From Methanospirillum hungatei (GTDB lineage Archaea; Halobacteriota; Methanomicrobia; Methanomicrobiales; Methanospirillaceae): a stretch of DNA of 12,643 nt. This document shows positions 1-12,643 of the stretch, in pieces. Position 1 is the stretch's first letter, and each line of letters starts with the position of its first letter. The position numbers and the translations under genes are program-made. Location: positions 1-12,643 of the forward strand of contig NZ_JAIWNS010000149.1 in NCBI RefSeq assembly GCF_020216685.1. Direction: 5' to 3'. The notes beneath the pieces are model-generated. The model was not told the DNA's origin, did not search any database, and worked only from the letters and a program-made list of their open reading frames with translations.

Positions 1-978
1 GCATGCCATTACTGGGAACTGTGTATCCCGCTTCCTGGAATACATATCCTCTTTGACATTATTGATGAAAAAATCGGATGGATACTTCGATCCCGGCTGT
101 TTCCCTGGATATTCGGTCTGATATGTCTCTTAGGTCTTACGTATTTTCTCATAACCGAACCACTCCCTAGTTACCGGGTCCTAGAGGGTGAGGATTCACA
201 ACTGATTACCGTCCTTTCTGTATACCTGATCCTCATTACCGCAGCAATCCTGCACGTCTTTGGTCATGCCCTTGCCTGCAAAGGTTATGGGAGAGAGATT
301 GGAGATGCCGGTCTTCTCCTGTATTATGGCATGCCCTGCTTGTATATTGATACGTCTGATATCTGGATGGCTGACCGGAGATCACGGATTATCGTCTCCC
401 TGGCTGGACCGGCCGTAAACCTCTTCATCGGGTCTGTCTGTTCCCTTCTGGTCATGGGATTTCCGGATAGCGACGCAAGTTCACTTATCTGGAGAGTTGC
501 CTTCCTCTCGTTTGTCGTTGCCCTTATAAACCTCAATCCCCTTCTTGAATTTGACGGGTATTATGCCCTTGCCGATCTTCTTGAAGTCCCGGACCTTCGG
601 GAACGGGCATTCTCCTTTCTTCGGACCTGGGGATCGAACCGGACCCGGTTAAGCAGAGAAGGATGGTTTTTTCTCATATATGGCACTGCATCTGCGGTTT
701 GCACCCTGGCAATTGTGATTGTCGGCATGTACTTCTGGACAGAGCATATGACCTACCTTATTAGTGAACTTGGAAAAGACCGGTGGGAGATGGATCATGT
801 CCTTGCTACGTTCGCGATTGTTATCGTCTTTGTTCCCTTCTTTGCCGGGATGGTAATCAGTGGAGCCCGAAATATTATTCAGAAAATCCAACATCAATCA
901 AAGAACAATGGTCCCGCACCTACCAGGAATGAGCAGGTATATGAAAAAAGAGCACTTACCCGTCGGATATCGAAATGA
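1..978 (+). CDS. M50-type (site-2 protease-like) membrane protein, 5' truncated by window, active-site Glu missing
   Basis: The frame is open from base 1 and ends at TGA 976-978, giving 325 visible residues; the true start lies upstream. It resembles polytopic M50 metalloproteases of the putative peptide zinc metalloprotease group. Recognisable family blocks are FGHALACKGYG (about residues 87-97), YIDTSDIWMA followed by SLAGPAVNLF, and NPLLEFDGYYAL (residues 179-190), where N179, P180 and D185 match the family's second metal-site motif. Several hydrophobic stretches suggest membrane helices. The zinc motif, normally HEFGH, reads HVFGH (residues 85-89): Glu is replaced by Val (GTC at 256-258), a change of at least two bases from any Glu codon. 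Both His and the Asp remain, so metal binding may survive, but the general base is gone. The family assignment is firm; catalytic inactivity is inferred from this one residue. The substrate is unknown. Confidence 0.85.
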   Translation, partial: ACHYWELCIPLPGIHILFDIIDEKIGWILRSRLFPWIFGLICLLGLTYFLITEPLPSYRVLEGEDSQLITVLSVYLILITAAILHVFGHALACKGYGREIGDAGLLLYYGMPCLYIDTSDIWMADRRSRIIVSLAGPAVNLFIGSVCSLLVMGFPDSDASSLIWRVAFLSFVVALINLNPLLEFDGYYALADLLEVPDLRERAFSFLRTWGSNRTRLSREGWFFLIYGTASAVCTLAIVIVGMYFWTEHMTYLISELGKDRWEMDHVLATFAIVIVFVPFFAGMVISGARNIIQKIQHQSKNNGPAPTRNEQVYEKRALTRRISK

Positions 979-991
979 ATGATATCTCTCT

Positions 992-998
992 AAAAAAA
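992..998 (-). terminator. Oligo-T tract ending the minus-strand DUF4405/Cys-rich unit
   Basis: Read on the minus strand, seven T residues lie about 30 nt after the stop codon of the Cys-rich gene (TGA at 1031-1029). Archaeal RNA polymerase commonly terminates at oligo-T without needing a hairpin, and I see no strong stem here. The converging M50-type gene ends at 978, so the tract sits between two 3' ends. Confidence 0.45.
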
Positions 999-1028
999 TG
1001 AGGATTGATTAACCCTACTATGCTTAAT

Positions 1029-1358
1029 TCACTCTTCGGTCAGTTCTTCAGGTTCCTCTCCCCGATCACAGAAATTATCCTCATCTACATCGCTCCAGAG
1101 CGGACAGCCCGGGCAACTGCAATGGAACCCTTTCGGACAGGTCCCTGCAAGAGCATCTGCTTTTTCCTGTGTCTCTTCATCGATCAGTGTCAGATTTCCT
1201 GCACTATCGGTAATATACTTCTTCTCTTCGCTTTGTGTGGCAAGGAGGGGGTCCTGGCATCCGTCCCGTCCTGTTGAGGGAGCAGCCAGGACAAATCCGC
1301 TTATCATACTAATCAGGCACAACACCTGAAAAATTGTCAATATGTGTTTCGTATTCAT
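1029..1358 (-). CDS. Secreted Cys-rich small protein with an acidic DxDxD-type motif
   Basis: This 109-residue protein has a clear signal peptide: Lys4, a hydrophobic core from about 7 to 25 and an Ala-rich end (VLAAPS), so the mature part is likely outside the membrane. The mature part holds C34, then C74, C80, C82, C85 and C97 within CPKGFHCSCPGCPLW and DVDEDNFCDRGEE. The block CPGCPLWSD..D.D..CDRGE resembles Cys/acidic segments seen beside Fe-S or FMN-binding electron-transfer proteins of anaerobes, and the D-x-D-x-D run could bind a divalent cation such as Ca2+. I do not recognise a named family. The start is supported by AAGGAG (1364-1369) with 5 nt spacing; that site overlaps the stop codon of the DUF4405 gene 9 nt upstream, implying coupled translation. 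A redox or metal role at the cell surface is inference. Confidence 0.75.
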   Translation of the reverse strand: MNTKHILTIFQVLCLISMISGFVLAAPSTGRDGCQDPLLATQSEEKKYITDSAGNLTLIDEETQEKADALAGTCPKGFHCSCPGCPLWSDVDEDNFCDRGEEPEELTEE

Positions 1359-1363
1359 AGGTA

Positions 1364-1369
1364 CTCCTT
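1364..1369 (-). promoter_or_regulatory. Shine-Dalgarno AAGGAG overlapping the upstream stop codon
   Basis: On the minus strand the sequence is TAAGGAG-TACCT-ATG. The stop codon TAA of the DUF4405 gene is shared with the ribosome binding site of the Cys-rich gene. This fixes the ATG at 1358 as the start and suggests the two proteins are made in step. Confidence 0.75.
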
Positions 1370-1619
1370 ATGCAATCAAGTTCCGAACCATTCTCCGGAT
1401 AAATCCTCTAAACTGATATATGTGGACCATTACCAGAACGGTCATGAGTAATCCTGACCAGTCATGAATATCAGTGATCAGAGCGACCGGAACCTGGCGG
1501 TACGTCAGACCCAGAGCAGGTATCAGACCCGGCCATTTGATAAGACCAGTCACCACACAGATGACGGTTACGATGAGGAGGAGAAGACTGGTGATTCTGA
1601 TGACCATTTTTCTACTCAT
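1368..1619 (-). CDS. DUF4405 family small membrane protein (cytochrome b-like, putative heme binder)
   Basis: An 83-residue protein with one hydrophobic segment at about 8-27 and a second at about 55-70. The block ALITDIHDWSGLLMTVLVMV followed by H66 is typical of DUF4405 proteins, in which a helix bearing two well-spaced His residues resembles the heme-ligating helices of b-type cytochromes. Here they are H52 and H66, 14 residues apart. The protein is short; a heme site would need several helices, so it may work as an oligomer or with a partner. It is first in a two-gene unit with the exported Cys-rich protein, which supports a membrane electron-transfer role, though no reaction can be named. 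The start at ATG 1619-1617 is preceded by AAGGA. Family call good, heme binding inferred. Confidence 0.75.
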   Translation of the reverse strand: MSRKMVIRITSLLLLIVTVICVVTGLIKWPGLIPALGLTYRQVPVALITDIHDWSGLLMTVLVMVHIYQFRGFIRRMVRNLIA

Positions 1620-1724
1620 AATTCCTTACTCCGGTTGTTGTTATACGGGTTTTGCACTGTATGAACCAGATCTCATGAATCGCTGATAAAGCAGATTCAA
1701 AAGTATACAAAATAATGGATATGA

Positions 1725-1738
1725 ACATATAAAAAAGC
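1725..1738. promoter_or_regulatory. TATA element ACATATAAAAAAGC, usable in both directions
   Basis: The A/T block reads CATATAAAAAA on the plus strand and TTTTTTATATG on the minus strand, both close to archaeal TATA boxes. On the minus strand it would start the DUF4405 transcript near 1700, about 80 nt before its ATG. On the plus strand it would start the P-type ATPase transcript near 1755, leaving a leader of about 140 nt. I see no better TATA box closer to the ATPase start. No transcription start is known. Confidence 0.4.
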
Positions 1739-1893
1739 ATAATCCGCCAGGTTCGCCCTTACAACCATCCGGTTCAGAGGGGGGAGGTGGGAGCAGGACC
1801 GGTCAATAGAATCCCTTATCCCCTCTCAATGAAAATCTGATGAGGAGAGGCAGTACGTCTGATTTTGAGTAGGATATCTACTGCGGTATCACC
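1739..1893 (+). other. Intergenic leader upstream of the P-type ATPase gene
   Basis: No gene is visible. The stretch holds a G-rich run (about 1779-1791) that includes an SD-like GGAGGTG with no suitable start codon just after it. It also holds two weak inverted repeats: CCTCTC 1822-1827 with GAGAGG 1845-1850, and GCAGTA 1850-1855 with TACTGC 1879-1884. The second ends 9 nt before the ATG. These arms are short and could be chance. I recognise no known riboswitch class. Confidence 0.3.
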
Positions 1894-4467
1894 ATGACGT
1901 TTCCGGATATTGAGACCATTCAAGGGCTATCAAGTGAGCAGGTAGCAGAACGGATACGGATATATGGATATAACGAACTTCCTGAACACAAGAAAGACGG
2001 CATTGCTGAGATCATTCTTGAAGTTGCCAGAGAACCGATGTTTCTCCTCCTGGTAGTAAGTGGTTGTATCTACTTTTTCCTTGGTGATATCACCGAAGCA
2101 GTCATGCTCATGAGTTTTGTGCTGGTCATCATCGGTATTACCGTATACCAGGAGCGAAAGACTGAACGGGCACTTGAGGCCCTCCGAAACCTCTCAAGTC
2201 CCCGGGCTCTGGTAATAAGAGACGGGCAGCAGAGGCGGATTGCAGGACGGGAGGTTGTTCCGGGCGATATTCTCATTCTTGCCGAGGGGGATCGGGTTCC
2301 TGCCGATGGAATTCTCCTCTCGTCGAATAATATCACGGTTGATGAATCACTCCTCACCGGTGAATCGGTCCCGGTTCGAAAGATTGCCTGGACTGAAGGG
2401 CTGAAAGAGCGGGCTTTGGGCGGAGATGATCAGCCCTTTGTATACTCAGGAACCCTCGTGGTCCAGGGTCAGGCTCTTGCAGAAGTCAGAACCACCGGGT
2501 CAGGAACAGAGATGGGGAAGATCGGCACTGTCCTTGATGAAGTGTCGCGGGATGATACGAGACTGAAACGGGAGATAACCTTGATGGTGAAGATCATCGC
2601 AACATGCGGCCTTCTTCTCTGCCTTATCATCGTTATCACCTATGGAATCGGCCGGGCAGACTGGATATCAGGACTTCTTGCAGGAATTACTCTTGCGATG
2701 GCGATCCTTCCGGAAGAGTTCCCGGTGGTTTTAACGGTTTTTCTTGCACTTGGTGCATGGCGAATCTCGCAGAAGCATGTTCTGACCCGTCAGGTATCTG
2801 CAATTGAGACGCTGGGTGCTGCATCAGTTCTCTGCGTAGACAAGACCGGGACGCTTACGCTTAATAAAATGACCGTTCAGTCCTTTTTCGCAGATGATAA
2901 ATTCTGTGAACATGATAGTGCCGGCGAAAATTCTGTCCCTGATTCCTGTCATGAACTCTCTGAATACGCCATTCTTGCCTGTAAGAAAGATCCGTTTGAT
3001 CCCATGGAAAAGGCACTTATGCAGCTCTCTGATGGGGATTTTGGAAGAACAGAGCATATACACAAAGACTGGAGACTTATCACCGAATACCCCCTCTCTT
3101 CTGAACTCCTCGCGATGTCCAATGTCTGGGAATCTCCGGACGGATACGAGTTTATCATCGCCGCGAAAGGTTCTCCTGAGGCGATTGCTGACCTGTGCCA
3201 TTTCTCAGAGCAGGAGCAGAAAAAACTGGCAGAACAGATAGAGATGATGGCATCACGGGGACTTCGGATTCTTGGCGTTGCAAAATCATCATTTTCAATC
3301 TCTGAGCTCCCGCGTATCCAGCATGACTTTGTTTTCACCTTCCTTGGCCTTATCGGGTTTGCAGATCCGGTCAGACCAGGGATCGCAAAAGCCGTGCGGG
3401 AATGTTATGCTGCCGGTATCAGGATCATTATGATAACCGGTGATTACCCCCGGACAGCCCAAAATATTGCAGATCAGATTGGGCTTTTGCATACCGATAC
3501 TACGGTTACCGGGACTATGCTTGCCGAATGCTCGGATGATGACCTCAAAGAGCGGCTCAAAACAGCTACTGTGTTTGCACGGGCCGTTCCTGAACAGAAA
3601 CTCCGGATTGTCAGGGCCCTCAAAGCGAATAATGAGGTTGTTGCCATGACCGGTGACGGGGTAAATGATGCACCGGCTTTGAAATCTGCAGATATAGGAA
3701 TTGCCATGGGAGGAAGGGGCACTGATGTTGCCCGTGAAGCATCCTCACTCGTGCTCCTTGATGATAATTTCACCTCAATCGTCTCTGCAGTGCGACTTGG
3801 CCGGAGGATATATGACAACCTCAAAAAAGCAATGGCCTATATCTTCTCAATCCACATTCCAATCGCAGGAATGTCACTCATTCCGGTTATTTTTGACATG
3901 CCACTCATTCTCATGCCGATGCATATCGTCTTCCTTGAACTCATCATAGACCCGACCTGTTCTATCGTCTTTGAGGCAGAGAAAGAAGAACAGGACATTA
4001 TGAACCGGCCGCCCAGAACTGCGGATGAACGGCTCTTCACACCAAAGACCCTCTTTCTCAGCCTGATGCAGGGGGTTGTTGTTCTCGGTGTTGTGATGCT
4101 CGTGTATCTTCATTCCCTGATGAGCGGGCTTTTAGAGACAGAGGTGCGTACCATGACTTTTATCACCATTGTGATCGCAAACCTGCTCCTCATTCTCACA
4201 AACCGTTCCTGGTCAGAGACGATAGTATCTACGATTCGAACACCAAATACGGCCATGCGATGGGTATTTGCAGGAACAATCTCCAGCCTTGTCCTGATTC
4301 TTGCAATACCAGCCCTCCGGGATCTCTTCAGATTTTCTCTGATCCCAGCCGAAGGAATTCTCACCTGTGTGCTCGCTGCCAGTGTGAGTGTGCTCTGGTT
4401 TGAGGCATGGAAACTCTGGAACAATGCAAGAGATCAAAGCCATCAAATTTCATTGCAGAAAACTTAA
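1894..4467 (+). CDS. Cation-transporting P-type ATPase (P2/Ca2+-ATPase-like)
   Basis: An 857-residue membrane pump that uses ATP and a phospho-Asp intermediate to move cations. The N-terminal cation ATPase domain (LSSEQVAERIRIYGYNEL) is followed by actuator TGES at 155-158, M4 motif PEEFP at 273-277, phosphorylation site DKTGTLT with D316, nucleotide-site KGSPEA with K425, MITGD ending at D517, and TGDGVNDAP with D588 and D592. Length and order fit P2-type pumps and the gene looks intact. The ion-binding helices differ from SERCA: M4 keeps Glu274 but reads PEEFP rather than PEGLP, M5 shows SIHIPIAG without the SERCA Asn/Glu, and M6 reads LELIIDPTC with E682 and D686. Substrate could be Ca2+, Mn2+ or another cation; none can be read off safely. 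No strong SD is visible before the ATG. Two minus-strand exported-protein genes converge on it from downstream. Confidence 0.92.
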   Translation: MTFPDIETIQGLSSEQVAERIRIYGYNELPEHKKDGIAEIILEVAREPMFLLLVVSGCIYFFLGDITEAVMLMSFVLVIIGITVYQERKTERALEALRNLSSPRALVIRDGQQRRIAGREVVPGDILILAEGDRVPADGILLSSNNITVDESLLTGESVPVRKIAWTEGLKERALGGDDQPFVYSGTLVVQGQALAEVRTTGSGTEMGKIGTVLDEVSRDDTRLKREITLMVKIIATCGLLLCLIIVITYGIGRADWISGLLAGITLAMAILPEEFPVVLTVFLALGAWRISQKHVLTRQVSAIETLGAASVLCVDKTGTLTLNKMTVQSFFADDKFCEHDSAGENSVPDSCHELSEYAILACKKDPFDPMEKALMQLSDGDFGRTEHIHKDWRLITEYPLSSELLAMSNVWESPDGYEFIIAAKGSPEAIADLCHFSEQEQKKLAEQIEMMASRGLRILGVAKSSFSISELPRIQHDFVFTFLGLIGFADPVRPGIAKAVRECYAAGIRIIMITGDYPRTAQNIADQIGLLHTDTTVTGTMLAECSDDDLKERLKTATVFARAVPEQKLRIVRALKANNEVVAMTGDGVNDAPALKSADIGIAMGGRGTDVAREASSLVLLDDNFTSIVSAVRLGRRIYDNLKKAMAYIFSIHIPIAGMSLIPVIFDMPLILMPMHIVFLELIIDPTCSIVFEAEKEEQDIMNRPPRTADERLFTPKTLFLSLMQGVVVLGVVMLVYLHSLMSGLLETEVRTMTFITIVIANLLLILTNRSWSETIVSTIRTPNTAMRWVFAGTISSLVLILAIPALRDLFRFSLIPAEGILTCVLAASVSVLWFEAWKLWNNARDQSHQISLQKT

Positions 4468-4517
4468 AAAAATGGAAAAGAAGGAAACGAAGGAGAAAAG
4501 AAAAAACGAAAAAAAGA
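4468..4517 (-). terminator. Pyrimidine-rich, T-tract terminator region for the secreted-protein pair
   Basis: The plus strand is almost pure purine here, so transcripts from the minus strand end in repeated T runs (up to seven) starting directly after the TGA at 4520-4518. That is the expected archaeal terminator for the small secreted genes. The same tract offers no T run to the ATPase gene, whose transcript may read into it. Confidence 0.5.
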
Positions 4518-4841
4518 TCAGAAGCGGTGGCCATTCCCATGCCCATGGGATCCTGACCGCCCGCCATGGCCAAATCTCATCCCTGCCTGATGATGCATAC
4601 CGGTTCCATCAAGAGGTCTGACTCCGTTGTTCGGACAGTTCTCCAGGATGCATGTTCCATTCCCTGAACACGGGCCATATCCGGCTTGTAACTGACCATT
4701 CTGATGAGAGAGGCCATAGTGATACCCGGTCCCGTCCGTGGGCCCTGTCTTTCCTGCACCAGATACCGGTAGAGCTACCAGGAGCATGACCAGAACCGCA
4801 AGAAGTCCGATGCTCATAAGACCTATTGCTCTTTGGTTCAT
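4518..4841 (-). CDS. Small exported Cys/Gly-rich protein with a His/Gly-rich tail (paralogue of the next gene upstream)
   Basis: Starting at ATG 4841 the product is 107 residues. A GTG at 4850 would add three residues, but AGGTGA (4847-4852) sits 5 nt before the ATG, so I prefer the ATG. A signal peptide (RAIGLMSIGLLAVLVMLLVA) ends near VSGAG. The mature part has a DGTGYHYG block, then C-x5-C-x4-CPNN and PLDGTGMHH, and ends in a Gly/His-rich tail (GHGGRSGSHGHGNGHRF). The Cys/CPNN/DGTGM block matches the neighbouring protein, so the two are tandem paralogues; the His tail is unique to this one and could bind Zn, Ni or Cu. I do not recognise a characterised family. Expression is probably coupled to the upstream paralogue, whose stop lies inside this gene's ribosome binding site. 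A metal-buffering role outside the cell is inference. Confidence 0.75.
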   Translation of the reverse strand: MNQRAIGLMSIGLLAVLVMLLVALPVSGAGKTGPTDGTGYHYGLSHQNGQLQAGYGPCSGNGTCILENCPNNGVRPLDGTGMHHQAGMRFGHGGRSGSHGHGNGHRF

Positions 4842-4846
4842 GTGAC

Positions 4847-4852
4847 TCACCT
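4847..4852 (-). promoter_or_regulatory. Shine-Dalgarno AGGTGA containing the stop codon of the upstream gene
   Basis: Minus-strand sequence AGGTGA-GTCAC-ATG: the TGA inside the SD is the stop of the 78-residue secreted protein. It decides the ATG at 4841 over the GTG at 4850 and indicates stop-start coupled translation. Confidence 0.7.
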
Positions 4853-5083
4853 TTTCAGATTTTTCCCGTACTGCATTCCGGTTCCATCACGGGGCGGGGT
4901 TTGATTGTTCGGGCAGTCTGCCTGTGGGCAATCCGGATTTGGACAGACCCCGGTCCCCGCTGAACCATCGCCATTCTGCAGCATAATACCATTTCCATTT
5001 CCACCTTGTCCGGCTGCTGATACCGGGAAAGTGGCTCCTAAGGCAATAAGGCCCAGGATTAGGATTACGACTATTGCTTTCAT
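4847..5083 (-). CDS. Small exported Cys/Gly-rich protein with CPNN and DGTGM motifs
   Basis: The likely start is the ATG at 5083 (MKAIVVILILGLIALGATF), giving 78 residues. An in-frame ATG at 5116 would add 11 charged residues ahead of a textbook signal peptide, and AGGAAAAG lies just before 5083, so the shorter form is preferred. The signal peptide probably ends near VSAAGQ. The mature protein is about 50 residues: a Gly/Asn-rich linker, then C-x4-C-x4-CPNN, then PPRDGTGMQYG. The three Cys and DGTGM are shared with the next gene. No known catalytic family is visible; three conserved Cys suggest a metal or disulfide site. It is first in the pair, driven by a TATA box at about 5134-5143, with the FHA regulator gene running divergently. 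Confidence 0.75.
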   Translation of the reverse strand: MKAIVVILILGLIALGATFPVSAAGQGGNGNGIMLQNGDGSAGTGVCPNPDCPQADCPNNQTPPRDGTGMQYGKNLKR

Positions 5084-5133
5084 ATCTTTTCCTGACCGCC
5101 TGAGCGGTGCATACATCCCTCTCGGCTTTGTCC

Positions 5134-5143
5134 GGATATATAG
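5134..5143 (-). promoter_or_regulatory. TATA box for the secreted-protein pair
   Basis: Minus-strand CTATATATCC lies about 50 nt before the ATG at 5083. A start site about 25 nt downstream would fall near 5110, leaving a leader of roughly 28 nt. On the plus strand the adjacent GGATAAAATGG could serve the divergent regulator gene, with a start near 5170. Confidence 0.5.
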
Positions 5144-5159
5144 GGATAAAATGGGAGAA

Positions 5160-5174
5160 GTTCATGCCATGAAC
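5160..5174. promoter_or_regulatory. Perfect palindrome GTTCATG-C-CATGAAC in the divergent promoter region (candidate operator)
   Basis: A 7-1-7 bp perfect inverted repeat lies between the divergent secreted-protein and regulator genes, directly upstream of the minus-strand TATA box and near the expected start site of the plus-strand transcript. A second inverted pair, AAGTTC 5158-5163 with GAACTT 5194-5199, overlaps it. Position and symmetry suit a dimeric winged-helix regulator, most simply the product of the adjacent gene. No binding data exist here; the link is inference. Confidence 0.5.
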
Positions 5175-5221
5175 CTCATGGGTACACAGGGTAGAACTTG
5201 ATAACCATGGCCGGCCTATGA

Positions 5222-6028
5222 ATGAGTGGGATGAATATGAATCCGGAAAGACCAGATGACCGGACAATCCTTACGAGCTCAGATCCAGAGTTTATATCAG
5301 AATTATCCGAATATCTTGATGTTCTCGCAAGCCCCGTCCGTCTCCAGATCCTCTCATTTATCGGAAGAAAACCCAGGACAGTCAGGCAGATCTCACATGA
5401 GATCGCAACCAGCTATGAAAATACCAAAAAACACCTGGCAAAACTGCTCTCGCTCGGCATCATCCGAAAAGAGATAGGAGTATCTGATGAACCGGTAAAC
5501 ATGGGTCAGCCGGTTTTTTATTATACGCTTGTCCCAGACGGTCTCTCCCATGCTGCACATAATCTCACGCTGTTCAGCCTGGTTGCCGGAACGAGTGCCC
5601 CGGACCTTTCAAAGCAGGTACTAGCCGCACAGAGCAGCCTGCACACCATTCTCCCCGCAGGACCCGGCCTTGTCATCATGAATGGTTCAGAGCAGGGAAG
5701 AATGATTGAACTGACTGAACCAGTATACCGGGTCGGAAGAATTGAAGAGGGATGGAACGGAATCTCTCCTGAACAGGCCCTTCTTCTGAATGATGAATAC
5801 AGATCGGTCAGCCGGGTGTCACGGCCTCATGCATGGGTAAAAAAGCAGGCCGGGTTCTGGACAATAGCGGATGGGAACAGTAAAGGGGGAACCTATGTGA
5901 ATGGTAAACCAATCGCTCATGAACCCGTAGTTTTGCAGGACGGCGACAGAATAGAACTCTCACCAGGAACCCTTGGGGTAACCTTTACCTTTCATTCAGG
6001 AGATACCAATCCGGATCATACCCCATGA
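5222..6028 (+). CDS. ArsR-like winged-helix DNA-binding protein fused to a C-terminal FHA domain
   Basis: A 268-residue cytoplasmic protein. Residues about 28-105 form a winged helix of ArsR type (YLDVLASPVRLQILSFI, then TVRQISHEIATSYENTKKHL and a GQPVFYYTL wing). Residues about 150-258 form an FHA domain, which in known proteins binds phosphothreonine: VGR with R173, SRPHAWV with S200 and H203, then SKGGTYVNG and LQDGDRIEL. In the usual S-x-NGT motif the Asn is Gly222 here, so peptide recognition may differ. The gene overlaps the Ser/Thr kinase gene by ATGA, so kinase and pThr-reader are probably made together. The likely role is a transcription factor whose activity depends on phosphorylation by that kinase. 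Starts at 5222, 5231 and 5237 are all possible; none has a strong SD. Confidence 0.85.
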   Translation: MSGMNMNPERPDDRTILTSSDPEFISELSEYLDVLASPVRLQILSFIGRKPRTVRQISHEIATSYENTKKHLAKLLSLGIIRKEIGVSDEPVNMGQPVFYYTLVPDGLSHAAHNLTLFSLVAGTSAPDLSKQVLAAQSSLHTILPAGPGLVIMNGSEQGRMIELTEPVYRVGRIEEGWNGISPEQALLLNDEYRSVSRVSRPHAWVKKQAGFWTIADGNSKGGTYVNGKPIAHEPVVLQDGDRIELSPGTLGVTFTFHSGDTNPDHTP

Positions 6029-7254
6029 ACACTACCATCCTCCCCGGCCCGGATATCTCTCTCCGAAAGAAATCACGGTACATGTGGGGAGTTCTGACTA
6101 TCCATCTTCTCCTTGCACTCCAGTACCTTCTGGTTGAGTTTCTGTTTCTGTCAGTCCCGATTAAGCACGGACATGGAGGAGGACAGGGGATGGGGAATGC
6201 GATAAACGTCTCCCTCCCTTCATTCTCCATCCTCTTCATGCTTTTGATACTGTGCCATATCATCTCTCTTATAGGGGCCCGTCTTTCAATTCGCTTCATT
6301 ATTGGATCTGGATTTGGTCTGGTTATCACCGCCACCCTGACGTTAGGACTTCTGCTCTTCTCCCGCCAGTCAATGAACCTTCTTGAGACGGTCTATGCTC
6401 ATGCGATACTCGTTATCCTTTCACTTGTCTGTTCTCTTCTCATCGGGGTGTATATGGTGATCAGTGAGGTGCGGAAAGGTCATAGGAGTGAAGATAAACC
6501 TCCGGAACGGGATTTATCGTCCTTTCCCCTGCCGATGAACCGATACAGAAATGTCAGACCCATAGGAGAAGGGGGTGTTGGCACGATCTGGTATGCAGAA
6601 CGAATGGGTGATGGAAGGCCTGTCGTCGTGAAAGTCCCTCGAAACGATGATGAAATGACCGGTCTTTCATTTATGCAGGAGATTAGTATCTGGAAAGATC
6701 TGGAGCACCCCCATATTGCAACGCTTCTTTCTGCAAATATCCTCCCCGTTCCCTATATTGAGATAGAATACTTCCCTCAATCGGTAGCAGACCTGAAAAC
6801 CCCGGTGCCAACCGGACAGGTATTGCAGATTATTCAGGGTCTTGTATCAGCTCTTTTATACGCTCATGGCCGGGGAGTTACCCATTGTGATATAAAACCG
6901 ACAAATATTCTTCTGAATCATGAAGGGATGGTAAAACTCACAGACTGGGGGCTTGCACGGTCAGGAAGAGACCGGTGGTCAGTATCCGGGTTTTCTCCAA
7001 CCTATGCAGCACCAGAGCAGCGTTCGGTGTATTCAGAATGCACCGCTCCAACGGACATCTGGCAGGTTGGAATGGTATGTGCCGAACTCCTCACCGGGAG
7101 TCCCAAGATCCCGTCCGGAACAGAGCCTGTCTTTCAGACCGATGAAGGAGTGAAATTATTACCAATTATTCTGAAATGTCTGGCACCAGACCAGGCCGGA
7201 CGGTATCAGTCGATCCAGGAACTTTCAGATGATCTTGAGAGGATTGCTTCTTAA
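6025..7254 (+). CDS. Membrane-anchored Hanks-type Ser/Thr protein kinase
   Basis: A 409-residue protein with about four N-terminal membrane helices (roughly 20-44, 65-88, 91-113, 121-147) and a cytoplasmic kinase domain (about 173-408). This is the reverse of most bacterial PknB-type kinases, which have the kinase at the N-terminus. The loop after helix 1 contains the His/Gly-rich KHGHGGGQGMGN (47-58), probably outside the cell. Kinase features: Gly-rich loop GEGGVG, K203 (VVVK), E219 in the C-helix, HCDIKPTN with D289, K291 and N294, metal-binding D307 in DWG (usually DFG), APE 329-331, D344 and R393. All catalytic residues are present, but HRD is HCD, so control by an activation-loop phosphate may be absent. 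It likely phosphorylates the FHA regulator or its partners. Start ATG 6025 overlaps the regulator stop. Confidence 0.9.
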   Translation: MNTTILPGPDISLRKKSRYMWGVLTIHLLLALQYLLVEFLFLSVPIKHGHGGGQGMGNAINVSLPSFSILFMLLILCHIISLIGARLSIRFIIGSGFGLVITATLTLGLLLFSRQSMNLLETVYAHAILVILSLVCSLLIGVYMVISEVRKGHRSEDKPPERDLSSFPLPMNRYRNVRPIGEGGVGTIWYAERMGDGRPVVVKVPRNDDEMTGLSFMQEISIWKDLEHPHIATLLSANILPVPYIEIEYFPQSVADLKTPVPTGQVLQIIQGLVSALLYAHGRGVTHCDIKPTNILLNHEGMVKLTDWGLARSGRDRWSVSGFSPTYAAPEQRSVYSECTAPTDIWQVGMVCAELLTGSPKIPSGTEPVFQTDEGVKLLPIILKCLAPDQAGRYQSIQELSDDLERIAS

Positions 7255-7269
7255 AGATGGGATTATTGA

Positions 7270-8208
7270 TTATTCAATCAGGCCATTACATATCCCCGGT
7301 TTTAACAGATGTTCCCCCGTATTGGGCTCAACATGAATCGTAACACATGCCCTTGGAAATTCCAGTTTCAGATCTTTCTCCAGGTGCTCGGTAAAATCAT
7401 GAGACTGTTCCACGGTGATATCTTTATCCAAAACAAGATGCAGGTCAATAAAAATCTCCGGACCTGCCCTCCGGGTCCGTAATCCATGGAAATTAACATA
7501 TTCAGACTGATGGTCACAGATGATGGAAGTGATTCTGGATACTTCCTTTTCAGAAAGACGGAAATCAATCAGGTCTTTATATGATTTCACGGTCAGATCA
7601 TATGCTGCCTTCATGATAACCAGAGCAATCCCTATTGCAACAATTGAATCCAGAAGATGAATCCCGGTCAGCCATATAAGAATAAGACCAGTCATGACAC
7701 CGATTGAGGTATATATATCAGTCCGAAGATGCCAGGCATCACTTTCTAATGCAATAGACTCTGTTTTCTGAGCAATTTTCATGAGTCTGGCGGATACAAA
7801 CGCATTTACACAGGCTGAAATCCCCATGACTGCAATTCCTGCCCACATCAATACCGGGTTCATCGGTTCATAGGACGGTGCGAGAATTTTTTGGATTGCT
7901 TCATTGATGATAAGAATTGCAGCGATAAAAATCAAAATCGCTTCAATCATTCCGGAAACAGATTCATACTTCCCATGCCCGAACTGGTGCTCTTCGTCTG
8001 GTGCCTCTCCGGATTTTCTCACCGAAAAAAAGGCAATAACTGAAGCCAGAAGATCCATCCCTGAATGAATCGCTTCAGAGATGATGCTCACCGATCCAAG
8101 AGCAAATCCGACAATGAACTTTATGAGGACGAGAACAGAATTTGAACATACAGAGAGGAGGGCAGTTTTTTCTTTCTCGTTATTGAGAGCACTATTGTGA
8201 GATGTCAT
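7270..8208 (-). CDS. Cation diffusion facilitator (CDF) family divalent metal efflux protein
   Basis: A 312-residue protein of normal CDF length. Such proteins are homodimeric antiporters exporting Zn2+, Fe2+, Mn2+ or similar ions in exchange for protons. The N-terminal part has about six membrane helices (starting near 17). The transport site is seen as SEAIHSGMD (H48, D52) and SDAWHLRTD (H160, D164), an HxxxD/HxxxD arrangement; Zn2+ is the commonest substrate of such sites, while YiiP has DxxxD in the first position. DEEHQFGHGKYE (71-82) is a conserved cytoplasmic loop. The C-terminal domain has HGLRTRRAGP (H241), DLHL (H257), SHDFTEHLE (H270, H274) and IHVEP (H292), matching the YiiP metal-sensing domain. 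It converges on the kinase gene with 15 nt between stops. No clear SD precedes the ATG; a TATA-like CTTATATATTG at about 8303-8313 could give a leader of roughly 70 nt. Metal identity is inferred. Confidence 0.92.
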   Translation of the reverse strand: MTSHNSALNNEKEKTALLSVCSNSVLVLIKFIVGFALGSVSIISEAIHSGMDLLASVIAFFSVRKSGEAPDEEHQFGHGKYESVSGMIEAILIFIAAILIINEAIQKILAPSYEPMNPVLMWAGIAVMGISACVNAFVSARLMKIAQKTESIALESDAWHLRTDIYTSIGVMTGLILIWLTGIHLLDSIVAIGIALVIMKAAYDLTVKSYKDLIDFRLSEKEVSRITSIICDHQSEYVNFHGLRTRRAGPEIFIDLHLVLDKDITVEQSHDFTEHLEKDLKLEFPRACVTIHVEPNTGEHLLKPGICNGLIE

Positions 8209-8295
8209 GGGTTATCGAACTTTAAATTGTGACTTTTCCTAACTCTGAAATAATTCACTCAAATTTTGAATACATGATGCTCCATTCAATCTTAA

Positions 8296-8451
8296 AGGTT
8301 TTCAATATATAAGAGGAACAATGAGAAAAAAAGTGAGACTTATTATTACCGCCATTTGTATGAATGTCGGGACCGTGCGATCCGGTGGACGGATGACAGG
8401 ATTGTCAGATTGGAGATTGCAACAGACATTACCGACAGAAAGAACGTATAA
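8296..8451 (+). pseudogene. Remnant: C-terminal end of a PAS domain (sensor protein debris)
   Basis: The frame open between TAA 8293-8295 and TAA 8449-8451 encodes about 51 residues. Its second half reads CRDRAIRWTDDRIVRLEI followed by ATDITDRKNV. The ending EIATDITDRK is the hallmark of PAS/PAC domains in methanogen sensor kinases, which usually continue into another PAS or a kinase. Here the frame stops three codons later, and no PAS N-terminus, start codon or kinase is visible. I read it as a fragment of a lost sensor gene. The only ATG nearby (8321) is in another frame. Confidence 0.6.
8303..8313. promoter_or_regulatory. TATA-like CAATATATAAG upstream of the CDF gene
   Basis: Read on the minus strand this is CTTATATATTG, about 95 nt before the CDF ATG. 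It is nearly symmetric and overlaps the edge of the PAS remnant, so part of the old reading frame may now act as promoter. A closer TTTAAA (about 8221-8226) is too near the ATG to be a normal TATA box. Confidence 0.35.
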
Positions 8452-8609
8452 GTGACCATTCGCACAAATCACAAAGCCGGATGGATCGGTTTGTATTGAC
8501 CGACGTCATTACCCATATATCTGAATTATACGCCAGATCAGACAGATTCACATACTCTTTCTTACTGATAATATGGTTATTCCTACGATATGCCGGGCTA
8601 AAGCTTACC
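8452..8609. other. Intergenic sequence between the PAS remnant and the chemoreceptor promoter
   Basis: No convincing gene is seen on either strand. A minus-strand frame of 66 codons (8629-8429) lacks a well-placed SD and matches nothing I know. The whole gap between the CDF and chemoreceptor genes is about 450 bp. Confidence 0.4.
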
Positions 8610-8617
8610 TTTATATG
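8610..8617 (+). promoter_or_regulatory. TATA box TTTATATG for the chemoreceptor gene
   Basis: TTTATATG lies 46 nt before the ATG at 8656. A start 25 nt downstream would fall near 8640, leaving a leader of about 16 nt, with the purine run GAGAGAGA just before the ATG as a weak SD. Confidence 0.55.
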
Positions 8618-8655
8618 TTCATCTGACAAAAATTAATCCTCACCTGAGAGAGACC

Positions 8656-11082
8656 ATGAAGACCATTGCTGCCATAACCGACTGGTTTGACAACGCAACT
8701 ATCGGACGGAAGATTACCCTCATCTGCCTGATTCTGGTCATTATCCCGACCCTTGTCCTGGGATATGTCGCCTACACCAGTGCAGAGTCCGCGATTCACG
8801 AAAGTATAAAGACCAACCTGGAAGTTCAAAGTCAGGATCTGGAGGAGGCGACAAAAACCGCATATGAACTTACCCTGGTTAAAGTGAAGAGTGACCTGAA
8901 TGTTCTGCATGAGAATTTTTACGCGAAGGGGAAACCAGAGATCGTAGGCGGGAACCTGATGCTGGGATCGTCCTACAAGGTCAATGATAACTTTGAGATC
9001 GTTGACCATGTCCAGAACCTCCTCGGCGGAGCGGCAACCATATTCCAGAAGAAAGGCGATCAGGCGATTCGTATCTCCACCAATGTCATCGGTGAGGATG
9101 GAAAACGTGCCATCGGAACCCCGGTGTCACCGGCAGTCTATGATGCCGTCATCAATAAAGGACAGACCTATTACGGCACGGCAACGGTCGTCGGAAAGAA
9201 GTACATCACCGCCTACGAACCGATAAAGAACGCTGCAGGAGAGATCATCGGTATCCTCTTTGTGGGAGTTGAGGAGGGCTCCACCATCGGTATCCTGCAG
9301 GATCAGATCAAGAGTAAGAAGATAGGTGAGAACGGGTATGTCTTTGTCCTTGACAGTACCGGCCAGGCTCTTATTCACCCGACCAGGGAAGGAAAGAACG
9401 ATTCAGATCTTCCATTCATCAAAGAGATCATAACCAAAAAGAAAGGATACCTGGAATATTCCTGGGATGGAAGAGATAAAATTGCAGTGTTCAGTTATTT
9501 TGAGCCATTTGACTGGATCATCGTTGCAAATGCCGACTATCATGACTTCACCGGTCCCATTGATGCCATCCGCAATACCATCTTCCTGGTTGTAATTCTG
9601 GGAATCATCGGTGGGTTTATCGTTGCCACCCTCTTTGGAAGATCCATATCCACCCGGATGGATGAACTGGTCACGTTGGCAAGACAGGTCCGTGACGGGA
9701 ACCTCGTCGCTCAGACAGACCGGGTGTATTCAAAGGATGAGATCGGCATCCTCTCCCAGGCGTTTTCAGATGTTGTCCATACATTCCTCCAGTTCAGGGA
9801 TGAGATCCGGACCCTGAGCACGGCTGCAGCATCCGGAGATCTGAAAACCAGAGGGGATAGCAGGAAATTCCAAGGTGATTATGCCCTCATCATCGATGGA
9901 GTCAATGAGACCGTGGATGCGATGGCTGTTCCCCTCAATGAAGCCATGATTCTTTCCAAACGGTACGCAACCGGTGACTTTACGGCACGAATGAACCCTG
10001 ACCTCCAGCTGAAAGGGGAGTTTATAACATTCAGGGATGCCCTTGATACTATTGGTATTGATGTGTCCAAGGCTCTTGCAGCGGTTCATGCACAGATGAA
10101 GGAACTGACAGAAGAGATGATCGAGGTCAGTAAACGGGTTGATGAAGTCAATGCTGAGACAAACACCGCTCATAAGAGTATTGAGGATGTATCAGAAGGA
10201 GTCGGACAGGTAGCATCCATCGCCTCTGCAGTAAATGACCTGGCAGACAAGAGTGGGATGGCAACGCAGCAGATCCTGACCGCCATGCAGGACCTTGCAA
10301 CCACGGTCTCTTCAGTTGCAGCAAAGATGGAGCATGTATCGGTGCTGACCAATATGGCTGCAGAACTCTCAGAGAAAGGAAAAGATGCTGCAGGTCTTGC
10401 TGAGAAGGGGATGCATGGGATCATGGAGTCATCTTCAGAGATAGAGGAGATGAACCAGCAGATCAGTGGTCAGATGCAGGAGATCAACAGGATTGTTGAT
10501 ATTATCAGCTCCATTGCAGAAGAGACAAATCTGCTTGCCCTCAATGCTGCAATCGAGGCCGCACGGGCAGGAGAAGCAGGACTTGGCTTTGCCGTCGTTG
10601 CAGCGGAGGTCAAGGAACTTGCGAACGAATCACAAAAATCTGCAGAGAATATCGCATTAATCATCTCCGACCTCCAGAAGAAATCTGGTGCCATGGCAAA
10701 GGCAGTCCAGAACTCGATGGTCGAGGTCAAGAGCGGGAATACTGCCGTTGGTGAAACACTGGCAGTCTTTAATGAGATTGTTGAGTCTATCTCCACGATC
10801 AACTCGAATATGAGTGAGGTTGCCGCAGCAAGTGAGGAGCAGGCTGCATCGGTAGAAGAGGTCACGGCCACGGTGAATGAATTCAGTGATATGGTGCAGC
10901 AGACGGCAAAGGAGTCGGTCGGTCTTGCAGCAGCAAGTGAGGAGTCATCAGCAGCCGTCGGACAGATCACCCAGATGGTAGCCCAGGTAAATGAGTCTAT
11001 GGAGCGGATTGGTCAGACTACCGATCGGGCTGAAAAAGCGGTGGCCAGGATCAAGGAAGAGATGGACCAGTTTACCTTTTAA
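8656..11082 (+). CDS. Methyl-accepting chemotaxis protein with extracellular double Cache domain and tandem HAMP domains
   Basis: An 808-residue transmembrane chemoreceptor that would signal through CheA/CheW to the archaellum motor. Order: short N-terminus, TM1 (about 19-41), extracytoplasmic sensor about 45-300 of double Cache type ([54 protein letters not shown]), TM2 (about 306-327), HAMP about 328-380, then HAMP-like repeats about 381-480 ([11 protein letters not shown] and [12 protein letters not shown]), and a long coiled-coil signalling domain about 500-800. The hairpin tip at about 615-655 ([20 protein letters not shown], then [13 protein letters not shown]) is highly conserved. [13 protein letters not shown] (723-735) and [11 protein letters not shown] (758-768) look like methylation sites. 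There is no C-terminal CheR-binding pentapeptide. The ligand is unknown; Cache domains often bind small organic acids or amino acids. No che genes are in the window, so it is a stand-alone receptor. TATA upstream and T6 downstream suggest a monocistronic gene. Confidence 0.95.
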
Positions 11083-11088
11083 TTTTTT
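11083..11088 (+). terminator. T6 tract directly after the chemoreceptor stop codon
   Basis: TAA is followed at once by TTTTTT, the usual minimal archaeal termination signal. No hairpin precedes it. Confidence 0.5.
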
Positions 11089-11370
11089 ATATTCAGGCAC
11101 GTGAGATGAGTGAGAAAGTCACGACCCTATTTGTCGCCAGGAATATAGTATCTGATGGGTGATATCGACATCCGTGGTTTTGTTTCACCTGATGCAGGTC
11201 TTCTTGATCTCACCTGACGAAAATATATCCTGAAGAACTCTGAGGAAGCGGTCGATGTCGTGTAGAAAAGAGTAAAGACGCGAGGAATTAAAAGTTGCGA
11301 TCCACCGATGCAGCATACACATGAGAGACTTGAGATTCTCCTTGTGATTTCAAGGGCACTATCACCCTCA
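11089..11370. other. Non-coding or decayed sequence between the chemoreceptor and the RsbR-like remnant
   Basis: No intact gene is seen. Plus-strand frames are interrupted: the frame from ATG 11155 meets TGA near 11216 and TAG near 11261. The one long minus-strand frame here (to 11127) has poor protein-like composition over most of its length and is probably the out-of-frame tail of the broken RsbR-like gene. Confidence 0.4.
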
Positions 11371-11686
11371 TCAACGAGTTGATGTATTAGAGAAGATAAA
11401 AATCGCGGTATCTGATGCAGTAAATCCAAGTTCAATCCGTTTTTGTGAAACCTCTTCTATGTAAAACCTCGTCTCTCTCCATTCATCCCCGTCAATCCGC
11501 TCAATAGTACCTGATTCAATATTTTATAAATACATTCAGAAATTCTTTTGATTGCTGCTCGAGTTCTGCATCTTTGATAAGGTCACGACGATGAGTGATG
11601 GCAGCATGCTGTTCCTTTATCCAGTCAGCAAGTAAATTATCAGAGTGTTTTTGCAATATCTCAGGGAATTTATAGGCAATAACCAC
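11371..11686 (-). pseudogene. Frameshifted remnant of an RsbR-like (RsbRD N-terminal type) signalling protein
   Basis: On the minus strand, GTG 11686 follows a good SD (GAGGTG 11693-11698, 6 nt spacing) and a TATA box. The first frame (11686-11516, 56 codons) gives AYKFPEILQKHSDNLLADWI and ITHRRDLIKDAELEQQSKEF, then stops. The next frame (11520-11371, 49 codons) continues the same domain: GDEWRETRFYIEEVSQKR then LGFTASDTAIFIF. The order sequence-W, RRDLI, ELEQQS, GxxW, GFT-S-T-FIFS is that of the N-terminal domain of RsbR-type co-antagonists. A second shift near 11371-11395 probably leads into DEGDSALEITRRISSL in a third frame. Neither the rest of the domain nor a C-terminal STAS domain is recognisable. 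A working promoter with a broken coding region suggests recent decay, or sequencing errors at the A/T-rich frameshift. Family call by pattern memory; moderate confidence. Confidence 0.6.
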
Positions 11687-11724
11687 GTTGAACACCTCGG
11701 GATAAACATCTCATCATCTTCCAA

Positions 11725-11738
11725 ACAATATAAATACT
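11725..11738. promoter_or_regulatory. TATA element ACAATATAAATACT shared by divergent transcripts
   Basis: On the plus strand AATATAAATA lies about 80 nt before the REC-PAS ATG at 11817 (start expected near 11757). On the minus strand the same bases read TATTTATATT about 45 nt before the GTG of the broken RsbR-like gene (start expected near 11705). Either or both uses are possible. Confidence 0.45.
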
Positions 11739-11816
11739 ACGATATGATCTCCACAAAAAAGCATCAAAACACTTATGTTACAGAAAATAATACGTTAGGT
11801 TACGTACAGGCCTGAA

Positions 11817-12643
11817 ATGAACAGTACTTTTTCAAAGGACCATACATCTGCACTTCATGTCCTTGTCGTGGATGATGAAGAAGACGTCAGATTAGCAACC
11901 GCTGAGTACCTGGCTGTGTTGCATAATGTTAAAGCTGACCTTGCCGGATCAGGAGAAGAGACGCTGTCACTCCTTCGTAATACCCGGTATGACGCCATCA
12001 TATCAGATTATGAGATGGAGGATATGAGTGGGATTGACCTCCTGAAAACTATCAGGGCACGGGGCGACGATACTCCGTTTATCATATTCACCGGACGGGG
12101 CCGGGAAGAGGTCGTCATCGCTGCATTTGAGAACGGGGCAGACGGGTATGTCATGAAAGGGGGCGAAATTAGATCGCAGTTTGCTGAACTTGCCCAGAAA
12201 GTGACCAGCATCGCCCAGAAAAAACAAACCGAGAAAGCCCTCAGTGAGATACAAGATCAGTTCAGGGATATCTATATTAACTCACCAATAGCGATCGAAC
12301 TCTATGACAAGGATGGCAGACTACTGGGGATCAATCCTGCCTGCTGTGATCTGTTCGGTGTATACTCATCAGATGATGTCCGTGGTTTTTCCCTCTTTGA
12401 TGATCCGAATGTACCCAAAGAGAGGCTTGATGCGTTAAAGAAAGGGGAGACCGTACGATATCGTTCTGTCTTTGACTTTGATCTGGTAAAAAACCTGCAA
12501 TTATATCCAACCAGCAAGGCAGGAAAAATTACCATCGATGTGCAGATTACCCCGATGTATCATGGCGATCACCAGTTATCAGGATACCTGGTCCATGTCG
12601 ATGATGTCACTGAAGAAACCCATGAAAAAAAAAAAAAAAAAAA
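11817..12643 (+). CDS. Response-regulator receiver plus PAS sensory protein, 3' truncated by window end
   Basis: The frame opens at ATG 11817 and stays open to the window end (276 residues including the last partial stretch). Residues about 13-130 are a receiver domain: acidic pair D19-D20, phospho-acceptor D64 (IISDYEM), T92 in IIFTGRGREEVV and K114 in YVMKGG. Residues about 148-268 are a PAS domain (SPIAIELYDKDGRLLGINPA to YLVHVDDVTEE). In Methanomicrobiales such REC-PAS proteins usually carry more PAS domains and often a histidine kinase C-terminus, which would lie beyond the window. It would take phosphate from a partner kinase and sense a small ligand or redox state through PAS, in the cytoplasm (no membrane segment is seen). 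No strong SD is visible (AGG at about -9). The final codons are all Lys from an A run and may be an assembly edge. Confidence 0.88.
   Translation, partial: MNSTFSKDHTSALHVLVVDDEEDVRLATAEYLAVLHNVKADLAGSGEETLSLLRNTRYDAIISDYEMEDMSGIDLLKTIRARGDDTPFIIFTGRGREEVVIAAFENGADGYVMKGGEIRSQFAELAQKVTSIAQKKQTEKALSEIQDQFRDIYINSPIAIELYDKDGRLLGINPACCDLFGVYSSDDVRGFSLFDDPNVPKERLDALKKGETVRYRSVFDFDLVKNLQLYPTSKAGKITIDVQITPMYHGDHQLSGYLVHVDDVTEETHEKKKKK
12625..12643 (+). repeat. Run of 19 A residues at the window end
   Basis: The sequence ends in an uninterrupted A homopolymer inside the REC-PAS reading frame just after a PAS domain. Nothing else in the window has a run this long. It probably marks a contig end or uncertain base calls; if real it would encode at least six Lys in a row. 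Confidence 0.7.

Follow-up and report, generated by a model that had tools for sequence, protein, structure and literature searches.

A membrane Ser/Thr kinase paired with a winged-helix–FHA regulator in Methanomicrobiales, and a possible GarA/OdhI-like phospho-switch on a DNA-binding protein

Can a eukaryote-like kinase in the membrane of a methanogen pass its signal directly to a DNA-binding protein? The question is raised by a locus of Methanospirillum hungatei, studied here in a window of 12,643 nucleotides (the whole stretch of DNA analysed, contig NZ_JAIWNS010000149.1). A preliminary description noted an ArsR-like winged helix fused to an FHA domain, an ATGA overlap with a four-helix membrane kinase, and divergence of this pair from two small exported proteins. 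The open reading frames bear out this layout.

5222..6028, plus strand: regulator with ArsR-like winged helix and FHA domain (268 amino acids; Pfam HTH_5 and FHA matches; AlphaFold model)
6025..7254, plus strand: Hanks-type Ser/Thr membrane kinase (409 amino acids; four transmembrane segments and a C-terminal kinase domain)
4847..5116, minus strand: EX2, small exported Cys/Gly-rich protein (likely start ATG near 5083, MKAIVV...)
4518..4850, minus strand: EX1, small exported Gly/His-rich protein (likely start ATG near 4841, MNQRA...)

The junction of regulator and kinase genes reads CCCCATGA, in which four bases (ATGA) are shared, and the two minus-strand frames are also coupled. The starts of EX1 and EX2 are those proposed from relatives. 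Going by its relatives, the regulator may truly begin at ATG 5237, in which case the residue called Thr15 below becomes Thr10.

Conservation was judged over 101 loci encoding a winged-helix (wHTH)-FHA protein, a non-random sample made up of the window, 40 loci hand-picked to span families and the 60 ranked next. A kinase gene lies downstream on the same strand in 92 of them and tail-to-tail in 2; 5 are cut by a contig end and 2 have none. The search for co-occurrence proposed in the preliminary description could have returned scattered, unlinked homologues; linkage was kept instead, in 92 of 101 loci. Three elements of the regulator stand out among the 92 pairs.

5330..5470, plus strand: predicted winged-helix DNA-binding segment, residues 37-83 (Pfam and conservation)
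5735..5959, plus strand: FHA domain, residues 172-246 (Pfam and conservation)
5264..5266, plus strand: codon of Thr15, a candidate phosphosite (invariance; low-confidence N-terminal tail)

Both halves of the fusion match their Pfam models above cut-off, HTH_5/ArsR with 31.2 bits (cut-off 22) and FHA PF00498 with 47.2 bits (cut-off 20.7), which places the second half in the FHA family. Within the winged helix S64, Y65, N67, K70 and H71 are invariant in 92/92 regulators, and E66 (91/92), T68 (88/92) and K69 (85/92) are nearly so. The FHA domain keeps G172, R173, H203, S220 and N227 in all 92, and S200 is Ser in 85 and Thr in 7. A larger alignment of 105 rows retains R173 and H203 throughout, Ser at 200 in 101 and Asn at 227 in 99. 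The Gly-Arg, the Ser of SxxH, the His and the Asn of the VN pair, which we take to line the phosphothreonine (pThr) pocket, are thus all present. The Asn usual in the S-x-N-G-T loop of FHA domains is absent, since position 222 is Gly in 88/92 and Ser in 4/92. Most pocket residues are retained, and pThr binding by the regulator is predicted.

The N-terminal tail carries an invariant residue. Position 15 is Thr, never Ser, in 92/92 regulators, and in 104/104 of the rows of the larger alignment where the position is present. The AlphaFold model has a mean pLDDT of 82.6, with residues 1-15 below 50, and the tail around Thr15 is probably disordered. The model leaves this tail unplaced and does not show Thr15 docked in the FHA pocket. 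The spacing from Thr15 to helix 1 is identical in 92/92 regulators, so a structural role for this residue is also possible. Foldseek matches the regulator best to the GarA chain of 6i2p; the best match of the kinase is the PknB chain of the same entry.

The partner has the conserved residues of a Hanks-type kinase. Residues 174-367 match Pfam Pkinase with 113 bits, and the catalytic K, E, H-D, K, N, D-G and P-E are invariant in 92/92 kinases. Two Gly of the loop are kept in all 92, the first loop Gly in 86 and the Ala of APE in 87; the window kinase has HCD (non-RD) where 79/92 have HRD. Hydropathy places four transmembrane helices at residues 19-37, 67-85, 87-105 and 128-146, and the AlphaFold model (mean pLDDT 84.1) has long helices at 13-43, 57-82, 89-112 with 114-123, and 127-154, followed by the kinase fold. 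Transmembrane segments precede the kinase domain in 91/92 partners. The protein is not of the PASTA class (Stk1/PknB), scoring 108 bits against a cut-off of 450 over residues 172-408, with no PASTA match in Pfam. One short motif ahead of the membrane helices resembles that of the regulator tail.

6031..6042, plus strand: TTIL, predicted FHA docking site, kinase residues 3-6, at the predicted cytosolic N-terminus

An N-terminal Thr-hydrophobic motif of this kind is found in 38 of 42 full-length kinases of the Methanospirillum clade, the window's included (42 of 46 were used, chosen on length and start). The strict juxtamembrane form T-(I/L/V)-(I/L/V/F) occurs in 48/92 kinases, against 11.5 (maximum 21) in residue shuffles, and is absent from the other 44. 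The juxtamembrane match of one kinase, L039, may sit inside a transmembrane segment. A control of unlinked kinases comprised only 7 proteins, 3 of them with transmembrane segments; one of these three (L337) has T[ILV][ILVF] between membrane and kinase domain.

An invariant tail Thr together with a similar Thr-hydrophobic motif in the kinase is what would be expected, judging from sequence, of a GarA/OdhI-like switch. We consider it on balance probable that the gene pair is a Ser/Thr-kinase signalling module of the Methanomicrobiales that places such a phospho-switch on a DNA-binding regulator. The kinase, with its variable N-terminal membrane or extracytoplasmic part, would sense a cue beyond the cytoplasm and autophosphorylate at a Thr of its N-terminal cytosolic or juxtamembrane part, as the recurrent motif suggests. 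The regulator's FHA domain would dock on this phospho-Thr, whereupon the kinase would phosphorylate the tail Thr, a step suggested by its 92/92 invariance. The phospho-tail could then fill the FHA domain, in the same subunit or in a partner one, which would free the regulator and alter its DNA binding, as in GarA/OdhI. The 'repressor' of the preliminary description is here called a regulator, since it may act with either sign. PP2C phosphatases, whose genes share the cluster in 6 loci, may reset the module.

It is also conceivable, although we think it fairly unlikely, that docking is the whole mechanism: the FHA domain would tether the regulator to the autophosphorylated kinase, membrane sequestration would control DNA binding, and the tail Thr would have a structural part, such as capping helix 1 of the winged helix. 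The Thr-hydrophobic motifs of the kinases, the constant spacing of Thr15 and the undocked tail of the model all fit such an arrangement. Exclusive use of Thr at a low-confidence, probably disordered position does not, and there is a solved precedent, 6hc1, which by its entry title pairs an FHA domain with a phosphorylated peptide from its own N-terminus.

Under the phospho-switch reading, the winged helix would act on operators in its own promoter and in front of genes for exported or envelope proteins, and candidates of this kind are seen at part of the loci. The following features of the window are relevant here.

5159..5183, no strand: operator-like site in the gap separating the divergent genes, AGTTCATGCCATGAACC-N4-GGGT, including the palindrome at 5160-5174
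1750..1774, no strand: a further operator-like site, GGTTCGCCCTTACAACC-N4-GGTT, located where the 1368-1619 gene and the P-type ATPase gene diverge
1894..4467, plus strand: P-type cation ATPase, possible local target (nearest model PMR1-type Ca, below its cut-off)
1368..1619, minus strand: possible target, a small membrane protein with DUF4405 (cytochrome b561-like)
1029..1358, minus strand: possible target, an exported Cys-rich protein whose gene is coupled to that of the DUF4405 protein

The perfect promoter palindrome of the preliminary description exists (GTTCATGCCATGAAC, 5160-5174, 7+1+7) and is the sole one of its form in the window. As evidence by itself it was rejected, because shuffled sequences contain 1.07 on average and a looser pattern is likewise at chance level. 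It counts as evidence only as one copy of a motif, GGTTcaaNNNttgAACC-N4-GGTT, that recurs in regulator promoters of several genera. Redundancy filters reduced the 92 upstream regions to 68 for dyad enumeration and 62 for motif scoring. GGTT-N9-AACC is present in 9/68, against 0.12 expected, and ranks first among all enumerated dyads. A 17-position matrix was made from 21 of the 25 sites of at least 17 bits, with four (L041, L065, L119 and L133) removed by hand. Of 30 held-out promoters, drawn from the best 80 of 114 without overlap with the training upstreams, 9 carry the motif, against 0.24 in shuffles (maximum 2); these loci come from related genera and include one identical pair of sites (L290, L302).

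A clear operator copy is missing from most regulator promoters. In-sample, 25/92 reach 17 bits, and the window site scores 16.6. Two more Methanospirillum loci score low (L237, -2.9; L238, 6.9), and most Methanoculleus loci lack a good site in the regulator promoter. The pattern was scanned in 17 hand-chosen genomes, and 15 remote sites were also chosen by hand. A genome-wide Methanospirillum regulon defined by the pattern was rejected, as counts in 7 whole genomes of that genus were not above a reversed-pattern control.

A second alternative is that the regulator switches nothing beyond its own operon and genes closely linked to it and has no trans regulon, remote sites being coincidental. 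The operator-like site of the P-type ATPase is present in 3 linked orthologues and absent in 6/6 unlinked ones, so this gene is not supported as a conserved trans target; this result and the Methanospirillum counts favour purely local control. We nevertheless judge it quite unlikely. Sites picked blind to genes adjoin homologous exported-protein genes in 5 genomes, and an unlinked DUF4405 operon (in L231) carries an 18.4-bit site. Among Methanoregula DUF4349 genes, 7/23 have the motif upstream, against 0.24 expected (maximum 2), and 5 of these 7 are in genomes outside the pattern scan; the set is 23 of 26 matches, 3 partial ones having been dropped, and two of its sites (L357, L363) are identical. 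For other CARDB/ABC/MacB copies, a 12-bit site is found in only 1 of 8 upstream regions. In Methanospirillum the targets of the phospho-switch would be the divergent exported pair and the regulator–kinase pair itself, and possibly the DUF4405/exported-Cys pair and the ATPase.

The exported pair, with its DGTGM and CPNN motifs, had been read in the preliminary description as controlled by the regulator. It belongs outside the core and is a Methanospirillum feature: the 44 EX2 homologues are labelled Methanospirillum, given a higher-rank label (Methanomicrobiales or Methanobacteriota archaeon) or unlabelled. Neither EX1 nor EX2 has a Pfam or NCBIfam match.

The regulator and kinase themselves form a true unit, as had been proposed, being neighbours in the great majority of loci and diverging together. 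In 85/92 loci no more than 200 bases separate the regulator stop from the called start of the kinase; the gaps in the other 7 are 220-987 bases and may include further genes, and several computed gaps are start-codon artefacts. Divergence of the two proteins is correlated over the 92 pairs (r=0.93). When partners were swapped among 14 paralogue pairs drawn from 12 genomes, the true partner was the better fit in 13. Co-divergence could arise from linkage alone. That the kinase serves other proteins, with the wHTH-FHA protein an independent regulator co-transcribed for dosage only, is very improbable, given linkage in 92/101 loci that persists across differing genomic surroundings, matched divergence between paralogous partners and an FHA fold nearest to pThr-binding ones.

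The regulator was found only in the order Methanomicrobiales in a survey that included 232 genomes of one class, 154 of which carry 1 to 4 wHTH-FHA genes each. Among the 23 strong Hanks kinases of 8 hand-chosen genomes, 16 are partners of such a gene, as judged from presence of the FHA gene and from locus coordinates. A fuller version of the phospho-switch reading, which we find plausible but hold tentatively, is a two-component-like Ser/Thr system that is the commonest output of Methanomicrobiales Hanks kinases: with matching Thr-hydrophobic motifs in both partners, FHA would dock on the kinase and then flip to the phospho-tail, switching GGTT-N9-AACC operators of exported proteins. Like two-component systems, the pair combines a sensor kinase of variable input with a dedicated DNA-binding partner and occurs as paralogous pairs in some genomes; a Ser/Thr Hanks kinase and FHA domain here replace His kinase and receiver.

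The nearest precedents are EmbR-PknH, GarA-PknB and ArnA/ST0829 of the Sulfolobales. EmbR, a SARP-type protein, has a middle BTAD domain; the regulator's Pfam matches include none, and its full-length overlay on EmbR gives a TM score of 0.32. What the regulator shares with EmbR is a cognate membrane Hanks kinase, as judged by linkage and co-divergence. Unlike EmbR-PknH, the present pair is archaeal, has an ArsR-like winged helix joined to FHA via two helices, and occurs as paralogous gene pairs. The regulator's FHA half has GarA/OdhI among its best structural relatives, and these too have Thr N-terminal to FHA; GarA differs in that it works by binding metabolic enzymes, is not known to have a DNA-binding domain and carries a pair of Thr in its motif. 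The regulator, with its winged helix and single invariant Thr, falls outside this class, scoring 26.1 bits with the OdhI model (cut-off 200) and 36.1 with FhaB (cut-off 125). EmbR of Mycobacterium tuberculosis belongs to an OmpR-like family (PMC6213207), and the Thr phosphosites of GarA/OdhI, N-terminal to FHA, are described as part of an ETTS motif (PMC12321487).

Other comparisons are more distant. The ArnA family of Thermoprotei combines zinc finger and FHA and has a vWA partner (PMC6509490); passages of that report on ArnA-ArnB-ArnC/ST0829 mention no winged helix, and the Pfam matches of the regulator include no zinc finger. Haloarchaeal ESCRT loci encode a euryarchaeal FHA family, arCOG13166, together with Ser/Thr kinases and phosphatases (PMC10936438). 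In the passages concerned, this FHA is fused with a CdvA-like rather than a DNA-binding domain and is linked to Vps4/ESCRT-III. The DgcB protein of Bdellovibrio is a GGDEF-domain protein, unlike the DNA-binding regulator. The regulator resembles ArsR/SmtB in its HTH_5 match and in having SmtB (1smt) among its structural matches, but an ArsR metalloregulator identity is not supported: it has no Cys and scores 28.5 bits, below the NCBIfam metalloregulator subfamily cut-off of 55.

What is known of Ser/Thr signalling to genes in archaea comes mainly from Sulfolobales. FHA proteins are described as missing from most archaeal genomes analysed (PMC6509490) and, in the relevant passage of another report, as conserved only in Crenarchaeota (PMC10470591); a haloarchaeal FHA family has already been described (PMC10936438). 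Conservation of the present pair through much of the Methanomicrobiales suggests an uncharacterised route from surface signals to gene expression. Because the kinase gene is next to the regulator in most loci, and a phosphosite, docking motif and operator are predicted, direct tests should be simple. If the proposal is true, hydrogenotrophic methanogens would gain a candidate pathway from envelope to gene.

Open reading frames and Pfam profiles confirm the four genes named in the preliminary description, encoding a regulator with an ArsR-like winged helix and an FHA domain (wHTH-FHA), a membrane Hanks-type Ser/Thr kinase and two small exported proteins (EX2 and EX1). The regulator and kinase frames share an ATGA overlap. 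The window is an entire contig of a Methanospirillum-type genome, and the EX2 counterpart in M. hungatei JF-1 is Mhun_2665.

5222-6028, + strand: wHTH-FHA regulator, 268 aa (ORF, Pfam)
6025-7254, + strand: kinase, 409 aa (ORF, Pfam)
4847-5116 and 4518-4850, - strand: two coupled small exported proteins, EX2 and EX1, divergent from the regulator and kinase genes (ORFs)

An inverted repeat kept in close relatives, ACCGC-CTGA-GCGGT, lies at 5095-5108, 12 bases 5' of the likely EX2 start, and is possibly a leader hairpin. At 331-978 is a fragment of an M50-like membrane metalloprotease, whose top NCBIfam match, the daptide HExxH protease, scores 92 bits, below its cut-off of 300.

Of 199 genomes sampled from the order Methanomicrobiales, 137 carry a member of the regulator family (E <= 0.001, with some weak matches included); 154 of 232 sampled from the class do so at E <= 1e-10, with one to four copies each. 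Ten of 12 Methanospirillum genomes carry it, and the two without it are 84% and 75% complete. All 43 positive genomes in a 294-genome sample of the phylum belong to this same order. The best 80 of 114 loci in named genomes come mainly from Methanospirillum, Methanoregula, Methanolinea, Methanoculleus, Methanofollis, Methanocalculus and Methanomicrobium or bear higher-rank labels, one of which is Thermoplasmata.

Linkage was examined in 101 loci, comprising the window, 40 chosen across families and the next 60 by rank. A same-strand kinase domain lies downstream of the regulator in 92. Two loci have a kinase domain beyond the regulator on the opposite strand, five are cut by a contig end, and two have no kinase in the stretch examined, which in one case had only 1233 bases left. 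Called kinase starts, some of them uncertain, fall no more than 200 bases from the regulator stop in 85 of the 92 pairs (37 of these abut or overlap) and 220-987 bases from it in seven. Distances between regulators and between kinase domains correlate at r = 0.93 over the 92 pairs (maximum of 500 permutations, 0.18), and swapping partners between paralogues of the same genome gives a poorer fit in 13 of 14 cases. A comparison of kinase and regulator coordinates in eight genomes shows that, of the 23 strong Hanks kinases there, 16 have a wHTH-FHA gene as partner.

Two unlinked kinases from one Methanoregula-type assembly (L316 and L323, genome G140) look bacterial in style by eye, and contamination or transfer is possible. 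Another from the same order (L326) begins, by eye, with a TIR-like region followed by the kinase domain. The window's own genome has a second wHTH-FHA paralogue, truncated by a contig end (L044, G000:C211); in its Methanospirillum relatives (L035, L037, L039 and L041) the partner kinase is 529-547 aa long.

The FHA domain keeps its GR, H and N residues in 92 of 92 regulators, and Ser200 is Ser in 85 and Thr in seven. The usual Asn of the S-x-N-G-T loop is replaced by Gly in 88 of 92, and the SYENTKKH segment of the regulator is almost invariant. Thr15, in the N-terminal tail, is Thr in all 92 regulators and in 104 of 104 alignment rows having the position (row 105 starts later). Its neighbours are variable and its distance to helix 1 is constant; the +3 position carries an aliphatic residue (Leu, Ile or Val) in 66 of 92. 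In the AlphaFold model of the regulator, segments of three or more residues with pLDDT below 50 are confined to residues 1-15 and 262-268. Structures that match the FHA half best include GarA, OdhI, EmbR, and DgcB together with its own phosphorylated N-terminal peptide. Regulator and kinase each have as top Foldseek match a chain of the same solved structure, the PknB-GarA complex 6i2p; this is only suggestive because the kinase fold is widespread.

Catalytic Lys, Glu, His-Asp, Lys, Asn, Asp-Gly and Pro-Glu are present in all 92 kinases. The window's enzyme is non-RD (HCD), with Cys at that position in 11 of 92, and AlphaFold models it as long N-terminal helices followed by the kinase fold. 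Hydropathy places at least one transmembrane (TM) segment ahead of the kinase domain in 91 of 92, the exception (L103) being a mis-started reading, and none after the domain in the 92. The N-terminal parts are variable; two of three tested match NosD/beta-helix models and one matches PEGA. Methanospirillum kinases have a short, Gly-rich TM1-TM2 loop, often with His. In the window's kinase (residues 44-58, at 6154-6198) and close relatives this loop is Gly/His-rich (HGHGGGQGMGN), as is the EX1 C-terminus, and the cue could conceivably be related to a metal. Within the sequence retrieved around the loci, PP2C genes adjoin the pair in six (upstream in L058, L059, L065 and L133, downstream in L069 and L070) and one lies farther away in L054; seven of seven Methanospirillum genomes have PP2C genes elsewhere.

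A M..T[ILV][ILVF] start, most commonly MKTTI[LF], is found in 38 of 42 full-length Methanospirillum-clade kinases, including the window's. The four without it include P0161, which has a wrong start, P0188, perhaps likewise, and P0191, which starts MKTTFL. With the kinase domain in the cytosol and four TM helices before it, this N-terminus should be cytosolic too. T[ILV][ILVF] also occurs between the last TM segment and the kinase domain in 48 of 92 kinases, against 11.5 in residue shuffles (maximum of 500, 21), a count in which some stretches extend into TM sequence, the L039 match may be inside a TM segment and the L103 stretch, which comes from a mis-started frame, has no match. The sample for an unlinked-kinase control was too small.

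The simplest account using every invariant part is a relay of the GarA kind whose output is DNA binding. The kinase would autophosphorylate, the FHA domain would dock, the tail would be phosphorylated and close onto the FHA domain, and operator binding would be altered. Linkage, invariances and site patterns are observed, and we infer all phosphorylation and binding steps of the relay. One main rival is FHA docking that operates with no tail switch. The closest mechanistic analogue of the module is GarA-PknB and the closest functional analogue is EmbR-PknH; it falls outside the definitions of both the GarA and EmbR families.

The divergent promoter in seven Methanospirillum loci carries GTTC-N7-GAACC-N4-GGTT or near variants, with a variable centre. 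Dyad enumeration in the 68 upstream regions remaining after a redundancy filter gave as leading patterns GGTT-N9-AACC (nine regions, 0.12 expected) and AACC-N4-GGTT (nine, 0.22 expected), and expectation-maximisation seeded with the top pattern yielded gGTTnnnntnTTnAaCccnnagGTT. Scored against this operator matrix, 25 of 92 regulator promoters reach at least 17 bits in-sample; the window's scores 16.6. Among 30 held-out upstream regions that do not overlap the training set, nine, two of them identical, reach at least 12 bits, against 0.24 in shuffles (maximum 2), a count to which shared descent contributes because those loci are related to the training loci. Two further Methanospirillum loci (L237 and L238) score only -2.9 and 6.9 bits, and a good site is absent from most Methanoculleus loci. 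Pattern counts are above the reversed-pattern control in seven genomes of Methanoregula genus g4 and do not exceed it in seven Methanospirillum genomes.

The other main rival to the relay is a purely local, autoregulatory role, on which sites away from the regulator promoter bear. One is in the window:

1750-1774: second operator-like site, between the DUF4405/exported-Cys pair and the P-type ATPase gene (0.20 expected per window at that score)

This ATPase-side site is present in the three genomes where the cluster adjoins the regulator and missing from six unlinked ATPase orthologues. In L231, where the DUF4405 pair is unlinked to the regulator, a site of 18.4 bits lies 211 bp upstream of the pair. 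Where the pair is directly divergent from the regulator (L233), the best site has only 6.9 bits; the 19.4-bit site of a third pair (L234) is found only within another ORF, and a fourth (L232) has none. Outside Methanospirillum, a site precedes a CARDB/ABC/MacB cluster in L056, the only one of eight such upstream regions with a site, and lies immediately 3' of the kinase gene in L052, L053 and L055. Fifteen remote sites were chosen among the pattern matches; those in five genomes (L338, L339, L344, L345 and L346) adjoin homologous exported proteins or DUF4349-type lipoproteins, and two (L342 and L351) fall inside ORFs. In the reverse test, seven of 23 Methanoregula DUF4349 genes have a site of at least 12 bits, against 0.24 in shuffles (maximum 2). 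Five of the seven are from genomes outside the pattern scan, among them L357, whose site is the same as that of L363.

DUF2202 genes near the module in L038 and L040 are preceded, at a distance of about 87 bp, by operator-like sites of 11.6 and 15.1 bits respectively; copies in L034, L036 and L042 score -0.6, 7.3 and 6.0 bits. In L036 (2027-2748) this exported-protein gene appears split into two overlapping ORFs, where relatives have one.

In the available parts of the literature searched, whose reach mostly stopped short of subscription journals, no description of a wHTH-FHA/kinase module was found. One source mentions an FHA protein, Mhun_1501 (PMC9275234), and another gives the archaeal precedents ST0829 and ArnA, both from Thermoprotei (PMC6509490). 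FHA proteins are stated in PMC10470591 to be conserved among archaea in Crenarchaeota only. The FHA family that PMC10936438 describes in haloarchaea, where it is linked with ESCRT, kinase and phosphatase genes, contradicts that statement, and so do the present data.
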